In this document: positions 1 to 64,000 of the stretch, piece after piece
How the letters are laid out: every line of letters begins with the position of its first letter
Numbering within the stretch: position 1 is the first letter of the stretch
Source: Tabrizicola thermarum
GTDB lineage: Bacteria; Pseudomonadota; Alphaproteobacteria; Rhodobacterales; Rhodobacteraceae
NCBI RefSeq assembly: GCF_003574395.1
Contig: NZ_KZ984534.1
Location: 358-64,357, forward strand
DNA: 64,000 nt
Direction of reading: 5' to 3'
Translations under genes and position numbers: made by a program
The notes under the pieces: model-generated
Told to the model about the DNA's origin: nothing
The model's input: only the letters and a program-made list of their open reading frames with translations
Databases searched by the model: none

Positions 1-107
1 GACCGAAGTGCAGGCGCCTGATCTTCGCTATCGTCTCCACAACCAGCATCCCGCAAGACGTCCCCCGAATGTTCCCCGGGCAGACTATGGACCCATGCCA
101 CGCAGGA

Positions 108-180
108 GGGGTCCCTTTTGGACGCCGATCACCCCGGTAGCGGGGTCAATATTGCGCGCCGATCAACATTATCGGGGTTC
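108..180 (+). repeat. Tandem degenerate repeats resembling an IS21-family end
   Basis: Two degenerate copies of GGGGTC followed by about 20 bases ending CGCCGATCA start at 108 and 142, 34 bases apart, and a third truncated copy (GGGGTTC) starts at 174. Short repeats spaced like this near an end are typical of the multiple terminal repeats of IS21-type elements, and this wording resembles such ends as I remember them from alphaproteobacteria. No istA or istB gene is visible inside the window, so this would be a solitary end or a remnant. The repeats are seen directly; the IS21 assignment is inference. Confidence 0.4.
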
Positions 181-266
181 ACAGCACGGTGTGTGAATCC
201 CTTTTGTCAACACGGCCTAAGCCAATTGGCTGCCGAGCGCCCGACTTCGTGTCTCAGGTCGCAGGA

Positions 267-1163
267 TCAATAAGTCAGCAGCAGCCTGTCTCTGACTTCC
301 TCAGCCTCGCAGGTCTGCCCGCCCATTTGAAACCGCTTGAGCATTGACCGGCCTACGTTGACCATCAGCTCTCGCTCAAACAGGCCTTCCGGCAAGTCAA
401 TGTCACAGTAGTGGTTGCCGCTTTTCTTGGTCCCGTCGATGCTGAGCACGACATGGACGCCCCGGCGCTTGCAGTCCTCAATGGCTTCCATCAACTTCGC
501 CAGGCTGAAACTCTGCGCCCCGTAAAGGATCGCCTGCGAGTGCGAATAGGGTGGGTCACAGTATACCAGATCGCCAGGTTTGGCCCGCGCCATCGCTTCG
601 GCATAGTCGAGCTGGTGGAACTTCGCGCCTTTGAGCCGGTGGTGCCAGGTATCGACTCGCTTCGAAAAGGCGTCAGGGCTGATGGGTTGATGCGCCCCGA
701 TTGGCGTGGACATATACCCGTCATTCTTTCGGAACCGGACCACGCCGCCAAAGCATGACCGGGTAAGGAACAGGAAGTCAGCCCCGTTCGGGTTGGCGTT
801 GTAGGATGCTTTGATCTTCTCGTATTGTTCTACCCGGTCGCCGGCCTGGAATGTCTCCCACCTGGAGGCATACCAGTGCTTCAATTCATCTGGACGTTCG
901 GCAAGGGCAGCCCATATTTCAATTAACGGGGCAAAGACATCCGAGCCATATCCTTCGCCTGGCGCCAGGGTTGCCATTACACCACCAGCCCCGAGAAATG
1001 GCTCGTAATAGGCGCCGAATTGCGCTGGAAAGTGGCCAATGATCTCGTGGGCGAATTTCTGTTTATTGCCAATCCATTTCAAAAGCTGCGTTCTGAATGG
1101 TGCGGGCGAGCGCATCTTCACCGGTTCCGCGCGGTCTGACCCCGCAAGACGTGCATACTGCAT
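267..1163 (-). CDS. Solitary D12-class DNA adenine-N6 methyltransferase
   Basis: Transfers a methyl group from S-adenosylmethionine to adenine N6 in DNA. The 298-residue protein has the D12 order: KWIGNK (about 29-34), the SAM-binding loop EPFLGAGG (54-61), and the catalytic DPPY (203-206). The start at 1163 has a GAGAGGGA Shine-Dalgarno; reading further upstream only adds antisense of a transposase remnant. No restriction endonuclease is adjacent, so it is an orphan enzyme or part of a decayed mobile element. Its sequence is visibly less GC-rich than lepA next door, and it lies between IS-like remnants on both sides, which suggests horizontal acquisition. Recognition sequence cannot be told from the protein. 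The D12 family call is firm; the biological role (phage-type, R-M relic or regulator) is open. Confidence 0.88.
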   Translation of the reverse strand: MQYARLAGSDRAEPVKMRSPAPFRTQLLKWIGNKQKFAHEIIGHFPAQFGAYYEPFLGAGGVMATLAPGEGYGSDVFAPLIEIWAALAERPDELKHWYASRWETFQAGDRVEQYEKIKASYNANPNGADFLFLTRSCFGGVVRFRKNDGYMSTPIGAHQPISPDAFSKRVDTWHHRLKGAKFHQLDYAEAMARAKPGDLVYCDPPYSHSQAILYGAQSFSLAKLMEAIEDCKRRGVHVVLSIDGTKKSGNHYCDIDLPEGLFERELMVNVGRSMLKRFQMGGQTCEAEEVRDRLLLTY

Positions 1164-1178
1164 CTGGTCCCTCTCTTG

Positions 1179-1355
1179 CCCTTCTTCGGCAGGCTGAAGG
1201 ACTGGCGCAGAGTTGCCACCCGCTACGACAGAGGCGCAAAGATCTGCCTCTCCGCCGTCGCCCTCGCTGCCACCGTCATGTTCCGGCCTTGCCGATCCGC
1301 GAGTCCGGAGCCTGAAACATGTCAACAGGCAACGCTGGATGCTCAAACGTCCTGA
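1179..1355 (+). pseudogene. C-terminal remnant of an IS5-family transposase
   Basis: Reading + strand from 1182 gives FFGRLKDWRRVATRYDR followed by a small-residue stretch containing LSAVALAATVMF, which is the characteristic C-terminal tail of IS5/IS427-group DDE transposases. The match ends near 1290, and the frame runs on through unrelated residues to a TGA at 1353-1355. The N-terminal and catalytic parts are missing: upstream of 1179 the DNA belongs to the oppositely oriented methylase gene, whose start and ribosome site abut the fragment. It is a dead remnant marking a junction between lepA-side core DNA and the methylase. The family assignment is from recognition of the tail motif. Confidence 0.72.
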
Positions 1356-1361
1356 TTGCCC

Positions 1362-3161
1362 TCACCCATCCATCTTCAGCGCCGCGATGAACGCCTCCTG
1401 CGGGATCTCGACCTTGCCGAACTGGCGCATCCTCTTCTTGCCCGCCTTCTGCTTTTCCAGAAGCTTCTTCTTCCGGGTCGCGTCGCCGCCGTAGCACTTG
1501 GCGGTCACGTCCTTGCGCATGGCGGACAGCGTCTCGCGGGCGATCACCCTGCCCCCGATCGCGGCCTGGATCGGGATCTTGAACATGTGGCGGGGGATCA
1601 GGTCCTTCAGTTTCTCGACCATCGCCCGGCCGCGCGCCTCGGCCCGGTCGCGGTGGACCATCATCGACAGGGCATCCACCGGTTCCTCGTTCACCAGAAT
1701 GGACATCTTCACCAGATTGTCCTCGCGGTATTCGCTGATCTGGTAGTCGAAGCTGGCGTAGCCCTTGGTCACGCTCTTCAGCCGGTCGTAGAAGTCGAAC
1801 ACGACCTCGGCCAGCGGCAGGTCATATTCGACCATCGCGCGGTTGCCGGCGTAGGTCAGGTTCAGCTGGATGCCGCGGCGGTCCTGGCAGAGCTTCAGAA
1901 TGTCGCCGAGGTATTCATCGGGCACCATGATCGTAGCCTTGATCCGTGGCTCCTCGATATGGTCGACGTAGGTGAGATCCGGCATGTCGGCGGGGTTGTG
2001 CAGGTCGCGGACCTCGCCGTCCTTCATGTAGAGGCGGAACACGACCGAGGGCGCGGTGGTGATGAGGTCGAGGTCGTATTCGCGTTCCAGCCGGTCGCGG
2101 ACCACCTCGAGGTGCAGAAGGCCGAGGAAGCCCATGCGGAAGCCGAAGCCCAGGGCCGCGCTGGTCTCCATCTCGTAGGTGAAGGAGGCGTCGTTCAGGG
2201 CGAGTTTCTCGATGGCGTCGCGCAGCGCCTCGAAGTCGTTGGCATCGACCGGGAAGAGCCCGCAGAAGACGACGGGAACCGAGGGTTTGAAACCCGGCAG
2301 CGGCTGGTCGCAGGGTTTCCTCTCGTGGGTGATGGTGTCGCCCACGCGGGTGTCGCGGACCTGCTTGATCGAGGCGGTGAATACGCCGATCTCGCCGGGG
2401 CCGAGTTCCGGGATGTCGACCATCTGCGGTTTCAGGACAGCCAGCTTGTCGATGCCGTAGACGGCGCCGGTCTGCATCATCTTGATGCGGTCGCCTTTCC
2501 GGACCACGCCGTCGACCACGCGGATCATGACGACGACGCCGAGGTAGGCGTCATACCAGCTGTCGACCAGCATCGCCTTCAGCGGCGCGTCGCGGTCACC
2601 CTTGGGCGGGGGCAGGCGGTGGACGATTGCCTCCAGCACGTCGGGGATGCCGAGGCCGGTCTTGGCGCTGATCGGGATCGCGTCACTGGCGTCGAGGCCG
2701 ATCACGTCCTCGATGTTCTGCTTCACCCGTTCGGGGTCTGCCGCCGGAAGGTCGATCTTGTTCAGGACGGGGACGATCTCGTGGCCCGCGTCCAGCGCCT
2801 GATAGACGTTGGCAAGCGTCTGCGCCTCGACGCCCTGGCTGGCATCCACCACCAGCAGCGAACCTTCGACGGCGCGCATCGACCGGGAGACCTCATAGGC
2901 AAAGTCGACGTGGCCGGGGGTGTCGATCAGGTTCAGCACATAGGCCTTGCCGTCCTTGGCGACATAGTCGATGCGGACGGTGTTGGCCTTGATGGTGATG
3001 CCGCGTTCGCGCTCGATGTCCATCGAGTCCAGCAGCTGGGCCTGCATGTCGCGTTCGGCGACCGTGCCCGTCGACTGGATCAGCCGGTCGGCCAGGGTGG
3101 ATTTGCCGTGGTCGATATGCGCCACGATGGAGAAATTGCGGATGCGGTCGAGCGTGATCAT
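1362..3161 (-). CDS. lepA: Elongation factor 4 (ribosome back-translocase LepA)
   Basis: Translational GTPase that acts on stalled or mis-translocated ribosomes. The start at 3161 gives 599 residues, the normal LepA length; the frame is open 25 residues further but that extension is proline-rich and not LepA-like. Visible features: G1 loop [13 protein letters not shown] near the N-terminus, the G3 [13 protein letters not shown]4 NKIDLP, EF-G-like domains II, III and V, and the LepA-specific C-terminal domain with [20 protein letters not shown]. No strong Shine-Dalgarno is visible before the chosen start. It stands alone: its 3' end meets the IS remnant/methylase patch and a separate small gene diverges upstream. 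Confidence 0.97.
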
Positions 3162-3503
3162 GGCGGCGCATATACCTTGTGCGGCGGGGGGCGGGAAGGG
3201 CTTATGCGGCGGGGAATGCCGTGGTTTCGCCTGCAACCGGGACAGCAGGCCTGTGGCGCCGGCCCAAGGTCTGCGGCACTTGTCTCACGTTTTCGTGGGT
3301 CGGCGCATTGCCGCGGCTGCGACCACAGCATCTTGTGGCGCCTCCGCATCCGGGCAGCGAGGTGTTGCGCGATTCGGCAAGAATCCGCCAAACCCCTGAA
3401 CCACTTGAAAAAAATGCTTGGACGCGGCATGATGAAGGCCGGAAAACGACTGGCGAGGGAGATTGCATCGCGCAATCCCCGGACCGGCAAAGAGGCAGAG
3501 CAG
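3162..3503. other. Divergent intergenic region lepA / small secreted protein
   Basis: 342 bases without a convincing gene; open frames here are GC-rich shadows. It must hold promoters for both flanking genes. For the + strand gene a plausible sigma-70-like pair is TTGAAA at 3406-3411 and CATGAT at 3428-3433 (16-base spacer). I see no RNA gene or repeat. Confidence 0.4.
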
Positions 3504-3812
3504 ATGAAATCCTTCCTGTTTGCGGCCGCAACGGCTGCGTCTTTCGTGGTGGTCCCGGGTGTGGCGGCAGCCGGTCCGATCGAGCGGGCCTGCATGGCCT
3601 CGGACCGGGGCGGCAACCGATCCTTGTGCGGCTGCATCCAGCAGGCGGCGGACATGACGCTGTCGGGCGGCGACCAGAAGCGGGCAGCGAAGTTCTTCAA
3701 GGACCCCGAGGCCGCACATGCCACCTGGGTGTCGCAGTCGAAATCCGACGATGCCTTCTGGGAGCGCTACAAGAGCTTTGGCCAGACTGCCGAAGCCTAT
3801 TGCGGCGGCTGA
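3504..3812 (+). CDS. Small secreted cysteine-containing protein, conserved in Rhodobacterales
   Basis: A 102-residue protein with a signal peptide (basic start, hydrophobic core to about residue 20, cleavage near VAAAG) and a short mature domain with four cysteines: CMASDR, LCGC and a final YCGG. The N-terminal part resembles small Rhodobacterales proteins ending in a similar FWERYKSFGQTAEAYC motif, some of which carry the unreliable label arginine transporter; nothing here supports transport. Probably a periplasmic disulfide-containing protein of unknown function. The start was chosen for the signal peptide and the AGAGGCAGAG ribosome site. The gene is single and ends just before a strong hairpin. 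Confidence 0.75.
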   Translation: MKSFLFAAATAASFVVVPGVAAAGPIERACMASDRGGNRSLCGCIQQAADMTLSGGDQKRAAKFFKDPEAAHATWVSQSKSDDAFWERYKSFGQTAEAYCGG

Positions 3813-3860
3813 GCAACGACCGGGCGGTCGGCGGATCGCCCGCCCGGTGGGCGCAAGCAG

Positions 3861-3880
3861 GGTGAGCAATCTGCCCACTC
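3861..3880. repeat. Copy of the GTGGGCAATCTGCCCAC dispersed repeat
   Basis: The sequence GGTGAGCAATCTGCCCACTC closely matches a near-palindromic motif that also occurs twice in inverted orientation at 4384-4439. It lies between the small secreted protein gene and the terminator hairpin. Function unknown. Confidence 0.5.
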
Positions 3881-3895
3881 GCCCGCTGAAAACGC

Positions 3896-3932
3896 AAAAG
3901 GCCCTGCCGTCTTGACGAAGGCAGGGCCTTTT
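3896..3932. terminator. Bidirectional rho-independent terminator
   Basis: A perfect 13-base stem (AAAAGGCCCTGCC at 3896-3908 with its complement at 3920-3932) and an 11-base loop. It has an A-run on one side and a T-run on the other, so it can end transcription of both the + strand secreted-protein gene and the convergent rpmB. Confidence 0.9.
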
Positions 3933-3967
3933 TCACATGTGTCGCAGTTCACAAGGCTCGCAGACGG

Positions 3968-4255
3968 TCAGGCGGCTGCCTGGGCCTTGGCGATGTCCTT
4001 CTTGATCTTCAGCGCGGCGGCGGACAGTTCCTCGTCCTTGGCCTTGGCCAGGTAGGCGTCAAGGCCCCCGCGGTGGTCGACCGAACGCAGCGCGGCTGCG
4101 GTCACGCGCAGCTTGAACGACTGGCCGAGCACGTCGGAGATCAGGGTCACTTCGTTCAGGTTCGGAAGGAACCGGCGACGTGACTTGTTGTTGGCATGGC
4201 TGACGGTGTTGCCGGACATCGGCCCCTTGCCGGTAAGTTCGCAGACGCGCGACAT
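3968..4255 (-). CDS. rpmB: 50S ribosomal protein L28
   Basis: Structural protein of the large ribosomal subunit. The 95-residue protein begins [27 protein letters not shown] pattern (only key part cited: CELTGKGP and [11 protein letters not shown]), diagnostic of L28, and has the alphaproteobacterial length with an alanine/lysine-rich C-terminal extension. It is transcribed alone, convergent with the secreted-protein gene and separated from it by the terminator at 3896-3932. Confidence 0.97.
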
Positions 4256-4383
4256 TCTGGTGTTCCTTCGATTCGTCCAAAGCGGGGGAAGGCGGGGAAT
4301 CCCCAGCCCTCGAATTCGATTGGGGGCGTGTAAGGGGAATCCCCGGCGGCGTCAAGCGGTCTGGGCAGCGGCAGGACGGAGGC

Positions 4384-4439
4384 GTGGGCAGATTGCCCAC
4401 CCTACGGACGCGCGGCCTGGGGTGGGCAATCTGCCCGGG
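4384..4439. repeat. Inverted pair of GTGGGCAATCTGCCCAC repeats
   Basis: GTGGGCAGATTGCCCAC at 4384-4400 and GTGGGCAATCTGCCCGGG at 4422-4439 are inverted copies of the same near-palindrome separated by 21 bases. Each can fold alone or the two can pair into a long stem. The pair sits directly after the meaB stop codon and before rpmB, both on the minus strand, so it may serve as a 3'-end structure for meaB. A related single copy is at 3861. Confidence 0.7.
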
Positions 4440-5417
4440 TCATGACGCGCGCCCGAGCAGGCGCAGCATTTCGGCGGCGGCGGCCTCGGGGGTCAGGTCG
4501 CCGGCGGCCACGCGGTCGCCGAGGCTGGCCATCAGCCCCTTCTGCGGTTCGCGGGCCAACGCGGCCAGAAGGCCCTGGCGCACCTCTTCCTCGAACCAGT
4601 GGCGGGCCTGCGCGGCGCGGGTGCGGGCCCAGTGGCCGTGCCGGCGGCGCCAGGCGACCAGGGCCTGCATCTCCTCCCAGGCCCGGGTCAGGCCTTCGTC
4701 GGCCAGGGCCGAGACGGGCAGCGCCTTCGGAAAGCCCTCGGGGTCCTGCGGGCGGCGGCGCAGAAGTTGCAGCGCGCCCGCGTAGTCAGCCACGGTGCGC
4801 AGCGCGGCGGGCTTCAGGTCGCCGTCGGCCTTGTTCACCAGGATCAGGTCGGCCATCTCCATGATGCCGCGCTTCACGCCTTGCAACTCGTCTCCGCCGG
4901 CGGGGGCGAGGAGGAGGAGGAAAAGGTCGCTGAGTTCCGCCACGACGGTTTCGGACTGCCCGACGCCGACGGTTTCGATCAGCACCACGTCGAATCCTGC
5001 GGCCTCGCACAGGGTGACGGCCTCGCGGGTGCGGCGGGCAACGCCGCCGAGCTGGCTCTGGCTGGGCGAGGGGCGGATGAAGGCTGCGGGGTCGCGCGAG
5101 AGGCGTTCCATCCGGGTCTTGTCGCCAAGGATCGAGCCGCCGGAGCGGGCCGAGGAGGGATCGACGGCCAGGACGGCGACTTTCAGGCCCTGCCCGGTCA
5201 GCATCAGACCGAAGGCTTCGATGAAGGTGGATTTGCCGACGCCCGGCGTGCCCGACAGCCCGATGCGCAGGGCCTGCGGCGCATCACGCAGCGCGTCCAG
5301 AAGCGCCAGCGCTTCGGCACGATGGTCGGGGCGTGCGCTTTCGACAAGGGTTATGGCGCGGGCGAGGGCCCGGCGGTCTCCGGCACGGATGAGGGCGGCG
5401 CGTTCGGTCGTGTCCAT
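4440..5417 (-). CDS. meaB: Methylmalonyl-CoA-mutase-associated GTPase MeaB (ArgK family)
   Basis: G3E-family P-loop GTPase that loads and protects the adenosylcobalamin cofactor of methylmalonyl-CoA mutase or related acyl-CoA mutases. The 325-residue protein starts MDTTERAALIRAGDRRALAR and has Walker A GTPGVGKSTF, the switch region VDPSSARSGGSILGDKTRM typical of MeaB (cited in part), an ETVGVGQSE motif and NKADGD for guanine recognition. The start at 5417 gives family length; the upstream extension is proline-rich non-coding. The mutase genes are not in this window. It diverges from hrpB across 95 bases. Confidence 0.93.
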   Translation of the reverse strand: MDTTERAALIRAGDRRALARAITLVESARPDHRAEALALLDALRDAPQALRIGLSGTPGVGKSTFIEAFGLMLTGQGLKVAVLAVDPSSARSGGSILGDKTRMERLSRDPAAFIRPSPSQSQLGGVARRTREAVTLCEAAGFDVVLIETVGVGQSETVVAELSDLFLLLLAPAGGDELQGVKRGIMEMADLILVNKADGDLKPAALRTVADYAGALQLLRRRPQDPEGFPKALPVSALADEGLTRAWEEMQALVAWRRRHGHWARTRAAQARHWFEEEVRQGLLAALAREPQKGLMASLGDRVAAGDLTPEAAAAEMLRLLGRAS

Positions 5418-5512
5418 GCCAAACTTGTGCCGGATCGGGGCAGCCTTGGCGAGAGGCCGGGCGAAAATTCTTGGGGCTTCCGGTTGGGCGGGCTGCGCGC
5501 GATAAGCGGGGC

Positions 5513-8050
5513 ATGACCCCTCTGCCCGTCTCCCATGTCCTGCCCGAGCTTGCCCAGGCGCTGGCCTTGCGCGGGGTGGCGGTGTTGCAGGCGCCGCCCG
5601 GTGCGGGCAAGACGACGCTGGTGCCGCTGGATCTGCTGGCGCGGGGGGTGGTGGCGGGCCGCATCGTGATGCTGGAGCCGCGCAGGCTGGCGGCGCGGGC
5701 AGCGGCCGAGCGGATGGCGGAAACCCTGGGCGAACCTGTGGGGCGGACGGTAGGCTACCGCATAAGGGGCGAGGCGAAAGTCTCGGCGGCCACACGGATC
5801 GAGGTGGTGACGGAAGGCATCCTGACCCGGATGATCCAGTCGGACCCGGAGCTTGCGGGCGTCGGTCTGGTGATCTTCGACGAGTTCCACGAGCGGTCCC
5901 TGAACGCCGATCTGGGTCTGGCGCTGTGTCTGGAAGTGCGCGGCGCGCTGCGCGAGGACCTGCGGATTCTGGTGATGTCGGCGACCCTGGACGCGGGGCC
6001 GGTGGCCGCTCTGATGGGGGGCGCGCCGGTGGTGACGTCCGAGGGCCGGGCCTACCCGGTCGAGACGCGGTGGTTGCCGCGCCCGCCCGACCCGAGCCTG
6101 CGGTTCGAGGCGGTGGTCGCGGGCGCGGTCAAGGCTGCGCTGGAGGAGACCGCCAGGAATTTCGGCGGCGGGATCCTGGTCTTTCTGCCGGGCGAGGGGG
6201 AAATCCGGCGGGTCGAGGGATTTTTGCAGGGCGTGCCAGGGGTGGTGGTGCGGCCTCTGTTCGGGGCGATGGACTTTGCGGCGCAGCGGGCGGCGCTGGC
6301 CCCGGTCGAGGGGCGCAAGGTGGTGCTGGCGACCTCGATTGCCGAAACCTCGCTGACCCTGCCGGACATCCGCGTCGTGGTGGATTCGGGCCGCGCGCGA
6401 AGGGCGCGGTTCGATCCGAACTCGGGCATGTCGCGGCTAGTGACCGAACGGGTGACGAAGGCCGAAGCCGAGCAGCGCCGCGGTCGGGCGGGGCGGGTGG
6501 CGGAAGGGGTCTGCTACAGGCTGTGGACCAGGGGAGAGGAGGGCGGTCTGGCCCCCTACCCGCCCGCCGAGATCGAGGTGGCGGATCTGGCGGGCCTTGC
6601 GCTGGAGCTGGCGCTGTGGGGGGGTGCGGACCTGCCCTTCCTGACTCCGCCCCCGGCGGGGCCCCTGGCCGAGGCGCGCAGCCTTCTCATGGACCTTGGG
6701 GCGCTGGACGAGAAGGGCCACATCACCGCGCATGGGCGCGTGCTGGCCGGGCTGCCCCTGCACCCCCGGCTGGGGCACATGCTGGCGGTGGCCGGGCCGG
6801 AGGCGGCGGAGCTGGCCGCGCTTCTGGCCGAGCGCGACCCGCTGCGCGGGGCGGGGCCGGATCTGGCGCTGCGGATGGCGGCGATCCGGCGCCCGGGGCC
6901 GGAGGCCGACCGGGGGGTGGTCGAGCGCATCCGGGCCGAGGCAAGGCGGCTGGCGGCGGCGGCGAAGGCTCTGGCAGGAAGCCCCCCACCCCCATCCCCT
7001 CCCCACGGGGGGGAGGGGAAGCGCGATGCGGAGACGTCGGGCAAGGGTGGACCCCTTCCCCCTGGTGGGGGAGGGATGGGGAGGGGGGGCCATGCCGGCG
7101 CCTTTTCGCTGGCCGAGATGGCGGCGCTGGCCTATCCCGACCGGATCGGCCTGCGCCGCAAGGGCGAGGCGCCGCGCTGGGTTTTGTCGGGCGGCAAGGG
7201 GGCAGCGATGGCGCCGGTGCTGCCGCTGTCGGGCGCGCGGCTGATCGTGGCCACGGACCTCGATGGCGATGCGCGCGAAGCGACCGTGCGGCAGGCAGTG
7301 GCCATTTCCGAGGCCGAGGTGCGCGGGCTTCATGCCGACCGCATCGCCTGGGTCGAGGTCTGCGAATGGTCGCGGCGCGAGGGGCGGGTCGTCTCGCGCC
7401 GGCAGGAACGTCTGGGGGCTCTGGTGCTGGAGGACCGCCATTGGGACGCCCCTGCAGAGGCGGTGGCGAAGGCGGCGCTGGAAGGCGTGCGGGCGCTGGG
7501 GCTGCCGTGGTCTCCGGCAGCGCGGCGGCTGCGCGCGCGGGCGCGGCTGGCGCGGGGCGAGGGCTGGCCTGGGGTGGAGGATGCCGAGCTTCTGGCCACG
7601 GCCGAGGACTGGCTGCTGCCGCATCTGACGGGGATCAGGACCGAGGACGACATCCGGGGTTTCGACCTCGTGCCCGCGCTTCAGGGCCTTCTGGGCTGGG
7701 ACCGGCTGGCCGAGATGGACCGGCTGGTGCCGGGAAGTTTCGAGACTCCGCTGGGTCGGAAGATTCCGATCGACTACGAGGGCGAGGTGCCCGCGATCGA
7801 GGTCAGGTTGCAGGAAATGTTCGGGGTCACACAGCATCCGGTGGTCGGGGCGGCGCGGATGCCGGTCAGAGTGACGCTTCTGTCCCCGGCCCGGGCCCCG
7901 GTCCAGGTGACGACCGACCTGCCTCGGTTCTGGGCGACCTCCTATGCCGATGTCCGCAAGGACATGCGCGGGGCCTATCCGCGGCATCCCTGGCCCGAGG
8001 ATCCCACGGTGGCCGAACCCACGCTGCGGGCAAAGCCCCGGGGGACCTGA
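5513..8050 (+). CDS. hrpB: ATP-dependent helicase HrpB, with a repeat-derived insertion
   Basis: DEAH-family superfamily-2 helicase. In 845 residues: Walker A APPGAGKTT (27-35), DEFH in motif II, SAT in motif III, QRRGRAGR in motif VI, the HA2-like region, and the HrpB-specific C-terminal domain. The cellular role of HrpB is poorly known (RNA helicase; surface or stress phenotypes in some species). Residues about 490-527 form a Pro/Gly-rich, low-complexity block encoded by an imperfect palindrome at 6982-7089; homologues I know do not have such a block, so it appears to be an in-frame repeat insertion between the helicase core and C-terminal region. The start was chosen at MTPLPVSHVLPEL. Single gene, divergent from meaB. 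Confidence 0.94.
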   Translation: MTPLPVSHVLPELAQALALRGVAVLQAPPGAGKTTLVPLDLLARGVVAGRIVMLEPRRLAARAAAERMAETLGEPVGRTVGYRIRGEAKVSAATRIEVVTEGILTRMIQSDPELAGVGLVIFDEFHERSLNADLGLALCLEVRGALREDLRILVMSATLDAGPVAALMGGAPVVTSEGRAYPVETRWLPRPPDPSLRFEAVVAGAVKAALEETARNFGGGILVFLPGEGEIRRVEGFLQGVPGVVVRPLFGAMDFAAQRAALAPVEGRKVVLATSIAETSLTLPDIRVVVDSGRARRARFDPNSGMSRLVTERVTKAEAEQRRGRAGRVAEGVCYRLWTRGEEGGLAPYPPAEIEVADLAGLALELALWGGADLPFLTPPPAGPLAEARSLLMDLGALDEKGHITAHGRVLAGLPLHPRLGHMLAVAGPEAAELAALLAERDPLRGAGPDLALRMAAIRRPGPEADRGVVERIRAEARRLAAAAKALAGSPPPPSPPHGGEGKRDAETSGKGGPLPPGGGGMGRGGHAGAFSLAEMAALAYPDRIGLRRKGEAPRWVLSGGKGAAMAPVLPLSGARLIVATDLDGDAREATVRQAVAISEAEVRGLHADRIAWVEVCEWSRREGRVVSRRQERLGALVLEDRHWDAPAEAVAKAALEGVRALGLPWSPAARRLRARARLARGEGWPGVEDAELLATAEDWLLPHLTGIRTEDDIRGFDLVPALQGLLGWDRLAEMDRLVPGSFETPLGRKIPIDYEGEVPAIEVRLQEMFGVTQHPVVGAARMPVRVTLLSPARAPVQVTTDLPRFWATSYADVRKDMRGAYPRHPWPEDPTVAEPTLRAKPRGT
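6982..7089. repeat. Palindromic repetitive element inside hrpB
   Basis: A 108-base imperfect palindrome. The left arm (6982-7019) is C-rich then G-rich (CCCCATCCCCTCCCCAC then GGGGGAGGGG); the right arm (7051-7089) is its approximate reverse complement; about 30 less repetitive bases form the loop. The length is 36 codons, preserving the hrpB frame. It looks like an intergenic REP-type element that has entered a gene, comparable to the palindromic elements within Rickettsia proteins. Confidence 0.75.
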
Positions 8051-8411
8051 GGGCACGCCTCCGGCCGACATGGGGCGTGAGGGTGCCCCCTCTCCCGCAG
8101 CCGGCCCGAATCCTGAACGATGGCGAAGCAGGCTTCCCGGCCCTGGAGTCTTCGCAGACAGGGCAACCCAGGGCATCGGTCTTCATGGCATGGCAAATGG
8201 CGCGCGGGCGCTGGGGCACAAGCTGGTGGTGAAGATCGACGGCGAGGTCGCGGCCGGGGCGAAGGAAGCCTGTTGCGCAAGGGCAGGCCGAACCGGCTTG
8301 TCATCTCCGGCGGCGCGGAAATCCTTTCAACGCTGCAACACGGATTGATTGCCGGGTCCTTCCTGTCGCTCTGCGCCCGATCTATGACCGGCGCCAGCAA
8401 TCGAGGGGCGG
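8051..8411. other. Intergenic region hrpB / MFS transporter
   Basis: 361 bases with no gene that I can support. Open frames on both strands have unnatural composition (Arg/Gly/Pro-rich) and match no family I know. No clear hairpin, tRNA or repeat was seen. It should contain the promoter of the MFS gene that starts at 8412. Confidence 0.5.
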
Positions 8412-9614
8412 ATGATGCAGGTCGATGAACAGGCCCGGCGCGCGCGGTGGGCAGTGGCGGCGATGTTCCTGGCCAACGGCTTTGTCATGGGGGCCTGGGC
8501 GCCGCAGATCCCGCTTCTGATGCCGCGCCATGCGGTCGCCGAGTCGGCCCTGGGTCTTCTGATCCTGGTGCTGGGTCTGGGGGCAGTGACCGCCATGCTG
8601 TTTGCCGGGCGGCTGATCGGGCGCTTTGGCGGACGACGGGTGCTGTCCCTGTTCTCGCTGGCGCTGATCCCCGCGCTGCCGATGGTGGTCTTTTCGCCCA
8701 ACCTCTGGCTTCTGGCGCTGTTCATGGCGGTGTTCGGCGCGATGGCAGGCTGCATGGACGTGGCGATGAACGCGCAGGCCGTGGTGATCGAGCAGCGGCT
8801 GAACCGGGCGATCATGTCGTCCTCGCACGGGTTCTGGAGCCTTGGCGGCTTCGTCGGTGGCTCGTTCGGGGCCTGGGTCATCGCGCATTGGGGATCTGAG
8901 GTGCAATCGCTGCTGACCGCCGGAGTGGTCGCGGTGATCGTGATATCGGCCATGCCGTTCCTGCTGCCGGAAGAGCCGAAGCCCGTGGTGGTTGACGCGG
9001 CGCCCGCCCCCAGGACCAGGCTTTTCCCGAAGGACGTTCACGTCTGGCTGCTGGGCTTCCTCGCGCTGGCCTCGATGGTGCCCGAAGGGGCGGTGCTCGA
9101 CTGGGCGGCGATCTACATGCAGAAGGAACTCGGCTCGGATGTCTTCGTCTCGGGCCTGGGCTTCGCCCTCTTTGCCGGAGCCATGGCGCTGATGCGATTT
9201 CTGGGCGACACGGTGCGCAACCGGTTTGGCGCGGTGCGGACGCTGCGGATTTCGGGTTGGCTCGGAGCGGCGGGCATGATGGGCGGCGCGGTGGCGACGG
9301 AAAGCTGGATGGTGATCGTCAGTTTCTTCGTCGCGGGCCTCGGCATCGCCAACATGGTGCCGATCCTGTTCTCGGCGGCCGGAAACCACCCGCGCCTGCC
9401 CTCGGCCAGTGCGATTTCCATCGTCACGATGGTCGGATATTGCGGCATCCTGGTCGCGCCTTCGACCATCGGCTTCGTGGCCGAGCATTTCGGCTTCCGG
9501 CCGACCTATGCCGGTCTGTCGCTGGTGCTTGTCCTCGTGGTGCTGCTGGCGGCGCGGGCGGCGGATGCGGACGGGGCCAGATCGGTCGAGCCTGTGGGCG
9601 CAAAGGTCGCCTGA
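8412..9614 (+). CDS. Major facilitator superfamily transporter, YbjJ-like
   Basis: An inner-membrane secondary transporter of 400 residues with 12 predicted membrane segments in two halves. The segment GCMDVAMNAQAVVIEQRL followed by HGFWSLGGFVGG is the signature of the YbjJ-like branch of the MFS, distantly related to sugar and drug transporters; the substrate is unknown. The cytoplasmic loop between segments 2 and 3 has RLIGRFGGRR, the conserved MFS motif A. The start has two in-frame ATGs (8412 and 8415) behind GAGGGGCGG. The gene is monocistronic and converges on the DUF1993 gene with 6 bases between stop codons. Confidence 0.85.
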   Translation: MMQVDEQARRARWAVAAMFLANGFVMGAWAPQIPLLMPRHAVAESALGLLILVLGLGAVTAMLFAGRLIGRFGGRRVLSLFSLALIPALPMVVFSPNLWLLALFMAVFGAMAGCMDVAMNAQAVVIEQRLNRAIMSSSHGFWSLGGFVGGSFGAWVIAHWGSEVQSLLTAGVVAVIVISAMPFLLPEEPKPVVVDAAPAPRTRLFPKDVHVWLLGFLALASMVPEGAVLDWAAIYMQKELGSDVFVSGLGFALFAGAMALMRFLGDTVRNRFGAVRTLRISGWLGAAGMMGGAVATESWMVIVSFFVAGLGIANMVPILFSAAGNHPRLPSASAISIVTMVGYCGILVAPSTIGFVAEHFGFRPTYAGLSLVLVLVVLLAARAADADGARSVEPVGAKVA

Positions 9615-9620
9615 CGGACC

Positions 9621-10115
9621 CTACGGCGCGCCCATGTAGTCGCGCTTGCCAAGCTCCACCCCGTTCGCGCGCAGGATGTCATAAGCGGTGGTCAGGTGGA
9701 AGAAGAACTGCGGCAGGGTGTAGAAGGACAGGAATTCCTCCCCCTTCAGCACCATGTCGCGGCCCCCGGCCTTGAAATGGATGTCGCGGGTGTCGGCATG
9801 GGCGAAGTCTGCAGCCTGGAACGACCCCATGTAGCCCCGCGCGGCACTGATGCGGTCCTTCAGCTCGGCGAAGGTCGTCTCGGTGTCGGGAAAACTCTTC
9901 GGCTCGACCCCCGCCAACCGGGCGGTGCCGCGGGTGGCGAAATCGCAGGCCAGCTGGACCTGACGGGTGAAGGAGAACATGTCGGGGAAAAGCCGGGCGG
10001 CAAGGATCACCTCGGGCTTGATCTTCCTGGCCTCGCAATGCGCCTCGGCCTTGTCGAGGATGGCGGAAAGGGCGGACAGGAAACGGTCGAAGACGGCGAC
10101 GGAACGGCGATGCAT
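9621..10115 (-). CDS. DUF1993 family protein
   Basis: A soluble 164-residue protein of the DUF1993 family, related to DinB-like four-helix bundles. Seen: the early helix RFLSALSAILDKAEAHCEARK, then ILAARLFPDMFSFTRQVQLACDF (cited in part: ARLFPDMF and RQVQLACD), and the C-terminal FYTLPQFFFHLTTAYDILRANG region typical of the family. Biochemical role unknown. The start at 10115 has AAAGGAGA at good spacing; an upstream in-frame start would add only seven residues. It is separated from argF, also on the minus strand, by a tandem hairpin terminator, so it is probably its own transcript. Confidence 0.85.
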   Translation of the reverse strand: MHRRSVAVFDRFLSALSAILDKAEAHCEARKIKPEVILAARLFPDMFSFTRQVQLACDFATRGTARLAGVEPKSFPDTETTFAELKDRISAARGYMGSFQAADFAHADTRDIHFKAGGRDMVLKGEEFLSFYTLPQFFFHLTTAYDILRANGVELGKRDYMGAP

Positions 10116-10186
10116 GGGGGGTCTCCTTTCCGGCACAGGCTCGGAACTACCGGTGCCTCTGTCAAGCCATCGGCAGGGTCTGGGGG

Positions 10187-10232
10187 CGGAATTCGACGCG
10201 AATTCCGGCCCGGTTTCCGGGTCGGAAACCGG
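10187..10232 (-). terminator. Tandem double hairpin after argF
   Basis: Two perfect stems in a row: CGGAATTCG / CGAATTCCG (10187-10195 with 10199-10207, 3-base loop) and CCGGTTTCCG / CGGAAACCGG (10210-10219 with 10223-10232, 3-base loop). They lie 22 bases downstream of the argF stop and likely end the argD-argF transcript. There is no T-run, so termination could be rho-assisted or the hairpins may protect the 3' end. Confidence 0.65.
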
Positions 10233-10253
10233 CGTCGCATCAATTGGCGCGCG

Positions 10254-11180
10254 TCAGACCCCGAGGCACCAGCGCATGATGGCCTTCTGCGCGTGCAGGC
10301 GGTTTTCGGCCTCGTCGAAGATCACCGAATGGGGACCGTCCATCACCGCACTCGTCGCCTCGTCGTTGCGATGCGCGGGCAGGCAATGCATGAACAGCGC
10401 GTCGGGCCTGGCGCGGCTCATCAATTGTTCGTTCACCTGATAGGGGCGCAGCTGGTTGTGACGGCGTTCCTTGGCGCTTTCGGGATCGTGCATCGACACC
10501 CAGGTGTCGGTGACCACCAGATCGGCGCCTTCGACAGCCGTAAAGGGGTCGCGCTGGATGGTGACCTTGGAGCCCTTGTCGCGGGCGAACTGGACGAACT
10601 TCTCTTCGGGGTCCAGCGTTTCGGGGCCGGTGAAGGTGAAATCGAACCCGAACTGGCCCGCCGCGTGCAGAAAGCTGGCGCAGACGTTGTTGCCGTCGCC
10701 GCACCAGACCACCTTTTTCCCTGCGATGGGCCCGCGCTGTTCCTCATAGGTCATGACGTCGGCCATGATCTGGCAGGGATGGGTCCGGTTAGTCAGGCCG
10801 TTGATGACCGGGACCGTGGCATGTTCGGCCATTTCCAGAAGCGTCGCCTCCTCGAAGGTGCGGATCATGATGAGGTCCACATAGCGCGACAGGACGCGGG
10901 CGGTGTCGGCAATCGTCTCGCCGTGACCCAGCTGCATTTCCTTGCCGGACAGCACCATGGTCTCGCCGCCCATCTGGCGCACGCCCACGTCGAAGGACAC
11001 GCGGGTGCGGGTCGAGGGTTTCTCGAAGATCAGCGCGACCATGTGGCCCTTCAGGGGCTGCTCGTCATCGGGCGCGCCTTTCGGGCGACCGTTCCGCGCG
11101 GTCTTCATCGCCTGGGCGCTGTCGATCATGGCCCGCAGCTGGGCGGGGTCGGTCTTGTGGATGTCGAGGAAGTGGTTCAT
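10254..11180 (-). CDS. argF: Ornithine carbamoyltransferase
   Basis: Cytoplasmic enzyme of arginine biosynthesis: ornithine plus carbamoyl phosphate gives citrulline. The 308-residue protein contains the carbamoyl-phosphate loop FEKPSTRTR (STRTR at 56-60), [11 protein letters not shown] for binding in the domain interface, [16 protein letters not shown] (the SMG-like ornithine loop region), and HCLPAHR near the C-terminus. It is the second gene of an argD-argF operon, 80 bases after argD; that gap contains a Rhodobacterales-type dispersed repeat. The Shine-Dalgarno is weak. Confidence 0.97.
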
Positions 11181-11222
11181 GGCGTTTCGCTTCTTGGCTC
11201 CGGTCGGACCGGGGGTTTCACA

Positions 11223-11258
11223 CCCCCGGACCCCCGTGGAGTATTTGGAAAAAGAGCA
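11223..11258. repeat. Dispersed GAGTATTTGG repeat between argD and argF
   Basis: A 36-base sequence consisting of CCCCCGGACCCCCG, then TGGAGTATTTGG, then AAAAAGAGCA. The inverse copy at 32760-32795 matches it at nearly every position. Both copies are between genes of one operon or gene pair. I believe this is an abundant intergenic motif in Rhodobacteraceae; its function is unknown. Confidence 0.7.
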
Positions 11259-11260
11259 GG

Positions 11261-12451
11261 TCAGGCGGCCTTTTCAAGGGTCGTGGCGGCCTGGTCGAGG
11301 CGGGTGAGCGCCTCGGCGATGTCGGCGTCGGGGATGTTCAGCGCGGGCAGCAGGCGCAGGACGTTGTCGGCGGCGGCGACGGTCAGCACGCCGGCCTCGT
11401 AGCCCGCCTTCACCACGTCTGCCGGGGCGGGCTTGCATTTCAGGCCCAGCATCAGGCCCTCGCCCCGGACGGCCTCGAACACCTGCGGGTGGCGGGCGAC
11501 GAGGGATTCGAGGCCCTGGCGCATGAGGGCGCCCTTGCGGGCCACCTCGGCCAGGAAGGCAGGGTCGGAGATCAGTTCGACGACCTTGGCACCCACCGCA
11601 CAGCCCAGGGGATTGCCGCCGTAGGTCGAGCCGTGAGTGCCCGCCGTCATGCCGGAGGCGGCGCGTTCGGTGGCCAGCACCGCGCCCAGCGGGAAGCCGC
11701 CGCCGATGCCCTTGGCGACCATCATGATGTCCGGCGTGACGCCCGCCCATTCATGCGCGAACAGGCGCCCCGTGCGGCCCATGCCGCATTGCACCTCGTC
11801 GAAGATCAGAAGGGTGCCGGTCTGGTCGCAAAGGTCGCGCAGGCCCTTCAGGCACTGGTCGGGGACCACGCGGATGCCGCCTTCGCCCTGGATCGGCTCG
11901 ACGATCACCGCGCAGGTCTTGTCGGTGATGGCAGCGCGGATGGCAGCGTGATCCTCGTCCGAGGTCGGCCATTTCAGATGCCTGAAGCCGGGCATCAGCG
12001 GGCCGAAGCCCTTGACCATCTTCTCCGACCCCGCCGCCGCGATGGCACCTGTGGAGCGGCCGTGGAAGGCGCCCTCGAAGGCGACGATCTCGATCCGTTC
12101 GGGGTGGCCCGCGTCGTAATGGTGCTTGCGCGCCATCTTGATCGCCAGCTCGGCCGTTTCGGTGCCCGAGTTGGTGAAGAAGACGGTATCGGCGAAGCTG
12201 TTTTCCGTCAGCAGCCGCGCCAACCGCTCCTGTTCGGGGATCGTGTAGACGTTCGAGACGTGCCAGAGCTTCTGCGCCTGATCCGTCAGGGTCTGCACCA
12301 GCGCCGGATGCGCGTGGCCCAGCGCGTTCACCGCGATGCCCGAGCCGAGGTCCAGATATCGGTGGCCGTCCTCGGCGATCAGCCAGCTGCCCTCGCCCTT
12401 CACGAAGGACAGGGGCGCGCGGTTGTAGGTCGGCAGGACGGAGGGGATCAT
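11261..12451 (-). CDS. argD: Acetylornithine aminotransferase
   Basis: PLP-dependent class III aminotransferase, step 4 of arginine biosynthesis (N-acetylglutamate semialdehyde to N-acetylornithine); many ArgD proteins also act on succinyl-diaminopimelate. The 396-residue protein has the cofactor-binding NSGTETAE, the FHGRSTGA loop, [13 protein letters not shown] with the pyridine-ring aspartate, and [13 protein letters not shown] carrying the Schiff-base lysine. The start at 12451 was chosen over an upstream in-frame codon by family length and GAAGGACC. It is the first gene of argD-argF. Confidence 0.96.
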
Positions 12452-12800
12452 GGAACGGGGTCCTTCGTGTGAAAGCCAATGGGTGCCCGAGGGCTGGCCG
12501 TGTGTCAACGTGGGGAAGGAATGGCGCGGGGGCGCGCACGGGACGGCAGGACAGGCTTCAGACGCGGCGAAGTCGGCGCGAAGCGGGGGTGCGATGGGGT
12601 CCAGCGGTCATGCCGGGCGGCATAGCGGGAATGTGACCCCCGGTAAAGCGGATTTCTGCGGGTCCGGGGTCTGGCCCGGCATTCTGCAGATTTTCGCTGG
12701 AAATGACCTGTAAACGCTGGCAAGGCAGAATGGGGAGAGGCGGGGGCGCACAAGACCTGCGCAAGACTGGCCGACGAGAAGCCGAGGATCCGGTACAGGT
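12452..12800. other. Divergent intergenic region argD / Hint protein
   Basis: 349 bases between divergent genes with no supportable gene; open frames are compositionally odd and match nothing. It must carry the argD promoter and that of the Hint-domain gene. No obvious ARG-box-like palindrome, riboswitch or terminator was recognised. Confidence 0.4.
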
Positions 12801-13736
12801 ATGAGTGCACCGCGCATCACTGTCAGCGTCTTTGCGCTGGACCAGTTGCTGCTGCCGAAGGCCGCAGGGGCGAAGGGCTGGTCCGCCCGCCTGGCCGAAG
12901 CCACTCCGCGTCTGATCCCAGGCGCCCTGCCATGCACTCTTTGCCTTGCCGACGGACCCGAGGGCCTGACCCTTGCGAGCCCGGTGGTGCTGTCGGGGAC
13001 AACCTGGGAGACGGGCAGCAAGGCACAGATCGAATCGGTGCCGCGCCACCGCGGGTTGTATCTGGTGCGGATCGGGGGCAAGCCCGCGGCTCTGGCATGT
13101 GACGACACCTGGGTCGAGGGGGACATCCCCGCGCCGGACCGGCCCGAGGCGCCCGAGGCGCTGGCGGCCTATGCTGCGGAGACACTGATCGACACGCCGG
13201 ACGGGCCAAGACCTGCCGGCAGTCTGGTGGCCGGCGACCTGATCACGACATTGGCCAATGGCTCGCGCCCCCTGCGCTGGGTCGGGCGGCGGGCGGTCAC
13301 TGCGCTGGACCTGCTGGCGCATCCCGGACTGCGCCCGGTGGAATTCGCGCCGGGGACCATCGGCAACGACCGGCCGCTCGTCGTGTCGCCGCAGCAGCGG
13401 ATGCTGATCGACGACTGGCGGGCGGCAGTCTATTTCGGCGAGGACCAGGTGCTGGTCTCGGCTCAGGCGCTGGTCGATGACCACGGTGCGCGGCTGGTGC
13501 TGCCCGAGGCGGGACTCGACTATGTGATCCTCCTGTGCGACCGGCATGAGGTCCTGCTGGCCGAAGGGGCCTTGTCGGAAAGCTTTCATCCCGGGCCGAC
13601 GGGCCTTGCCGGGCTGACCAGGGCCGAGCGGGCGGCTCTCGCCGATGCGGTGCCGGAAGGCGACCTGATCCGGCGGCGCGCGGCCTTTCCCATCGTCCGC
13701 AATGCCGAGGCGCGGGCCTTGCGGTTGCAGGGTTAG
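12801..13736 (+). CDS. Hint (hedgehog/intein) domain protein lacking the catalytic cysteine
   Basis: A 311-residue protein. Residues about 1-120 match no family I recognise. From about 130 it has the Hint_2 pattern: TLIDTPDGPRPAGSLVAGDLITT, RPLRWVGRR, FAPGTIGNDRPLVVSPQQRMLI (cited in parts) and the LVPEAGLDYVILLCDRHEVLLAEG region, as in many Rhodobacteraceae Hint proteins that cleave themselves from secreted hosts. In active members the domain opens with Cys (CFTPGT-like); here the equivalent position reads AAETLIDTP, with no cysteine, so autocleavage by the usual thioester is unlikely. Function unknown. Convergent with the serine hydrolase, 5 bases apart. Confidence 0.78.
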   Translation: MSAPRITVSVFALDQLLLPKAAGAKGWSARLAEATPRLIPGALPCTLCLADGPEGLTLASPVVLSGTTWETGSKAQIESVPRHRGLYLVRIGGKPAALACDDTWVEGDIPAPDRPEAPEALAAYAAETLIDTPDGPRPAGSLVAGDLITTLANGSRPLRWVGRRAVTALDLLAHPGLRPVEFAPGTIGNDRPLVVSPQQRMLIDDWRAAVYFGEDQVLVSAQALVDDHGARLVLPEAGLDYVILLCDRHEVLLAEGALSESFHPGPTGLAGLTRAERAALADAVPEGDLIRRRAAFPIVRNAEARALRLQG

Positions 13737-13741
13737 GGGCC

Positions 13742-14881
13742 TCAGCGACCAGCGCAGATCCCGGTCAGCATGGCAATGACGGGCGGATACCAGTCCGGGT
13801 CAAAGCCATGCGCGTCCTGCAGGACCGACAGGAAGCAGGCGACGCGGCCCGTCTCGGGGTTCGCCACCAGATACTGCCCGCCATAGCCCCCGTGCCCGAC
13901 CCAGGTGCCATCGGTGTTGGTCTGGTTCGAATAGTGCAGCCGGTCGCGCGGGGCAGGCATCGGGACGCCGCCCTTCAGGGTCCGGTCCAGAAACGCGGCC
14001 GAACCGAAGGCGGCGCCGTTCACCCCCTGTCCCCTGCGGGCGAAAAGCGCGCCATAGCGGCAAAGGTCGCGCGCCGTCAGGCAAAGCCCGGCCGAGAAGA
14101 TCGGCGTGCCCGCCCGGTCCGAGCCCATGTGCAGCACGCCCTCGACGCCCGCCGCATCGGCAAGGTCCGCAACCCAGGCCCGCAGGGGCCGCCCGCCCCG
14201 CGCCAGGGCCGCCTGCATCAGGACATCGGTATTGGCGCTTTTGTACAGGCTCGCGCCGCTGCGGTTGACCGTGTCCGATGCGCCCGGCGCCAGGCCGATC
14301 CCGGCCAGAAGCTCGACCATCAACGGCTCGCGACCCTCCGGCAATCGCATCCCCATTGCCACCTCGTGCTGGAAGACGGTGGTGTGCGGGTCGGTGTAAT
14401 CCTCGTTGAAACCGTTCTGGACGTTCATGTCCAGGATGTCCTGGATCCGGGCCGCCTGATAGCCCGGGCCGATCCAGGGCAGGATCTCGCCCATCGGCTG
14501 GTCGAGGTCCAGCAGACCATCCTCCCACAGCCGCCCGACGATCAGGTTCGCGGTCATCTTGGTGATCGACATGATCGCATGTGGCTGATCGGGGCCGAAA
14601 TCCGGGGCATAGGCCTCGAACAGAAGCCGGTTGCCCTCGGTCACCGCCATGGCCGAGAACCAGGGGCTGGTGGTCAGCCGCTGCACATCCTCGCGCGCCG
14701 CGATCGCGGGGTCGGCGTCGGGCCGCAGGTCCAGCACCGAGGCCGCGCGGAAGGTCTGGGTGTAGCGGGCGATCCGGTGCAGGTGGTGGAACCCCTGCCG
14801 ACGATGCGCGGGGCTGTTCCAGCGCGGATGCAGGTCGGGACCGACGGTCAGGTCGGGATTGGGATGGACAGTCAGAGGCAT
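13742..14881 (-). CDS. Serine hydrolase of the class C beta-lactamase fold
   Basis: A 379-residue protein of the beta-lactamase/esterase superfamily. Seen: SITK (S105, K108) as the S-x-x-K nucleophile motif; YKSAN, a plausible Tyr motif; and WVGHGGYGGQ near the C-terminus, the HGG equivalent of KTG. The 6-aminohexanoate hydrolase/EstB-like branch is the likeliest place, but the substrate cannot be told. No signal peptide is evident, suggesting a cytoplasmic enzyme. The start at 14881 has AAAGGAG at seven bases. Upstream in-frame sequence to 15259 is non-coding. Confidence 0.85.
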   Translation of the reverse strand: MPLTVHPNPDLTVGPDLHPRWNSPAHRRQGFHHLHRIARYTQTFRAASVLDLRPDADPAIAAREDVQRLTTSPWFSAMAVTEGNRLLFEAYAPDFGPDQPHAIMSITKMTANLIVGRLWEDGLLDLDQPMGEILPWIGPGYQAARIQDILDMNVQNGFNEDYTDPHTTVFQHEVAMGMRLPEGREPLMVELLAGIGLAPGASDTVNRSGASLYKSANTDVLMQAALARGGRPLRAWVADLADAAGVEGVLHMGSDRAGTPIFSAGLCLTARDLCRYGALFARRGQGVNGAAFGSAAFLDRTLKGGVPMPAPRDRLHYSNQTNTDGTWVGHGGYGGQYLVANPETGRVACFLSVLQDAHGFDPDWYPPVIAMLTGICAGR

Positions 14882-15136
14882 CGAGAACTCCTTTGCCAAA
14901 GGGTAGGCCGAGGCGGGAGGGGCGCAAGTCAGGCAAACCCCCCGCCTCAGGCCCCCCACCTCGCCCTGGGCCGGGCCAGACTGATCGGGCCCGGAGTCGG
15001 CAGGATGACAGGGGCCGCCCCCCGGCCACGGGACGCGGGCGCAAACAGCGATCGGCAACGCCGAAGTCAGCCGCCCTTGCGGCCCCCCGTCCCGAACGGA
15101 TAGAATGGCGCGGCAATCAGACAGGCGGAGAACGGG

Positions 15137-15733
15137 ATGTCCTGGACGGACGAGCGGGTCGAGACGCTCAAGCGCATGTGGAACGAGGGCCAGTCGGCCA
15201 GCCAGATCGCCAAGGAGCTGGGCGGTGTCACCCGCAACGCGGTGATCGGCAAGGTGCACCGGCTGGGCCTGTCGAACCGCGTCGGCAAGGAAGAGGAGGA
15301 GGAGGCGACTTCAACCCCTGCACCGGTCGCCGCTGCCAAGCCCGAGCCCGCAGCCCGCCCCGACCCCGCCCCACGGGCCGAGGCTCCGCGCCAGGCCGCC
15401 CCGGCCGCGCCTGCTGCGGCACCCTCCTCGAACGTGACCCCCCTGCCCGTGCGCAAGGCGATCATCCCGGCGGGCCAGCCCCTGCCGCCGCAGCCCAGCC
15501 TGAACGAGATCAGCCCCGAGGCGCTGGCCTCGGTCCGCGAGGTGGAAAAGCGCGCGCGCAAGCTGACGCTGATGGAACTGACCGAACGCACCTGCAAATG
15601 GCCGATCGGCGACCCCGCGACCGACGATTTCTGGTTCTGCGGCCTGCCCTCGCTGCCCGGCAAACCCTATTGCGAGGCGCATGTCGGCGTGGCCTTCCAG
15701 CCGATGAGCGCCCGGCGCGACCGCCGCCGCTAG
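15137..15733 (+). CDS. gcrA: Cell-cycle regulator GcrA
   Basis: Alphaproteobacterial sigma-70 cofactor that stimulates promoters carrying methylated GANTC sites. The 198-residue protein has the invariant N-terminal helix-turn-helix MSWTDERVETLKRMW and GVTRNAVIGKVHRLGL, a long Ala/Pro linker (about 55-110), and a C-terminal cysteine-containing RNA-polymerase-binding domain with CKWPIGDP, FWFCG and PYCEAH. The linker is of the usual variable kind. A single GAGTC occurs upstream at 14994-14998, a possible CcrM target near its own promoter. The gene is monocistronic as far as can be seen. Confidence 0.96.
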   Translation: MSWTDERVETLKRMWNEGQSASQIAKELGGVTRNAVIGKVHRLGLSNRVGKEEEEEATSTPAPVAAAKPEPAARPDPAPRAEAPRQAAPAAPAAAPSSNVTPLPVRKAIIPAGQPLPPQPSLNEISPEALASVREVEKRARKLTLMELTERTCKWPIGDPATDDFWFCGLPSLPGKPYCEAHVGVAFQPMSARRDRRR

Positions 15734-15836
15734 CGGGCCGCCCGGGTCCCTCGACCACAGGCCGGGCGGACGGGGTTGACCCGGCCCCGGCCAGGTGCCC
15801 AGCTTCTCGCGGACCCCCGCCACCGGAGTATCGCCG

Positions 15837-16424
15837 ATGCCCGCACCCACCGCCGATACCCTTGCCGCCGCCGCCAGGGCCGCAAGCGGCAAGGGACTGC
15901 CCCCCGTGCATCTGTGGAACCCGCCCTTCTGCGGCGACATCGACATGCGCATCGCCCGGGACGGGACCTGGTTCTACCTCGGCACTCCCATCGGCCGGGC
16001 GCCGCTGGTCAAGCTCTTCTCCTCGATTCTCCGGCGCGAAGGCGACGACTACTTTCTCGTCACCCCGGTCGAGAAAGTCGGGATCAAGGTCGACGATGCC
16101 CCCCTGCTGGCGCAGGACTTCGACGTCACGGGCACGGGCCGCGACCAGACCCTGACCTTCACCACCAGGACCGAGGACGTGGCCGTGCTCGGCCCCGACC
16201 ATCCCCTGCGCATCGAACGCGATCCGGTCACGGGCGAACCTTCGCCCTACATCCTGATCCGCAGCAATCTCTGGGCGCGGATCGACCGGAAATCCTTCTA
16301 CCGGCTGATCGATCTCTGTTGCCATCACGACCACGAAGGGCAAAGGTGGTTCGGCCTGTGGTCCTCGGGGCAGTTCTTCCCGGTCATCCTGTCGGCCGAA
16401 TTGCCTAACCCGGAAATGCCCTGA
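15837..16424 (+). CDS. DUF1285 family protein
   Basis: A 195-residue cytoplasmic protein of the DUF1285 family. Recognisable are the N-terminal NPPFCGDIDMRIARDGTWFYLGTPIGR block (cited in part: CGDIDMRI, GTPIGR), a central FLVTPVEKVGIKVDDAP and the C-terminal ESGEPSPYIL-like region (here TGEPSPYILIRSNLWARI). The family is found next to MoxR/DUF58 genes in many alphaproteobacteria; here it is next to an Hyi-type isomerase, 5 bases ahead of it, so the two probably form one transcript. No enzymatic activity is known. Start chosen by CCGGAG. Confidence 0.85.
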   Translation: MPAPTADTLAAAARAASGKGLPPVHLWNPPFCGDIDMRIARDGTWFYLGTPIGRAPLVKLFSSILRREGDDYFLVTPVEKVGIKVDDAPLLAQDFDVTGTGRDQTLTFTTRTEDVAVLGPDHPLRIERDPVTGEPSPYILIRSNLWARIDRKSFYRLIDLCCHHDHEGQRWFGLWSSGQFFPVILSAELPNPEMP

Positions 16425-16429
16425 TCGAC

Positions 16430-17209
16430 ATGCCCCGCTTCGCCGCCAATCTGACCTACCTCTTCACCGAAGTCCCGATGCTCGACCGCCCCGACTGGGC
16501 GGCACGCTGTGGCTTTGACGGGGTCGAGGTGCTGTTTCCCTACGACCAGCCGATGGCAGATTGGGAGCGCGCGCTGAACGGCATCCCGCTGGCTCTCATC
16601 AACACGCCGCCGGGCGACTGGGCCAGCGGCGACCGCGGTTTCGCCGCCGTCCCGGGAATGGAGTTGCGCTTCCGTGACAGCTTTCTGCGCGCCGCCGAAT
16701 ATGCGACCCGGCTGAACGCGGCTTCCGTCCATGTGATGGCGGGGGTCGCCAAGGGCCCGCAAGCCGAACAGGCCTATGTCGAGAACCTGTCCTGGGCCCT
16801 GGCCCAGGCGCCGGAGCTGTCGCTGACCATCGAGCCGCTCAATCCCGACGACATGCCGGGCTATTTCCTGAACGACTACGACGATGCGGCGCGCATTCTG
16901 GACGACATCGCCAATCCCCGGATCGGCATCCAGTTCGACCTCTGGCATGCCGCCCGGCTGCACGGCGATGCAGCCCAGGTCTGGCAGACGCATTGCCACC
17001 GGATCAGCCATGTCCAGATCTCCGGCTTCCCGGGCCGCAACGAACCGGGTGGAGGCGGCTTCTCGCTGCCCGATCTCTGCGATGCCGTCGATGCCCGGTT
17101 CCCCGACCTGTGGATCTCCGCTGAGTACCGCCCGGCCAAGGGCACAGCGCAGGGGCTCGGCTGGCTGACCGCGCTGAAATCGCGCGGGGCGCTGCTGATA
17201 GGCGGATAG
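16430..17209 (+). CDS. hyi: Hydroxypyruvate isomerase-like TIM-barrel protein
   Basis: A 259-residue xylose-isomerase-like TIM barrel. Hyi interconverts hydroxypyruvate and tartronate semialdehyde in glyoxylate metabolism. Seen: [14 protein letters not shown] at the start, [24 protein letters not shown] with a metal-binding Glu, [23 protein letters not shown] and ISAEYRPA with the last metal Glu. Length and motifs fit Hyi/OtnI. Because the urate cluster at 26-35 kb releases glyoxylate, this enzyme could act downstream in the same general pathway, but no gluconeogenic glyoxylate genes (gcl, glxR) are adjacent. Likely co-transcribed with the DUF1285 gene. Confidence 0.87.
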
Positions 17210-17295
17210 GCTGCGGCAGCCCCCCTCGCACGCCCTCTTGTGTCGCCCGCCCCTCGCCCGCTAAAAGGCAACCAAGCCAGCACAGGAAGCCACCC

Positions 17296-17481
17296 ATGCC
17301 GATCGAAGCACCGGAAACCCAAGTTGTCACCACCTGGAAAGTGGCCTGCGACGGGGGTGAAGGCGCCCTTGGCCATCCCCGCGTCTGGCTGACCATTCCG
17401 CGCGACACGGGCTGGGTCGAATGCGGCTATTGCGACAAGCGGTATGTCATCGACCGCGAGCACGCCCACGACGACCACTAG
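17296..17481 (+). CDS. CHCC zinc-finger protein (NDUFS6-like)
   Basis: A 61-residue protein with a Cys-His-Cys-Cys zinc site: C18, H27, C43 and C46, in the contexts VACDGG, GHPRV and [10 protein letters not shown]. It belongs to the zf-CHCC family, related to the NDUFS6 subunit of complex I, present across alphaproteobacteria. Role probably respiratory-complex related; direct evidence is lacking. The gene is short but clear by motif. Its stop codon overlaps the stop of the convergent, frameshifted cupin gene by two bases. Confidence 0.9.
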
Positions 17482-17982
17482 GCAAGCGACGGCCTTACCA
17501 CCTGCATCCCGTGCCTCGACGACAGCTCGGCAAAGGCGAAAGGGGTCAGTGGGCCAAGCCGGCTGCCTTCGACGAAGAAGTCTTCCATCGTGCCCGCAGG
17601 CTGAAATGCCAAAAGAATCCGACCGGTCCCGGTCGTATTGCGGAAGGCGTGCGGGATACCGCGCGGCGCCAGAAGGCTGTCACCCGGCATCAGCCGGTGC
17701 AGCACCTCGCCGACCCTGATCTCGAACTCGCCGTCGGAGACCAGAAACCACTCGTCCCGAGCGGCATGGACATGCATCGCCGGCCCGCCCGGCGCGCTGC
17801 GCACCGTGTCGTAGATGCACAGACCACCCCGTCATGGCAGCGGACAGCTTGAGATGGAACGTCCCGTTCAGGAACCCGAAGGAATGGCCATCCAGCGCAG
17901 TATCGTTCCGCACCACGGACGGTGGGCGGCCAGTCACCCTTGCGCAAGGCCCGACCCCAGGCTTCCGTTCATTCGGCCGCAA
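17478..17982 (-). pseudogene. Cupin-domain gene with an internal frameshift
   Basis: Two minus-strand frames encode consecutive parts of one cupin protein. The upstream part reads VTGRPPSVVRNDTALDGHSF through FHLKLSAAMTG; the downstream part begins CIYDTVRSAPGGPAMHVH and contains DEWFLVSDGEFEIRVGEV and PGDSLLAPRGIPHAFRN. Seven bases between the last residue of one part and the first of the other, near 17820-17830, do not fit a single frame, so one base has been gained or two lost. The metal-binding HVH and the later His are intact. It may be a true pseudogene, a programmed shift or a sequencing error. Its 5' end overlaps the GNAT gene's 3' end slightly; the exact start is unclear (GTG 17937 or TTG 17982). 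Confidence 0.75.
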
Positions 17983-18430
17983 AGCGCGGCCGGGCCGCGT
18001 CCATCTCCAGCCCCAGCGCCCGGTAGCCCAGGGCCGACCCGTCGGTCTCGGGGCGGCTGCTGACGGTCACTCCCGCACAGCCCGCCGCCAGCGCCTCGGC
18101 GCGCGCGGCGGCCAGAAGCGCCCGGCCGATGCCCTGCCCCCGGTCCGGCGCCTGGACATAAAGCTGTTCGACAAAGCCCCAGGTCGCGCCCGCCACCATG
18201 TTGCGCCCCAGGATCAACAGGGCATGGCCCACGGGATGGCGCTGCGGGCTGTCGGTCCGGTGCGCGACCAGAAGCCGCGCCGCGGGCCCGTCCAGCGCGA
18301 TCCGGGCCAGGACCCGCGGGGTCAGCGTGGCAGGCAACCCATGCTGCGCGCCAAGCGCGATCATCATGCGGTGGGTTTCTGGCAGGTCCTCTGCCGTGGC
18401 GCGGCGGATCGTGACAGTGGGGGTCGACAT
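17969..18430 (-). CDS. GNAT-family N-acetyltransferase
   Basis: A 153-residue acetyl-CoA-dependent N-acyltransferase. The fold is recognisable from TIRRATAEDLPE at the N-terminus, the acetyl-CoA-binding beta4-alpha3 segment VEQLYVQAPDRGQGIGRALLAAA (cited in part: LYVQAP, RGQGIGRALL), and a C-terminal ALGYRALGL. The substrate is unknown. Start 18430 has GAAGGAAA; a longer frame upstream lacks support. It is placed just ahead of the frameshifted cupin on the same strand, possibly one transcript. Confidence 0.85.
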   Translation of the reverse strand: MSTPTVTIRRATAEDLPETHRMMIALGAQHGLPATLTPRVLARIALDGPAARLLVAHRTDSPQRHPVGHALLILGRNMVAGATWGFVEQLYVQAPDRGQGIGRALLAAARAEALAAGCAGVTVSSRPETDGSALGYRALGLEMDAARPRFAAE

Positions 18431-18722
18431 CTTCGGTTTCCTTCGCTGGGGCGGCCCGGCGAGGGGAACCTTGTGAACCAACCGGCCTGACCCTCGCGGG
18501 CGGCTTTCTGGGGTTTGCTTCGGTTGTGAAACGCTGCCCGGCCGCCTATGTGGCGTCGGTCCAATAAAACGACTGGTAGGTCATCTGGCACAGCATGGCG
18601 TGACATTGCACCGCCCTTTCGCCCGGGTCAAGCCCGCCTGTGCCCCCCGCAGCATGCCGTACCGGGTGGCCCTTTCGTCGGCCTTCTGCCAATAATCCTC
18701 TCCAGGCGACGGGAGACGACCC

Positions 18723-21554
18723 ATGACTTTCGGCAAAGGCCACCATCTGCATCTCATCGACGGCTCGGCCTATATCTTCCGCGCCTATCACGCGCTGCCG
18801 CCGCTCACCCGCAAGTCCGACGGGCTGCCGGTGGGTGCCGTCGCGGGCTTCTGCAACATCCTGTGGAACGAACTTTCCCGCGCCACCTCGAACGGCAAGG
18901 CCGCGACGCATCTTGCCGTGGTCTTCGACCATTCGGCCGAGACCTTCCGCAACGCGATCTACCCGGACTACAAGGCCAACCGCCCCGAGCTACCCGAGGA
19001 CCTGCGCCCGCAATTCCCGCTGACCCGCGAAGCCACCCGCGCCTTCAACGTCGCCTGTCTGGAAACGGAAGGGTTCGAGGCCGACGACATCATTGCCACC
19101 CTGGCGAAACAGGCGGTCGAGGCGGGCGGGACCTGCACCATCATCTCCTCGGACAAGGACCTGATGCAGCTGATCCGCCCCGGGGTGGACATGTTCGACC
19201 CGATGAAATCCCGCGTCATCGGCCCCGAGGAGGTGATCGAGAAATTCGGCGTCCCCCCCGAAAAGGTGATCGACGTGCAGGCCCTTGCGGGCGACAGCGT
19301 GGACAACGTCCCCGGCGCGCCGGGCATCGGCCTCAAGACCGCCGCGCTGCTCATCAACGAATACGGCGACCTCGACACACTTCTGGCCCACGCCTCCGAG
19401 ATCAAGCAGCCCAAACGCCGCGAGGCGCTGGTCGAGAATGCCGAGAAGATCCGCATCTCCCGCGAGCTTGTCACGCTGAAGGACGACACGCCGCTGGACG
19501 TGACGCTGGACGATCTGGAAATCCGCCTGCCCGAACCCGACAAGCTGATGGAGTTCCTTACGAAAATGGAATTCCGCACCCTGACGAAACGTGTCGCGGA
19601 AAAACTCGGCATCACCACCCCCGCCCTGCCAGAGGTCTCGCAGCTCACCGTCGCCCGCGAGGAGAAGCCACAGCCGCAGGCCGAACAGCCCCCCTTCGAC
19701 CACGCCGCCTACGAATGCATCCGCACCCGCGACGCCCTCGACCGCTGGATCGCCCGCATCCGCGATCTGGGCCATGTCGCCATCGACACCGAAACGACAA
19801 GCCTGAACGAGATGCAGGCCGATCTCGTCGGCATCTCGCTGTCGGTCGATGCCGGGAAGGCGGCCTACATCCCTGTCGGCCACACCACGGGCGGCGGCGA
19901 TCTGTTCGGGGCCAAGGCCCTTGCCCCCGAACAACTGCCGCTGGACGAGGTTCTGGCCGCGCTGAAGCCGATCCTCGAGGATCCCGCGATCCTCAAGATC
20001 GGCCAGAACATGAAATACGACTGGAAGATCTTCGCCCGTCCGGGGCTGCGCATCGCCCCCATCGACGACACGATGCTCATGTCCTACGCGATGCACGCAG
20101 GGCTCCACAACCACGGCATGGACGAGCTTTCCGACCGCTACCTCGGCCACCAGCCGATCCCGATCAAGTCCCTCCTCGGATCGGGCAAATCCCAGATCAC
20201 CTTCGACAAGGTCGCCATAGACGACGCCGTGAAATATGCCGCCGAGGACGCCGATGTGACTCTACGCCTCTGGCAGACCTTGAAGCCGCGCCTGCACCGG
20301 GCGAAGGTCACCACCGTCTACGAGACGCTCGAACGCCCCCTCGTCCCCGTCCTCGCCGACATGGAGATGACCGGCATCAAGGTCGACCGCGACGTCCTGC
20401 GCGGCATGTCCAACGTCTTTGCGCAGAAGCTGGTCCAGCTCGAAGAGGAAATCCAGGACATCGCCGGCGAGAAGTTCAACGTGGGCTCCCCCAAGCAGCT
20501 GGGCGAGATCCTGTTCGATCGCCTGGGCGTTCCCGGCGGCGAAAAGGGCAAGACCGGGGCCTATGGCACCGGCGCCGACATCCTCGAGGACATCACCACG
20601 CTGGAGGACAGCCACCCGCAGGGCGCGCGCCTCGCCGCGCGCATCCTCGACTGGCGGCAGATCGCCAAGCTGAAATCCACCTACACCGACGCGTTGCAAG
20701 AGGCGATCAACCCCGAAACGGGCCGCGTCCACACCTCCTACTCCATCGCGGGGGCCAACACCGGCCGCCTCGCCTCGACCGACCCCAACCTCCAGAACAT
20801 CCCCGTCCGCACCGAGGAAGGCCGCCGCATCCGCGAGGCCTTCGTCGCCCCCGAAGGCCGGGTCCTGGTCAGCCTCGACTATTCCCAGATCGAACTGCGC
20901 ATCCTTGCCCATATCGCCGACATCCCCGAGCTGCGCCGCGCCTTCGAAGAGGGGATCGACATCCACGCCCTGACCGCGTCCGAGATGTTCAACGTGCCCC
21001 TGGACCAGATGACCCCCGACATCCGCCGCAAGGCCAAGGCGATCAACTTCGGGGTGATCTACGGGATTTCCGGCTTCGGCCTCGCCCGGAACCTCCGTAT
21101 TCCGCGGGCCGAAGCGCAGGGTTTCATCGACCGCTATTTCGAGCGATTTCCCGGCATCAAGGGCTATATGTCCGATACTGTAAAGTTCGCTCAGGAAAAC
21201 GGGTACGTTCAGACGCTTTTCGGTCGGAAAATTCATACTCCCGAAATCAACGCCAAGGGCCCCGGCGCCGGTTTCGCCAAGCGCGCCGCGATCAACGCAC
21301 CCATCCAGGGCACCGCTGCCGACGTCATCCGCCGGGCGATGATCCGGATGCCGAAGGCCATCGAGGGGCTGGACGCGAAGATGCTGCTGCAGGTCCACGA
21401 CGAACTTCTGTTCGAGGTGGCAGAAGCCGACGCCGACCGCCTGATCCCCATCGCCAGGGAGGTGATGGAACAGGCTTCCGCCCCCGCCGTCGCCCTGAAC
21501 GTCCACCTCGCGGTGGAAGCCGGACAGGGCAAGACCTGGGCCGAGGCGCATTGA
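18723..21554 (+). CDS. polA: DNA polymerase I
   Basis: Repair and Okazaki-fragment-processing polymerase, 943 residues. Domains: 5'-3' exonuclease (about 1-290; LIDGSAYIFRAYHALPPL, EGFEADDIIATLA), proofreading 3'-5' exonuclease (about 330-530) with an intact active-site DTETTSLNEM and YAAEDADVTLRLW, and the family A polymerase with motif A LDYSQIELR, motif B RRKAKAINFGVIYG and motif C LQVHDELLFEV. All catalytic acids appear present. GGGAGA precedes the start. A YjbR-like gene follows with overlapping stop and start codons. Confidence 0.98.
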   Translation: MTFGKGHHLHLIDGSAYIFRAYHALPPLTRKSDGLPVGAVAGFCNILWNELSRATSNGKAATHLAVVFDHSAETFRNAIYPDYKANRPELPEDLRPQFPLTREATRAFNVACLETEGFEADDIIATLAKQAVEAGGTCTIISSDKDLMQLIRPGVDMFDPMKSRVIGPEEVIEKFGVPPEKVIDVQALAGDSVDNVPGAPGIGLKTAALLINEYGDLDTLLAHASEIKQPKRREALVENAEKIRISRELVTLKDDTPLDVTLDDLEIRLPEPDKLMEFLTKMEFRTLTKRVAEKLGITTPALPEVSQLTVAREEKPQPQAEQPPFDHAAYECIRTRDALDRWIARIRDLGHVAIDTETTSLNEMQADLVGISLSVDAGKAAYIPVGHTTGGGDLFGAKALAPEQLPLDEVLAALKPILEDPAILKIGQNMKYDWKIFARPGLRIAPIDDTMLMSYAMHAGLHNHGMDELSDRYLGHQPIPIKSLLGSGKSQITFDKVAIDDAVKYAAEDADVTLRLWQTLKPRLHRAKVTTVYETLERPLVPVLADMEMTGIKVDRDVLRGMSNVFAQKLVQLEEEIQDIAGEKFNVGSPKQLGEILFDRLGVPGGEKGKTGAYGTGADILEDITTLEDSHPQGARLAARILDWRQIAKLKSTYTDALQEAINPETGRVHTSYSIAGANTGRLASTDPNLQNIPVRTEEGRRIREAFVAPEGRVLVSLDYSQIELRILAHIADIPELRRAFEEGIDIHALTASEMFNVPLDQMTPDIRRKAKAINFGVIYGISGFGLARNLRIPRAEAQGFIDRYFERFPGIKGYMSDTVKFAQENGYVQTLFGRKIHTPEINAKGPGAGFAKRAAINAPIQGTAADVIRRAMIRMPKAIEGLDAKMLLQVHDELLFEVAEADADRLIPIAREVMEQASAPAVALNVHLAVEAGQGKTWAEAH

Positions 21555-21913
21555 TGATCATGACCTACGCCGAGTTGAAAGCCCTCGCCCTTGGCCTCAA
21601 CCTGCCCGAGGTCACGGACACCACGGCCTGGGGCAACCCCTGCCTCAAGGCGCATGGCAAGATGTGGTGCTGGTGGTCGCCTTACGTCGATGCTGCCGTC
21701 TTCAAATGCGGCAAGGACGAACGCGAGATGCTCTTGGCCGCAGACCCCAAGACCTTCGCCCTCCATCCGCATTACGAACCCCACAACCTGATCCTCGTCC
21801 GCGCAGGCCGCATCGACGAAGCCTGGGCCACTGCCCGCCTCATCCGACACTGGCGCGACGCCGCACCGAAACGCTGGCTCAGGGCCTGGGATGCGATCAA
21901 CCCGCCAGCCTGA
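21554..21913 (+). CDS. MmcQ/YjbR family protein
   Basis: A 119-residue protein of the MmcQ/YjbR family with a CyaY-like fold and predicted DNA binding in some members. Seen: MTYAELKALALGLNLPEVTD, AWGNPCLKAHGKMWCWW (cited in part), and the C-terminal HYEPHNLILVR with ARLIRHWRDAAPKRW. The ATG at 21554 overlaps the polA TGA, so the gene is translationally coupled to polA; a second in-frame ATG at 21560 is also possible. No specific function is known. Confidence 0.85.
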   Translation: MIMTYAELKALALGLNLPEVTDTTAWGNPCLKAHGKMWCWWSPYVDAAVFKCGKDEREMLLAADPKTFALHPHYEPHNLILVRAGRIDEAWATARLIRHWRDAAPKRWLRAWDAINPPA

Positions 21914-22087
21914 TCCAGACCTGTCTCTTCCCCCCGGATATCCCGGGGTGGCCGAATGGCATCGCCACTGGTCCGAAAGGCCATCGGGATGGAAGGGGCA
22001 GCACCCCGCCTCAGCCGGGGATGAGGCGAAGGCCGACGACAAGACAAAAGACCCGCGCGTCCGCGCCCATCTGAAAACCGCCCCGCT

Positions 22088-22543
22088 CTAGCGGTCGATC
22101 CGGCATTGATAGCAGTTGTTCCGCGCCGATCGGACATGCACATAGGCCACCCGCGCATCGCCGAACACCTCGCCCGCCCGCGCCAGGATCGCCCCCGTTG
22201 CGACCACCCCGCCGGTGCCATAGACGATCCGGTCGTCAGGCCCATAGCCGCGAACGATGTAATCGGGCGAGTCCAGAACCTCGGGCAGCGCCTCACCACC
22301 GCCCGCTTCGCAAGGGTCCGCACACAGGAAGATCGGCCCCACCTCGGCATAGGGCTGCAGGTTTGGAAAGGGTCGGTGCGCCAACACCAGCATTCCTGCG
22401 CCCGCGGGGATCATCTTCAGGCAATGCCTGCAAGGATTGCCGCCCCCGTCCGAGACCATCCGCTCGGGCACCTGCCCATTCGCGTCCGGCCCCCCGGCCT
22501 GATAGCCCCGCACCACCGTCGTCGGTATCGCCACAAATCGCAT
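22088..22543 (-). CDS. DUF1203 family protein
   Basis: A 151-residue soluble protein of the DUF1203 family. It has paired cysteines near residues 38-41 (GGNPCRHCLKMI), a LVLAHRPFPNLQPYAEVGPIFLC segment (cited in part), and the C-terminal ARNNCYQCRIDR typical of the family, which together could bind a metal. Function unknown. The start at 22543 has a strong GGAGG. It lies 83 bases downstream of the HIT gene on the same strand. Confidence 0.85.
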   Translation of the reverse strand: MRFVAIPTTVVRGYQAGGPDANGQVPERMVSDGGGNPCRHCLKMIPAGAGMLVLAHRPFPNLQPYAEVGPIFLCADPCEAGGGEALPEVLDSPDYIVRGYGPDDRIVYGTGGVVATGAILARAGEVFGDARVAYVHVRSARNNCYQCRIDR

Positions 22544-22626
22544 GTCATCCTCCGCCTTTCCCGGAAGATGCCAGCGACCAGGGCCCCGCACGACCCGAAG
22601 CTTGCGGTTTCAGGCGCGCCCCGACT

Positions 22627-22998
22627 TCACGTCCGCTCGACCAGACGCCCCAGAGGACGACCGCCCAGGATGTGCAGGTGGAAATGCGGCACTTCCTGAT
22701 GCCCATGCGCCCCGGCATTGGTGATCGCGCGGAACCCTTCCGGCCCGGTCAGCCCCAGGATCTCGCAGGTCTTGGCGACGGTGCGGTGGAAATCGACCAG
22801 TTCCTCGGCCGAGGCTTCGGCTGCGAAATGGTCGAACGAGACATAGGCCCCCTTCGGCACCGCCAGCACATGCACCGGGGCTTGCGGGTGGATGTCGTGG
22901 AACACCAGCGTATGCGGCGTATCCATCACCGTCTTGTTCGGAATCTCTCCGCGCAGGATGCGGGCGAAGATGTTGGTGGGGTCGTAAGTCCAGCTCAT
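22627..22998 (-). CDS. HIT-family nucleotide hydrolase (HinT-like)
   Basis: Histidine-triad purine-nucleoside phosphoramidase. The 123-residue protein contains IFARILRGEIPNK at the start and the active-site triad HFHLHILGG near the end, preceded by GAHGHQEVPH. It usually hydrolyses AMP-lysine or related phosphoramidates; true substrate unknown. Start 22998 lies five bases after the stop of the upstream glycosyltransferase gene, so it is probably in the same transcript. Confidence 0.93.
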   Translation of the reverse strand: MSWTYDPTNIFARILRGEIPNKTVMDTPHTLVFHDIHPQAPVHVLAVPKGAYVSFDHFAAEASAEELVDFHRTVAKTCEILGLTGPEGFRAITNAGAHGHQEVPHFHLHILGGRPLGRLVERT

Positions 22999-23003
22999 GC
23001 GTC

Positions 23004-24581
23004 TCAATCCACGAATAGGTACTCGGTTGCGGCAATCTCCCGCGCGGTCTCGACCGGGATCTGAAGGAACCCCGCCAGGGCGGCCGCGTTTTCCGCGATA
23101 CCGGCAGTCTGGCGCATCCGGTAATGCGCCGCCAGATCAAGATCGCGCAGCCGGTCGCTTTCGAACCTCACATCGTAGCGGATCGTCGGCAACAGCTGCT
23201 CCACCGCGCTGACCGGGGTGTGCGGCCCGGCCAGACCGACACGCCGCGCATGGCCGATCAGATAGTCGTCGGTGAACTGGCAGTCGATCTCCAGAAGCCG
23301 CAGATGCGACTTGTCGTTGCCGAAGTCCTGGATCAGCTCGATGCTGCCGGGATCGACGCAGACCACCAGCCGGTCGGTCTGCCAATGGTCGAACAGCATC
23401 CTGACCAGCGCCCGGCGGTGGCGCATCCGCTTGTCCAGCCGCGATTCGATGCCGCCCAGATCGGGCAGCGGCGTCGCTTCCTCGTTGAAAAGGTATTCCA
23501 CCGCCGGAACCCCGGTCACGCTGCGCAGCCGTTCCACCAGCCGCTTGGCGACATGCCATTTCTTGCAGGCCACCATCAAGAGCGTCCGGTTGCGGCCAAG
23601 GCTCGTCTCCGCCTCCCAGAACCGCCGGGCAAAGCGCCGCCCCTCCCGCCCGCGCGAGGTGAGATAGGCAAACTGCCGCCGCCCCTCGTCCGAGATCGCG
23701 AACGTCCGCCCCGTCTCGGCATAAAGATCCCCCAGCTGCTGCTTCAGCCGCCTTGCCTCGGGGCTGATCTTGCGCGCGAAGAGATAGCCCTGCGCCAACA
23801 GAAGATCGTAGTGGTCGTCGTAGAAGGTCACCGGCATGCCGTAGTCGGTGAACATCAGGAAGGTCAGCGTGCGCGACCGGATTTCCCGATCCGGCACCAG
23901 ATGGGCGACAAGCGTCTGGAAAAAGGTCTCGTCCGGGATCCAGGTCGTCGAGAAGAACCGCTGGATGTCACGGCGGCGCGCCACGAAATCAAGCACCGCC
24001 TCGACCGTGCGCCGGCGCAGGCACCACCACTGGCTGCCGATCCGCATCTGCAGATCCTCGGGAATCCTGCGCGACAGGCCGAATTTCTTCTGCAATTCCA
24101 GCGAGGTATAGAACAGCCATCTCCTCTGCCGTTCATTGAACCAGTGGCGATAGATCAGCCGTTCCTCCTTGATCCCGGTCTTGATCCAGTCCGATCCGAA
24201 GAAATCGAAACTTTCGATGTAGTCGGCATCCTCGCGTTCCAGGAAGGCGTGCACATATTCCGCCGTCTTGATCGGCATGCAGTCGCCCGACAGCATGTAG
24301 AAATGCGTGGCCCCGGGGAACTCCGTCAGCGCCGCCCGCAGCCCCGCCAGAGTGGCCGCCACCAGGCTCCATTCCCCCCAGCCGCATCTGACCCGACGGC
24401 GGGCGAAAGTCACCTGCGGATTGCCCGCCAGCGCCGCCCGGATGCGGGCATAGTCGACCTGCGGCGCGCGGGCGTCGAAATGGATCGCCACACAATCCCC
24501 CGTCGCCGTCAGCCGCAAGGCCTGCGCAATGATGCCTTCGGGGTCCTTGTGGCAAAGCAGGATGAAGGCGATCTGCGTCAT
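23004..24581 (-). CDS. GT14-type glycosyltransferase with C-terminal DUF5928 domain
   Basis: A 525-residue protein. The N-terminal half (about 1-280) is a core-2/I-branching (GT14) glycosyltransferase domain: IAFILLCHKDPEGI, VAIHFDAR, HFYMLSGDCMPIK and IPDETFFQTL, the pattern of beta-1,6-N-acetylglucosaminyltransferase homologues. The C-terminal half, with CKKWHVAKRLVERL and FNEEATPLPDLGG, matches the DUF5928 domain as I know it from Rhodobacteraceae. No membrane segment is seen, so it is probably cytoplasmic and acts on an activated sugar donor to build a surface glycan. It is divergent from a sulfotransferase (148-base gap) and followed by the HIT gene. Confidence 0.82.
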   Translation of the reverse strand: MTQIAFILLCHKDPEGIIAQALRLTATGDCVAIHFDARAPQVDYARIRAALAGNPQVTFARRRVRCGWGEWSLVAATLAGLRAALTEFPGATHFYMLSGDCMPIKTAEYVHAFLEREDADYIESFDFFGSDWIKTGIKEERLIYRHWFNERQRRWLFYTSLELQKKFGLSRRIPEDLQMRIGSQWWCLRRRTVEAVLDFVARRRDIQRFFSTTWIPDETFFQTLVAHLVPDREIRSRTLTFLMFTDYGMPVTFYDDHYDLLLAQGYLFARKISPEARRLKQQLGDLYAETGRTFAISDEGRRQFAYLTSRGREGRRFARRFWEAETSLGRNRTLLMVACKKWHVAKRLVERLRSVTGVPAVEYLFNEEATPLPDLGGIESRLDKRMRHRRALVRMLFDHWQTDRLVVCVDPGSIELIQDFGNDKSHLRLLEIDCQFTDDYLIGHARRVGLAGPHTPVSAVEQLLPTIRYDVRFESDRLRDLDLAAHYRMRQTAGIAENAAALAGFLQIPVETAREIAATEYLFVD

Positions 24582-24729
24582 CGGTCCCGTGCATGTCCGC
24601 CAATGCGTGGTTCTGCCTGACTAGACTGCCGGGTGCTTCCTTGAAAAGCCCGAATATGTCTGCTTGAGTGCCGCAATCGTGCGTCACTTGTCTGGTTCAC
24701 GTCTTTGGGCTGAAGAAGGACCTTGGGTC

Positions 24730-25548
24730 ATGGGTTTTCCCGGAACATGGATGACGGAGAGCGAAAGCGTCGTCTACCGGGTGGTGCCGAAATGCGCCTG
24801 CTCGACCATCGGGCAGATCATGTATTACTCCGACCACGGCCGGTTCTTCGACGGCGACATCCACGATGCGACCACCGGCCTGCACAAATGGGCGCAAGAG
24901 GCCAGCCAGCCGATCATCGAACGCAGCGTGCGGGCACGGCAGGTCTATGCCTTCACCTGCGTGCGCAACCCCTATACGCGGATCCTGTCCTCGTTCTTCG
25001 ACAAGATCTGCGGCATCCAGCGCAACGGCAAACGCTACCGCGGGAACCTCGTGCCGCTTCTGATCCAGAAATACGGGATCGAGGTCGGCGGCGAGGACGG
25101 CAAGCAGGAGTTCGACCAGATCGCCAGCTTCCGCCGCTTCCTTCTGTTCGCCCGCGACACGATCCGCTGGAAGAAACCGATGGAGCCCGACATCCACTGG
25201 TCGGCGGTGGCCGGCCATGTGTCCACCTTCATCGTCAACGGCGGGCGCTACAACCACATCTTCTTCACCGAGGATTTCAATGCCGGGATGCAGGTGGTGC
25301 TGGACAACATCCAAGTGAAGCACCCGGTCGATCTGGCGAAAATCCCCCGCTTCAACGAAAGCGAAGGCCATGGGCCCAAGCGGGCGCATCCGGTCGAGGC
25401 CTATTTCGACGACCTCTCGATGCATCTCATGTGGGAAATCTACAAACGCGATTTCCAGCTTTTCCGCTATGACTTCGACAATCCCGCGAACAAGATGCCG
25501 AAAGGCCCGGTTGATCTGGACGAGGTTCACGCCAAGCTGGGCGACTGA
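24730..25548 (+). CDS. Sulfotransferase family 2 protein
   Basis: PAPS-dependent sulfotransferase, 272 residues, cytoplasmic. Seen: the 5'-phosphosulfate loop PKCACSTI (20-27), the 3'-phosphate motif RNPYTRILSSF (79-89), and a late IYKRDFQLFRYDF typical of carbohydrate sulfotransferases (PF03567-type). Start 24730 is chosen for GAAGAAGGA; an upstream TTG at 24664 would extend it. With the divergent GT14/DUF5928 enzyme it may decorate an exopolysaccharide or lipopolysaccharide with sulfate, which is inference from context. Confidence 0.83.
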   Translation: MGFPGTWMTESESVVYRVVPKCACSTIGQIMYYSDHGRFFDGDIHDATTGLHKWAQEASQPIIERSVRARQVYAFTCVRNPYTRILSSFFDKICGIQRNGKRYRGNLVPLLIQKYGIEVGGEDGKQEFDQIASFRRFLLFARDTIRWKKPMEPDIHWSAVAGHVSTFIVNGGRYNHIFFTEDFNAGMQVVLDNIQVKHPVDLAKIPRFNESEGHGPKRAHPVEAYFDDLSMHLMWEIYKRDFQLFRYDFDNPANKMPKGPVDLDEVHAKLGD

Positions 25549-25628
25549 CGCCTCCTCGTACGCCTTCGCCGTCTCGTCGGGGGGGCGCAGCGAGGAGTGA
25601 CGCAGTCCACGACGAGCGGGAGGGTTCA

Positions 25629-26030
25629 ATGGACAAAGTCACCGGTGGTTGCCTCTGCGGCGCTTTGCGGTTCACGGCGACAGGCCGGCCTTACCGCGTC
25701 GGCCTCTGCCACTGTATGGATTGCCGCAAGAACCACGGCACGCTGTTCCACGCCTCGGCGATCTTTCCCGAAACCGCCGTCACCCTTTCGGGCGAAGTTC
25801 GAACCTACCGCGACCGCAGCTTCTGCCCGACCTGCGGCTCGCCGGTCTATGCCCATATCGGTGACGAGATCGGCATCAACCTTGGCTGCCTCGACGATCC
25901 TTCGGTCTTCCGCCCGACCTATGAGCTGTGGACGATCCGGCGCGAGGATTGGCTGCCAGAGTTCACGGGGATGCGGCACTACGAGAAGAACCGCGAAAAC
26001 CCTGCCCGCGAGGAGCCCCAAAATCCTTAA
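25629..26030 (+). CDS. GFA-family (glutathione-dependent formaldehyde-activating type) zinc protein
   Basis: A 133-residue GFA-fold protein binding structural and catalytic zinc through C8, C10 (GCLCGALRF), C27, C29, C32 (LCHCMDC) and C66, C69 (FCPTCGSPVY). All expected cysteines are present. The family includes the S-hydroxymethyl-glutathione synthase Gfa, but most members have no known substrate, so formaldehyde activation should not be assumed. GGGAGG lies five bases before ATG. A tandem hairpin overlaps its stop codon and separates it from convergent puuD. Confidence 0.88.
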   Translation: MDKVTGGCLCGALRFTATGRPYRVGLCHCMDCRKNHGTLFHASAIFPETAVTLSGEVRTYRDRSFCPTCGSPVYAHIGDEIGINLGCLDDPSVFRPTYELWTIRREDWLPEFTGMRHYEKNRENPAREEPQNP

Positions 26031-26067
26031 GCAAGGATTCTGACAAATTTCTTGCTTAAGAAATTTG
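26022..26067. terminator. Tandem double hairpin between GFA gene and puuD
   Basis: Two adjacent inverted repeats: AATCCTT / AAGGATT (26022-26028 with 26033-26039, 4-base loop) and CAAATTTCTT / AAGAAATTTG (26044-26053 with 26058-26067, 4-base loop). It is AT-rich in a GC-rich genome, lies between convergent genes and probably terminates both. A structure of the same design occurs at 50025-50065. Confidence 0.75.
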
Positions 26068-26078
26068 GCTTCCTGCCT

Positions 26079-27311
26079 TCACACCGGGTCCTCCGACCCC
26101 GCCTTGCGGAACCACTCCACGATCGCCGCCCGTTCCTGCGGCTCCATATAGCTCAGGTTCCCCGGCGGCATGGCATGGGTGACACCTGCCTGCAGATAGA
26201 TCCGCCGCGCCTCATGCGCGATCTGGGCGGGGGTTTCCAGCACCACGCCCTTCGGCGGCCAGTGCAGGCCCTCCCAGCCGGGCTCCTCCGCATGGCACAT
26301 CGAACAGCGGCCCTGCACGATGCCGACCACCTCCTCGAAGCCGGGGGCCGAGGCATAGACCAGCGCCGCGCCTTGCAACCTGGCCTCGCCGTCAACCACC
26401 CGCATCGGGGCGGTGGACAGCCAGGCGATGACAAGGAACAGGATCACCGTCAGCCCCCAGGTCCAGTGCGGATTGCCCTTCCGCGCGTGACGGGTGTTGA
26501 ACCAGTGCCGGATCGTCACGCCCATCAGGAAGACGAGGCTGGCGATCACCCAGTTCCATTCCGTCGCAAAGACCAGCGGATAATGGTTCGACAGCATCAG
26601 GAAAACGACCGGCAGCGTCAGATAGTTGTTGTGCGTGCTGCGCTGCTTGGCGATCTTGCCATACTTCGGGTCGGGCTTGCGGCCCGCCTTCAGGTCGGCC
26701 ACCACCACGCGCTGGTTCGGCATGATGACGAAGAACACGTTCCCGGTCATGATTGACGCCGTGAACGCCCCCAGATGCAGCATCGCCGCCCGGCCGCTGA
26801 AGACCTGCGTGTAGAACCAGGCCATCCCCACCAGCACCACGAACAACGCCACCATCAGCGCTGTCTGGTTCGCGTTCACGAAAACCTTGCAGATCGTGTT
26901 GTAGGCCACCCAGCCGAAGGCCAGCGAGGCCAGAGAGATGCCAACCGCCTGCCAGACCTGCAACTCCATCACCGTCGGGTCGATCAGGTAAAGCTCGGCC
27001 CCCAGGTAATAGACCAGAACCAGCATGGCAAAGCCCGACAGCCAGGTCGCATAGCTTTCCCATTTGAACCAGACCAGGTGGTCGGGCATCGCGGCGGGGG
27101 CCACGAGGTATTTCTGGATATGGTAGAACCCCCCGCCATGGACCTGCCATTCCTCGCCATCCGCGCCGCTGGCCAGGTTCCGGTCGCGGTGCAGCCCGAG
27201 GTCCAGCGCGATGAAATAGAAGCTGGAGCCAATCCAGGCGATGGCGGTGATGACATGCAGCCAGCGCGCCGCGATCTCCACCCATTCCCACAGAACGACC
27301 CAGTCATACAT
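26079..27311 (-). CDS. puuD: Membrane urate hydroxylase PuuD
   Basis: Converts urate to 5-hydroxyisourate, replacing soluble uricase. The 410-residue protein has an N-terminal integral membrane domain of about eight helices, starting with RWLHVITAIAWIGSSFYF and including the family's IWLGS-like and RVVVADLKAG segments, followed by a C-terminal cytochrome c domain with a single CSMCH heme motif (about residue 335) and a distal Met in the HAMPPGN segment. Electrons are thought to pass to the respiratory chain. It is divergent from the LysR regulator and is first in the urate pathway encoded in this region. Confidence 0.95.
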   Translation of the reverse strand: MYDWVVLWEWVEIAARWLHVITAIAWIGSSFYFIALDLGLHRDRNLASGADGEEWQVHGGGFYHIQKYLVAPAAMPDHLVWFKWESYATWLSGFAMLVLVYYLGAELYLIDPTVMELQVWQAVGISLASLAFGWVAYNTICKVFVNANQTALMVALFVVLVGMAWFYTQVFSGRAAMLHLGAFTASIMTGNVFFVIMPNQRVVVADLKAGRKPDPKYGKIAKQRSTHNNYLTLPVVFLMLSNHYPLVFATEWNWVIASLVFLMGVTIRHWFNTRHARKGNPHWTWGLTVILFLVIAWLSTAPMRVVDGEARLQGAALVYASAPGFEEVVGIVQGRCSMCHAEEPGWEGLHWPPKGVVLETPAQIAHEARRIYLQAGVTHAMPPGNLSYMEPQERAAIVEWFRKAGSEDPV

Positions 27312-27405
27312 CGCGCGCCCTCCCGGTTTGTCGAAACGCTATCCCGCTTGCCACCTTTCTGTTAATCCATGGAATGCCCGCATCACTTTCAAGCATGGAC
27401 GAACA

Positions 27406-28317
27406 ATGTCCTATGTGAACAACATCCGCATGTTCGTCCGCGTCTACGAATTGGGCAGCATGTCGGCGGCTGCCCGCGATCAGCGCACCTCGCCCGCCGT
27501 CGCCTCGGCCCGGATTTCCGAACTGGAAAAGCACCTCGGCGTGCGCCTGTTCAGCCGCACCACCCGGTCGCTGCAACCCACTGAAAACGGACGCATCTTC
27601 TATGACGGCGCCCGCCGCATCCTCGAGGCGATCGACGAGGCCGAAGCCGCCGTGATGGACGTGACGCAGAACCCGCGCGGCACGATCTTCGTCGCCGCCC
27701 CCCTGGGCATCGGCCGCAGGCTCATCGCGCCCCGGGTGCCCGCCTTCAAGGACCTGTATCCCCAGATCGACGTCCGCCTGCGCCTGTCGGACCGTGGCAT
27801 CGACGTTGTGGCCGAAGGCATCGACGTGGCCTTCCACCTTGGCCTTCTGGAGGATTCCACGCTCAAGGTGCGCACCATCGCCGATTGCCCGCGCTTGCTC
27901 TGCGCCGCCCCGGCCTATGTCGCCCGCCGGGGGATGCCCGAAGACGGCGAGGCTCTGGTCCGCGACCGGCACGACTGCCTGAACCTGCGCTTCCCCGGCG
28001 CCAAGGAGTTCCAGTGGACCTTGCAGACCCCCGAAGGCCCCCGCCGGTTCGAGATCACCGGCCCGTTTGAGTCCGACGACGGCGATGTCCTCACCGGCTG
28101 GGCACTGGACGGGCGCGGGATCGTGCTGAAACCGGTGTTCGAGGTCGCCGACCATCTGCGCGAAGGCCGCCTGATCCCAGTCGCCACAGCCTCGCCGCCG
28201 CTGCCGATCCAGCTGTCGGCGCTCAGCCAGCACCGCAGGCTGAAGGACCCCAAGGTCCAGCTGTTCACCGATTACATGGCCGCGCAGATTCGCGACGACC
28301 TTCGGCGCACGAAGTAG
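27406..28317 (+). CDS. LysR-type transcriptional regulator
   Basis: A 303-residue regulator with an N-terminal winged helix (residues 1-60: MFVRVYELGSMSAAARD, SPAVASARISELEKHLG) and a C-terminal LysR substrate-binding domain (about 90-295). It is divergently transcribed from puuD across 94 bases, the classic arrangement for a LysR regulator and its target, so it may control urate catabolism. Effector unknown. The start at 27406 was chosen for family length; in-frame sequence further upstream lies inside puuD. A hairpin follows the stop. Confidence 0.9.
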   Translation: MSYVNNIRMFVRVYELGSMSAAARDQRTSPAVASARISELEKHLGVRLFSRTTRSLQPTENGRIFYDGARRILEAIDEAEAAVMDVTQNPRGTIFVAAPLGIGRRLIAPRVPAFKDLYPQIDVRLRLSDRGIDVVAEGIDVAFHLGLLEDSTLKVRTIADCPRLLCAAPAYVARRGMPEDGEALVRDRHDCLNLRFPGAKEFQWTLQTPEGPRRFEITGPFESDDGDVLTGWALDGRGIVLKPVFEVADHLREGRLIPVATASPPLPIQLSALSQHRRLKDPKVQLFTDYMAAQIRDDLRRTK

Positions 28318-28342
28318 GGTGTGCCACAGCGCACCAATGAAA

Positions 28343-28366
28343 AGGGCGGGACCGAAGCCCCGCCCT
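28343..28366. terminator. Hairpin terminator, LysR / DUF2125
   Basis: AGGGCGGG (28343-28350) pairs with CCCGCCCT (28359-28366) across an 8-base loop. It lies between the stop codons of the convergent LysR and DUF2125 genes, and a short A-run precedes it, so it can end the DUF2125 transcript. Confidence 0.55.
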
Positions 28367-28386
28367 CAGAGCCTAAAGGGCCAATG

Positions 28387-29883
28387 TCACATCGGCAGCG
28401 GCTGGCCGTTCACCAGGATCTGCATCCCTTCCTTCGCCTCGATCTTCGAGGTCAGCGTATCCTCGCCCGCCGGGACCATGAACATGCCCATCATCATGCG
28501 CGCGCCCATCGCATCCTCCTGGGTCAGAAGCCCCGTCGCGATCAGCCCGTCGATCAGCTTGTTCGCACCCGTGACGGTGACATTCGCCTCGCCCAGCGGC
28601 ATCGGCATGCCCATCGAGTTGTCGAAGGTGAAGGCCCCCGTCGCATCCAGCGCAGCACCCGCCACCTTCAGGCCCAGCTGGGTCAGGTTCAGGCTTTCCA
28701 GCGCCGGGACGTAAGGCACCCCGGTTTCCTCGGCCGCAACCAGCGCCGGCAGGTCCATCTTGGTCTTGCCCGAAATGTCGATGGCGATCTGCGCGGCATC
28801 CCGCGGCAGCGTGCCCTGCGGGTCGAACATCGCCCAGGCTTCCTCGTTGACGCTGAAATCGGCCAGTTTCAGGACGAACCCGTAGTCCCCCGCCGCTTCG
28901 GTCGCGATCACCGGAGAGGTCAGGCCGAATTCCATCGGGCCGCTCGTCACCTTCACCGGCACCGGCATCGCGCCCGCGCCGGATTCGATGTCCAGCCCGG
29001 CGGCCATCGACTTGAGCGAGAGGCTGTCCTTGTTGAAAACGGCAGAGCCTTCACCCCCGCCCGCCTTCATCACCAGGTCCATCGGCATCATGGCATTTTC
29101 CTGCTTCATGGTGCCCGAGGACTCACCCTGCCTGGTCGACAGCGTGACGGCCAGACCCTCGTTCAGCGCCTTGGTGAAATCGGCGGGCGACTGAATGTCG
29201 GCCAGCGCAATGGTCGAGGGCAAGGCAAAGCTGAACGCCAGGTCGATATCCTGGGTGGTGCTGGTCGAGGTCTGCTTCAGCTCCATCCCCGGATCGTCGG
29301 ACCTGGTGGTATAGGCCAGCGTGTCGGCCTTCAGCGACCAGCCGAAGGTGCGGTTGGTGCCGGGGGTATCGGAATAGGTGCCCGACAGGTTCGCAAGGCT
29401 GACATCGCCCGAAGACGAAACCTTGGGCGCTTCGCTGCCGTCAAGGGACATGCCCGGATAGGTGCTGTCGTAAACCACATCCAGCTTGGCCGCCGCATAG
29501 TCATAGGCCACGCCGCCATCGGCCTCGCGCGCGGTGATGGTCAGACCGTCATGGGTCAGCTTGACCGAGCCCTCCGTATCTCCGGTCATCGTCACGCCGA
29601 TATCCGCACCGGGGGCGATGGTCACCGATCCGTCCGACTGTTCGGTCAGGGTCATGTCCGAAATCGTCAGTCCCGCAGCACCCTCCGGCGCAATCGAAAC
29701 GCCGTTCAGCGTCAGGACACCGCCGGACTTGTTCTCGGTCGCAGCCGAAATCGTCAGGCCGACAGCCGCACCGGCATCCTTCCAGGACTGCCAGACCTGA
29801 TCGGCGGTCAGCGCGGCATGGGCGGTGCCGCAAAGCAGCAATGCAAGACCCGGGGCAGCAACGAAACTTTTCATCCGAAACAT
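28387..29883 (-). CDS. DUF2125 family exported protein
   Basis: A 498-residue protein with a signal peptide (MFRMKSFVAAPGLALLLCG, cleavage near AHA) and a long beta-rich mature region with repeated short strands such as GLTISDMTLTEQ and IAPGADIGVTM. It fits DUF2125, an AsmA-like/periplasmic family in alphaproteobacteria without a known role. Note that it lies inside the urate cluster but has no obvious connection with it. Start 29883 has AAGGAG at seven bases. Confidence 0.8.
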   Translation of the reverse strand: MFRMKSFVAAPGLALLLCGTAHAALTADQVWQSWKDAGAAVGLTISAATENKSGGVLTLNGVSIAPEGAAGLTISDMTLTEQSDGSVTIAPGADIGVTMTGDTEGSVKLTHDGLTITAREADGGVAYDYAAAKLDVVYDSTYPGMSLDGSEAPKVSSSGDVSLANLSGTYSDTPGTNRTFGWSLKADTLAYTTRSDDPGMELKQTSTSTTQDIDLAFSFALPSTIALADIQSPADFTKALNEGLAVTLSTRQGESSGTMKQENAMMPMDLVMKAGGGEGSAVFNKDSLSLKSMAAGLDIESGAGAMPVPVKVTSGPMEFGLTSPVIATEAAGDYGFVLKLADFSVNEEAWAMFDPQGTLPRDAAQIAIDISGKTKMDLPALVAAEETGVPYVPALESLNLTQLGLKVAGAALDATGAFTFDNSMGMPMPLGEANVTVTGANKLIDGLIATGLLTQEDAMGARMMMGMFMVPAGEDTLTSKIEAKEGMQILVNGQPLPM

Positions 29884-29987
29884 GTGGTTCTCCTTGAGCC
29901 GAATAAATTTGACCCAGCCACATAATGCCGGACAGACGGATGACGCAAGTGACGGTTTCACGACCCCTTTCGGGCCGGTCTGCGCCG

Positions 29988-30341
29988 TCAGGACCCCCGG
30001 TAGGTCGAATAGCCGAACGGCGAGATCAGAAGCGGCACGTGATAATGCTGGCCCGCGTCCGGCACGCCGAAACGGATCGGAATTTCATCAAGGAAAAGAA
30101 TGCCTTCGCCTGCCTGGCCCGAGGCCCTCAGATAGTCGCCCGCGCAGAAGACCAGTTCGTAGCTGCCTGCCTGCAACGCCTCGCCTTCCAGAAGCGGCGC
30201 GTCCGTGCGCCCGTCGGCATTGGTGACGACCTCCTTCAGCTTCCGGTGATTTTGTCCGGAAATCCGGTACAGCGTGATCCTGACGCCCGCCGCGGGCTTG
30301 CCCCTTGCCGTGTCCAGCACATGCGTCGACAGCCGTCCCAT
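29988..30341 (-). CDS. uraH: 5-Hydroxyisourate hydrolase (transthyretin-like)
   Basis: Hydrolyses 5-hydroxyisourate, the PuuD product, to OHCU. The 117-residue protein has the transthyretin-like fold: STHVLDTARGKPAAGVRITLYR at the start (conserved His), a central NADGRTDAPL with Arg, and the C-terminal HYHVPLLISPFGYSTYRGS tail with the invariant YRGS. It lacks a signal peptide, so it is cytoplasmic. The start at 30341 has GAGGGAGG. Divergent from the puuE gene across 145 bases, which should hold the promoters of both. Confidence 0.95.
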   Translation of the reverse strand: MGRLSTHVLDTARGKPAAGVRITLYRISGQNHRKLKEVVTNADGRTDAPLLEGEALQAGSYELVFCAGDYLRASGQAGEGILFLDEIPIRFGVPDAGQHYHVPLLISPFGYSTYRGS

Positions 30342-30486
30342 CGTGATCCTCCCTCGCGTTTGCGCCATCAGACCACGAAATCCGGCCCGGCGCGACCCGG
30401 CGTTGCGCGCATATGACCTTTCGTGAAATCCTGAAAATATCTTCCGCGAATTTCCCCTAGTCTCACCCCAAAAAGGAGACGCCCCC

Positions 30487-31902
30487 GTGAACCGCTATCC
30501 CCGCGACTTCCGTGGCTACGGCCCCAATCCCCCCGACGCCCGCTGGCCGGGCGGCGCGAAGATCGCCGTCTCCATCGTCCTCAACTACGAAGAGGGCGGC
30601 GAGAACAACATCCTGCACGGCGATGGCCAGTCCGAGGCCTTCCTCTCCGACATCGCCGGCGCCGCCCCCTGGCCCGGTCAGCGCCACTGGAACATGGAAT
30701 CGATCTACGACTACGGCGCGCGGGCCGGGTTCTGGCGGCTGCATCGCCTGTTCACCGGGATGGACATCCCCGTCACCGTCTATGGCGTCACCTCGGCGCT
30801 GGCGCGCAACCCCGAACAGGTCGCCGCGATGAAGGCCGCCGGGTGGGAGATCGCCAGCCACGGCCTGAAGTGGATCGACCACCGCGACATGCCCGAGGCC
30901 GAAGAGGCCGCCCAGATCGCCGAAAGTTTCCGCCTGCACGAGGAAGTCGTGGGCGAACCGCCGCAGGGCTGGTATACCGGCCGCTGCTCGATGAATACCG
31001 TGCGCCTCACCGCCGAGACCCGGCGGCTTGCCTGGATTTCCGACACCTACGACGACGACCTGCCCTATTGGCGCGAATTTGGCGACCACGACCAGCTGGT
31101 GATCCCCTACACTCTCGAAGCCAACGACATGCGCTTTGCCACGGCCCCCGGCTACATCACCGGGGAACAGTTCCACCAATACCTGAAGGACAGCTTCGAC
31201 ACCCTTTACGCCGAAGGCGCGGCGGGGGCGGCAAAGATGTTCTCCATCGGCCTGCACAACCGACTGATCGGCCGCCCCGGCAAGATCGCGGGGCTCAAGC
31301 GTTTCCTGGACTATGCAAGATCCCATGCGGGCGTCTGGTTCCCGCGCCGGATCGACATTGCCGAGCATTGGCGAAAAACCCATCCGCACAAGCGGTTCGA
31401 GCGTCCAAGCCAGATGACGCGCGAAAGGTTCGTGGAGCGTTTCGGTTCCATTTTCGAACATTCCCCCTGGATCGCCGACCGCGCCTTCGACCTGGAGCTT
31501 GGCCCCGCCCATGACAGCGCCGCGGGCCTCCACAACGCCCTGACCCGCATCTTCCGCTCCGCCTCGCCCGAGGAACGGCTGAAGGTCCTCAAGGCCCACC
31601 CCGACCTTGCCGGCAAACTCGCCGCAGCCAGGCGCCTGACCCCGGAAAGCACCGCCGAACAGGCCTCCGCCGCCCTCGACGCGCTCACCGACGAGGAACG
31701 CAGCACCTTCCAGCGCCTGAACGAGGCTTACGTCGCCAAACACGGCTTTCCCTTCATCATCGCCGTGCGCGACCACACCAAGGCCTCGATCCTGGCGGCT
31801 TTCCAGACCCGCATCGACAACGACACGCCCTCCGAATTCGCCACCGCCTGCAAACAGGTGGAACGCATCGCCGAACTGCGCCTGAAGGACCAACTGCCAT
31901 GA
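30487..31902 (+). CDS. puuE: Fused PuuE allantoinase / OHCU decarboxylase
   Basis: Bifunctional enzyme of 471 residues. Residues about 1-305 are the cofactor-independent PuuE-type allantoinase of the polysaccharide deacetylase fold (NYEEGGENNILHGD, SIYDYGARAGFWRL, EIASHGLKWID, TGRCSMNT). Residues about 310-471 are the OHCU decarboxylase (FVERFGSIFEHSPWIADRAF, KAHPDLAGKLA, YVAKHGFPFIIAV). Together they convert OHCU to (S)-allantoin and then to allantoate. Starts with GTG behind AAAGGAGA. ATGA overlap with the next gene shows translational coupling. The fusion occurs in other proteobacteria. Confidence 0.94.
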   Translation: MNRYPRDFRGYGPNPPDARWPGGAKIAVSIVLNYEEGGENNILHGDGQSEAFLSDIAGAAPWPGQRHWNMESIYDYGARAGFWRLHRLFTGMDIPVTVYGVTSALARNPEQVAAMKAAGWEIASHGLKWIDHRDMPEAEEAAQIAESFRLHEEVVGEPPQGWYTGRCSMNTVRLTAETRRLAWISDTYDDDLPYWREFGDHDQLVIPYTLEANDMRFATAPGYITGEQFHQYLKDSFDTLYAEGAAGAAKMFSIGLHNRLIGRPGKIAGLKRFLDYARSHAGVWFPRRIDIAEHWRKTHPHKRFERPSQMTRERFVERFGSIFEHSPWIADRAFDLELGPAHDSAAGLHNALTRIFRSASPEERLKVLKAHPDLAGKLAAARRLTPESTAEQASAALDALTDEERSTFQRLNEAYVAKHGFPFIIAVRDHTKASILAAFQTRIDNDTPSEFATACKQVERIAELRLKDQLP

Positions 31903-32753
31903 CAGACAAGCACTCGGCCTACTACACCCCGCCCGGCGGCCTGCCTCCGCAAAGCGCCCTCATGACCCAGCGCGCGGTCTTCACCGGCAGCTATTGCGTG
32001 ATCCCCAGGGGCTGCTTTTCCGACATCGTCACCAGCTTCCTGCCCGGCTGGACGAAGACCAGGCTCTGGATGATCGCGCGGCCGATGACCGGCTTTGCCG
32101 AGACCTTCTCCCAATACGTGATGGAAGTCGCCCCCGGTGGCGGCTCCGACGCGCCCGATGCCGAGACCGGCGCCGAACACTGGCTGTTCTTCACCGGCGG
32201 CCTCGCGACCCTCACGCTCGACGGCACGGGGTATGAGATGGAGGAAGGCTCCTACGCCTACCTGCCGCCCGGCACCCGCTGGACCCTCCTCGCCGAAGGC
32301 AGCGCCCCCGCCCGCTTCCACTGGTTGCGCAAGCTCTACGAACCGGCCCCCGGCACGCCTGCGCCCGAACCCTTCGTCATCAACGAACGCGACGTCCCCG
32401 TGCGCTGGATGCCCGACACCCAGAACCGCTGGGGCACCACCCGCTTCGTCGAACCCGACGACCTGCGCCACGATGCCCATGTCAATATCGTCACCTTCCA
32501 GCCCGGCGGCGTGATCCCGTTCGAGGAAACCCATGTGATGGAACACGGCCTCTATGTCCTGGAAGGCAAGGCCGTTTACAAGCTGAACCAGGACTGGGTC
32601 GAGGTCGAGGCGGGCGATTTCATGTGGCTGCGCGCCTATTGCCCGCAGGCCTGCTACGCTGCCGGTCCCGGCCCTTTCCGTTACCTGCTCTACAAGGACG
32701 TGAACCGCCACGCCAGACTGCGCGGCCCCGGCGCTTTCGGCCCCCTGCGCTGA
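31899..32753 (+). CDS. (S)-Ureidoglycine aminohydrolase (bicupin)
   Basis: Manganese-dependent bicupin enzyme releasing ammonia from (S)-ureidoglycine to give (S)-ureidoglycolate. The 284-residue protein contains YYTPPGGLPPQ, FSDIVTSFLPGWTKTR, and the second cupin's HDAHVNIVTFQPGGVIPFEETHVMEHGLYVLEG (cited in parts: FEETHVMEHG with the metal-binding Glu, His, His). The family matches YlbA/AllE. It sits four bases into the end of puuE (ATGA) and before allA; its substrate comes from allantoate after an allantoate amidohydrolase that is not encoded here. Confidence 0.92.
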   Translation: MTDKHSAYYTPPGGLPPQSALMTQRAVFTGSYCVIPRGCFSDIVTSFLPGWTKTRLWMIARPMTGFAETFSQYVMEVAPGGGSDAPDAETGAEHWLFFTGGLATLTLDGTGYEMEEGSYAYLPPGTRWTLLAEGSAPARFHWLRKLYEPAPGTPAPEPFVINERDVPVRWMPDTQNRWGTTRFVEPDDLRHDAHVNIVTFQPGGVIPFEETHVMEHGLYVLEGKAVYKLNQDWVEVEAGDFMWLRAYCPQACYAAGPGPFRYLLYKDVNRHARLRGPGAFGPLR

Positions 32754-32759
32754 TGGCTT

Positions 32760-32795
32760 GCTCTTTTCCCAAATACTCCGCGGGGGGTCCGGGGG
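32760..32795. repeat. Dispersed GAGTATTTGG repeat, inverse copy
   Basis: The inverse of the repeat at 11223-11258. Reading + strand it is GCTCTTTTCCCAAATACTCC then GCGGGGGGTCCGGGGG. It lies in the 82 bases between the ureidoglycine aminohydrolase stop and allA. The copies differ at only a few positions. Confidence 0.7.
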
Positions 32796-32835
32796 GCGCG
32801 AAGCCACCCGGCGGCCAGTCACGGGGCGCTGTCGG

Positions 32836-33312
32836 ATGAGAACGCTCACCCCCGCCCCCCTCACGGCCGACGCCTTCGCCTCCTTCGGCGATGTCCTCGA
32901 CGCCACCGGCGATTTCCGCCTCATCAACGCGGGCCTCTGCCGCCGCCACCATGACCGCGCCCACCTCGATTTCGGCCCCGAAGGCCGCGCCGGCATCTCG
33001 ATCTTCCACGCCCGGCCCCGAAGCCTGCCCTACAGCTTCGACCTGATCGAGCGTCACCCCGAAGGCTCCCAGGCCTTCATCCCGATGACGCAGCATCCCT
33101 TCCTCGTCATCGTCGCGCCCGATCCGCAGGCAGAGCCGCGCGCTTTCCTCACAAACGGGTCGCAAGGCATCAACCTGCACCGGGGCACCTGGCATGGCGT
33201 GCTGACCCCCCTTTCCGCCCCCGGCCTCTTCGCCGTGGTGGACCGCATCGGGACGACCCCGAACCTCGAAGAACACCGTTACACCGAACCGTGGACGGTC
33301 CTCGCCCCCTGA
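32836..33312 (+). CDS. allA: Ureidoglycolate lyase
   Basis: Splits (S)-ureidoglycolate to glyoxylate and urea, the last step of this pathway. The 158-residue cupin-like protein has the N-terminal ADAFASFGDV, the central RHPEGSQAFIPM with the active-site region, the PDPQAEPRAFLTNGSQGIN stretch (cited in part), and LHRGTWHGVLTPL. Family length is normal. The GTC GG ahead of ATG is a weak ribosome site. The urea formed would need a urease, and glyoxylate would enter central metabolism. Confidence 0.93.
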   Translation: MRTLTPAPLTADAFASFGDVLDATGDFRLINAGLCRRHHDRAHLDFGPEGRAGISIFHARPRSLPYSFDLIERHPEGSQAFIPMTQHPFLVIVAPDPQAEPRAFLTNGSQGINLHRGTWHGVLTPLSAPGLFAVVDRIGTTPNLEEHRYTEPWTVLAP

Positions 33313-33396
33313 GGGGCACCTAACCGGAGCGCATGCAGGGGCAATGTGCAGACGGCGCGAACACAATGAAGCCCCAAGGGAAAAGGACAGAATCGA

Positions 33397-34881
33397 ATGA
33401 CCACCACGCATCCCGTGGACGAAATGCTGCCACCGCCCAAGCTCTTCACGCTTGGCCTGCAACACGTCCTTGTCATGTATGCCGGCGCCGTCGCCGTGCC
33501 GCTGATCGTCGGCCGCGCGCTGAAGCTGGAGCCCGCCGACGTCGCCTTCCTGATCTCGGCCGACCTCTTCGTCTGCGGGCTTGTCACCCTGATCCAGAGC
33601 CTGGGCGCGACCCAGTGGTTCGGGATCAGGCTGCCCGTGATGATGGGCGTCACCTTCGCTGCCGTGGGCCCCATGGTCGCCATGGCCAACGCCAACCCCG
33701 GCCCCGAAGGCGCCCGCGCCATCTTCGGCGCGATCATCGCCGCCGGGGTGATCTCGATCCTCATCGCGCCCCTGGTCAGCCGGATGCTGCGCTTCTTCCC
33801 GCCCGTGGTGACCGGCACGATCATCCTCGTGATCGGCGTCAGCCTCATGCGGATCGGCATCAACTGGATCTTCGGCAACCCCGTCGGTCCCACCGCCCCG
33901 ATGATCGTCGATCCCGCGCACGCCGACTGGCTGAAGGCCGTGACCGAAGGCACCGCGGCCGGCACGGTGACCGGCGTCCCCGAACTGCCGCCGAAATTCG
34001 CCCCCGCCGCGGGAATGATGAACCCGGCCTATGCGCCGCTCGGCAACATCGGCATCTCGGCAATCGTGCTGGTCTCGATCCTGCTGATCGCCCGCTTTGC
34101 CCGCGGCTTCGTCGCCAACATCTCGGTGCTTCTCGGCATCATCATCGGCGCGGTGATCGCGGTGGCCCTTGGCAAGATGACCTTCGCCAAGGTCGCCGAG
34201 GCATCCTGGTTCGGCCTCATCACGCCGTTCCACTTCGGGATGCCGACCTTCGACCTTGTCATGATCGTCACCATGACCCTCGTGATGATCGTGGTGATGA
34301 TCGAATCCACCGGCATGTTCCTTGCCCTCGGGGACATGACCGGCAAGCCCGTCACGCAACCGATGCTCTCCTCGGGCCTGCGCACCGATGGCCTTGGCAC
34401 GCTGATCGGTGGCATCTTCAACACTTTCCCCTACACCTCCTTCTCCCAGAACGTCGGCCTTGTCGGCGTGACCGGGGTCCGCTCGCGCTTTGTCTGCGTG
34501 GCAGGCGGGATCATCCTGATCGTCCTCGGACTGGTGCCGAAGATGGGGGCGCTGGTGGAATCCGTGCCCACCATGGTCCTGGGTGGAGCAGGCCTTGTCA
34601 TGTTCGGCATGGTCGCCGCCACCGGCATCCGCATCCTGGCGGGCGTGGACTTTGCCCGGAACCGCAACAACCTCTTCATCGTCGCGGTGTCGCTGGGCAT
34701 GGGGATGATCCCGCTCGTCGCGCCGAACTTCAAGCAATGGATGCCCCACGACATCCATCCGCTGATCGAAAGCGGCATCCTGCTCGCCTCGATCACCGCC
34801 GTGATCCTGAACGCCTTCTTCAACGGGACCGAGGATCAGACCGACGCGATCAAGGCCGCCGCCGCGCAGGCCGACCACTAG
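33397..34881 (+). CDS. Urate/xanthine permease (NCS2 family)
   Basis: Inner-membrane nucleobase:cation symporter-2 of 494 residues with about 14 membrane segments. The transport signature in segment 10, SQNVGLVGVTG (Q-N-x-G-x4-T), is the one of xanthine/urate carriers rather than uracil carriers; LQHVLVMYAGAVAVPLIVG opens the protein. Its place at the end of the urate cluster supports urate uptake. AAAAGGACAG precedes the ATG. It is followed by a GC-rich hairpin that likely ends the transcript. Confidence 0.93.
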   Translation: MTTTHPVDEMLPPPKLFTLGLQHVLVMYAGAVAVPLIVGRALKLEPADVAFLISADLFVCGLVTLIQSLGATQWFGIRLPVMMGVTFAAVGPMVAMANANPGPEGARAIFGAIIAAGVISILIAPLVSRMLRFFPPVVTGTIILVIGVSLMRIGINWIFGNPVGPTAPMIVDPAHADWLKAVTEGTAAGTVTGVPELPPKFAPAAGMMNPAYAPLGNIGISAIVLVSILLIARFARGFVANISVLLGIIIGAVIAVALGKMTFAKVAEASWFGLITPFHFGMPTFDLVMIVTMTLVMIVVMIESTGMFLALGDMTGKPVTQPMLSSGLRTDGLGTLIGGIFNTFPYTSFSQNVGLVGVTGVRSRFVCVAGGIILIVLGLVPKMGALVESVPTMVLGGAGLVMFGMVAATGIRILAGVDFARNRNNLFIVAVSLGMGMIPLVAPNFKQWMPHDIHPLIESGILLASITAVILNAFFNGTEDQTDAIKAAAAQADH

Positions 34882-34888
34882 ACCCATC

Positions 34889-34916
34889 GGGCGCGGGTCC
34901 TGACGGGGCCGCGCCC
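34889..34916 (+). terminator. Hairpin terminator after the permease gene
   Basis: GGGCGCGG (34889-34896) pairs with CCGCGCCC (34909-34916) across 12 bases, with a GCTTTCCC tail. It lies 7 bases after the permease stop codon. Confidence 0.55.
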
Positions 34917-34981
34917 GCTTTCCCCCTGACAGCCTGCCCGGGCCCGGCTAAGGTCAGCCGACCGGCCACACCAGGACCCGA

Positions 34982-35758
34982 ATGACCGCAGTTTCCCTCC
35001 GCACCCGCCTCCGCGCGCTCTATGAAGGCGCGGGTCCCACCGGCGACCGTTTCCGCTATGCACTGCTGGCCTTCGACCTGCTCACCGTGGCCTGGCTTGT
35101 CGCCTCGTCCTTCTTCCCGCGCGGGCCGCAGCATGTCTGGATCGACGTCGCCATCGGCTGTGTCTTCCTCGCCGACTTCCTGGCCCGGCTCTACATCTCC
35201 CGCCGCCCGCTGAGAGACCTTGCCAGCTTCTGGGGCATCACCGATGTGCTGGTCATCATCTCGCTCCTGTTCCCGATCTGGGGCGAGGGGCTGGCCTTCC
35301 TGCGCGTGCTGCGGCTTTACCGCGTCTTGCACTCACCCCAGACGCTCGACCAGCTGCGCGACGACATCACCGGCTTCCGGCGGCACGAAACGACGATCCG
35401 CGCGGCGCTGAACCTGGTGATCTTCCTCTTCGCGATGACCTCGCTGGTCTACCAGACCCAGGTCGCCCGCAACCCCGACATCCGCAACTATGTCGATGCG
35501 CTTTACTTCACCGTGACCACGCTGACGACGACGGGGTTCGGAGACATCACGATGGTCGGCAGCGACGGACGCCTTCTGGCCGTGGTCATCATGATCTTCG
35601 GCATCAGCCTGTTCCTGCGGCTGGTGCAGGTCGTCCTGCGGCCCGCGAAGGCATATTTTCCCTGCCCGGTCTGCGGCTTGCGCCGCCATGACCACGACGC
35701 GGTGCATTGCAAGGCCTGCGGCACCGTGCTGAACATCCCCGACGACGGTCTGGATTGA
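34982..35758 (+). CDS. Voltage-gated-type K+ channel with C-terminal zinc ribbon
   Basis: A 258-residue six-helix channel subunit. Membrane segments fill residues 25-215; the S4-like helix FLRVLRLYRVLHS (107-119) has four spaced basic residues; the pore carries TTTGFGD (182-188), a GFG version of the K+ filter; the last helix ends near 216. The C-terminus (226-250) has two CxxC pairs (C228, C231, C243, C246) in PCPVCG and CKACG, a zinc-ribbon or rubredoxin-like knuckle. This could sense metal or redox state or aid assembly; that is inference. Single gene. Confidence 0.88.
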   Translation: MTAVSLRTRLRALYEGAGPTGDRFRYALLAFDLLTVAWLVASSFFPRGPQHVWIDVAIGCVFLADFLARLYISRRPLRDLASFWGITDVLVIISLLFPIWGEGLAFLRVLRLYRVLHSPQTLDQLRDDITGFRRHETTIRAALNLVIFLFAMTSLVYQTQVARNPDIRNYVDALYFTVTTLTTTGFGDITMVGSDGRLLAVVIMIFGISLFLRLVQVVLRPAKAYFPCPVCGLRRHDHDAVHCKACGTVLNIPDDGLD

Positions 35759-35871
35759 CGGATCGCTCACGGGAACGGCGTTGACAGCCCCCCGGCCCGG
35801 GCGCAGCATTCCCTCAGGTCCGCCCGGTATTTCGCGGCCCTTCGACGCCATTTCAGCGAAGGATTTCAGCC

Positions 35872-37050
35872 ATGCACAAACGCCTTGTCGTCTGCTTCGA
35901 CGGAACCTGGAACGCCGCCGACAGCGAGCGGTCCGAAACCAACGTCGTCCGCCTCTCCCGCGCCGTCCGCGCCAATTCCGGCACCGACGGGGTGCCGCAG
36001 CTCTGCATCTATCTGCGCGGCGTCGGCACCAGCGGCTCGCAGCTGGAACGTCTCGTCGCCGGGGCCACCGGCGCGGGAACCGAGGACATCATCCGCACTG
36101 CCTACCTGTTTCTGGCCCAGAACTACGTCCCGGGGGACGAGATCTTTCTCTTCGGCTATTCGCGCGGGGCCTTTGCGGCGCGGTCGCTGACGGGGCTTCT
36201 CGGCTCGGCTGGTCTGCTCAAGCGGCAAAGCCTCGGCCATCTCGACACCGCCTGGGCCTACTACCGCGACTTCAAGAAGCGTTCGCCCGCGGATTTCCTG
36301 AACCGCTACGCCAAGCGCAACGTCGAGACGCACACCGACGTCACCGTCACCTTCCTCGGCGTCTGGGACACCGTGGGCGCGCTTGGCATCCCGGTGGGCT
36401 TCCTTGCCGAAGTCTCCGGCATCGTCCACGGCTTCCACGACACCTCGCCCTCGAAGATCGTCAGGCACGGCGTGCAGGCCCTGGCCATCGACGAACACCG
36501 CGACGAATTCGTGCCCACCCTCTGGACCGGCGAGGCGCCTGCGGGCTCGACCATCGAACAGGTCTGGTTCGCGGGTTGCCACGGCGATGTGGGCGGCGGC
36601 TATTCCGACCGTGAACTGGCCGACATCCCGCTCTTGTGGATGATCGACCGGGCCAAGTCCGCGGGCCTCCAGATCGACGAGACCTCGCCCGGTCTCCTGC
36701 CGCAGCCGGCCGCGATCAATGTCCTTGGCCCCACCCACGATTCGCGCCAGGGCTGGTCGATGAAGGACCGCCTGACGCCCACGATCCGCAGCGTCTGCGA
36801 ACAGAACGTGGCGGTCGACCTGCTGGAGCGCCTCTACCGCCCGCTTGGCCCGAACGGCAAGCCGATCAGGACCATCAACGAGATGATCCACTGGAGCGTC
36901 GTGGAACGCTACGGCAAACCCGGTCTCATCTCGCCCGACGACAGGGTGACGACCCGCAAGCGGATGAAATACGCCCCGAAAAGCCTGAAACCCCTGTTCG
37001 ATGCCACCGACCAGCCGCTGCCCGGCACGAAAGTCTGGACCGGCAGCTAG
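35872..37050 (+). CDS. DUF2235 alpha/beta-hydrolase
   Basis: A 392-residue DUF2235 protein. The family has an alpha/beta-hydrolase fold and includes Tle1 phospholipase effectors of type VI secretion. Seen: the N-terminal RLVVCFDGTWNAADSE, GVGTSGSQ, GYSRGA with nucleophile S97, FLGVWDTVGALGIP with a catalytic-type Asp, and WFAGCHGDVGGGY with the catalytic His. No signal peptide, and no secretion genes (vgrG, tssD or immunity gene) are near, so it is more likely a housekeeping lipase/esterase of unknown substrate than an effector. Confidence 0.85.
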   Translation: MHKRLVVCFDGTWNAADSERSETNVVRLSRAVRANSGTDGVPQLCIYLRGVGTSGSQLERLVAGATGAGTEDIIRTAYLFLAQNYVPGDEIFLFGYSRGAFAARSLTGLLGSAGLLKRQSLGHLDTAWAYYRDFKKRSPADFLNRYAKRNVETHTDVTVTFLGVWDTVGALGIPVGFLAEVSGIVHGFHDTSPSKIVRHGVQALAIDEHRDEFVPTLWTGEAPAGSTIEQVWFAGCHGDVGGGYSDRELADIPLLWMIDRAKSAGLQIDETSPGLLPQPAAINVLGPTHDSRQGWSMKDRLTPTIRSVCEQNVAVDLLERLYRPLGPNGKPIRTINEMIHWSVVERYGKPGLISPDDRVTTRKRMKYAPKSLKPLFDATDQPLPGTKVWTGS

Positions 37051-37167
37051 GCCACGGCGGAAATCGGGGCGGGCGCTTCGGGAAACCCTGCCGCCCCGGT
37101 GTCGCGCCGTGCTATGCTCCCGACTCTGCGCCGTACACGATCGGGGGCCAGATCGGGAAGATGTCTC

Positions 37168-38040
37168 ATGCCGTCACCAGCTTCAATCTTCGCCAGGCTT
37201 CGCCTTGCCCTCCTTGCCGCGGCCGTGATCGCCGTGCAGGGCCTTGGCGCGCCGCAGGCCCTCGCCCAGACCTCGGGTCGCGCCGAGCCGGTGACCGGGC
37301 CGGGGGTCACGACCATCGGCGGGATCGGGCCCGGCCAGAGGATCAACGTCCGGCAAGGTCCCTCGGTGCTGTTTCCGGTGGTCGGCTCGCTGGGCTACGG
37401 CACGCGGGTCGACAAGGGCCTCTGCATCGGCGGCGGCAGCGCGCGCTGGTGCGAAGTCACCACGCTGGACGGCAACGTGTCGGGCTATGTCTCGGGACGC
37501 TTCCTGGTCGAAGGCGCGGCGCCGCCCTCTGACGACGACCTTGCCGGGGGGCCCGACTACTGGGTCGTGCGCGGCCTTGCCGCGAACGAAAGGCTGGGCG
37601 TCCGGCTGGAGCCGAAGTCGGGGTCAAGGGTCCTCGCGACCCTGCGCAACAACGAGATCGTGCGCAATCTCGGCTGCCGGATGACCGGCTCGACCCGCTG
37701 GTGCAGGATCCGCTCGACCACCGGCATGGATGTCACCGGCTGGGTGACGGCGCGCTACCTGCGCGAATCCGGCGCTCCGCCCGTGGTCGTGCCGCCGCCG
37801 GGGCCGGATGATGGCGGCCCGGACTTCTATGTCGTGCGTGGGCTGGCTGCCGGGGACACGCTGAATGTCCGGTCAAAGCCCTCTGCGCAGGCCGCAATCC
37901 TGGCCCGCCTGACCCAGGGCACACGAGTGCGCAACCTGGGGTGCGAGACCTCCGGTCAGACCCGCTGGTGCAGGATCCGCACGACCGGCGGGGTCGAGGT
38001 CACGGGCTGGGTCAACGGGCGCTATCTGCGCGAGGGCTGA
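37168..38040 (+). CDS. Secreted protein with three bacterial SH3 domains
   Basis: A 290-residue exported protein. The signal peptide covers residues 1-34 (LALLAAAVIAVQGLG, cleavage after ALA). The mature part holds three SH3_3 repeats, each with NVR-like start and a W-C-x-V or W-C-R-I core (KGLCIGGGSARWCEV, GCRMTGSTRWCRIRS, GCETSGQTRWCRIRT) followed by GYVSGRFL, GWVTARYL or GWVNGRYL. Paired cysteines in each repeat may form disulfides. Such modules usually bind peptidoglycan or other wall polymers in the periplasm. It follows the DUF2235 gene by 117 bases. Confidence 0.88.
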   Translation: MPSPASIFARLRLALLAAAVIAVQGLGAPQALAQTSGRAEPVTGPGVTTIGGIGPGQRINVRQGPSVLFPVVGSLGYGTRVDKGLCIGGGSARWCEVTTLDGNVSGYVSGRFLVEGAAPPSDDDLAGGPDYWVVRGLAANERLGVRLEPKSGSRVLATLRNNEIVRNLGCRMTGSTRWCRIRSTTGMDVTGWVTARYLRESGAPPVVVPPPGPDDGGPDFYVVRGLAAGDTLNVRSKPSAQAAILARLTQGTRVRNLGCETSGQTRWCRIRTTGGVEVTGWVNGRYLREG

Positions 38041-38072
38041 CCGGGCGCGGTGCCGAAGGCCCGGCCCTCAGG

Positions 38073-38426
38073 CTACTTCAGCTTGATGCAGAAGTGTTTG
38101 CGGACCGGCGCCTCGATGGTCCAGGTGCCCCTGAACGTCGGCTCCACCACGAAGGCATCGCCGGGGCGCAAGGTGACGGGCTTGCCCCCGTCCGGGGTGA
38201 TGGTGACCTGGCCCTCGATCAGGTGGACGAATTCGTAGAACTTGTAGGTCGCGTGCCACGAGCCCACCGTCGCCTCCCAGGTCCCGCTGATCACGCTGCC
38301 ATCCGCTGACGTGTGCTGCACCCAGGTCTTCATCGACGGGTTGCCGCCGGTCTTCACCCAGCCTTCCAGGTCCGTCGTCATCGGCTCCGGTCCGGGGGCG
38401 GGAAAGCGGAAAACGGTGTCGGTCAT
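38073..38426 (-). CDS. Cupin protein of the ureidoglycine-aminohydrolase-like (DUF861) type
   Basis: A 117-residue single cupin. Seen: GWVKTGGNPSMKTWVQHTS at the start, GTWEATVGSWHATYKFYEFVHLIEGQ (cited in part: HATYKFYEF and HLIEG) and GDAFVVEPTFRGTWT, the pattern of the cupin_3 family. Despite the family name no role in purine breakdown is implied; it lies 5 kb from the urate cluster. The start at 38426 has GGGAGA. Divergent from a GNAT gene and convergent with the triple-SH3 gene. Confidence 0.82.
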   Translation of the reverse strand: MTDTVFRFPAPGPEPMTTDLEGWVKTGGNPSMKTWVQHTSADGSVISGTWEATVGSWHATYKFYEFVHLIEGQVTITPDGGKPVTLRPGDAFVVEPTFRGTWTIEAPVRKHFCIKLK

Positions 38427-38569
38427 GCTGGGTCTCCCTGTCGTTGACCCTTGGTAGGACCCTGACGGGGCCCATGCAAGGCCGGGACGCGCCAAGTCCC
38501 GCCGCCGGTTTCCGCCTTGCGCCCTCGCGCCCGGTCTGGTTCATCCTTCGCAAGACAGGAGGTGCCCCC

Positions 38570-39142
38570 ATGCTGATCCGCGACGCCGAAGCCCGTGACG
38601 CCGACCACCTCGTGCGCTTCATCAACATGGCCGCCGACGACCTGCCGCTGCATTTCTGGAGAAAGTCCGCCGGTCCCGATGGCGACCCCATCGCCCTTGG
38701 CCGCGAACGTGCGGCGCGCGAGACGGGCAATTTCTCGTACCGCAACGCCTGGCTGGCCGAGGTGGACGGAGAGGTTGCCGCCTGCCTTCTGGGGTATCCT
38801 GCCGCGATGGAGCCGGAGGCGATCGAACCCGACACCCCGCCGCTTTTCGTGCCGCTCCTGGAGTTGGAGAACATGGCACCAGGCTCGTGGTATCTGAACG
38901 TTCTGGCGACCTACCCGCAGCATCGCGGCAAGGGTTTGGGGTCGGCATTGCTGACGAAGGCTGAAGAGGTCACGCGTGCCGCCGGCCGCAGCTCGATCAG
39001 CCTGATCGCCGAGGATACGCACGCGGACGCCCTGCGCCTTTACCGCGCGAAAGGCTTCACCGAAATCGCCCGACGCCCCCTGGTGAAAGAGGACTGGGCG
39101 GTCGATGCCTCCGAATGGATCCTCTTCACCAAGTCCGTCTGA
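38570..39142 (+). CDS. GNAT-family N-acetyltransferase
   Basis: A 190-residue acetyltransferase. It begins MLIRDAEARDADHLVRFINM (start by AGGAGG), and has the acetyl-CoA loop YPQHRGKGLGSALL with LNVLATY on the preceding strand, then ISLIAEDTHADALRLYRAKGF, the common GNAT C-terminal turn. The substrate is unknown. It diverges from the cupin gene; a hairpin follows its stop. Confidence 0.87.
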   Translation: MLIRDAEARDADHLVRFINMAADDLPLHFWRKSAGPDGDPIALGRERAARETGNFSYRNAWLAEVDGEVAACLLGYPAAMEPEAIEPDTPPLFVPLLELENMAPGSWYLNVLATYPQHRGKGLGSALLTKAEEVTRAAGRSSISLIAEDTHADALRLYRAKGFTEIARRPLVKEDWAVDASEWILFTKSV

Positions 39143-39182
39143 ACACCGCCCGCCATCGACTTCCTCGCTCCCCGCCGGGTTG

Positions 39183-39207
39183 CTCCGACAAGGAGACGAA
39201 GTCGGAG
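39183..39207. other. Hairpin with Shine-Dalgarno-like loop
   Basis: CTCCGAC (39183-39189) pairs with GTCGGAG (39201-39207), and the 11-base loop contains AAGGAG. It sits between the convergent GNAT and GAPDH genes. On the + strand a 19-codon open frame follows (ATG at 39209-39211), but nothing else supports it. It could be a processing or termination site. Confidence 0.35.
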
Positions 39208-39310
39208 GATGAGGTTTTCGGGCCTGCGGCCAATACTTGCCAAATCCTTAACGCTCACAACCAAGTGACTGAAATCATTGACCCGGAAAATCTGTCCGCG
39301 CGTGGCGCGC

Positions 39311-40285
39311 TCATCCCATCCGCAGGGCCATGTCCAGCATCCGGTTGGAAAAGCCCCACTCGTTGTCGTACCAGCCGAAGACCCGCAGCATCCCCCCTGC
39401 GGTCACCTTCGTCTCCGGGCAGGCCATCACCACCGACTCCGCCCGCGCCCTGAGGTCGGTCGAGACCAGCGGTCGGTCCGTCGCCCCGATCACGCCCCCC
39501 GCCGCCCGGAAGGCCGCGTTGACCTCCTCGACCGAGGGGCGGGCCTCGGTGACGAGATGGAAGTCCACGCAGGACACGCTGGCGACCGGCACCCGCACCG
39601 CCTGCGCGACGATCCGCCCGGCGATCTCGGGTAGGACCCCGTCCAGCAGTCGCGCGGCGGAGGTCGTGGTCGGCACCATCGACAAGGCCGCCGCCCGGCT
39701 GCGTGGGTAGTCGGCGGCCGGGGCATCCACCGTCGGCTGGCTGCCGGTGTAACAGTGGACGGTCGTCATCGACCCCGTCACGATCCCCCATCGCTGATGG
39801 ATCAGCTTCGCCAGCGGCGCCAGCGCGTTGGTCGTGCAGGACGCGTTCGAGACGATCCTCTGCCCCCTCAGCGCCCCGTCATTCGCCCCCAGCACCACCG
39901 TCGCATCCGCCGCACCCGACGGACCCGAGACCAGCACCCGCGCCGCCCCCGCCCGCAGGCCCCGCTCGGCCACCTCGCGCGTCTCCGCACGGCCGGTGCA
40001 TTCCATCACCAGGTCCACCCCCGTCAGGTCCAGAGTCGAAAGATCCGCCGTCCGATGCAGGGGCACCCGACGCCCATCGACGACCAGCGCCCCGTCCTCC
40101 AGAGCGACCGTCCCCCTCCACGGCCCGAAGACCGAGTCGTATTCGAAAAGATAGGCGCACATCTCGGGTGCGGCGATGTCGTTGATCCCGACGATCTCCA
40201 CCCCCGGCCAGCGCGCCGGCGTCTGAAGGAAGGCGCGCAGGACCGACCGCCCGATCCGCCCGAACCCGTTGATGAAGACCCGCAT
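39311..40285 (-). CDS. gap: Divergent glyceraldehyde-3-phosphate dehydrogenase
   Basis: NAD(P)-dependent oxidation of glyceraldehyde 3-phosphate. The 324-residue protein keeps NGFGRIGRSVLRA, the catalytic SNASCTTN, TTVHCYTGSQ and WYDNEWGFSNRMLDMA. It departs from common glycolytic GapA in several conserved stretches: GPSGAADATVVLGAND where SAP...VMGVN is normal, MVPTTTSAARLLD for IPTSTGAA, and a shorter length. It may be a second GAPDH with another cofactor or direction, or erythrose-4-phosphate or arsenate-linked; no pgk, tkt or ars gene is near. The gene is solitary and followed by the convergent GNAT gene. Confidence 0.85.
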   Translation of the reverse strand: MRVFINGFGRIGRSVLRAFLQTPARWPGVEIVGINDIAAPEMCAYLFEYDSVFGPWRGTVALEDGALVVDGRRVPLHRTADLSTLDLTGVDLVMECTGRAETREVAERGLRAGAARVLVSGPSGAADATVVLGANDGALRGQRIVSNASCTTNALAPLAKLIHQRWGIVTGSMTTVHCYTGSQPTVDAPAADYPRSRAAALSMVPTTTSAARLLDGVLPEIAGRIVAQAVRVPVASVSCVDFHLVTEARPSVEEVNAAFRAAGGVIGATDRPLVSTDLRARAESVVMACPETKVTAGGMLRVFGWYDNEWGFSNRMLDMALRMG

Positions 40286-40407
40286 CCGCCCTGCTCCGCG
40301 CTTGGTTCCATGCAGTCTCAGCACGGGCCGGGTGCGGCATCAACAGGGTCTTGATCAAAACTTGTGCCCGGCACAATCGCACCGGGCCCGGGTGACAAAG
40401 CCGGGCG

Positions 40408-42423
40408 TCAGTTGCCGCCGAGGATCTCTTCCAGCGCCCGCCGCGCCTCATCCTCCAGCGCCTTCGTCGCCCCGCGTTTTGCCGCGTCACCAAGCGCTTC
40501 ATCCGGGGCAACTTCGACCCCCAGCTCTTCCTTCAGGCGCCGCTCCAGTTCGGCCTTGGCGGCGGCTTCGGCGGCCTTCGCTTCGGCTTGCAACCGTTCG
40601 GCAGCGGCCTTGGCCTCGGCCTCCATCTTTTCACGCGCGATCGATTCCAGATCCAGCCGGAACCGCGGCTTTGCCCAGGGACCGGTGATGAGCAGCGGCA
40701 CCATCACCCCACCCGTCCCATCCCCGGACGCAAGTGCCGTCGGCCGCAGCCGATAGTCCAGGGTCCGCGCGCCGAGCCCGATCTCGCCCGAGCCCGAGGC
40801 GGTAAAATAGGGGGCCACCAGCTTCAGGTCGCTGTTCGACAGAACCCCGCCCGCGATCGAGAAGGTGCCCGCAAGCCCGTCGAACACCGTCTTCTGGCCC
40901 TCGCCGACATAGCCGAGGTCCAGGGTCCGCAGCATCCCGGCGATGTCCAGCCCGCGCAACTCGCCCTTGCCAAGCTCCAGCACCCCCTTGCCTTTCAGAC
41001 TGTTCATGATCGCCGCGACCGAGTTGCCGACACCCAGAAACTCGATCTCGAAATCTCCGGTCGAGATCAGCCGGTCCCAGCCCGCCAGATCGGAGAACAG
41101 CGGCTGGGTCTGGAGACCCGCAAAGGACAACCGCCCCCCGACCGACAGGCCGCCCCGACCATTCACCACGAAATCGCCGGTGATCAGGCCGCCATAGGCC
41201 TGCATCTCGCGGATTTCGGTGACGGCCCGGGCGCGGTCGATCGTGACGAGGACGCGCGTCTGCCCCAGCTTCAGCACCCCAAGATCGACCGAAGGCGCCG
41301 CCAGGGCAATTTCGGCATCCATCGCCCCCAGGGCGCTGACGTCTATTGCGCCATCGGGCCAGCCTTCGGCCTGCATCCCCCCGGCCCCGCCACCGCCCAT
41401 CTCGCCATCGGGTCCGGTCGCCATGGTGATCGGCCCGGCGGCCAGTTGCGCCTTCAGCAAGGGCCGCGCTTTGCCCGGCGCAAGATCAAGGTCGCCCGTG
41501 ATCCGGTTGCTATCCGCGACGATCTCGGCCCCGCGCAGGAAGGCCGCGCCGGTGCCGTCCAGCGTCAGTTGGCCAGAGACCGTCAGACGATCGCTGCCAA
41601 GGCCCGCAGAGGGTCGGGACAGCTTGCTGCCGATCAGGGCGCCCAGCGCGGGAAGATCGGACAGATCGGCGACCAGCGCACCTTCCGCGGCAAGCGGCGC
41701 ATAGCCGCCGCGCCCCTCGAAGCCGATCTTCGTGCCGCCCGCGACCAGACTGGCCTTGACCGGAACGACGCGCCCCATGGCAAAGGCCGAGAATACCTCG
41801 CCGGACAGATCCAGCGCCACCTTCTGCCCGCTGGAGAGTGCGGTTGCGGTCAGCGCGAAGGGGCCGGTGAAATCCGGGATCGACAGGCTGGCATCCACCT
41901 CGTCCAGCGTGACGGACCGACCGGACTGCCTGTCCAGATAGACCAGCCGCCCGCCCGCAATCGACCCCTTGTCCAGCGTGAACCCGGTGGCCGGAGGCGG
42001 CACCGCACCCGCGCCTCCGGCCTCGCCCGCGGCACTTGCGGCAAAGACCCAATTCGCCCGCCCGTCTTCCGCGCGCTCCAGGTTGAATTCGGGGCGGTCG
42101 GCCGTCAGGCCCAGGATCTTCACCTCGCCACCCAGAAGGGCGCTCAGATTGACGTCGACCGACAGGCTCTGGGCGCGGAACAACGGCTGGTCGCTGGTGG
42201 ACCATTCGGCATTGGCGATGCTGACCGGGCCGGTGGTGACGCCCAGGCTTGGCCAGATCCGGGGTTTGATCTCGCCCAGCATCTCCAGCTTGCGGCCGGT
42301 CATCGTCTCGAACTGGCCCGAGACCGCCTGCGCGATGCGTTCTGACGGCACCGTGGCGAGGAGTGCGAAGGCCAGGACGACAACGACCACCAAGGCAGCC
42401 CCGACCCGGACGATCCAGCGCAT
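40408..42423 (-). CDS. AsmA-family protein
   Basis: A 671-residue AsmA-like protein: a single N-terminal membrane anchor (residues 5-27), long beta-strand-rich periplasmic domain with repeated AsmA segments (KILGLTADRPEFNLERAEDGRANWVFAA in part) and the C-terminal AsmA_2 block (LDLGYVGEGQKTVFDGLAGTFSIAGGVLSNSDL, in part), then a charged Ala/Glu/Lys helix (about 595-650) likely forming a coiled coil. AsmA-type proteins are thought to form channels or bridges carrying phospholipids to the outer membrane. Start ATG 42423 has AGGAGG. Divergent from rimO. Confidence 0.88.
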   Translation of the reverse strand: MRWIVRVGAALVVVVVLAFALLATVPSERIAQAVSGQFETMTGRKLEMLGEIKPRIWPSLGVTTGPVSIANAEWSTSDQPLFRAQSLSVDVNLSALLGGEVKILGLTADRPEFNLERAEDGRANWVFAASAAGEAGGAGAVPPPATGFTLDKGSIAGGRLVYLDRQSGRSVTLDEVDASLSIPDFTGPFALTATALSSGQKVALDLSGEVFSAFAMGRVVPVKASLVAGGTKIGFEGRGGYAPLAAEGALVADLSDLPALGALIGSKLSRPSAGLGSDRLTVSGQLTLDGTGAAFLRGAEIVADSNRITGDLDLAPGKARPLLKAQLAAGPITMATGPDGEMGGGGAGGMQAEGWPDGAIDVSALGAMDAEIALAAPSVDLGVLKLGQTRVLVTIDRARAVTEIREMQAYGGLITGDFVVNGRGGLSVGGRLSFAGLQTQPLFSDLAGWDRLISTGDFEIEFLGVGNSVAAIMNSLKGKGVLELGKGELRGLDIAGMLRTLDLGYVGEGQKTVFDGLAGTFSIAGGVLSNSDLKLVAPYFTASGSGEIGLGARTLDYRLRPTALASGDGTGGVMVPLLITGPWAKPRFRLDLESIAREKMEAEAKAAAERLQAEAKAAEAAAKAELERRLKEELGVEVAPDEALGDAAKRGATKALEDEARRALEEILGGN

Positions 42424-42574
42424 GCTCACCTCCTCGGATTTTCTTGTTTTGCGACAGCTTATGCCCCCCGGCGCCGGGTTGCCAAGTCAGGGTGGCCCGA
42501 CTGGCATCAAATGGCCGAGAGGACCTTGCCGCGTTGGGCTTTCCTGAACCGCCCCGGCACGGTATAGGGCGCGA

Positions 42575-43954
42575 ATGTCGCAGAACCCGCCGCTCCTTCG
42601 CCCCGACCTTGCCCGCGCGCTTGTCCCCGACAGCCGGAGAGAGGGCCAGCCGACCATCGGCATGGTCTCGCTGGGCTGTCCGAAGGCGCTGGTGGACAGC
42701 GAGCGCATCCTGACGCGCCTGCGCGCCGAGGGCTATGCGATCAGCCCCGACTACAAGGGCGCGGATGCGGTGATCGTGAACACCTGCGGGTTCCTGGATT
42801 CGGCGAAGGCCGAAAGCCTGGAGGCGATCGGCGAGGCCCTGCAGGAAAACGGTCGGGTGATCGTGACCGGATGCCTCGGGGCGGAACCGGAGTATATCAC
42901 CGGCGCGCATCCGAAGGTGCTGGCGGTGACCGGCCCGCATCAGTACGAAGCGGTGCTGGACGCCGTCCACGGTGCCGTGCCCCCCGCGCCCGACCCGTTC
43001 ATCGACCTGCTGCCCGCCACGGGGGTTTCGCTGACGCCCCGGCACTACAGCTATCTGAAGATTTCCGAGGGCTGCAATCACAAGTGCAAGTTCTGCATCA
43101 TCCCCGACATGCGCGGGAAGCTGGTCAGCCGTCCCGCCCATGCCGTCCTGCGCGAGGCGGAAAAGCTGGTCGAGGCCGGGGTGAAGGAACTGCTGGTGAT
43201 CTCTCAGGACACTTCGGCCTACGGGGTGGACCGCAAGCATGACCTGTCGCCCTGGAAGGGCGGCGAGGTGCGCGCCCATATCACCGACCTTGCGCGCGAG
43301 ATGGGCAAGCTCGGCGCCTGGGTTCGGCTGCACTACGTCTATCCCTATCCGCATGTGCGCGACCTGATCCCGCTGATGGCGGAGGGGCTGGTGCTGCCCT
43401 ATCTCGACATTCCCTTCCAGCACGCCCACCCCGACACGCTGAAACGCATGGCCCGCCCGGCAGCGGCGGCGCGGACGCTGGACGAGATCGCCGCCTGGCG
43501 CGCGGTCTGCCCGGACCTCACGCTTCGGTCCACCTTCATCGTGGGCTACCCGGGAGAGACCGAGGCCGAGTTCCAGACGCTGCTCGACTGGCTGGACGAG
43601 GCGCAGTTGGATCGGGTGGGCTGCTTCCAGTACGAAAACGTCGCCGGTGCCCGGTCGAACGACCTGCCCGACCATGTGCCTGCGGAGGTGAAGCAGGACC
43701 GCTGGGATCGCTTTATGGAAAAGGCACAGGCGATTTCTGCTGCAAAACTGTCCGCGAAGGTTGGAAAAGTGCTGGATGTCATCGTGGACGAGGTCGACGA
43801 AGACGGCGCCACCTGCCGCACCAAAGCCGACGCGCCCGAGATCGACGGCAACCTCTTCATCGACGACGGCTTCGAGGAGCTGGCCCCGGGGGATATTGTC
43901 CGGGTCGAGGTGGATGAGGCGGGGGAGTATGACCTGTGGGGGCGGCGGGTCTGA
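42575..43954 (+). CDS. rimO: Ribosomal protein S12 methylthiotransferase
   Basis: Radical-SAM enzyme that methylthiolates Asp88 of ribosomal protein S12. The 459-residue protein has the N-terminal UPF0004 domain ([27 protein letters not shown] and [11 protein letters not shown], each with an auxiliary-cluster Cys), the radical-SAM motif [12 protein letters not shown] (C-x3-C-x2-C), and a C-terminal TRAM domain. The DSE residues after the first Cys favour RimO over MiaB. It lies divergent from asmA. Confidence 0.95.
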
Positions 43955-44006
43955 CCTGCGGCAGCCTGTCGCCTGACTTCGGCGCATGCGAGCCTATTTT
44001 CCGGGG

Positions 44007-44366
44007 ATGACCCACGAAACCCGCGTCCTTTACAACGACTCCTGTCCGGTCTGCCGGTTCGAGATCGACGCCTACCGCCGCCGCGCGCAGGCCGAGGGGC
44101 TGCCGATCCGCTTCGACGCGCTTGACCGCGCCGGGGACTGGGGGCTGACGCCGGATCAGGCGGCGCGAAGGCTGCATGTCTGGCACGATGGCCGGGTCCT
44201 GTCCGGGCTGGCGGCGTTCCGGGCGCTGTGGTCGGCGATGCCGCGCTGGCGTTGGCTGGCCCGCATGACGGGCTTGCCGGTCATCCGGCCGCTGGCCAAT
44301 CTTGTCTACGACCGGATCGCCGCGCCGCTCCTTTACCGTGCGCATCTGCGGCGGCAGCGCCGGTAG
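44007..44366 (+). CDS. DCC-family thiol-disulfide protein
   Basis: A 119-residue DUF393/DCC protein with the catalytic-type DSCPVC motif (C13, C16) near the start, then WHDGRVLSGLAAFRALW and a C-terminal LVYDRIAAPLLYR. The family has a thioredoxin-like fold with predicted thiol-disulfide exchange. The M at 44007 (start of MTHETRVLYND) was preferred over an in-frame codon at 43986. It follows rimO closely and ends one base before the convergent dgkA stop. Confidence 0.85.
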   Translation: MTHETRVLYNDSCPVCRFEIDAYRRRAQAEGLPIRFDALDRAGDWGLTPDQAARRLHVWHDGRVLSGLAAFRALWSAMPRWRWLARMTGLPVIRPLANLVYDRIAAPLLYRAHLRRQRR

Positions 44367-44367
44367 G

Positions 44368-44730
44368 CTACCCCGCCAGCACCACGACCCAGGCCACCCC
44401 GGCCCCAAGCGCCGCAAGGGCCACGCAGGCGGACCCGCAGTCCTTGGCCTTCTTCGCGCGGGGGTCCTGGCCGGGAGAGATCATGTCCACCACCTCTTCG
44501 ACCGCGGTGTTGACAAGCTCTGCCGCCAGCACCACGAGCCCCAGCGCCAGGATCAGCCCCCGCTCTCCTGGCGTGAGGTCCAGCGAAAACGCCAGAACGG
44601 CGGACAACACATTGGCCAGCGTCCATTGCCGCAGCGTCTTTTCCGTGGCCCAGGCAGCGCGGAAGCCGTCCCAGGACCAGATCACCGTATTGGCCAGCCG
44701 CCGTCCCTCGGCCCGCAAGGCGTCAAGCAT
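44368..44730 (-). CDS. dgkA: Diacylglycerol kinase
   Basis: Small integral-membrane diacylglycerol kinase, recycling diacylglycerol from membrane-derived oligosaccharide synthesis to phosphatidate. The 120-residue protein has an amphipathic N-terminal helix (RLANTVIWSWDGFRAAW), three membrane helices and the catalytic ELVNTAVEEVVD motif. Length is typical. Minus strand, tail-to-tail with the DCC gene. Confidence 0.95.
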   Translation of the reverse strand: MLDALRAEGRRLANTVIWSWDGFRAAWATEKTLRQWTLANVLSAVLAFSLDLTPGERGLILALGLVVLAAELVNTAVEEVVDMISPGQDPRAKKAKDCGSACVALAALGAGVAWVVVLAG

Positions 44731-44785
44731 GTGTCCCCCCGTTTTCCCGGAAGGTTAGCTCCGCAGGGCTCTCGCGCCAAGCGGA

Positions 44786-45142
44786 TCAGCCACGCAGCGC
44801 AGCAAGAGCAGCGCGCGTGCAGGTGACGATATGGGCAAAGCGGTCGCCGCCCAGATGCACCCCGCCATACCAGCGGGTCACGACGACGATCCGGTCCGGC
44901 ACGCCTTCGCGTTCCAGCATCTTCAGGATCACCGCCCCGGCACCGCTTTCGCCGTCGTCGTTCTTCAGCGGGCCGCCGTCAGCCAAGAGGGCCGCCCAGC
45001 TATGGTGTGTCGCCTTGTCGAACTTGCGGCGCTGGCGCAGCGTTGCAAGGAAGGCGTCGATCTCGGCCTTGCTGCGCACGCTCCCCACGGCAGCCGCATA
45101 ACGCGAGCCGCGGTCGCGGATAAGGTCTTCCAGAATGATCAT
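44786..45142 (-). CDS. YigZ/IMPACT family protein (short)
   Basis: A 118-residue YigZ-type protein: FDKATHHSWAALLADGG, DDGESGAGAVIL and VVTRWYGGVHLGGDRFAHI are the YigZ core motifs. The usual C-terminal half of bacterial YigZ (about 80-90 further residues) is absent, so this is a one-domain version, common in alphaproteobacteria. Role unclear; IMPACT proteins regulate translation-stress kinases in eukaryotes, not in bacteria. Confidence 0.85.
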   Translation of the reverse strand: MIILEDLIRDRGSRYAAAVGSVRSKAEIDAFLATLRQRRKFDKATHHSWAALLADGGPLKNDDGESGAGAVILKMLEREGVPDRIVVVTRWYGGVHLGGDRFAHIVTCTRAALAALRG

Positions 45143-45200
45143 GAGTTCAGGCTAAAGGACAGCGCAGCGCGCGCCCAGAGCCATCCGCCGTCGCCGCGCC

Positions 45201-45449
45201 TCAGCCCAGCGCCTCGATCCCGGCCTTGTTGGGGCAGAAGTCCGGCATCGCACGGGCCGCACCGGACTTGCCCAGCCAGGCCTCGCATATCTTGCCCTGG
45301 TCGCAGGCGGCGCAGCGGGCGATCAACTCCTCCAGTTCGTCGCGTTGCAACCAGCCTTCCACCACGGCACGCGGCAGGTTGACACCCGACAGTCGCGCCA
45401 TCCCGCGCGTCAGCCACCAGGCCCGCGGCGCCTCTGGATACCCGATCAT
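45201..45449 (-). CDS. DUF6455 family small protein
   Basis: An 82-residue protein of Rhodobacteraceae type. It has two alpha-helical segments and paired Cys (IARCAACDQGKICEAWLG), a central VEGWLQRDELEEL, and a final DFCPNKAGIE with another Cys. Possibly metal- or redox-binding. Its start at 45449 has GGAGGTGA at good spacing; another ATG at 45476 would extend it nine residues. Function unknown. Confidence 0.7.
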   Translation of the reverse strand: MIGYPEAPRAWWLTRGMARLSGVNLPRAVVEGWLQRDELEELIARCAACDQGKICEAWLGKSGAARAMPDFCPNKAGIEALG

Positions 45450-45512
45450 CGTCTTCACCTCCGGTCCATGCCTCATGCTGCGCAAGGCGCGACCGGACCG
45501 CCTTGACGCAGA

Positions 45513-46235
45513 TCAATACCCGCGCAGGCGCCGCACGGTCTGGGCCACCAGCGCCTTGCGTTCGGCGTTCGGCGGGTGGCTGCCCAGGAACCTGTCGCCC
45601 GGATCGGGCAGCCGGTCGAAAAAGCCCGAGCCCAGCACCGGATCATATCCCGCGCGCAGGGCGATCTCGGCCCCCAGCGCGTCGGCCTCCAGCTCGAACT
45701 CGCGCGAATAGCTGCGCGCGGCGACTTCGGCGCCGATGTTCTGCGCGGCGCGCACCTCTTCGGGGGACAGACCGCTCGCCTGCGCCAGCACCCCGGCCAG
45801 AACCGCGCCGGACAGCGCCTGATCCTGCCGCTTGGGGATATGGCCCGAGATGTGATGCGCTGCCTCGTGGCCAAGGACAAAGGCCAGTTCATCGGCATTG
45901 CGCGCATCGGCGATCAGCGCCAGCGTGAAGCCGATCACCGGGCGGTTGAACCTGTCCAGCGTCTGGAAAGCGTTCGGCGGCTGGCCGGGTCGGTCGTCGA
46001 CCACGATGCGGAAATCGCAGTTCTGCGCGACACCCCGGCTGCGGCAATAGCTTTCGGCCACCGGCTCGACCTGGGCCACGACGGCCAGGAAGGTCTCGGC
46101 GGCGGCGCGCGCCACGGGCGGCGGCGCGGTCGCGGGGACTGGCGCGACGGGCGGCAGGGCCGGCGTCGGCGCGACGCAGCCGCCAAGGACCAGGGCAATG
46201 GCGGTCGCATGGACCAGGATCAGGGGAAAGCGCAT
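45513..46235 (-). CDS. M48-family metalloprotease lipoprotein
   Basis: A 240-residue exported lipoprotein: signal peptide with lipobox LGGC (C20), then a Pro/Ala linker (to about 45) and the peptidase. Catalytic HEAAH (H123, E124, H127) and the later SREFELEADALG with the third zinc ligand (Glu) are present. It belongs to the same broad family as HtpX and BepA-like outer-membrane quality-control proteases but is shorter. No TPR repeats. Divergent from the conserved small protein at 46359. Confidence 0.88.
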   Translation of the reverse strand: MRFPLILVHATAIALVLGGCVAPTPALPPVAPVPATAPPPVARAAAETFLAVVAQVEPVAESYCRSRGVAQNCDFRIVVDDRPGQPPNAFQTLDRFNRPVIGFTLALIADARNADELAFVLGHEAAHHISGHIPKRQDQALSGAVLAGVLAQASGLSPEEVRAAQNIGAEVAARSYSREFELEADALGAEIALRAGYDPVLGSGFFDRLPDPGDRFLGSHPPNAERKALVAQTVRRLRGY

Positions 46236-46358
46236 CCGTTCGCCTACATGACAAGTGGCAAGGGTAGCAAATCGGCGGACAAGGGAAAGGGTGGCTCACC
46301 AAGCTGTCATCCTGCCTTTGCCGTTGCCGAAGCCGGTCGCCGCGGCTAGCCTGTGCCC

Positions 46359-46598
46359 ATGTTCACCATCGAGCACACCTTCGACGCCACCGTGATCACC
46401 CTGGTCGACGAGGGCGGCGACCTTCCCCTGATGGAAGACGTCGTCATCAATGCCTTCGAGGATTGCGTCACGGTCGAACAGGCCGATCCGCAGACGGACG
46501 AGGTGCTGCGGATCACCCTGTCGCTGAGCCAGCTGCGCGATCTGGCCGCCGCGCTGAACCTGCCCGAAGGCAGCTACCGGCTGGAGCGCAAGGGCTGA
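46359..46598 (+). CDS. Conserved small acidic protein, unknown function
   Basis: A 79-residue acidic protein (FTIEHTFDATVITLVDEGGD to GSYRLERKG). Natural composition and strand pattern (two beta-strands, one acidic loop, then a C-terminal helix LSQLRDLAAALNL) argue that it is real; I recall similar proteins in Rhodobacteraceae. Start ATG 46359; a GTG at 46353 is also possible. No function can be inferred. Confidence 0.6.
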   Translation: MFTIEHTFDATVITLVDEGGDLPLMEDVVINAFEDCVTVEQADPQTDEVLRITLSLSQLRDLAAALNLPEGSYRLERKG

Positions 46599-46735
46599 CG
46601 GCCCTGGCCGGACCCCGCCGTCCCGGCCTCAGATTTGATCGGCCAGCCCGGCCATTCCGGGCGAAACTGCTTGACCTTTGCCCGGGGCTGTCGTTGAAGC
46701 ACCGCTGATCCGAAGATCGGCATGGTGGCGGACAG

Positions 46736-48610
46736 ATGGAAGAGCAGAACAACAAGAACCTCATCCTGGCGATGGTTCTGAGCGCGGCGGTGATGATCGT
46801 CTGGTTCGTGCTGTTCCCGCCGCCCGAGGTCCCGGTTGACGCCACCGTTCCAGCAACGGCAGCGCAGGACGGGGCGCCCGTCCAGGCCCCCGCCGCGACG
46901 GCCGCCGATGCCACCACCGGCACCCCTACCCCGGCAGAAGCCAATGCTGTCGCCAGCGCCCCGCGGGTGGCCATCGACACGCCGAAACTTTCGGGCAGCA
47001 TCTCGCTTGTCGGCGCGCGGATCGACGATCTTTCGCTGAAGACCTACCGCGAAACACTGGAGGCGAACTCGCCGAACGTGCGCCTTCTGTCGCCGGTCGG
47101 CGAGGATTTTCCCTACTACGCCCTGATGGGCTGGGCCCCTGGCGCGGGCACCGACGCCGCCGATCTGCCGGACGCCCGCACCCAGTGGTCCTTGACCAGC
47201 GGTGGCCCTCTGGCACCCGGCAAGCCGGTCGTCCTCAGCTGGACGAACAGCAAGGGCGTGACCTTCAGCCGCGAGATCTCGGTCGACGACAACTTCCTGT
47301 TCACCATCGCCGACAGCGTGAAAAACGCCGGGGCCGCCCCCGCCGCGATGTATCCCTATGGCGTTATTGCCCGACATGGCCTGCCGAAGATGCAGAACAT
47401 CTTCGTCGTGCACGAAGGCATGGTCCGCAGCGCCGATGGCACGCTGGAGGAAATCCGCTACAAGGACATCGTCAAACTTGACCAGGTCCCCGCGGAACAG
47501 GCCGCTGCCGAACTGGTGCAGGTGGACGGCAAGGGCTGGATCGGCTTCACCGACCACTACTGGATGACGACGCTTGTTCCGCAACAGGGCCAGCCATTCA
47601 CCGAAGTGACCAAGCATGTCGCCTCGGCCGACATCTACCAGACCGAAATTCGCCAACCGGTCCAGACCCTTGCCCCCGGGGCCGAGATCAGGAACACCAT
47701 CCAGCTTTTCGCCGGCGCCAAGGAATGGGCGACGATCAAGGCCTATGACGACAGCGGCGTGGTCCCCGGCTTCATCGATTCCATCGACTGGGGCTGGTTC
47801 TTTTTCCTCACGAAGCCGATCTTCGCCGTCCTTCACTGGCTGCACGGCCTGATCGGCAACATGGGCCTCGCGATCATTGCGCTGACCTTCTTCCTCAAGT
47901 TCCTGGTGCTGCCCCTGGCCTACAAGTCCTACGCCTCGATGGCGCGGATGAAGGAATTGCAACCCGAGATGGAGGCGCTGAAGGAACGCGCGGGAGAGGA
48001 CAAGCAGAAGCTCCAGCGCGAGATGATGCAGCTTTACAAGGACAAGAAGGTGAACCCCGCTGCGGGCTGCCTGCCGATCCTGATCCAGATCCCGATCTTC
48101 TTCAGCCTCTACAAGGTGATCTTCGTCACCATCGAGCTGCGCCATGCGCCATTCTTCGGCTGGCTCAAGGACCTTTCGGCGCCTGACCCGTCCTCGCTCT
48201 ACAACCTGTTCGGCCTTCTGCCCTGGGACGCGCCGCCGACCGGCAGCCTTCTGCATCTGATCTTCATCGGTGTGCTGCCGATCCTTCTGGGCATCACCAT
48301 GTGGCTTCAGCAAAAGCTGAACCCGGCCCCGACCGACCCGGTGCAGCAGCAGATCTTCGCCTGGATGCCCTGGGTGTTCATGTTCATGCTCGGCGGCTTC
48401 GCCTCGGGCCTGGTGATCTACTGGATCACGAACAACACGATCACCTTCATCCAGCAGTATCTCATCATGTGGAGCCACGGCAAACGGCCGGACATCTTCG
48501 GCAACATCCGGTCGGCAAAGCTGGCCCGGGCCGAGGCAAAGGCCAACACGCCTTCGGCGGCCAACACGCCCAAGGCTCCGACGACCACGCCAAGGAAGGG
48601 CAAGAAGTGA
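46736..48610 (+). CDS. yidC: Membrane protein insertase YidC
   Basis: Inserts and folds inner-membrane proteins alone or with SecYEG. The 624-residue protein has an N-terminal membrane helix (LILAMVLSAAVMIVWFVLF), an Ala/Pro linker to about residue 70, the large periplasmic P1 beta-domain (to about 340), and five C-terminal helices with the cytosolic loop SMARMKELQPEM to KVNPAAGCLPILIQIPIFFSLY (cited in parts), carrying the hydrophilic-groove Arg region. Translationally overlaps the MOSC gene by GTGA. It faces the rpmH-rnpA-yidD block instead of following it. Confidence 0.96.
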   Translation: MEEQNNKNLILAMVLSAAVMIVWFVLFPPPEVPVDATVPATAAQDGAPVQAPAATAADATTGTPTPAEANAVASAPRVAIDTPKLSGSISLVGARIDDLSLKTYRETLEANSPNVRLLSPVGEDFPYYALMGWAPGAGTDAADLPDARTQWSLTSGGPLAPGKPVVLSWTNSKGVTFSREISVDDNFLFTIADSVKNAGAAPAAMYPYGVIARHGLPKMQNIFVVHEGMVRSADGTLEEIRYKDIVKLDQVPAEQAAAELVQVDGKGWIGFTDHYWMTTLVPQQGQPFTEVTKHVASADIYQTEIRQPVQTLAPGAEIRNTIQLFAGAKEWATIKAYDDSGVVPGFIDSIDWGWFFFLTKPIFAVLHWLHGLIGNMGLAIIALTFFLKFLVLPLAYKSYASMARMKELQPEMEALKERAGEDKQKLQREMMQLYKDKKVNPAAGCLPILIQIPIFFSLYKVIFVTIELRHAPFFGWLKDLSAPDPSSLYNLFGLLPWDAPPTGSLLHLIFIGVLPILLGITMWLQQKLNPAPTDPVQQQIFAWMPWVFMFMLGGFASGLVIYWITNNTITFIQQYLIMWSHGKRPDIFGNIRSAKLARAEAKANTPSAANTPKAPTTTPRKGKK

Positions 48611-49368
48611 CAGGGCCTGCGCGGGGGCACATCGCGCAACTGGTGCGCCACCCGATCAAGTCCGCGGGCCATGAGACCGTGGCCGAGGCCTTGCTGACCG
48701 AAGGCGCGGCCTTTCCCTTCGACCGGGTCTGGGCCGTAGCCCACGCCGCCGCCCGCCTGACCGAGCCGCCGACATGGGCCCCGAAGCTGCACTTCCTGCG
48801 TGGATGGGGCTCGGCCGAGCTTATGGCGATTTCCTGCACATCGGACGCTGCAACAGGAACCGTCACCCTCAGCCATCCGCGCCGCCCGACGACCAGCTTC
48901 CGGCCCGACGACGCCGCCGATGCCGCACGACTGATCGACTGGCTGCGCCCCCTCTGGCCCGAGAACCGCCCCGAACCCGCCCGGGTGGTCCGCGTGCCCG
49001 GCCAGGCGCTGACCGATCAGGATCAGCCGTTTGTCTCGATCAACTCCGTGGCCTCGCTGGCGGACCTGTCGGCCCGGATGGGCACCAACCTGTCACCGCA
49101 CCGCTTTCGCGGCAACATCTGGGTTGCCGGCTGGGCCCCCTGGGCAGAGCTTGACCTGATCGGCCAGGAGATCACGGTCGGCCGGGCCCGCCTGCGCATC
49201 GAGGAACCGATCGGCCGCTGCCGCGCGACCGGGGCGAACCCGGAAACCGGCCTGCACGATGTCGACACGATGGGCGCGCTGGAAACGGGCTACGGCCATA
49301 CCGATTTCGGCGTCTTCGCCCGGGTCATCGCCGGTGGCCGGATCGCCGTGAACGACGAGGTGCGCTGA
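48607..49368 (+). CDS. MOSC-domain protein
   Basis: A 253-residue molybdenum-cofactor-sulfurase C-terminal domain protein. Seen: IAQLVRHPIKSAGHE at the start, a FPFDRVWAV strand, INSVASLADLSARMG, FRGNIWVAGWAPWAE and the final EPIGRCRATGANPETG with the conserved Cys. It begins with GTG overlapping the yidC TGA and ends with an overlap on the engB ATG, so the three form one operon. Such proteins are thought to carry sulfur or reduce N-hydroxylated compounds. Confidence 0.88.
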   Translation: MTGPARGHIAQLVRHPIKSAGHETVAEALLTEGAAFPFDRVWAVAHAAARLTEPPTWAPKLHFLRGWGSAELMAISCTSDAATGTVTLSHPRRPTTSFRPDDAADAARLIDWLRPLWPENRPEPARVVRVPGQALTDQDQPFVSINSVASLADLSARMGTNLSPHRFRGNIWVAGWAPWAELDLIGQEITVGRARLRIEEPIGRCRATGANPETGLHDVDTMGALETGYGHTDFGVFARVIAGGRIAVNDEVR

Positions 49369-50018
49369 TGGCCATGACCTTCACTCTGACCCCCGAGCCC
49401 GAGGACGCGGCGCGTGAACAGGGCAGGCTCCTGTTCGCCGGTCCCGTGACCTTCGTGAAGGGTGTGGTTGCGATGTCCGGCCTGCCCCCGGCGGATCGGG
49501 TGGAGGTCTGCTTTGCCGGTCGGTCGAACGTCGGCAAGTCCAGCCTCATCAACGCGCTGACCGGCCGCAAGACGCTGGCCCGGGCCTCGAACACGCCCGG
49601 CCGGACGCAAGAGATCAACTATTTCGCCCTGGGCGAGGAACGGTATCTCGTCGACCTGCCGGGCTATGGCTTTGCCGAGGCTCCGATGGCGGTGGTGGCG
49701 AAGTGGCAGGCGCTCTTGAAGCAGTATCTTTCCGGCCGCGCGACGCTGCGCCGGGCCTTCGTTCTGATCGACGCGCGACATGGGGTCAAGGCGGTGGACG
49801 AAGAGATCCTGACGCTTCTCGACCGCTCTGCCGTGACCTTTCAGGCGGTGCTGACCAAGGTCGACAAGATCAACCGGGTCGAACGCGAGGCGGTGATCGA
49901 ACAGGTCAAGGGGGCCCTTGGCAAGCACCCGGCAGCCTATCCCGAGATCGTGGTCACAAGCTCCGAAAAGGGCGAAGGCATCGAAACCCTGCGCGCCGTG
50001 ATCGCGACCCTGGAATAG
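49368..50018 (+). CDS. engB: Ribosome-biogenesis GTP-binding protein EngB/YsxC
   Basis: TRAFAC-class GTPase needed for 50S assembly. The 216-residue protein has G1 GRSNVGKSS (51-59), G2 region NTPGRTQEINYF, G3 DLPGYGFA, G4 TKVDKI and G5 SSEKG. The ATG overlaps the MOSC TGA by one base. Usually followed by argB in related genomes; here it is followed by hairpins and the convergent yidD. Confidence 0.95.
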   Translation: MAMTFTLTPEPEDAAREQGRLLFAGPVTFVKGVVAMSGLPPADRVEVCFAGRSNVGKSSLINALTGRKTLARASNTPGRTQEINYFALGEERYLVDLPGYGFAEAPMAVVAKWQALLKQYLSGRATLRRAFVLIDARHGVKAVDEEILTLLDRSAVTFQAVLTKVDKINRVEREAVIEQVKGALGKHPAAYPEIVVTSSEKGEGIETLRAVIATLE

Positions 50019-50024
50019 AGCCAC

Positions 50025-50065
50025 GATCCTTCGAAGGATCTTGCAAATCGCCTGGGAAAGATTTG
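50025..50065. terminator. Tandem double hairpin between engB and yidD
   Basis: A perfect palindrome GATCCTTCGAAGGATC (50025-50040) followed by CAAATC / GATTTG (50044-50049 with 50060-50065). Located between convergent engB and yidD, so likely terminates both. The arrangement (ATCCTT...AAGGAT then CAAAT...ATTTG) is the same as at 26022-26067. Confidence 0.7.
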
Positions 50066-50073
50066 TCCCGGCG

Positions 50074-50322
50074 CTACCGGCCCGCATCATGCTCCGGGTC
50101 GGCTCCGGGCACCGGGTCATAACCGTGCCCGCCCCAGGGATGACAGCGGCAGATGCGATGCGCCGCCAGATAGCTGCCCTTCACCGCCCCGTGCCGCTCC
50201 AGCGCCTCAAGCGCATAGGCCGAACAGGTGGGCTGGAACCGGCAGCCATGCCCGACCCAGGGCGACAGGACAAGCCGATAAGCCCGTACCGGCAACGCGA
50301 CGAGATGGGCCAGAGGCGTCAT
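50074..50322 (-). CDS. yidD: Membrane protein insertion efficiency factor YidD
   Basis: An 82-residue peripheral inner-membrane protein acting with YidC. It has an amphipathic N-terminus ([16 protein letters not shown]) and the conserved [23 protein letters not shown] and [13 protein letters not shown] blocks (cited in part), with Cys residues intact. Its ATG overlaps the rnpA TGA (ATGA). Gene order rpmH-rnpA-yidD is as expected, but yidC is not next; it is on the opposite strand. Confidence 0.95.
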
Positions 50323-50726
50323 GTCCGGCCCCGGTGGACCGACGCCACCGCCTGCCTCAGATCGGCGCAGAGCTCGGCATAGGGACGCGAGACGGTGGCC
50401 TCGGGCCGGGCGACCAGCACATAGTCCCACCCCGCCCGCGCCTCCGGGGCAAGCACCTCGCGCGCCAGCGCCCGCAGCCGGCGCTTGGCCCGGTTGCGCA
50501 GCACCGCATTGCCGATCTTCTTCGACGCGGTAAAGCCCACCCGCACCTGCGGATCCCCGTCCGCGCGGTCGCGGGCTTGCAGGAGGAACCCGTTCGTCCC
50601 CTGCCGCCGGGCAGAGGCGGCCTTCAGGTAATCGGCCCGCCTGGCCATCACGCAAAGCGAAACCGCCGGAGGCCTTTCGGGCGCTTCGGCGACGATGCCT
50701 TGGCCCTGGGTCTCCGGCGGTGTCAT
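50319..50726 (-). CDS. rnpA: Ribonuclease P protein component
   Basis: Protein subunit of RNase P that assists 5' maturation of tRNA. The 135-residue protein contains [27 protein letters not shown] (cited in part: GFTASKKIG and RNRAKRRLR), the RNR-box for RNA binding, and FLLQARDR earlier. Length is slightly above the bacterial average because of an N-terminal extension, common in alphaproteobacteria. Lies between rpmH and yidD; overlaps yidD by four bases. Confidence 0.93.
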
Positions 50727-50756
50727 TCGCAAACCGACGCCCTTGCGGGCGCTAGA

Positions 50757-50891
50757 TCAGGCGGTCAGCTTGTGACGGCCCTTGGCGCGGCGGGCAGCCA
50801 GGACCAGACGGCCGTTCTTGGTGGCCATGCGCGCACGGAAGCCGTGGCGGCGCTTGCGAACCAGGTTCGACGGTTGAAAGGTGCGCTTCAT
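50757..50891 (-). CDS. rpmH: 50S ribosomal protein L34
   Basis: A 44-residue basic ribosomal protein of the large subunit. The sequence is [20 protein letters not shown] at the start and ends GRHKLTA, the near-invariant L34. Stop at 50757-50759, start at 50889-50891. It is the first gene of rpmH-rnpA-yidD. Confidence 0.97.
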
Positions 50892-50957
50892 CGCGGCTCT
50901 CCATCAGACTGGACCCGAACCCCGAATGGATTCGAGGGCCCGTAACTTGAAGCCCGT

Positions 50958-50986
50958 CCTTTACGGGTGGTCGGGACCCAAGTCAA
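50958..50986 (-). promoter_or_regulatory. Possible rpmH promoter
   Basis: On the minus strand TTGACT (50986-50981) and TAAAGG (50963-50958) are separated by 17 bases, 67 bases upstream of the rpmH ATG. The -35 match is good, the -10 only partial. Confidence 0.4.
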
Positions 50987-51139
50987 CGTCATGGGGCAGG
51001 ATTTCCTGCAACATTTCTGCCGCGGGGGCCGGGAAATGTTTCACCTCGGCGAAGATGAGCCCCCGATGGATCAAGGCCGCGTGAAACCCCTGTTGCCAGG
51101 CCCTCTCCTGCGTCATGGTCGGCGGCCTAGCAAGGATGC

Positions 51140-51874
51140 ATGATGACGCCCGCCGAATCCTCTCCTCCCCCGACACGGACATGGCTCCGGCGCCTGCCGA
51201 TACTGGTGATTCTGGCCGCTGCGGTCATCGGCGCCATCGCCTTTCGCGACGCCCTCAGCTTCGAAACGCTCGCCCGCCACCGCGAAACGCTGCTGGCCTT
51301 CCGCGATGCCCATTACCTGTGGTCCGTTCTGGCCTTCCTGGCCGCCTATGTCGCCATCGTGGCGCTCAGCCTGCCCGGCGGGACAGTGGCGACGCTGGCC
51401 GGAGGCTTTCTATTCGGGCTGTTCCCCGGGGTGTTCTACAACGTCCTCGGCGCCGGAACCGGAGCGGTCCTGGTCTTTCTTGCCGCCCGCACCGGCTTTG
51501 GCGACGCGCTGTCGCGGCGGCTGGATGGCGCGGGCGGCAAGGCGGCGCGGCTGCAGGCGGCACTCCGCGAAAACGAATGGTCCGTCCTGTTCCTGATGCG
51601 CCTCGTGCCGCTGGTCCCCTTCTTCATCGCCAACCTGATCCCGGCCTTCGTCGGCACCAGCCTTGCGCGGTTTGCCGTCTCGACCTATCTCGGAATCATC
51701 CCCGGCGCCCTGGTTTTCACCTCGGTCGGCTCTGGCCTGGGCGAGGTCTTCGCCCGGGGCGAGGCACCGGACCTCGGGATCGTCTTCACCCCTCCCGTCC
51801 TCTTGCCGCTTCTCGGGCTTGCCGCCCTTGCCGCGCTGCCCATGCTGGTGCGCGCCTTCAAGGGAGACCGCTGA
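51140..51874 (+). CDS. TVP38/TMEM64 family membrane protein
   Basis: A 244-residue inner-membrane protein of the DedA-related TVP38 family: an N-terminal membrane helix, the central VALSLPGGTVATLAGGFLFGLFPGVFYN segment (cited in part), the FLMRLVPLVPFFIANLIPAF re-entrant region with Arg and Pro, and two more C-terminal helices. Members may act as lipid scramblases or transporters. Its stop abuts the next ATG, so it is co-transcribed with the flavoprotein. Confidence 0.88.
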   Translation: MMTPAESSPPPTRTWLRRLPILVILAAAVIGAIAFRDALSFETLARHRETLLAFRDAHYLWSVLAFLAAYVAIVALSLPGGTVATLAGGFLFGLFPGVFYNVLGAGTGAVLVFLAARTGFGDALSRRLDGAGGKAARLQAALRENEWSVLFLMRLVPLVPFFIANLIPAFVGTSLARFAVSTYLGIIPGALVFTSVGSGLGEVFARGEAPDLGIVFTPPVLLPLLGLAALAALPMLVRAFKGDR

Positions 51875-53290
51875 ATGCCACGGATCGACACGGACATCTG
51901 CATCATCGGTGCCGGGTCGGGCGGCCTGTCGGTTGCCGCCGGGGCGGTGCAGATGGGCGCGCGGGTCGTGCTGATCGAAGCCGGAGAGATGGGCGGCGAC
52001 TGCCTGAATGCGGGCTGCGTGCCGTCGAAGGCGCTGATCGCTGCAGCCAAGGCCGCCGAGGCGCAGCGACGCGGCTTTCGCGGGGTCGCCCCGGTTCAGC
52101 CGCAGGTCGACTTCGGCGCGGTCAAGGACCACGTCCAGGCCGTGATAGCCCAGATCGCCCCCGTCGACAGCCAGGAACGGTTCGAGGGCCTCGGCTGCAC
52201 CGTCATCCGCGCCTTCGCCCGCTTTACCGGCCCGCGCGAGGTTCAGGCGGGCGACCGGACCATCCGCGCCCGCCGCTTCGTCATCGCCACCGGCTCGCGT
52301 CCCCTTGTCCCTCCTATCCAGGGCGCGGACTCCGTGCCCTTCTTCACCAACGAGACGATCTTCGACCTGCGCGAGAGGCCGTCGCATCTGATGGTCATCG
52401 GCGGCGGGCCGATCGGCCTGGAAATGGCCCAGGCGCATCGTCGGCTGGGGTCCGAGGTCACGGTGATCGAGGGCGCAAAGGTCCTCGGGCGCGAGGACCC
52501 GGAGCTGTCGCAGGTGGTGATCGAGGCGCTGACGGCGGAAGGCATCCGGCTTGTCGAGGGCAAGCCCGTGGTAAGGCTGTCAGGCGCGGCGGGTGCGGTC
52601 GAGGTGACACTGGGCGACGGGCAGCAGATCACCGGCTCGCATCTGCTGATGGCGGTCGGCCGCAAGGTGGCACTTGAGGGGATGAACCTCGAGGCGGCCG
52701 GGGTGGACTATACCGCAAAGGGCGTCACGGTGGACGCAAGGCTGCGCTCCTCGAACCGGCGGGTCTATGCCGTGGGCGATGCGGCGGGGGGGCTCCAGTT
52801 CACCCATGTCGCGGGCTGGCACGCGGGCATCGTGATCCGGCAGGCCGTGCTGGGCCTGCCCGCGCGCGCCGACCCCCGCGCCATCCCCCGCGCGACATAC
52901 ACCGACCCCGAACTTGCCCAGGTCGGCCTGACCGAGGCCGAGGCCCGCGCGCAGCATGGTGCCGCGCTGACCGTGGTCCGGGCCGAGTTTGCCCACAACG
53001 ACCGCGCCATGGCCGAGGCGAAAGCCAGGGGCCTGGTCAAGGTCATGGTGGTCAAGGGCCGCCCGGTCGGCGCCTCTATCGTCGGGCCGCAGGCGGGCGA
53101 GCTGATCGGCCTCTGGGCACTGGCGATCTCGGCCCGGCTGAAGCTGTCGGCCGTGGCTGGCATGGTCGCGCCCTATCCGACTCTGGGAGAGGTTTCCAAA
53201 CGCGCGGCGGGCGCCTATTTTGGGCCCAAGCTGTTCGAGAGTGCAGCCCTGAAGCGGCTGGTGCGATTCGTGCAGCGCTGGCTTCCGTAA
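51875..53290 (+). CDS. Mercuric-reductase-like pyridine nucleotide-disulfide oxidoreductase
   Basis: FAD-dependent class I disulfide reductase of 471 residues: FAD-binding GAGSGGLSVA (about 12-21), the redox-active CLNAGC (C43, C48) with VPSK, NAD(P)-binding GGGPIGLEMAQAH, the second FAD contact VYAVGDAAGG, and a C-terminal dimerisation domain. No C-terminal Cys pair and no HMA domain, so true mercury reduction is doubtful; it is of the group often paired with a TVP38 protein, as here. The substrate is unknown. Confidence 0.88.
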   Translation: MPRIDTDICIIGAGSGGLSVAAGAVQMGARVVLIEAGEMGGDCLNAGCVPSKALIAAAKAAEAQRRGFRGVAPVQPQVDFGAVKDHVQAVIAQIAPVDSQERFEGLGCTVIRAFARFTGPREVQAGDRTIRARRFVIATGSRPLVPPIQGADSVPFFTNETIFDLRERPSHLMVIGGGPIGLEMAQAHRRLGSEVTVIEGAKVLGREDPELSQVVIEALTAEGIRLVEGKPVVRLSGAAGAVEVTLGDGQQITGSHLLMAVGRKVALEGMNLEAAGVDYTAKGVTVDARLRSSNRRVYAVGDAAGGLQFTHVAGWHAGIVIRQAVLGLPARADPRAIPRATYTDPELAQVGLTEAEARAQHGAALTVVRAEFAHNDRAMAEAKARGLVKVMVVKGRPVGASIVGPQAGELIGLWALAISARLKLSAVAGMVAPYPTLGEVSKRAAGAYFGPKLFESAALKRLVRFVQRWLP

Positions 53291-53313
53291 CGCGGGGCAC
53301 AAGGAAGGTTCGG

Positions 53314-54744
53314 GTGACGGAAAGACGCAAGCGCTTTCTGAACACGCTTTCAGGGCGTTTTCTGATCCTTACGGTCATCTTCGTGATGCTGGCCGAAGTG
53401 CTGATCTTCGTGCCCTCCATCGCGCGGTATCGGGCCGATTTCCTGCTGACCCGGCTCAAGCAGGCCCAGATCGCCGCCCTGACCCAGCTGGCCGCCGATG
53501 ACATGGTCTCGCCCGAACTGGAGGCCGAGCTTCTGAAGAACGCCGAGGTCTTCAACGTCGTCCTGCGCCGCGACGAGGTGCGCCAACTGGTGCTGTCCTC
53601 GCCAGTGCCCGGGGAAATCCACGACTCCTTCGACCTGCGCATGGCGGGTCCCTGGGAACTGATCCGCGACGCCTTTGCCTGTTTGCTTGACCCCGAGAAC
53701 CGGATCGTCCGGGTGATCGGCTACCCGGTCAAGGACGCGGGCACGCTGATCGAGGTGACGATGGAGACCCGACCGCTGCGCGCTGCGATGATCGAATACG
53801 GCCTGCGCATCCTGATCCTCTCGGCGCTGATCTCGGTAGTGACGGCCTTCCTTCTGTTCCTGGCGGTGCAGAGGCTTCTGGTGCTGCCGATCCGCCGCGT
53901 CGTGCGCCACATGCAGACCTATGCCGAAGCGCCCGAGGATGCCCGCCGGGTGATCGCGCCCGAAGCCAATGTCGAAGAATTGCGGATGGCCGAAGAGGCG
54001 CTGCAATCCATGCAGACCCAGCTAACGAACGCCCTGCGGCAGAAGGAGCGGCTCGCCCAGCTTGGCGCCGCTGTCGCCAAGATCAGCCATGACCTGCGCA
54101 ACATCCTGACCACGGCGCAACTCTTTGCCGACCGGATCGAAGGCAGCGCCGACCCGGTCGTCGCGCGCTCGGCCCCGAAGCTGGTCAATTCGATCAGCCG
54201 GGCGGTTTCGCTGTGCGAGGCGACGCTCGCCTTCGGCAAGGCCGAGGAACCTCCGCCGCAACTGCGCCGTCTCAACCTGGCGCAGCTTGTGGGCGAAGTG
54301 GCCGAAGGCGAGGCGCTTGGCGCCGACACCGCCATCACCTGCCTGATCGACGTGCCGCCCGGCATGATGATCCGGGCAGATGGCGAACAGCTCTACCGCG
54401 TGCTGTCGAACCTTGTGCGCAACGCCCGCCAGGCGATCGAGGCGACGGGGCAGCCCGGCACGATCGAGATTTCCGCCGGCGAGGATGAAACCGAATGGTG
54501 GATCCGCATCGGCGACACCGGGCCTGGCCTGCCGCCAAAGGCGCGCGAACACCTTTTCTCGGCCTTCCAGGGCGGCACCCGCAAGGGCGGCACCGGCCTT
54601 GGCCTTGCCATCGCTGCCGAACTTGTGCGGGGTCACGGCGGGCGGTTGGAACTGGCCCGCAGCGACACGGACGGCACCGAATTCGCCATTCACCTGCCGA
54701 AAGGCACAACCGACACGTCCCCGGTGATTTCGCCCTTGCATTGA
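53314..54744 (+). CDS. Sensor histidine kinase
   Basis: A 476-residue two-component sensor. Membrane helices at about 15-35 and 165-185 enclose a periplasmic sensor domain; HAMP-like linker follows; DHp H-box ISHDLRN with H259; then the ATPase with N-box NLVRNARQAI, G1 DTGPGLP and G2 GTGLGLAI. GTG start with AAGGAAGG. No response regulator is in the window next to it, so it is an orphan here. Signal unknown. Confidence 0.9.
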   Translation: MTERRKRFLNTLSGRFLILTVIFVMLAEVLIFVPSIARYRADFLLTRLKQAQIAALTQLAADDMVSPELEAELLKNAEVFNVVLRRDEVRQLVLSSPVPGEIHDSFDLRMAGPWELIRDAFACLLDPENRIVRVIGYPVKDAGTLIEVTMETRPLRAAMIEYGLRILILSALISVVTAFLLFLAVQRLLVLPIRRVVRHMQTYAEAPEDARRVIAPEANVEELRMAEEALQSMQTQLTNALRQKERLAQLGAAVAKISHDLRNILTTAQLFADRIEGSADPVVARSAPKLVNSISRAVSLCEATLAFGKAEEPPPQLRRLNLAQLVGEVAEGEALGADTAITCLIDVPPGMMIRADGEQLYRVLSNLVRNARQAIEATGQPGTIEISAGEDETEWWIRIGDTGPGLPPKAREHLFSAFQGGTRKGGTGLGLAIAAELVRGHGGRLELARSDTDGTEFAIHLPKGTTDTSPVISPLH

Positions 54745-54776
54745 CCGCAAGGCAAGGCTAAATCGCCCGACATTGC

Positions 54777-54853
54777 GGACCCGTAGCTCAGCTGGATAGA
54801 GCATCAGACTACGAATCTGAGGGTCGGGCGTTCGAATCGCTCCGGGTCCGCCA
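54777..54853 (+). tRNA. tRNA-Arg (ACG)
   Basis: A 77-base tRNA with encoded CCA. Acceptor GGACCCG (54777-54783) pairs with CGGGTCC (54843-54849), discriminator G and CCA at the end. D-arm starts TAGCTC at 54784; anticodon loop CTACGAA has ACG at 54811-54813; T-arm contains GTTCGAATC. It reads CGU and, with inosine at position 34, CGC and CGA codons. Confidence 0.97.
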
Positions 54854-55070
54854 TCTTCCCCTACCTGTCCAGACACATCGCTTTGCCGTCTGAAGGTAGG
54901 GACCCGTCAATTCCGTTGCAGAACCATCGCTTGCGTCAGTCAGACGCGCGAACCGACGGGAGCGATGAGCGACCTGTCCCTGGCTGCCCGCCGCGCAAAA
55001 GGTGCAGCTGCGGCGGTCATCCTCGCCGCAGTCGTCTGGCGCCGCCCGCGGCGAGCCATGACGCCGGAGC

Positions 55071-55838
55071 CTAGTGCCCCAGGATCTGGCTCAGGAACAG
55101 CTTGGTCCGGTCGCTCTTCGGGTTGTTGAAGAACTCCTTCGGTTCGTTCTGTTCGACGATCTGGCCCTGGTCCATGAAGATCACCCGGTTCGCCACCGCC
55201 TGGGCAAAGCCCATCTCGTGCGTGACACACAGCATGGTCATCCCCTCCTCGGCCAGCTGGATCATCGTGTCGAGGACCTCCTTGATCATCTCGGGGTCCA
55301 GGGCCGAGGTCGGTTCGTCGAAGAGCATGATCCGCGGCTTCATGCACAAGGACCGCGCGATGGCCACGCGCTGCTGCTGACCGCCCGAGAGCTGGCCGGG
55401 ATACTTGTGCGCCTGTTCGGGGATCTTGACCTTGGTCAGGAAGTGCATCGCCGTCTCCTCCGCCTCTTTCTTCGGAACCTTGCGGACCCAGATCGGCGCC
55501 AGAGTGCAGTTCTCCAGGATGGTCAGATGCGGGAAGAGGTTGAAGTGCTGGAACACCATGCCCACCTCGGACCGGACCTTGTCGATGTTCTTAAGGTCGT
55601 TGGTCAGCTCGGTCCCGTCGACGATGATCTGGCCCTGCTGGTGCTCTTCCAGCCGGTTGATGCAGCGGATCAGCGTCGATTTCCCCGATCCCGACGGCCC
55701 GCAGATCACGATCCTTTCGCCGCGCTGGACCGTCATGTTGATGTCGCGCAACACGTGGAACTGCCCGTACCACTTGTTCATCCCGGTGATCTGGATCGCG
55801 ACTTCGTCCGAGACCTGCATTTTAGCTGCTTCTGCCAT
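55071..55838 (-). CDS. bztD: ABC transporter ATP-binding protein for glutamate/glutamine/aspartate/asparagine
   Basis: ATPase of the polar amino-acid importer, 255 residues. Walker [11 protein letters not shown]-loop [12 protein letters not shown], signature [13 protein letters not shown], Walker [14 protein letters not shown], and H-loop VTHEMGFA. The ending [20 protein letters not shown] matches R. capsulatus BztD as I recall it. Last gene of bztABCD. Confidence 0.96.
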
Positions 55839-55847
55839 GATGTGCCC

Positions 55848-57290
55848 TTAGCGATGATCGGTCTTCAGCTTGTCTTCCAGGTATTTCGAATACCGCGACA
55901 TGCTGAAGCAGAAGATGAAGAAGATGGCGCCGACGAAGATGTAGGGCTCCCAGTAGATGCCCTTCCAGTTGATGTCCTGCCTGACCAGGTGGGTGATGCC
56001 CTTCAGGGGTTCGTAAAGCGCCACGATGACGACCAGCGTGGTGTCCTTGAACAGCCCGATGAAGGTCGACACGATGCCCGGGATCGAGATCTTCAGCGCC
56101 TGCGGCAGGATGACAAGCCGCTGCGCCCGCCAGTAGTCCAGCCCCAGCGCATCCGCCGCCTCATACTGCCCGCGCGGCAGCGCCGCCAGCGCGCCGCGCA
56201 GGACCTCGGCCAGATAGGCGGCGGCAAAGAACGTGACCAGGATCAGCACCCGCAGCAGAAGGTCGAAATTGGCCTGCGGAGGCAGGAAGAAGCCCAGCAC
56301 GAAGGCCGCGACGAACAAGAGCGTGATCAGCGGCACGCCGCGGATCGTCTCGATGAAGATGACGCACAGCATCTTGACGATGGGCATGTCCGATTGACGG
56401 CCCAGCGCCAGCAGGATGCCCAGCGGCAGCGAGAAGGTGATGCCCGTGACCCCGATCACGATCGACAGCAGGAACCCGCCGAACTTGTCCGAGGCGATCC
56501 AGAGCAACTGGATCGGGATCGCCGATTGCAGGGCGTCCGCGACCGGCGCATCCACGAACATCCACCAAAGCACCGCCGCCACAAAGCCCGCCCCCGCCGC
56601 CGGGGCAAGCCCGATGACAGGCGAGGCCAGGCGGAAGACCAGGTACAGCACGCCGAACCCCGCCACGGCGACGATGGGCGTCCAGATCGACCCGCCCCAG
56701 AGAAGCCAGAAGCACAGCGCCGGAAAGGCGAGCGTGAACCACAAGAGCTTGCCCGGCTGAACCTGCGCCAGCGCAAGCAGCGCCAGCACGCCCAGGATCG
56801 CCAGCGCAAAGGCCAGGCTCGGCGCCGAGGCAAGATACAGCGTCAGCACAAGGAAAGCCGCGACCACGGCAAGGATGATCGTCAGGTTGCGCTTCTGCCC
56901 GGCGAACAGCACCGGGGCCAGTGCTGCGAACAGCAGGCCGAAGGCCAGAACCGGGCGCCAGCGTTCGTCCACAGGATACTGGTGTCCGAAGATGAAGGCG
57001 CCCCACCAGGGCCGCAGGAAGGCCCAGCAAGCGCCCGTTGCCCCCTCGCCCGCCGAAGCCGTCACGATCTGGCGGCATTCGTTCAGCGATCCCGCATTCC
57101 AGACCGAATGCCAGAACCAAGGAAAGCTGTTCCAGGCGACGAAGGCGATGAAGAGGGTGGCCGCAGCTGTCAGCGTCGAATTCAGCCAGCCCGAGAACAG
57201 ATTCTCGCGCAGCCATTTCAACGTCCCGCTTTCCGACACCGGCGGCGGCATGGCGGGCAGCATTTCGGTACGGGTAAAACCTTGTGCCAT
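55848..57290 (-). CDS. bztC: Amino-acid ABC transporter permease BztC
   Basis: Inner-membrane permease of 480 residues. The N-terminal half has an initial helix (LFIAFVAWNSFPWFW), an extended loop with Cys residues (LNECRQI, TGACWAF), and several extra helices to about 270; the C-terminal half holds the permease domain with the EAA loop YEAADALGLDYWRAQRLVILPQALKISIPG (cited in part: EAADALGL, LPQALK). BztC is unusually large among such permeases. It starts immediately after the bztB stop. Confidence 0.95.
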   Translation of the reverse strand: MAQGFTRTEMLPAMPPPVSESGTLKWLRENLFSGWLNSTLTAAATLFIAFVAWNSFPWFWHSVWNAGSLNECRQIVTASAGEGATGACWAFLRPWWGAFIFGHQYPVDERWRPVLAFGLLFAALAPVLFAGQKRNLTIILAVVAAFLVLTLYLASAPSLAFALAILGVLALLALAQVQPGKLLWFTLAFPALCFWLLWGGSIWTPIVAVAGFGVLYLVFRLASPVIGLAPAAGAGFVAAVLWWMFVDAPVADALQSAIPIQLLWIASDKFGGFLLSIVIGVTGITFSLPLGILLALGRQSDMPIVKMLCVIFIETIRGVPLITLLFVAAFVLGFFLPPQANFDLLLRVLILVTFFAAAYLAEVLRGALAALPRGQYEAADALGLDYWRAQRLVILPQALKISIPGIVSTFIGLFKDTTLVVIVALYEPLKGITHLVRQDINWKGIYWEPYIFVGAIFFIFCFSMSRYSKYLEDKLKTDHR

Positions 57291-57291
57291 C

Positions 57292-58569
57292 TTAACGCGC
57301 CTTCAGCTGGACGGAACGGTTGTACCAGTTCATCACCATCGAGATCGTCAGGCTGATCGACAGGTAGATCGCCATCATCAGGAAGACGCATTCGATCTCG
57401 CGGCCGGTCTGGTTGCGGGTGATGCCGCCCAGCGTTCCGCTGAGGTCGCTGTAGCTGATCGCCACCCCCAGCGAGGTGTTCTTGGTCAGGTTCAGGAACT
57501 GGCTGATCAGGGGCGGGATGATGACGCGCAGCGCCTGCGGCAGGATCACCAGGCTCATCGTGCGGCTCGGCCGCAGGCCCAGCGCAAAGGCCGCCTCGGA
57601 CTGACCCCGGTTGATCGCCTGAATGCCGCCGCGCACGATCTCGGCGATAAAGGCCGCAGTATACAGCGACAGGGCCAAGAGCAGCGCGGTGAAGGCATGG
57701 GCCACCAGAATCCCGCCCTGGAAGTTGAAGCCTTTCAGCTCGGGAACCTCCCAATGCAGGCCAAGCGCGGCCAGCAGAGCGATGATCGGCGCGAACAGCA
57801 CCAGCAGCGATTTCCACCACGTCACCGGGCGGACGCCGGTCGCCTCTTGAATCGCGGTCGCCTGCGCCCGGATGAAGCGATGGGCAAGGACCGACCCGGC
57901 GATGACCAGCACGATCGCCAGGAAGGTCAGGTTCACCGACATGAAGCCCAGGTCGATCGTCCCCAATCCCCGCTCCAGCAGCGGCGCGGGCACGTTGGTG
58001 CCCCGGTTGGTGATCGCCACGGTGTCGAAAAGCGTCATCGACGCGGCCGGAGCTTCTCCTGCCGCCAGCATCTCGTCGGTGACGCGGAAGTCGCGCGGCT
58101 GCGGCATCGTCTCGGTCAGGATGACATAGGACAGCAGCACCCAGAGCAGGAGCGGCACATTGCGGAAGACCTCGACATAGACGGTCATCAGCCGGCTGAC
58201 GAGCCAGTTCTTCGACAGGCGCAGCACGCCGATGAAGACGCCGAGGATCGTCGCCAGGATGCAGCCGCAGATCGCGACGGCCAGAGTGTTGGTCAACCCG
58301 ACCAGAAGCGCGCGGAAATGGACGTTGTCGTTGGTGTACGGGATCAGCGTCTGCGGGATGTCGTAACCCGCGCGCTGCCACAGGAAAGCAAAGGACAGCT
58401 CTTTCCCGCGTGCGTCCAGGTTGCGGTCGACGTTGTAACCCAGCCAGATGATCGCCAGCACGAACAACCCCAACACCACCGCCTGAATGGTGTAAGAGCG
58501 ATACCGCGTGTCGAAGATAAGCATGGACAGCCGAAAGGAATCTTTCGGCGCTTCAGCGGCCATTGCCAT
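57292..58569 (-). CDS. bztB: Amino-acid ABC transporter permease BztB
   Basis: Inner-membrane permease of 425 residues, forming a heterodimer with BztC. First helix IQAVVLGLFVLAIIWLG, a periplasmic insertion (about 175-220, RDFRVTDEMLAAGEA), and the C-terminal EAA loop QSEAAFALGLRPSRTMSLVILPQALRVIIPP (cited in part). Start ATG 58569 has AGGGGGAAG; upstream frame is rejected. Hairpin between bztA and bztB lies 94 bases upstream. Confidence 0.94.
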   Translation of the reverse strand: MAMAAEAPKDSFRLSMLIFDTRYRSYTIQAVVLGLFVLAIIWLGYNVDRNLDARGKELSFAFLWQRAGYDIPQTLIPYTNDNVHFRALLVGLTNTLAVAICGCILATILGVFIGVLRLSKNWLVSRLMTVYVEVFRNVPLLLWVLLSYVILTETMPQPRDFRVTDEMLAAGEAPAASMTLFDTVAITNRGTNVPAPLLERGLGTIDLGFMSVNLTFLAIVLVIAGSVLAHRFIRAQATAIQEATGVRPVTWWKSLLVLFAPIIALLAALGLHWEVPELKGFNFQGGILVAHAFTALLLALSLYTAAFIAEIVRGGIQAINRGQSEAAFALGLRPSRTMSLVILPQALRVIIPPLISQFLNLTKNTSLGVAISYSDLSGTLGGITRNQTGREIECVFLMMAIYLSISLTISMVMNWYNRSVQLKAR

Positions 58570-58662
58570 GGCTTCCCCCTGATATTGCTGCCAGGCGTCC
58601 CCGATGTTTCGGTGGTGGGCGGTCACACCCCGGGCCGGGCAATCTGTCCTGAAAGGCGAAAC

Positions 58663-58686
58663 CGGGGGCGCCGACAGGCGCCCCCG
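58663..58686 (-). other. Intercistronic stem-loop bztA / bztB
   Basis: CGGGGGCGCC (58663-58672) pairs perfectly with GGCGCCCCCG (58677-58686) across a GACA loop, 12 bases after the bztA stop and before bztB. Such stems commonly stabilise the binding-protein mRNA and reduce expression of downstream permease genes; a leaky terminator is also possible. A partial copy of the GGGCAATCTG repeat lies nearby (58636-58652). Confidence 0.75.
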
Positions 58687-58698
58687 ACCAGGTCCGGA

Positions 58699-59715
58699 TC
58701 AACGGAACGGCGGTGCGTACTGCAGGCCGCCTTGCGTCCAGAGCGCGTTCAGGCCGCGCGCCAGGTTGATCGAGGTGCCCTCGCCGATGTTGCGCGCGAA
58801 GATCTCGCCATAGTTGCCGACGGCGGCAATGGCGTTCTTGAAGGCCGCATTGTCCAGACCGAACTTCGCAGCCATGTCGCCCGAGGCGCCGAGCAGACGC
58901 TTCACCTCTTCGTCATTGGTCGACGCCAGGACTTCCTCGATATTGGCCTGGGTGATGCCCTTCTCCTCGGCGATCACCAGCGCATAGTAGGTCCAGCGGA
59001 CCACGTCGCCCCAGTTGTTGTCGCCATGACGGACGACAGGGCCCAGCGGCTCTTTCGAGATGATTTCCGGCAGGATGATGTGGTTTTCGGCATCCGGCAG
59101 GGTCGCGCGGGTCGCGGCCAGGCCCGAGGCGTCGGTGGTGAAGGCGTCGCAGGCCCCGGCGATATACTGCCGCTGCGCCTCGGAGTCGTCAGCCACGTTC
59201 ACCGGCTGGTAGCTGATGTTGTTTTCCTTGAAGAAGTCGGCAAGGTTCAGCTCGGTCGTGGTGCCGGTCTGGATGCAGACGGTAGCACCATCAAGCTCCT
59301 TGGCCGAAGACACGCCCAGGTCCTTCTTCACCATGAAGCCCTGGCCGTCGTAGTAGTTCACCGCGACGAAATCCAGCGCCAGTTCGCTGTCGCGCGACGC
59401 GGTCCAGGTCGAGTTGCGGACCAGAAGGTCAACCTCGCCCGACTGCAGCGCGGTAAAGCGGGTTTCGCCCGTGGTCGGGACGAACTTGACCTTGTTGGCG
59501 TCGCCCAGCACGGCGGCAGCGACGGCGCGGCACAGATCGACGTCGAACCCGCTCCAGTTCCCGTTCGCATCCGGGGCGCCGAAACCGGTCAGGCCGGTGT
59601 TCGACCCGCAGATCAGCTCGCCCCGCGCCTTGACGTCGTCCAGCGTTCCGGCAGCCGCCAGACCCGAGACGAGCGCGGTGGCCGCGAGCGTGCCGAAGAA
59701 TACGGATTTTTCCAT
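58699..59715 (-). CDS. bztA: Periplasmic glutamate/glutamine/aspartate/asparagine-binding protein
   Basis: Solute-binding protein of 338 residues: signal peptide to about residue 22 (VSGLAAA), then the type II periplasmic-binding fold (ICGSNTGLTGFGAPDANGNWSGFDVDLCRAVAAAV cited in part: FDVDLCRAVAAA), with the ligand Arg in VDLLVRNSTWT and GACDAFTTDASGL. Matches BztA/AapJ. First gene of bztABCD; strong GAGG before ATG. Its promoter must lie in 59716-59952; two TTGACC-like -35 candidates are visible, neither with a good -10. Confidence 0.96.
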   Translation of the reverse strand: MEKSVFFGTLAATALVSGLAAAGTLDDVKARGELICGSNTGLTGFGAPDANGNWSGFDVDLCRAVAAAVLGDANKVKFVPTTGETRFTALQSGEVDLLVRNSTWTASRDSELALDFVAVNYYDGQGFMVKKDLGVSSAKELDGATVCIQTGTTTELNLADFFKENNISYQPVNVADDSEAQRQYIAGACDAFTTDASGLAATRATLPDAENHIILPEIISKEPLGPVVRHGDNNWGDVVRWTYYALVIAEEKGITQANIEEVLASTNDEEVKRLLGASGDMAAKFGLDNAAFKNAIAAVGNYGEIFARNIGEGTSINLARGLNALWTQGGLQYAPPFR

Positions 59716-59952
59716 TCTTACCTCTTCCTGAGTGGGTGACCCTTTTGGACGGTCACGTTCTTGTGCAGCGCGATCCTGTCGCGCCGGTGATTTGCAGGCG
59801 CGTCGCCGCGACTACTGCCCCGCAGTTTCGGCGAAAGCGCTTTTGTTGGTCAAGCGGGCTCTGCCGCAATCGGGAAAAATGCCCATTTTCTGCGGGTTAG
59901 AACAGTCGAACAGCCTGATAAACCCGGTCTGCACAGGTTTTGGTCAAAGTTG

Positions 59953-60660
59953 TTACCCGCACAATCCATAGAATCGGTCCGCGTGCCGGAAGGCGGCCTG
60001 CTTGCGAAGCGTGACATCGGCCGCCTCCTCGTCCTCGCCCCATTGCGAAATCTGCCAATCCTCGTCGATCCGCGACAGCCGCCAGGCGTCGTCCACGGTG
60101 ATCCGCCCGCGCACCAGGGCCAGCGCAAGAACCAGCGAGCCCGACATCGCCACCAGGTCGTGAAAGGCCGCAAGCTGGAACGGCGTCATCCGACCGACCA
60201 GTTCATGCAGCGTCGCCAGGCTGGCCGCCGGTTGCTCGACATGCATCACTCCGACCGTCACCCGCAGCGGCGCGTCCAGCACCCCGGCCGCCCAGTCGAG
60301 GATCGGGTCCCAGGCCTCGGATTGCCGCGCCACCAGCTCCTGCGGCCCCTCGGCCCGGTAGCACAGCAGGTCCGAGCCACCATAGGCCGCCAGCATCGCC
60401 GCGACCTCGTCCATCTGCGGCGCGACCTTGTCGATGGCCGAGTTCGCGGTCCGCGTGAAGGGCATCGTCTCGGGGTCGACCTTGCCCAGCTGCGCCTGCC
60501 ATTCCGCCGCCACGGCTTCGGCCAGGGCCAGCGTCGGCAGCACCAGCGGCGCCTTCAACGGCGTCCGCACCGGGCGCGCGTCCAGCTGCACGGTGAACCC
60601 GCCTTCCGTCGCAACGGCGCTGGCCGTGGTCCAGAACCGCCGGGCCGCCCAGACGCTCAT
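59953..60660 (-). CDS. ATP12-type F1-ATPase assembly chaperone
   Basis: A 235-residue ATP12 homologue, which binds F1 alpha subunits during assembly of ATP synthase; the family occurs in mitochondria and alphaproteobacteria. Seen: VQLDARPVRTPLKAPLVLPTLALAEAVAAEW, FTRTANSAIDKV, GGSDLLCYRAEGP and WDPILDW (longer ones cited in part by the reader's search). The ATG overlaps the upstream rluC-like stop (ATGA), so it is coupled. Confidence 0.93.
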   Translation of the reverse strand: MSVWAARRFWTTASAVATEGGFTVQLDARPVRTPLKAPLVLPTLALAEAVAAEWQAQLGKVDPETMPFTRTANSAIDKVAPQMDEVAAMLAAYGGSDLLCYRAEGPQELVARQSEAWDPILDWAAGVLDAPLRVTVGVMHVEQPAASLATLHELVGRMTPFQLAAFHDLVAMSGSLVLALALVRGRITVDDAWRLSRIDEDWQISQWGEDEEAADVTLRKQAAFRHADRFYGLCG

Positions 60661-61700
60661 CTGATCGCCTCGAACGGATCGGCGGGCACGTCATCCTCTT
60701 TCCAGTCCAGAAGCCTCCAGGTCCGCGCCATGTGCTCGGGCAGGGGCGCGGTGAAGGTCAGCAGGACCTTGGTGATCGGATGCTCGATCGTCAGGCTGCG
60801 GGCATGAAGGTGCAGCTTCTTCGACAGGTCCCCGCCCGCCCCCGCGCCCCAGCCATCGCCCAGGTTCTCGGCCTCGGACCCGCCATACTTGCCGTCGCCG
60901 ATGATCGGATGCCCGATCTCGGCCATATGCGCGCGCAGCTGGTGGGTGCGCCCGGTGATCGGCTCCAGCGCCATCCACGACAGACGGGTGCCCAGGAACC
61001 ACAGGGTGAAATAATCGGTCTGCGCGCGCTTGGCGTCGGGGTGATCCGCCATCTTGGCGGGGTGGACGCAGAGCATCTTCTCGCCCTCGCCGCCCCTGCC
61101 CCGGCCCGGAGCCTTCTCCAGCGCGAACTTGATCGACCCCTTGCGCGGATGCGGCACGCCGGCCACCACCGCCCAGTAGATCTTGCGCGCGTTGCGGTGC
61201 CGCAGCGCCTCGCTCAGGGCCCGTGCCACGCGGTCGGTGCGGGCCAGCATCAACACGCCCGAGGTGTCCTTGTCCAGCCGATGCACCAGCTTGGGCTTGT
61301 CCTTGTAGCCGAACTTCAGCGCCTCGCTCAGCCCGTCCACATGCCGGTCGCCCTGCCCCGAGCCCCCCTGCGACGGCAGACCCGCGGGCTTGTTCAGGAC
61401 GATGATGTGCTCGTCCTTCCACAGAACCGCGCCCTGGATCATCCGCGCATCCGCCGCCGACACACCCTGCACCCGCGCCTCGGCCCGGGGGGCCGCAGCG
61501 GGCAGGGGCGGCACCCGCACGGTCTGGCCCGGCATCACCCGGTCCGAGGCCTTCACGCGCCCCGAATCCACCCGGATCTGACCCGTGCGGCACAGCTTCT
61601 CGACCACGACCTGGTTCAGCTGCGGAAAACGGCGACGCAGCCATTTGTCCAGCCGCTGCTCGCCTTCGTCCTCGGTCACTGTCAGCATCTGGACGCTCAT
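60657..61700 (-). CDS. RluA-family pseudouridine synthase (RluC/RluD type)
   Basis: RNA pseudouridine synthase of 347 residues: S4 RNA-binding domain (about 10-65; RLDKWLRRRFPQLNQVVVEKL) and catalytic domain with VLNKPAGLPSQGG and HRLDKDTSGVLMLAR, the catalytic Asp inside HRLDKDTSG, and ITGRTHQLRAHM. Probably modifies 23S rRNA; RluC is likeliest but RluD cannot be excluded. Overlaps crcB upstream and atp12 downstream by ATGA. Confidence 0.92.
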   Translation of the reverse strand: MSVQMLTVTEDEGEQRLDKWLRRRFPQLNQVVVEKLCRTGQIRVDSGRVKASDRVMPGQTVRVPPLPAAAPRAEARVQGVSAADARMIQGAVLWKDEHIIVLNKPAGLPSQGGSGQGDRHVDGLSEALKFGYKDKPKLVHRLDKDTSGVLMLARTDRVARALSEALRHRNARKIYWAVVAGVPHPRKGSIKFALEKAPGRGRGGEGEKMLCVHPAKMADHPDAKRAQTDYFTLWFLGTRLSWMALEPITGRTHQLRAHMAEIGHPIIGDGKYGGSEAENLGDGWGAGAGGDLSKKLHLHARSLTIEHPITKVLLTFTAPLPEHMARTWRLLDWKEDDVPADPFEAIR

Positions 61701-62071
61701 GTCAGAGCCCTCGCCACGCTCAGCCCGGCAACGATCGCCGTCAGCGACAGGATGACAGACACCCCGACATAGGCGACCGCAAGCTCGTGCTGGCCGCGCT
61801 CCCACAGGGTCAGCGTGTCCAGCGAAAAGGCCGAGAAGGTGGTGAACCCGCCCAGGACCCCGGTCATCAGGAAGGGCGCATAGGCCGTGCCGCCCTTCTT
61901 TGCCAGAACCACGACGATGACCCCCATGACGAACGAGCCGACGACATTGACGATCACCGTGGCATAGGGAAAGCCCGGCCCGATCCAGCGCATCACACCG
62001 ACATTGGCAAGATAGCGCAGGGATGCACCGATCGCGCCCCCAAGGGCGACCTGAAGAAGGGTCTGGAACAT
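61697..62071 (-). CDS. crcB: Fluoride efflux channel CrcB/Fluc
   Basis: A 124-residue dual-topology membrane channel with four helices, exporting fluoride. Seen: GGAIGASLRYLANVG, PYATVIVNVVGSFVMG with the conserved Asn, and GGFTTFSAFSLDT, the fluoride-coordinating Phe/Ser segment. AAAGGGGGG precedes ATG 62071. First gene of crcB-rluC-atp12; no fluoride riboswitch was recognised upstream. Confidence 0.93.
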   Translation of the reverse strand: MFQTLLQVALGGAIGASLRYLANVGVMRWIGPGFPYATVIVNVVGSFVMGVIVVVLAKKGGTAYAPFLMTGVLGGFTTFSAFSLDTLTLWERGQHELAVAYVGVSVILSLTAIVAGLSVARALT

Positions 62072-62143
62072 GCGCCCCCCTTTGCGGCGGTGCGGGCGGA
62101 ATGTCAATGTTCGCAGGAATTGCACCGGAACTTTCGAAAATTC

Positions 62144-62190
62144 CGTCCCGGAGCCTTTGCAGGCTCCGGGACGATTTCTTCGAAGAAATC
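62144..62190 (-). terminator. Tandem double hairpin downstream of rarA
   Basis: A perfect 13-base stem CGTCCCGGAGCCT / AGGCTCCGGGACG (62144-62156 with 62161-62173, 4-base loop) followed by the palindrome GATTTCTTCGAAGAAATC (62173-62190). Located between the rarA stop and crcB start, both minus strand, so it likely terminates the deg-rarA transcript. It is the fourth example of a double-hairpin 3' end in the window. Confidence 0.75.
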
Positions 62191-62194
62191 GGCG

Positions 62195-63502
62195 CTACCC
62201 GTCCTGCCGTTTCGCCCGGAGCTTCGCGAAATACTCCACCCGCTTCTTCAGCTCGCGCTCGAAACCCCGTTCAGGCGGCAGATACCAGACCGGCCGCTTC
62301 ATGCCGTCCGGGAAATAGTTCTGCCCGGAGAACCCATCCTCGGCATCATGGTCATAGGCATAGCCCGCCCCATAGCCCTGGTCCTTCATCATCCGGGTCG
62401 GCGCGTTCAGGATATGCTTCGGCGGCATCAGGCTGCCCGTCTCTCGCGCTGCTGCCCGCGCCGCCTTGTAGGCCGTGTAGACCGCGTTCGATTTCGGGGC
62501 GAGTGCAAGATAAACAACGGCTTGCGCGAGGGCGAGCTCACCTTCCGGCGAGCCCAGCCGCTCATAGGTCTGCCAGCCGTCAAGGCAGACCGCCTCGGCC
62601 TGCGGGTCGGCCAGGCCGATGTCCTCGACCGCCATCCGGGTGATCCGCCGCGCCAGAAACCGGGGGTCCTCACCGCCCTCCAGCATCCGCGCGAACCAGT
62701 AAAGCGCGGCATCCGGGTCCGATCCCCGCACCGATTTGTGCAAGGCGCTGATCAGGTTGTAATGTTCCTCCCCCGCCTTGTCGTATTTCGCTGCCCGCCG
62801 CATCAACCTTTGGGAAAGCATGTCGCGGGTAAGGTTCTGATCCACCTTCCAGGCCGCCACCTGCTCGATGAGGTTCAGCAAAGCCCGCCCATCCCCATCA
62901 GCCATCTCCAGCAGCGCCTCGCGCGCCTCGCCCTGCAAGGGCAGGGCCCGGCCCAACTCCTTCTCGGCCCGTTGCGCCAACCTTTCCAGATCGGCCAAGG
63001 AAAGTCGCTCCAGTACAATGACTTGACTGCGAGACAACAGCGCGGCGTTCAGCTCGAAACTTGGATTCTCGGTCGTCGCGCCGACAAGAAGGATGGTGCC
63101 ATCCTCCATATGCGGCAGAAACCCGTCCTGCTGTGCCTTGTTGAAGCGGTGGATCTCGTCCACGAACAGCAGCGTCCCCTTGCCGTTCTGCCGCCGCAGC
63201 TTTGCCGCCTCGAACACCTTCCGCAGCTCCGGCACCCCGGTGAAGATCGCGCTGATCTGCACGAAATGAAGCGCGGTCTCATCCGCCAGCAGTCGCGCGA
63301 TGGTGGTCTTGCCCACCCCGGGCGGCCCCCAGAGGATCAGCGACGACAGGGACCCCGCCGCCAGCATCGCCCCAAGCGGGCCGTCGCGCGACAGGACCTT
63401 GTCCTGCCCGATGACCTCGGACAGCGCCTTCGGTCGCAGCCGGTCGGCCAGCGGGCGGGGACCGGTGTCAGGGGACTGGGGCATGTCGAACAGATCGGCC
63501 AT
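62195..63502 (-). CDS. rarA: Replication-associated recombination protein A
   Basis: AAA+ ATPase (RarA/MgsA) acting at stalled replication forks, 435 residues. Walker [10 protein letters not shown], Walker [17 protein letters not shown], sensor-1 [11 protein letters not shown], Arg finger region, then the C-terminal tetramerisation/MgsA domain with [18 protein letters not shown] and [20 protein letters not shown] (cited in part). It follows the Deg protease gene by 29 bases, probably one transcript. Confidence 0.95.
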
Positions 63503-63531
63503 GACCCATCTTATCCGGCTGCCCGGCCGGA

Positions 63532-64000
63532 CTAAAGCCGGAAGCGCAGCCGCAGCGGCTCGCCTGCCCGGATCAGGTCGATCTGCCAGCGCCGCGAGGG
63601 CTGCGAGGCCGCCACCAGCGCGTCCTGGGGCGTCTCCAGCGGCTCACCGTTGATCGCCACCAGCACGTCGCCCGCCTGCAACCCCACCTCACGCGCGAAA
63701 TCCGTGGCCTCGGTCACGGCCACGCCGCGGGCGTCCAGCGGCAGATGCAGGTCAGCGATCACCGCGGGGTTGATCCGCACCAGCGTCGCCCCGCGCAGGA
63801 TCACATCGTCCCGCACCGTCAGTTCCGCCCGGTCCGGTTCGTCCGGGGCGGGGCCGAGCGTCACCTGCGCCTCGCCCGTCGCCCCCTCCTTGAGGTAGCT
63901 GACCGCCTGCGGCCCGTTGCCCAGCACGGTCAGACGATACAGAAGTTCCTGCGGCGTGTTCACCGGCGCCCCGCCCAACGACAGGATCACGTCCCCCTCC
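63532..64000 (-). CDS. Deg/HtrA-type periplasmic serine protease, 3' part
   Basis: The gene runs off the right edge of the window; only its C-terminal 155 residues are visible. They hold the end of one PDZ domain ([22 protein letters not shown]) and a complete second one ([27 protein letters not shown]), the arrangement of DegP/MucD-like proteases. The catalytic domain is outside. Function: periplasmic protein quality control. Confidence 0.85.

Follow-up and report, generated by a model that had tools for sequence, protein, structure and literature searches.

Results

The Methylase Locus

We have analyzed a DNA adenine methylase gene of Tabrizicola thermarum in a stretch of 64,000 nucleotides, termed the window, that corresponds to positions 358-64357 of contig C3. 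The contig begins 357 bases to the left of the window, so that the far side of the patch in which the gene lies is unseen. The features of the locus are collected in Table 1.

Table 1. Features in the window discussed in the text
Feature	Position	Strand	Remarks
IS21-family element end	1..168	minus	istA ATG near 49; istA runs past contig start
Two 24-nt repeats within IS21-family end	108-131 and 142-165		
D12-class adenine methylase, solitary, M.BclI family	267..1163	minus	298 aa (P0001); ATG at 1163, stop at 267; matches PF02086, PDLC03290
lepA-methylase gap	1164..1361	minus	198 bp; contains IS5 remnant
IS5-family transposase, C-terminal remnant	1185..~1315	plus	stop codon lost; one end degenerate (1301-1315, IR-like); methylase lies antisense
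lepA	1362..3161	minus	upstream of and codirectional with methylase
GcrA gene	15137..15721	plus	GANTC context

The reading frame of the methylase is intact. Its product matches the Pfam family MethyltransfD12 (PF02086) with E = 1.3e-26, no other match to that family in this genome reaching E = 0.001, and exceeds the cut-off of the NCBIfam Dam subfamily (124.8 bits, cut-off 114.85). The best PADLOC profile is MTase_II PDLC03290, matched at 247 bits and nearly full length (profile positions 5-292 of 292), and the protein also matches the PHROG DNA methyltransferase family phrog_56 (E = 3e-44). The sequences EPFxG and DPPY, which we take to be motifs I and IV, are both intact; residues E54, P55, F56, G58, D203, P205 and Y206 are invariant, with at most one gap, across 31 aligned rows of the family. 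A stretch resembling a ribosome-binding site is found at the gene, and GAGAGGGACCAG precedes the ATG.

The first-pass annotation of this DNA had described the gene as less GC-rich than lepA, and this is borne out. The methylase has a GC content of 57.0%, compared with 64.3% for lepA and 66.6% for the window mean, and its GC3 is 68% as against 91% for lepA. Just one of 632 sliding windows of 897 bp is as low in GC, marking the composition as foreign. Differences from six relatives amount to 0.21-0.29, 0.15-0.21 and 0.52-0.58 at codon positions 1, 2 and 3, respectively. Divergence that falls so heavily on the third position fits the pattern of genes under purifying selection, a statement that concerns the lineage and not the time since arrival.

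Relationship to M.BclI and the Predicted Site

PDLC03290 is also the best profile (340 bits) for the methylase of plasmid pBcl1 of [Bacillus] caldolyticus NEB414, with which the window methylase shares 47% identity over 92% of the protein. Among the 40 of 2323 matches listed in a plasmid search, three homologues, that of pBcl1 included, stand at 47-52% identity and the others at about 30% or below. The methylome of B. caldolyticus NEB414, the source strain of BclI, has m6A in TGATCA as its one Type II motif (PMC5805893); the first-pass annotation had not mentioned the BclI family. That paper does not give the location of the gene, and it is from the methylome of the source strain that we infer the pBcl1 gene to be M.BclI. 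On each of the three plasmids the methylase has as neighbors a divergent gene, with a product of 285-306 aa, and a small gene for an HTH protein, and the PADLOC profile REase_II PDLC03423 matches the divergent gene in the two plasmids tested and in Paracoccus sediminis. A sequence search for a solved structure of a BclI-type endonuclease returned none, the best E being 0.85.

K29 of the window methylase aligns with K9 of Escherichia coli Dam when residues are paired by the offset between the two matched chains, and K29 is invariant in the 31 family rows. The accessible text of one study reports that Dam K9A acts outside GATC (PMC6567924), and this remark was all that the open-access literature yielded on the Dam residues that read GATC. 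From the K29/K9 alignment and the BclI data together, a GATC core is likely and TGATCA is the best guess for the whole site. On this comparison the window methylase very probably adds m6A at TGATCA, the outer bases being less sure than the core; at 47% identity they could differ from those of BclI.

The window contains 12 copies of TGATCA where 37.5 would be expected, which ranks the site ninth lowest among 41 palindromes with an expectation of at least 5. We considered whether past restriction might have led to avoidance of the site, and rejected the idea because other palindromes are low too, so that TGATCA does not stand out. Regulation of the gene through its own site was likewise rejected, with TGATCA lying upstream of only one of the 16 methylase genes checked. 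Scaled from its density in the window, the site would be present about 685 times in the genome. Among the listed matches of searches in the open-access literature we noticed neither a TGATCA methylome nor a BclI-like solitary methylase from Rhodobacteraceae.

The methylase shares the genome with putative components of GANTC methylation. A CcrM/GcrA background had been expected at the outset, and this holds because a CcrM-like gene (N6_N4_Mtase plus RAMA domain, L086) and a GcrA gene are both present. The CcrM-like protein would be another source of adenine methylation in the same genome, unlike the window methylase in belonging to the N6_N4_Mtase family; the established site of CcrM is GANTC. 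An effect of the window methylase on the epigenome is plausible. The genome also contains nine methylase matches to PF01555, on contigs C5, C8, C12, C65, C69 and C73 (three of them on C65), which hint at further modification systems.

The Flanking Insertion Sequences

Downstream of the methylase lies the end of an IS21-family element. As is characteristic of that family, an IstA-type transposase fragment adjoins repeated terminal sequences that end in TG. The 118-aa istA piece matches NF033546 with E = 9.8e-26 and 91 bits; being a fragment, it falls short of the 160 bits set for the whole protein. The last 80 bp of the element, with both repeats in them, recur at 99% identity at the extreme ends of contigs C52 and C58, as would be expected if the assembly had broken at an element present in several copies. 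The istA frame, which includes one N, continues without a stop from the ATG as far as the contig begins, and any istB gene would lie beyond that point. In view of these copies and the open istA we do not call the element decayed, and its insertion downstream of the methylase is probably recent. An IS21-type end had been assigned to 108-180; the family was correct, and the terminus is at 168.

Two further observations concern the contig ends. At the end of C52 (L005/L119) the same IS21-family end abuts a frame that by eye resembles a Fic-domain gene. Contig C3 opens with a perfect 26-bp palindrome (1-26) and has a single N at base 357, just left of the window; these may be marks of assembly.

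On the other side, IS5-family homology starts 22 bases before the methylase ATG; the first-pass annotation had described the start codon and ribosome site as abutting a transposase fragment. Using 1164-1370 as query we found 12 matching places in the genome, its own included. Of the best five others, four match over 1185-1287 at 83-85% identity and one over 1185-1313 at 79%. In these other places the part that matches is the 3′ end of an IS5-family transposase copy, and 1301-1315 resembles the element end of the fifth copy. Against NCBIfam transpos_IS5_3 the remnant scores E = 1.5e-7 and 31 bits, less than the 110 bits set for the whole protein. Of the DDE transposase and the two inverted repeats that make up an intact element of this family, roughly the final 35 codons and a single degenerate end are left. 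The identity of 79-85% to the other copies and the lost stop codon indicate an old remnant. The earlier assignment of 1179-1355 to an IS5 C-terminal remnant was therefore right in kind and too long in extent, which is 1185 to about 1315. Similarly, the description of the flanks as two decayed mobile elements is true of the IS5 piece and not of the IS21 element.

A scan of positions 1-1700 revealed no terminator-like site on the minus strand, and the sole promoter-like site on that strand, judged by a simple sigma-70 consensus only, lies downstream of the methylase. With no terminator-like site in between and the promoter-like site beyond the gene, read-through from lepA would be the simplest source of a transcript. 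The methylase is probably transcribed in this way or from a chance promoter, the DNA upstream of it now being IS5 remnant.

Absence of the Partner Endonuclease

We examined 38 methylase loci together, a few of them duplicates; a genome scan had given 21 loci, a scan of viral contigs 3 and a family search 10 genomes besides that of the window, two of them already seen. A divergent endonuclease gene is adjacent or one small gene away at 20 of these. The other 18 comprise one cut by a contig edge inside the endonuclease, one remnant and 16 without, one of which has only 60 bases upstream.

No divergent endonuclease of the PDLC03423 type was found beside the window methylase, and the locus is thus not a complete BclI-type system. 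Oliveira et al. define a solitary methylase by the lack of a cognate endonuclease within 10 genes; none was detected in the assembly, in which the contig extends 623 bases past the methylase stop. The endonuclease of Paracoccus sediminis has no match in the window genome, which is 99.98% complete, and in a control the same query matched four of nine other genomes (its own, two at full length with 73-74% identity and one partially). A second query, from Actibacterium, also had no match in the window genome, and among 11 genomes matched its own source only. These controls extend to 73% identity at the most distant. The term orphan used in the first-pass annotation is therefore apt for the whole assembly, to the extent of a query confirmed by two independent genomes at 73-74% identity. 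Three HTH queries for a controller near the window methylase were also without match; the same queries find none in most paired loci.

The solitary state is common among relatives in the family. Close methylase homologues are present in 11 of the 394 Rhodobacteraceae genomes searched, and in 10 of the 11 no endonuclease was detected (one of the ten being 71% complete). We compared neighbors within ~2.6 kb, using mechanically picked ORFs and blastp at E = 1e-8, for the solitary copies of nine genomes other than that of the window, together with L026, L029, L036 and one paired locus; these have only the methylase family in common. The proposal that IS elements brought the methylase is not supported, since its nearest relatives are solitary too and the solitary copies share no neighbor gene.

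Among individual loci, L041 has an endonuclease matching near full length beside a methylase frame that ends early, after 191 residues, through sequencing error or decay. At the solitary loci L026, L029, L036 and L105-L113 the first upstream frame of at least 200 aa, again from mechanically picked ORFs, is divergent in 10 of 12, as an endonuclease would be; the window copy, behind lepA, departs from this arrangement. In an Actibacterium MAG (L025, 2303-7714) a complete BclI-type system is flanked by two phage genes identified by PHROGs, one for the terminase large subunit and one for the portal protein, and three IMG/VR contigs (L046, L047 and L048) have flanking frames that by eye look alike. 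From these flanks the paired form of the L025 type seems to be phage-borne.

The lepA 3′ Side within the Genus

None of 31 other genomes of the genus, several of which are only 59-81% complete, gave a close homologue of the methylase, and two gave remote matches (E = 5e-9 and 6e-9). The recommended comparison of the lepA 3′ side was made in 17 genus relatives, with 235 to 1502 bases of lepA-downstream DNA available, and not one of them matches the window there. In eight of the 17 this stretch matches a lipoprotein-purC region that is here on contig C10, from which we deduce that in this genome the junction between lepA and purC has been disrupted. Taken together, these two counts characterize the lepA 3′ side as a variable cargo site. 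Between lepA and lipoprotein-purC in the relatives (L053-L069) there is small cargo differing by species, some of which by eye looks like RelE/Phd-type toxin-antitoxin genes. The suggestion of lateral acquisition is supported by the missing genus homologues, the unmatched DNA downstream of lepA and the foreign composition.

Phylogeny of the Methylase

In a tree of 31 methylase sequences the window protein forms a clade with L026, L097 and L104 with support of 99/96, and an endonuclease was detected with none of the four. The support is still 99/96 in a second tree from which the long branches L049-L051 were removed. Both trees were made without L041, L042 and L044, whose methylase is broken or partial, and without the duplicates or near-duplicates L043, L046, L048 and L095; L104 was kept; its 236 aa are encoded at the edge of a contig, and its genome is 71% complete.

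We also constrained the solitary Rhodobacteraceae rows to a single clade. With L036 left out, and the group chosen once the first tree was known, a clade of 11 of the 12 rows is not rejected (AU p = 0.42); the backbone is weak. L036, itself solitary, groups with the paired L031 at 100/100. Branches with support force at least three changes between the paired and solitary states, and with L036 beside a paired relative this makes it probable that the family has lost the endonuclease repeatedly.

Discussion

The solitary window gene is in a clade without detected endonucleases, in a family where 10 of 11 genomes with the gene show the same. The window gene thus most likely, as judged from these sequences, arrived already solitary and was not orphaned here by IS elements. 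In the accessible text of Oliveira et al. (PMC4176335), most solitary methylases arrive solitary, and the decay of complete systems rarely yields them. We consider it likely that an M.BclI-type methylase, with predicted m6A at TGATCA, came by horizontal transfer as a solitary gene and was inserted into the variable region 3′ of lepA.

Could the endonuclease instead have been lost in this genome's own history? That could have happened if a complete BclI-type system beside lepA had lost its endonuclease in place, by insertion or recombination of IS5, leaving the methylase. The IS5 remnant is on the side where relatives have the endonuclease, the window methylase has kept the MQY start of paired relatives, and independent losses are likely elsewhere in the family, as for L036. 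The idea of a local replacement of the endonuclease by IS5 is nevertheless weakened by the clade, whose other members also have no detected endonuclease and lie among other genes. The assembly gives no endonuclease match, and origin by decay would place the gene in the class found rare by Oliveira et al. We therefore regard in-place loss as unlikely.

A different doubt concerns activity, and is compatible with other accounts of the origin. The gene might be an inert relic, intact by chance, with neither promoter nor activity, its native upstream DNA having been replaced by the IS5 remnant and the sole promoter-like site lying beyond it. The open frame, the intact motifs, the ribosome-binding-like stretch and the third-position-heavy divergence all speak against this, and make it improbable. 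Lastly, a phage-borne anti-restriction methylase left behind after loss of its prophage, for which one might cite the match to phrog_56, the phage-flanked L025 with its look-alikes, and the six solitary methylases of Paracoccus aminophilus, all in predicted prophage regions in the accessible part of that report (PMC3925955), is quite improbable, since the stretch from lepA to the start of the contig revealed no phage gene to inspection (the methylase being the one gene there that was compared with PHROGs), the 463 phage records with a match are all below 60% identity (26-29% for the 30 of 463 matches listed) and the relatives with phage flanks do not belong to the clade of the window gene.

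If the gene did arrive solitary, the sequence of events might be as follows. Horizontal transfer would have delivered the single methylase gene, lacking the divergent BclI-type endonuclease that is found with it in many other bacteria. The gene would have settled on the variable side of lepA, with IS5 remnant upstream and IS21 downstream, to be transcribed by read-through or a chance promoter. Having no endonuclease the methylase cannot restrict. Its likely effects would be to shield the genome from BclI-like enzymes on incoming elements, the presumed benefit, and to lay down a sparse methylation mark if the window density of sites holds.

The locus may be compared with several known systems. 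It shares with the BclI system of pBcl1 its best PADLOC profile, but on the plasmid a divergent endonuclease and an HTH gene accompany the methylase, whereas neither was found at the gene behind lepA. It resembles the solitary methylases described in the accessible text of Oliveira et al. (2014; PMC4176335) in having no nearby cognate endonuclease and in apparent single-gene horizontal transfer, although those are typically carried by larger mobile elements and the window gene has no visible vehicle. In P. aminophilus, also an alphaproteobacterium, solitary methylases stand beside CcrM, which acts on GANTC and is reported to be essential (PMC3925955). Those genes are in predicted prophages, unlike the one studied here, and the sites given in the accessible part of that report are GANTC, YGGCCR and relaxed m5C, with no TGATCA among them. 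The roving methyltransferases of the Bacteroides fragilis group likewise move between genomes and alter methylomes, but the accessible text ties about 1000 of more than 6000 to intact prophages (PMC10333322), whereas here single genes occur at unrelated sites.

More tentatively, the BclI-type methylase of Rhodobacteraceae may have lost its endonuclease anciently in one main lineage, with separate losses besides, and then moved as a free-standing single gene, kept by selection at unrelated sites in many genera. If this possible but doubtful history were true, the gene would be a selected, roving immunity gene that acts as a portable antidote to related BclI-type systems, of its own family, carried by phages and plasmids, and behind lepA it would be always on.

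We conclude that this is a laterally acquired, BclI-type solitary methylase that is predicted to be active, and probably is. It is an example of something known and not a new kind of system. The clade of the window gene, in which no paired copy was found, offers a fairly resolved case bearing on how solitary methylases originate, by local decay or by traveling on their own, with paired and unpaired relatives available within one bacterial family. The likely site TGATCA provides a direct and testable prediction for transformation or methylome mapping of the organism.
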